Shown here piece after piece: positions 1-5,106 of a DNA stretch of 5,106 nt. The position numbers and the translations under genes were made by a program. The notes below the pieces were generated by a model. It had not been told where the DNA came from, ran no database searches, and saw only the letters and a list, made by a program, of their open reading frames with translations. Numbering within the stretch: the stretch's first letter is position 1; each line of letters opens with the position of its first letter. Origin of the DNA: Spirochaetaceae bacterium (GTDB taxonomy: Bacteria > Spirochaetota > Spirochaetia > Treponematales > Treponemataceae); the NCBI GenBank assembly GCA_017646305.1, contig JAGCMR010000295.1:1-5106 (forward strand), written 5' to 3'.

Positions 1-183
1 CCTCCATGGAATTGTTTTCGGACAACTTCCCTGCTGTCCGTTGCAAGTTTACACTACAAGGCTACATTAGTGATAACTTACGGTGAAAATGTATGGTTGG
101 ATCCTTCAACGAAGCTGTCCTTCCATACAACTCTTCATAAAAAATATCGGTTGAATTGCATTTTTCTTGAGGATAAATTATAG
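1..183 (+). CDS. Possible 3' end of an unrecognised gene (5' end outside window)
   Basis: One plus-strand frame is open from base 1 to a TAG at 181-183, about 60 codons, and contains no ATG, so the start would lie upstream of the window. The predicted tail includes YGENVWLDPSTKLSF and ends IFLEDKL. I do not recognise the family. In favour of a real gene, the GAGGA that could serve the next gene lies within its last codons and the gap to that gene is only 6 nt, as in tightly packed operons. Against it, 60 open codons can occur by chance in AT-rich DNA, and another frame (stop TGA at 84-86, reading MELFSDNFPAVRCKF from base 6) is also open from the left edge and looks protein-like. If that second frame is the real gene, 87-189 is a short leader instead. 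The minus strand shows no convincing frame here. Confidence 0.42.
   Translation, partial: PPWNCFRTTSLLSVASLHYKATLVITYGENVWLDPSTKLSFHTTLHKKYRLNCIFLEDKL
90..129 (+). other. Potential three-way-junction RNA fold before the methyltransferase gene
   Basis: TGTATG (90-95) pairs with CATACA (124-129). Inside this stem, GTTG (96-99) pairs with CAAC (107-110) around a 7-nt loop, and GAAG (111-114) pairs with CTTC (120-123) around a 5-nt loop. The three helices abut with no unpaired base at the junction. No T-tract follows, so it is not an intrinsic terminator. The stems are short and may be coincidental, and the segment may be coding. I know of no RNA family that it matches. Confidence 0.2.
169..173 (+). 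promoter_or_regulatory. Candidate Shine-Dalgarno site with unusually long spacing
   Basis: GAGGA at 169-173 is the only recognisable Shine-Dalgarno-like sequence before the methyltransferase ATG at 190. It leaves 16 nt to the start, much more than the usual 5-9. An in-frame TAG at 181-183 rules out an earlier start, and the first cysteine pair (residues 6 and 9) argues against a later one. Initiation may therefore be weak, or coupled to a gene ending at 183. Confidence 0.35.
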
Positions 184-189
184 TTTTGT

Positions 190-984
190 ATGCTTTTTTC
201 CCCATGTAAATTTTGTGGTTGTGACACTGTTTTTTCTTTTTTAATTACAAGAAAAAAACGGAGTATTGAATATTTTCGTTGTGATAATTGTAAGGCTATT
301 TCATTGTCTGATAAGGAATTTTTGTCTACAAGTCAGCAACTTCACAGATATAGTCAACACAATAATTTTTTGACGGATTTAGGATATGCTCAATTTCTTG
401 GAGATTTTTTACTGAATACTTTTACCTTTCTTCCGAACTTTACACTTTCAAGAATTTTAGATTACGGAAGTGGACCAAATCCAGCCTTGGTGGAATTATT
501 AGGCTTAGTTTCTCAACAGCAAAGAAGTGGTAAATCCACCTGGGAGGATTGTGAATTTAAAGAAATTTCAAGCTTGGATTCTTATGTGGATTATTTAGCC
601 CACAAGCTTCCATTTTTGCCTTCTATGAATGATATTGGCGGCTGGGATCCTTTTTTTGCTCCTGATGGTATTAAGGTTCAGGTACCCTTAGTTTTGTGTC
701 TAGAAGTGGCAGAGCATTTTGAAAAACCTTGGGATGGTTTTGCTGGTTTGGCAGAATGTTGCTGTGTTGGAGGTTATGTTGCTGTGGGAACCCTTCAGAT
801 TCCAGATACGATGGTAACAATAGAGGATTTTAATAAATGGTGGTATAAAGATGACAGAACCCATGTGTCATTTTATACGGAAAAGGCCATGGAAGCCTGT
901 GGAAAAAAATGTGGATTGCAGTATCTAGGAAAGGCATCTCCTAGAATCTTTATGTTTAAGAAACTAGAAGATGCCCCCCACTAA
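190..984 (+). CDS. Class I SAM-dependent methyltransferase with N-terminal zinc-ribbon-like segment
   Basis: This 264-aa protein is probably a cytosolic methyltransferase of the Methyltransf_23-like group; its substrate cannot be read from the sequence. Two CxxC pairs (C6/C9 and C31/C34) form a likely zinc ribbon. The SAM-binding motif I is ILDYGSGPNPAL (89-100). DPFFAPD (153-159) follows, and LCLEVAEHF (169-177) matches the acidic post-motif region. WWYKDDRTHVSFYTEKAM (217-234) is typical of this group. Relatives usually go from motif I to the DPFFAPD-type segment in roughly 15-20 residues; here about 50 intervene, so residues about 107-150 look like an insertion, with no stop or frame break. 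There is no signal peptide or membrane segment. The start at 190 is fixed by an in-frame stop at 181-183. The gene ends 3 nt from the convergent rdgB stop with no terminator hairpin between. The methyltransferase fold is secure; a role in small-molecule, sugar, RNA or protein methylation is open. Confidence 0.88.
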   Translation: MLFSPCKFCGCDTVFSFLITRKKRSIEYFRCDNCKAISLSDKEFLSTSQQLHRYSQHNNFLTDLGYAQFLGDFLLNTFTFLPNFTLSRILDYGSGPNPALVELLGLVSQQQRSGKSTWEDCEFKEISSLDSYVDYLAHKLPFLPSMNDIGGWDPFFAPDGIKVQVPLVLCLEVAEHFEKPWDGFAGLAECCCVGGYVAVGTLQIPDTMVTIEDFNKWWYKDDRTHVSFYTEKAMEACGKKCGLQYLGKASPRIFMFKKLEDAPH

Positions 985-987
985 AAA

Positions 988-1659
988 TTAATTATTTGAG
1001 GATGGAGACAGAGACAGGAGAATCTGGTGCAATCCTCGGGCAGCCTTTCCACGGTGAGAAAGGGCATTTTTTTCTTGTGCAGAAAGCTGAGCAATGGTTT
1101 TGTCTGTTCCTGCAAGAATAACTATTGGATCATAGCCAAAGCCGCCTGTACCTCGGGAAAGATCTAGGCTCTGGATGAGGCTACCTTCCATTGTTTCTTG
1201 GGCGGAATAAAATCGCTGTGGCCCTAGATATAAAACCATAGCACAAACATAACGACAACTGCGTGGATTTTCTGGTAAAGCCATTCCTTGGGAGGTAAGC
1301 TCTTTAATGGCAAAATCTGTTTCTTGAATCAAGAATTGATTTTGCTCCTCTTGGCTTGGCTTTGTGCCATCGGGTCTGCCTTTTGGAAAATCCTTGCCTC
1401 CGTAACGGGCTGAATAAATTCCAGGAATTCCCTTGAGTATGTCTACGCAAATGCCAGAATCATCGGCTAATACAGGTTGACGAACAATGTTCCACAGGGC
1501 TTGAGCTTTTATGAGGCTATTTTCCCAAAAGGTTGAACCTGTTTCTTCTGGATCAAATGGGATACCTTCTTCTGATGGAATTACCAACTCAAATTCTGGA
1601 AACAGAGCTTGCATTTCCTGTTTTTTGTGTAAATTTCCTGATGCAAAGTAAATTTTCAT
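988..1659 (-). CDS. rdgB: RdgB/HAM1 family dITP/XTP pyrophosphatase
   Basis: This 223-aa enzyme should hydrolyse non-canonical purine nucleoside triphosphates (dITP, ITP, XTP) to the monophosphate plus pyrophosphate, cleansing the cytosolic nucleotide pool. Family hallmarks are in order: SGNLHK (7-12) at the N-terminus, FWENSLIKA (44-52), the catalytic LADDSGICVD (64-73) with D66/D67, GIPGIYSARY (77-86), GGFGYDP (172-178) for base recognition and SHRGKAA (201-207). It is about 25 residues longer than the E. coli enzyme (197 aa), mostly because of a charged stretch around residues 87-130. The ATG at 1659 follows an AGGA (1669-1666 on the minus strand) at 6-nt spacing. It begins 15 nt after the stop of the regulator-like gene, so the two are probably co-transcribed, which would place rdgB under the sigma-54 promoter unless it has an internal promoter that I cannot see. 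It converges on the methyltransferase gene with a 3-nt gap. Confidence 0.96.
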   Translation of the reverse strand: MKIYFASGNLHKKQEMQALFPEFELVIPSEEGIPFDPEETGSTFWENSLIKAQALWNIVRQPVLADDSGICVDILKGIPGIYSARYGGKDFPKGRPDGTKPSQEEQNQFLIQETDFAIKELTSQGMALPENPRSCRYVCAMVLYLGPQRFYSAQETMEGSLIQSLDLSRGTGGFGYDPIVILAGTDKTIAQLSAQEKNALSHRGKAARGLHQILLSLSPSSNN

Positions 1660-1674
1660 AATTTATCCTATCAT

Positions 1675-2556
1675 TTACTCCTTTTTTAGGTCAAGAAGCT
1701 CACGAATTTGATCAATGGACTTACCTGCACCAGCTAAAATTCGCCGTACACTTCCTTCAGGAAGGTTTAAAACATCTTCTACCATCTTATTTGATGGTTT
1801 TAAGTTAAATGTTTTGTGCCTGTGTCTTAAATACTCTAGCTTTTTCTTTTGGTTTTCATATTTTCTAGAGATTACATCATATTGGTAGCTTTCTTCTGCC
1901 ATATTTGATAATTCCATAGCATATTGTTGGCAAATGATATAAGACATGTTTACCCGATTTTCTAAGTGCTTGTGAATTTCTAGCTTATCTCTCATCTTTT
2001 CTTCAATCACCTTAAGATAATGATCAAATTCCTTTGTGGAGATGCCCGTGAGGGTAGGAATTGTTTCTGCAACCTCATTAGTAAGCAAGTAATACGACTT
2101 TAATGATAAAACCAAAAGTGTAATTGCTTGTTTTTTTGTTAATGGTTCCTTCAAGTTGATGTTCTTATCATCAGATGAGTTGTAATCTGGTGGTAGTTCA
2201 CATACCGTGACTTTTTTTTCATTTGGTTCTGTATAATCCAAGTACTGTTGAGTATCAAGGATATTTTGGAAGTATTGCTGTTTTATATTTAGCCGCTTCC
2301 AGCTTTTATATCTTAGCCGTACAATGGAAGTGTAGTAGGTAAGAAATGTAGAGCCAGAATTTTTATAATTATCTAGCATCTTTGGAATGTGGGGATGGAT
2401 CCAGATGAGAAAATTACTGATTTCATCTTCTGGTAATTGTTCCATACAATAATACCTGGGCGACTTGAAAATTTCAGCTAAGAGGTGGGATACTGCCTCC
2501 TCCTTTGAAATTTCCTGGTTTTTAAAACGCACATAAATTTTGTTGACAAATAGCAT
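1675..2556 (-). CDS. Uncharacterised sigma-factor-like/HTH regulator, spirochaete type
   Basis: I cannot assign this to a named family. It is a soluble, Lys/Asn/Tyr-rich protein of 293 aa with no signal peptide or membrane helix. (Numbers count from the upstream ATG at 2562; subtract 2 for the preferred start.) Residues about 40-90, including FLIWIHPHIPKMLDNY and an aromatic/basic segment (YYTSIVRLRYKSWKR), resemble the helical core of sigma-70 region 2. Residues about 141-195 are helical and could be region-4-like, with a possible turn at LTGISTKEF. The C-terminus has a likely helix-turn-helix, KPSNKMVEDVLNLPEGSVRR (255-274), patterned like the 'PTN-x-EIA-x-x-LGIPKGTV' type. A Lys/Glu-rich helix (232-250) may be coiled coil. 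The start is placed at 2556 because AAGGAGG lies 7 nt upstream of it, but only 1 nt upstream of the in-frame ATG at 2562. The gene is AT-richer than the peptidase and phosphoesterase genes, is first in an operon with rdgB, and is preceded by a sigma-54 promoter. Alternative: a non-sigma DNA- or RNA-binding protein. Confidence 0.85.
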   Translation of the reverse strand: MLFVNKIYVRFKNQEISKEEAVSHLLAEIFKSPRYYCMEQLPEDEISNFLIWIHPHIPKMLDNYKNSGSTFLTYYTSIVRLRYKSWKRLNIKQQYFQNILDTQQYLDYTEPNEKKVTVCELPPDYNSSDDKNINLKEPLTKKQAITLLVLSLKSYYLLTNEVAETIPTLTGISTKEFDHYLKVIEEKMRDKLEIHKHLENRVNMSYIICQQYAMELSNMAEESYQYDVISRKYENQKKKLEYLRHRHKTFNLKPSNKMVEDVLNLPEGSVRRILAGAGKSIDQIRELLDLKKE

Positions 2557-2563
2557 ACACATG

Positions 2564-2570
2564 CCTCCTT
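2564..2570 (-). promoter_or_regulatory. Strong Shine-Dalgarno site that decides the start codon
   Basis: The minus strand reads AAGGAGG at 2570-2564, a full anti-SD match. It lies 1 nt from the ATG at 2562 and 7 nt from the in-frame ATG at 2556. The latter spacing is optimal, so 2556 is the better start for the regulator-like gene. Confidence 0.85.
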
Positions 2571-2588
2571 ACTTGATGTTAAATTTAG

Positions 2589-2605
2589 TGCAAGAATCGT
2601 GCCAA
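2589..2605 (-). promoter_or_regulatory. Sigma-54 (RpoN) -24/-12 promoter of the regulator-rdgB operon
   Basis: The minus strand reads TTGGCACGATTCTTGCA from 2605 to 2589. It matches the sigma-54 consensus YTGGCACG-N4-TTGCW at every specified position, including the invariant GG (2603-2602) and GC (2591-2590) with the required 10-nt spacing. Counting 12 nt from the -12 C places the transcription start near 2578. This gives a short leader of about 22 nt that contains the AAGGAGG site and leads to the ATG at 2556. Sigma-54 holoenzyme needs an AAA+ enhancer-binding protein, so the operon is probably switched by a signal-responsive activator. No competing sigma-70 promoter stands out above the A/T background. 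Confidence 0.85.
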
Positions 2606-2610
2606 CTTAA

Positions 2611-2760
2611 AATAGTGTATAAAATTAGAATATTTTGATTTTTTTGTAGGGATTTTTAGAGTATTTTTATTTAAAAGAATTTATTTTTATTTATTTTATT
2701 CTAAAAAAAATTATAAATATTTAAAATAAAAATTTTTATAAATTTTTTTAGAACTTTTTA
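2611..2760. other. Extremely AT-rich intergenic stretch with phased A/T tracts
   Basis: Only about 14 of these 150 bases are G or C, and 2678-2750 contains a single C (2701). Homopolymer tracts of 4-8 bases are centred near 2655, 2666, 2674, 2686, 2695, 2706 and 2724, mostly 9-12 bases or a double step apart. This is close to helical phasing and suggests intrinsic curvature. The stretch lies at about -33 to -182 relative to the predicted sigma-54 start, where activator-binding sites and bends are expected. No gene is visible in it on either strand. Confidence 0.55.
2662..2693. repeat. 12-bp direct repeat with 20-bp period upstream of the sigma-54 promoter
   Basis: TATTTTTATTTA occurs at 2662-2673 and again, exactly, at 2682-2693. 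The copies are one 20-bp step apart, roughly two helical turns, so they face the same side of the DNA. They fall at about -84 to -115 from the predicted start, the usual range for enhancer-binding-protein sites. Because the units are pure A/T in an A/T-rich background, chance is a serious alternative. Confidence 0.35.
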
Positions 2761-2763
2761 AAC

Positions 2764-2803
2764 AAAAAAAAGATTCAAAGAAAAAACTTTGAATCTTTTT
2801 TTT
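2764..2803 (-). terminator. Intrinsic terminator of the M24-NrnA operon, structurally bidirectional
   Basis: AGATTCAAAG (2771-2780) and CTTTGAATCT (2787-2796) form a perfect 10-bp stem around a 6-nt loop. The stem is flanked by A7 (2764-2770) and T7 (2797-2803), which could extend the pairing to 17 bp. On the minus strand the hairpin begins almost immediately after the phosphoesterase stop codon (2806-2808) and is followed by a U-tract, so it ends that operon and shields the sigma-54 promoter from readthrough. It also has a T-tract on the plus strand, but no plus-strand gene approaches it. Confidence 0.93.
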
Positions 2804-2805
2804 GC

Positions 2806-3804
2806 TTACTTTAAGGCTTGTTCAAATGATGCTAGAAGTTTTGGGGTTAATTCTTCTATGGTACCTGGTGTACTACAGCCTGCAGCGTTTTTATGGCCTC
2901 CACCGCCAAAATTTGCTGCGACAGAACTTACATCTACTTCGTCCTTGGAACGAAGACCCATAGTGCAGGTTTGTTCTGTTTCTTGACGAAGGAATACAAC
3001 GACTTCAACTCCTGCACAAGACAAAAGCAGCTGATAAAGACTATCAGAATCCCTTCCTTCACCACCATAACGCCGAGTATCTTCTTGGGTTTCGTAGGTA
3101 ATAATAAGTTTTCCATCGAAATATTGCGTGGCTCGTTCCAGCAATACTCCTAATAACTTTCTGGTGGAAAAAGGTTTTCCACTTGTCATGGTATCATAGG
3201 TGGTACGAGGACTTACACCTGCTTTAACCATACGAGCGGCTGCCATAAAGATATCACTGGAATTTTCTTCTAGGAAACGGAAATAACCTGTATCTGTAGA
3301 TAGTCCAAAGAAAAGGACCTGTGCTGTTTCTTTATCTAAAGGGCCGATTAATTTTTCGTATAGCTGCTGAACGAGATATGATGTTGCAGGTGAAGTTGGT
3401 TCAATGATATAGGCCTGGGATTCTGGAGATGAAGTTTTGTGATGGTCTATGAAAAAAGTAGGAAGGGTCGACATATCCGTAATAAGGGTATCTTGTGAAA
3501 AGATTTCACCAATCCGCTTAAATTCTCCACAATCTACGATGATTAGGGCTGTTTTTTTTCCTGTTTGGAGCAGGGTAGCCTGTCGTCCGAAAAATTTTTC
3601 ATAATCCTTGATTTCAGTACGCTTGAAAGGGCCTGCTGAAATCAGCTGATAGGTTTTTCCCATTTTTTTCAGAATAGCTGCAATCCCCAAGGATGAGGCA
3701 ATACAATCTCCATCAGGTTCCTTGTGTCCCACAACAATGAAACTGTCGTAAGATTGCACAAAGTCCTTGAATTGTTGTGCCTGTTCATCTGTTATTATTT
3801 TCAT
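2806..3804 (-). CDS. nrnA: DHH/DHHA1 phosphoesterase, NrnA-type oligoribonuclease / pAp phosphatase
   Basis: This 332-aa cytosolic Mn-dependent phosphoesterase has the size and domain order of NrnA, which degrades 2-5-nt RNA fragments and dephosphorylates 3'-phosphoadenosine 5'-phosphate (pAp). The N-terminal DHH domain shows GHKEPDGDCIAS (26-37; H27, D31, D33), VDCGEFKRIG (90-99; D91), FIDHHKT (118-124; the DHH signature) and GLSTDTGYFRF (167-177; D171). The C-terminal DHHA1 domain carries GLRSKDEVDVSSVA (283-296) and GGGGHKNAAG (300-309), the substrate-binding glycine loop. All the expected metal and substrate residues are present. The ATG at 3804 overlaps the TGA of the upstream peptidase gene as ATGA and has GAGGA (3815-3811) at 6-nt spacing, which points to translational coupling. 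A terminator follows directly. The pAp versus nano-RNA preference, or a cyclic-dinucleotide role as in GdpP/DhhP relatives, cannot be settled from motifs; there are no membrane or PAS/GGDEF domains, so GdpP itself is excluded. Confidence 0.92.
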   Translation of the reverse strand: MKIITDEQAQQFKDFVQSYDSFIVVGHKEPDGDCIASSLGIAAILKKMGKTYQLISAGPFKRTEIKDYEKFFGRQATLLQTGKKTALIIVDCGEFKRIGEIFSQDTLITDMSTLPTFFIDHHKTSSPESQAYIIEPTSPATSYLVQQLYEKLIGPLDKETAQVLFFGLSTDTGYFRFLEENSSDIFMAAARMVKAGVSPRTTYDTMTSGKPFSTRKLLGVLLERATQYFDGKLIITYETQEDTRRYGGEGRDSDSLYQLLLSCAGVEVVVFLRQETEQTCTMGLRSKDEVDVSSVAANFGGGGHKNAAGCSTPGTIEELTPKLLASFEQALK

Positions 3805-5057
3805 ACTATATCCTCAGTTGTAAGAATTCTTTGCTGTGGAATAGAGTGTAAACCCAGCTTACCTTGATTAAATTTTTTCCCAGATACAATGGGCATTCCT
3901 GATTCGTCAATGTAAATATCGATTTCAGTTCTCATGCCAAAATCTTGTCCATAGATTCCAGGCTCCACAGAGAAGCTACTACCAGGAAGAATCTGTCTAT
4001 AATCTGGAAATTCACTTCCATCAAGGTTTACACCGCTACCATGAACTTCTGAATCAATTCCATGGCCAGTTCGGTGTTTGATGTAGCACCCATATCCAGC
4101 CTTTTCGATAATGGAACGAACTTGCAGGTCTAATTCTGCACCAGTAGGACGAATTCCCTTTGCTGTAGCTTCTGTAATTGCTGTTGCAACAGAATCTCGA
4201 GCTTGGCACAAAACAGCAAATCGCTTCTGGGCTTCTTCAGGTACTGTGGGGCCAAAAACTCCTACCCAAGAAATATCTGCATAGGCTGGAACTGTAGCAG
4301 AAACACCACCTTGGCCATCGTCAGCCAATCGTTCCTTGGCCCAAATATCCAATTGGATAATATCACCTTCTTCGGCTACCTTGCCTCCGTCTTCTGGAAC
4401 TTCGTAGTGGGGGTCTCCACTATGGGCTCCAAAGGCCACAACGGGACTGTGGTTCGTAGTAAGCTTATACTTAAAAAATTGTTCCAAAATAAAGATTTGA
4501 ACTGCTCTCTCGTTTAAGGGCTCCTTTGAACGATAATGCTGGCAGATAAAATCCCAGGTGTCATAAATAATTTTATAGAGCAATGCAGCGGAGCGTTCCT
4601 GGCTTTGAATACTTGCTGCAGAAAGAATTCCCTTGTAACGCTGTAAAAGCTTTGCCGCACTTGTAATTTTAATTCCCTCTTGTTGAAGGAGGGTAATAAA
4701 ACCACCATCAGCAGTGGAGATAACTGGCAAATCAGGATCCCACAAAAGTGCTAAGGTTTTGTCCTTATACTGGGAGAGGGCAGTCTTTAATTCTTGCTGA
4801 GAGGAATAGTAAATCTTTTTTTCTCCCGGAAGTGAATCCAGTGCGTGGGGTTCAATTTTATGAAGAATCTTTATTGGTTCCCCTGTGGGTGGTACAATAT
4901 AAATCCACCGTCGGGTGGTCATGCCATCAATAGGTAATTGAAGCAGGTCTTTTGTAAGATTGTCTCGGCCTGCATAATCAGTAAAGAGCCAGCCGTCCAA
5001 AGTGGAAACAGCTGACTCTTGCTGTGAGACAACTTGTATTTTTTCAAGACAAGTCAT
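3801..5057 (-). CDS. M24-family metallopeptidase, Xaa-Pro aminopeptidase-like
   Basis: This 418-aa cytosolic dinuclear-metal peptidase probably removes N-terminal residues preceding proline. An N-terminal creatinase-like domain covers about 1-145, with DGWLFTDYAGRDN (21-33) and TRRWIYIVPPTGEPIKILHK (48-67). The C-terminal pita-bread catalytic domain has GDPHY (214-218; H217), metal ligands D237 (IIQLDIWAK) and D261 (YADISWVG), H332 (RTGHGID), H339, E365 (SVEPGIY) and E378 (MRTEIDIYI). All five metal ligands (D237, D261, H332, E365, E378) and both accessory histidines are present, so it should be active. The D237-D261 spacing (24) is longer than the 11 of classical aminopeptidase P; the subgroup with 'LDxWAK...YxDITWVG' has a longer loop, and this one (ADDGQGGVSATV) looks longer still. 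No signal peptide is seen. The ATG at 5057 follows the preceding stop by 4 nt, with only a weak GGAG/GGA upstream. The gene overlaps nrnA by 4 nt and is probably in one operon with it. Strict prolidase or aminopeptidase specificity is undetermined. Confidence 0.92.
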   Translation of the reverse strand: MTCLEKIQVVSQQESAVSTLDGWLFTDYAGRDNLTKDLLQLPIDGMTTRRWIYIVPPTGEPIKILHKIEPHALDSLPGEKKIYYSSQQELKTALSQYKDKTLALLWDPDLPVISTADGGFITLLQQEGIKITSAAKLLQRYKGILSAASIQSQERSAALLYKIIYDTWDFICQHYRSKEPLNERAVQIFILEQFFKYKLTTNHSPVVAFGAHSGDPHYEVPEDGGKVAEEGDIIQLDIWAKERLADDGQGGVSATVPAYADISWVGVFGPTVPEEAQKRFAVLCQARDSVATAITEATAKGIRPTGAELDLQVRSIIEKAGYGCYIKHRTGHGIDSEVHGSGVNLDGSEFPDYRQILPGSSFSVEPGIYGQDFGMRTEIDIYIDESGMPIVSGKKFNQGKLGLHSIPQQRILTTEDIV

Positions 5058-5061
5058 GTGT

Positions 5062-5106
5062 TTAGAAATCCAACTCCAAGGTTTCTATATTAGCGGCATC
5101 ACCAAC
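5062..5106 (-). CDS. 3' end of an unidentified upstream gene
   Basis: Fourteen codons read VGDAANIETLELDF and end in TAA at 5064-5062, 4 nt before the peptidase ATG. The remainder lies outside the window, so the product cannot be identified. The tight spacing suggests it belongs to the same minus-strand operon, whose promoter would therefore be outside the window. Confidence 0.6.
   Translation of the reverse strand, partial: VGDAANIETLELDF

Follow-up and report, generated by a model that had tools for sequence, protein, structure and literature searches.

In Borrelia burgdorferi, RpoN binds to the −24/−12 site of rpoS and activates this gene, with Rrp2 as the putative activator, and a G-to-T change at −24 strongly lowers rpoS expression (PMC3037356). 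In Leptospira interrogans, the EbpA-RpoN system is likewise a small sigma-54 regulon, and its three confirmed targets are amtB and two lipoprotein genes, with no sigma genes among them (PMC12655853). In Treponema denticola, Rrp2, a response regulator, is a predicted sigma-54 activator, and the kinase of Rrp2, Hpk2, uses a PAS domain to sense oxygen (PMC12070737). Sigma-factor control in Treponema is little described.

The window analysed here, by which we mean the whole stretch of 5,106 nucleotides, carries a predicted sigma-54 promoter that would drive a two-gene operon, encoding a diverged sigma-70-family (ECF-like) regulator (ORF3) and RdgB. Quite probably, this operon is one branch of a conserved treponemal stress cascade under sigma-54, the other branches being two full alternative sigma factors, called sigma-A and sigma-B here, and the small heat-shock chaperone Hsp20. 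As in the Borrelia RpoN-RpoS system, a −24/−12 promoter would precede an alternative sigma-70-family gene and respond to an NtrC-like activator (PMC3037356). However, a single sigma gene is controlled there, whereas the treponemal set comprises two ordinary sigma factors, ORF3 with rdgB, and Hsp20; on paper the two systems work alike, but the treponemal one has several branches, and among its members is a sigma-like protein of an unfamiliar kind, with rdgB. The Leptospira regulon is of similarly small size, but differs in its targets. Our computational support covers the promoter, its conservation, the order of the operon, the regulon and the distant kinship of ORF3 to sigma factors. Among the literature matches listed, judged by title or the start of the abstract, we found no report of such a regulon in Treponema.

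On the minus strand of the window, positions 2605-2589 read TTGGCACGATTCTTGCA in the 5′ to 3′ direction. This 17-mer matches the sigma-54 consensus TTGGCACGNNNNTTGCW at every specified position and has the exact GG-N10-GC spacing, as the original prediction had claimed for a consensus-perfect element. Based on the sequence and on the conserved sites described below, the −24 element TTGGCACG was assigned to 2598-2605 and the −12 element TTGCA to 2589-2593, both on the minus strand. The strict motif did not occur in any of 1000 dinucleotide shuffles of the window and the looser pattern TTGGCAYRN5TGCW was present in 7 of 1000. The GG-N10-GC spacing by itself is uninformative, since it was observed 21 times in the window against a shuffle mean of 19.2. 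A sigma-70-like match (9 of 12 positions) overlaps the element at 2605-2576, as would be expected if the site were a sigma-70 promoter, or the site of another factor, that resembles −24/−12 by chance. We consider this very improbable: sigma-70-like sites are fewer in the window than in shuffles (8 versus 13.4), and the sigma-54 consensus letters, although partly fixed by the matrix used to find them, persist in sequence-distant loci far above shuffles. The sigma-54 promoter predicted from sequence at 2605-2589 is well supported.

Counting 12 nt past the −12 C places the putative transcription start at 2578 on the minus strand, in agreement with the start that had been proposed near this position. 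A ribosome-binding site, AAGGAGG, is located at 2564-2570 on the same strand, 1 nt before the ATG at 2562, which is the start in the program-made ORF list, and 7 nt before the ATG at 2556. Protein starts in most close relatives align with the position of 2556, which together with the 7-nt spacing indicates that the gene most likely spans 1675-2556 and has a leader of about 22 nt. Upstream of the promoter, on the same strand but outside the predicted transcript, lies nrnA (2806-3804), which according to Pfam encodes an NrnA-like DHH/DHHA1 phosphoesterase. It is a conserved neighbour: in 89 of 111 loci the stretch read contains it in this orientation. A sequence scan revealed a terminator-like hairpin (2763-2804, not assigned to a strand) that separates nrnA from ORF3, so that ORF3 probably needs a promoter of its own. 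The other neighbours in the window encode an M24 peptidase and a methyltransferase (Pfam). The region directly upstream of the promoter (2606-2760) is very A/T-rich and contains TAAAT-like repeats, which recall the direct repeat to which BosR binds at rpoS in Borrelia (PMC3037356).

A genome search detected the ORF3 protein in 203 of the 274 genomes of the bacterial family. We read the loci of 110 of these genomes, 111 loci with the window; as they were taken mostly from the top of the match list, close relatives are over-represented. Promoters were counted over the 110 loci (window included) with at least 60 nt of upstream sequence, L033 being too short. An element was called at a weight-matrix score of at least 14 within 150 bp of the start, using approximate frequencies, so these scores rank sites and are not calibrated. 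By this measure, 93 of the 110 loci harbour the element, and 56 reach a score of at least 19. The threshold of 14 was reached by 7 of 2200 dinucleotide shuffles and by 2 of 364 other ORF frames of the same loci, the latter being stop-to-stop frames of at least 180 aa on both strands and not curated genes. At −24, the T is present in 91 of the 93 sites and G, G, C and A in all 93; at −12, TGC is present in all 93, while the spacer varies. Part of this invariance of GGCA and TGC follows from the method, as the matrix by which the sites were selected gives preference to these letters.

The nearest named loci are from metagenome assemblies of Treponema, Spirochaetaceae and Spirochaetales, with protein identities of 75, 70, 57, 44 and 44%, and four of the five are labelled as coming from animal colon or rectum. 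In all five, the element is present and begins 42-54 bp before the position where the protein is expected to start, and the flanking DNA around it diverges. Outside the bacterial family, 13 of 20 loci have the element as well, at 28-74 bp before the expected start of the protein and in stretches of 44-63% G+C, and the other seven lack it; the shuffle control given above refers to the 110 loci. These 20 loci, from genomes beyond the 274, were among the best full-length matches and were scanned over 350 bp. Still more widely, a match to a profile of the ORF3 family was present in 310 of the 394 Spirochaetia genomes sampled; genomes of the bacterial family are part of this sample, and the weakest of the matches might represent ordinary sigma factors. 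In 17 of the 110 loci no element was found within 150 bp of the start. Three of these have one farther up (L088 at −417, L046 at −211 and L070 at −181), four carry TTTGCAC or TTAGCAC instead, in one (L044) just 83 nt of upstream sequence was available, and in the remaining nine no element was found. The original prediction expected a −24/−12 element that is conserved before orthologues while flanking DNA diverges, and this is the pattern observed. The conservation of the element across many spirochaetes suggests that the promoter is real.

The original prediction described the gene behind this promoter as regulator-like. We can extend this claim, as profile alignments identify ORF3 (1675-2556, minus strand, 293 aa) as a distant sigma-70-family protein. 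The window protein alone matched no Pfam family, and against NCBIfam it gave one weak match at chance level and no match to a sigma family. We built an alignment of 120 rows (A3), consisting of the window protein, 14 database proteins and 105 of the 110 loci (without L033, L047, L075, L112 and L118), in which identity to the window protein goes down to 16%. At E values up to 1, 72 of the 120 members matched TIGR02937, the model of the sigma-70/ECF superfamily (best 1.9e-10). Pfam matches included Sigma70_r4_2 (16), Sigma70_r3 (16) and Sigma70_r2 (8), the commonest weak Pfam matches being GerE (24 of 120) and HTH_36 (21 of 120). In a profile search of PDB sequences the first eight matches were sigma factors, with a modest best E value of 0.0043. 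In hhalign, the ORF3 family aligned with ten treponemal ECF sigma factors at 87% probability (E 3.8e-6, columns 39-209), covering region 2 and region 4 in order. As controls, the reversed profile reached 0.17% against ECF, and the unrelated RdgB, NrnA, methyltransferase and M24 families reached at most 0.18%. The match to treponemal sigma factors of the sigma-A/B type was weak (13%; reversed control 2.8%), and the 14% obtained against FliA-type sigma factors comes from a run with wrongly extracted proteins (L136, L140, L131 and L135).

When ten relatives were scored singly against TIGR02937, nine matched, the best with 25.3 bits against a cut-off of 42.9, and L036 gave no match; neither these ten nor the window protein reached the cut-off of a curated sigma family. 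The nine matches extend to residues 276-320, near the C-terminal end, whereas hhalign places region 4 in the middle of the protein. An AlphaFold model based on A3 (pLDDT 87.9, pTM 0.66) is almost all helical; the sigma-like part is followed by a long stretch of helix and then by a short end that resembles a helix-turn-helix. Foldseek searches with two models gave no E value of 0.001 or lower, sigma chains appearing among the rows without significant scores. The best 50 rows of each VIA-align search contained generic long helices and no sigma chains among the matches listed, and searches of PHROGs, of PDB with single sequences and of plasmids yielded nothing useful. Since the kinship appears at the level of family profiles and the cut-off is missed, we call ORF3 a diverged relative of the ECF sigma factors and not a member: its parts resembling region 2 and region 4 are ordered as in TIGR02937 proteins, but it falls below the curated cut-off in the ten proteins scored singly and has a long C-terminal extension.

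The promoter could also be real while ORF3 has lost its sigma activity and is a sigma-derived DNA-binding regulator, or an anti- or co-sigma factor that modulates sigma-A or sigma-B. The extreme divergence of the family, the low scores of single relatives, the added helical stretch with its second helix-turn-helix-like end, and GerE and HTH_36 as commonest matches would all fit such a role, which we regard as a serious possibility but somewhat less likely than not to be true. On the other hand, a mere DNA-binding protein has no need for an alignment that spans sigma region 2 and region 4 in order. ORF3 may still work as a sigma factor, a predicted function.

The second gene of the predicted operon, at 988-1659 on the minus strand, encodes a relative of RdgB of 223 aa. 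It starts 15 nt after ORF3, and its assignment to the rdgB/HAM1-family nucleotide diphosphatases and to the operon is based on Pfam Ham1p_like (159.2 bits, cut-off 22.5) and on adjacency. With 130.3 bits it missed the cut-off of the NCBIfam equivalog TIGR00042 (145.35 bits), so the substrate range of the window protein is not certain. In 92 of 111 loci (window included), rdgB is the next gene on the same strand, at a distance of −53 to +275 nt; 79 of these 92 loci also have the promoter element, and in 81 the two genes overlap or are less than 60 nt apart. In nine further loci tblastn estimates suggest an overlap of 62-107 nt. As adjacency and element are kept together across loci, the combination of sigma-54 promoter, sigma-like gene and rdgB is old and not a quirk of the window. 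These data support the earlier proposal that rdgB stands under a sigma-54 promoter together with a regulator, and on the gene order we regard the ORF3-rdgB operon as well supported. RdgB is normally a housekeeping enzyme, and a weak sigma-70-like match is present just before the gene at 1694-1665, so rdgB might owe most of its expression to a promoter of its own within ORF3, and its location behind the gene driven by sigma-54 would then be a matter of position only. The close spacing and the adjacency kept in so many loci argue against this, and we think it rather unlikely.

The regulon was approached with a motif-first scan for TTGGCAYRN5TGCW (strict sites in what follows) in 13 genomes, five near ones and eight diverse ones of the family. 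The near genomes contained 25 strict sites versus 7 for a backwards control. In the diverse genomes we found 39 versus 30, of which 13 control sites were in G253, where strict sites numbered 4; in G052 control and strict sites were equal (5 and 5). All 64 strict sites were read and classed by their downstream gene: 14 precede sigma-A (one of them, L197, may be sigma-B), 10 sigma-B, 10 the ORF3 family, 12 Hsp20 and 18 other genes. Sigma-70-family genes thus account for 34 of the 64 sites, and the four gene families for 46. The 18 other sites showed no recurrent downstream gene, and 16 of them are inside longer ORFs, the exceptions being L205 and L208. The site at L205 (G009) precedes a gene for a 106-aa protein with, by eye, a signal-peptide-like start. 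By genome, a strict site is present before sigma-A in 13 of 13, before Hsp20 in 12 (not G004), and before sigma-B and ORF3 in 10 each. At the other three ORF3 genes (G009, G064 and G069) the site differs in its first base, and in G064 it is located 417 bp upstream.

Sigma-A and sigma-B are about 286 and 273 aa long, respectively. In G001 they are full sigma factors with regions 1.2, 2, 3 and 4, nearest to models of the RpoD/RpoS type and under the equivalog cut-offs. A sigma-54 element before an alternative sigma-70 gene, the arrangement of the RpoN-RpoS cascade, therefore occurs at sigma-A in all 13 genomes. The same promoter class before ORF3 and the two sigma genes suggests that the switch mainly turns on master regulators. 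A flagellar or nitrogen regulon was considered and rejected, as the two sigma genes, ORF3 and Hsp20 are the only genes preceded by strict sites in a recurrent manner. It is conceivable that a much wider regulon was made to look narrow by the strictness of the search pattern. The relaxed pattern NTGGCAYRN4YTGCN indeed gave 85 sites in five genomes versus 22 for the control; however, when 62 further regions were read, nine sites were outside ORFs of at least 150 aa and they led to no recurrent gene, which makes a much wider regulon unlikely in our view.

We conclude that treponemal sigma-54 probably serves a small stress cascade with sigma-family genes as its main targets, resembling Borrelia RpoN-RpoS but branched. 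In the proposed mechanism, a stress signal would act through an NtrC-type activator on the sigma-54 polymerase, which would turn on the sigma-family genes, and these would spread the response, while RdgB, in the clean-up of damaged purine nucleotides, and Hsp20 would act directly. Here we infer the activity of the promoter, the activator and the stress signal, as well as the sigma function of ORF3. This predicted sigma-54-to-sigma cascade is the larger finding, beyond the promoter and operon calls. An even broader reading makes sigma-54 the 'sigma of sigmas' of treponemes and, as far as the ORF3 branch is concerned, of much of Spirochaetia. Its conserved core regulon would be three sigma-70-family genes and Hsp20, one of the three being a new, highly diverged class that is usually coupled to rdgB, and it would replace a missing RpoS/sigma-B general stress response; we see the case for and against this reading as evenly balanced. 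A named three-branch cascade would give a direct, testable wiring for the treponemal stress response and extend the RpoN-RpoS logic of Borrelia to other spirochaetes. The uncharacterised family found in 310 of the sampled Spirochaetia genomes could be assigned a promoter, a partner gene in the operon and a likely function.

All five genomes with the named loci contain the sigma-54 DNA-binding domain (rpoN), as do 265 of 274 family genomes; since rpoN is nearly universal in the family, its co-occurrence with ORF3 is uninformative. In each of the five near genomes, three proteins gave strong matches to the sigma-54 activator domain. Among those of G001, one has the architecture receiver-AAA-Fis and carries a GAFTGA loop, and another has the architecture GAF-AAA-Fis, where a simple search did not detect this loop. 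For the third activator of the near genomes (L190 and L191), the Pfam scan showed AAA and lid alone and no DNA-binding domain behind the lid. Its length is 229-259 aa when counted from the first ATG, whereas the open frame has 379 aa, so its start may lie farther up. A gapped 4-mer search of the 170 bp upstream of the ORF3, sigma-A, sigma-B and Hsp20 promoters did not find a shared enhancer site and returned mainly A/T-rich pairs.

In the genome that we take to be T. denticola ATCC 35405 (G043), a scan with a further, looser pattern gave 12 sites versus 8 for the control. Seven of the 12 were read and products were named by eye: one site precedes a peroxiredoxin-like gene, one an Hsp20-like gene and one a gene for a 506-aa protein, two have no recognisable gene and two are inside ORFs. 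At the gene named by eye as peroxiredoxin-like (L327), a consensus sigma-54 element is located about 110 bp upstream. Perfect elements of the form TTGGCACGAAAGTTGC[AT] occur at L331 (G043) and L336 (G045), where the next ORFs downstream have 23 and 100 aa, respectively, and no recognised product. The sigma-A, sigma-B and ORF3 genes of G043 have the altered elements TTAGCATG, TTAGCACA and TTTGCACT, and the sister genome G045 retains TTGGCATG before sigma-A (L352). Before ORF3, sigma-A and sigma-B, the T. denticola-like group carries another letter in place of the first G of the −24 GG (TTTGCAC, TTAGCAC, TTAGCATG; L112, L103, L118, L121, L353, L355 and L358), possibly through a shift in sigma-54 preference or through decay. 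As a G-to-T change at −24 strongly lowers Borrelia rpoS expression, the ORF3 promoter of this group may function weakly or no longer at all, and this speaks against a strictly universal arrangement.

In T. denticola arrays, the sigma-70 gene TDE0937 was upregulated 2.8-, 21.8- and 14.0-fold by heat, oxygen and osmotic downshift, respectively, and the Hsp20 gene TDE1029 9.5-fold (9.8 in another table), 8.5-fold and 6.7-fold (PMC2965109). The peroxiredoxin gene TDE0011 was reported to be upregulated under oxygen and osmotic stress and in blood (PMC3914990). By product and position, the G043 genes would correspond to the TDE loci of these array studies.

In the 1,139,633-bp genome G037, presumably T. 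pallidum, no match to ORF3 was found, and the pattern used for G043 gave 14 sites, near the 12 of the control. Of four sites read, two are inside ORFs, one precedes a sigma-70 gene and one a gene whose start, by eye, is similar to that of a Dps/ferritin protein. The −24/−12-like elements before the sigma-70 gene and the gene with the Dps/ferritin-like start are at L339 and L340/L354.
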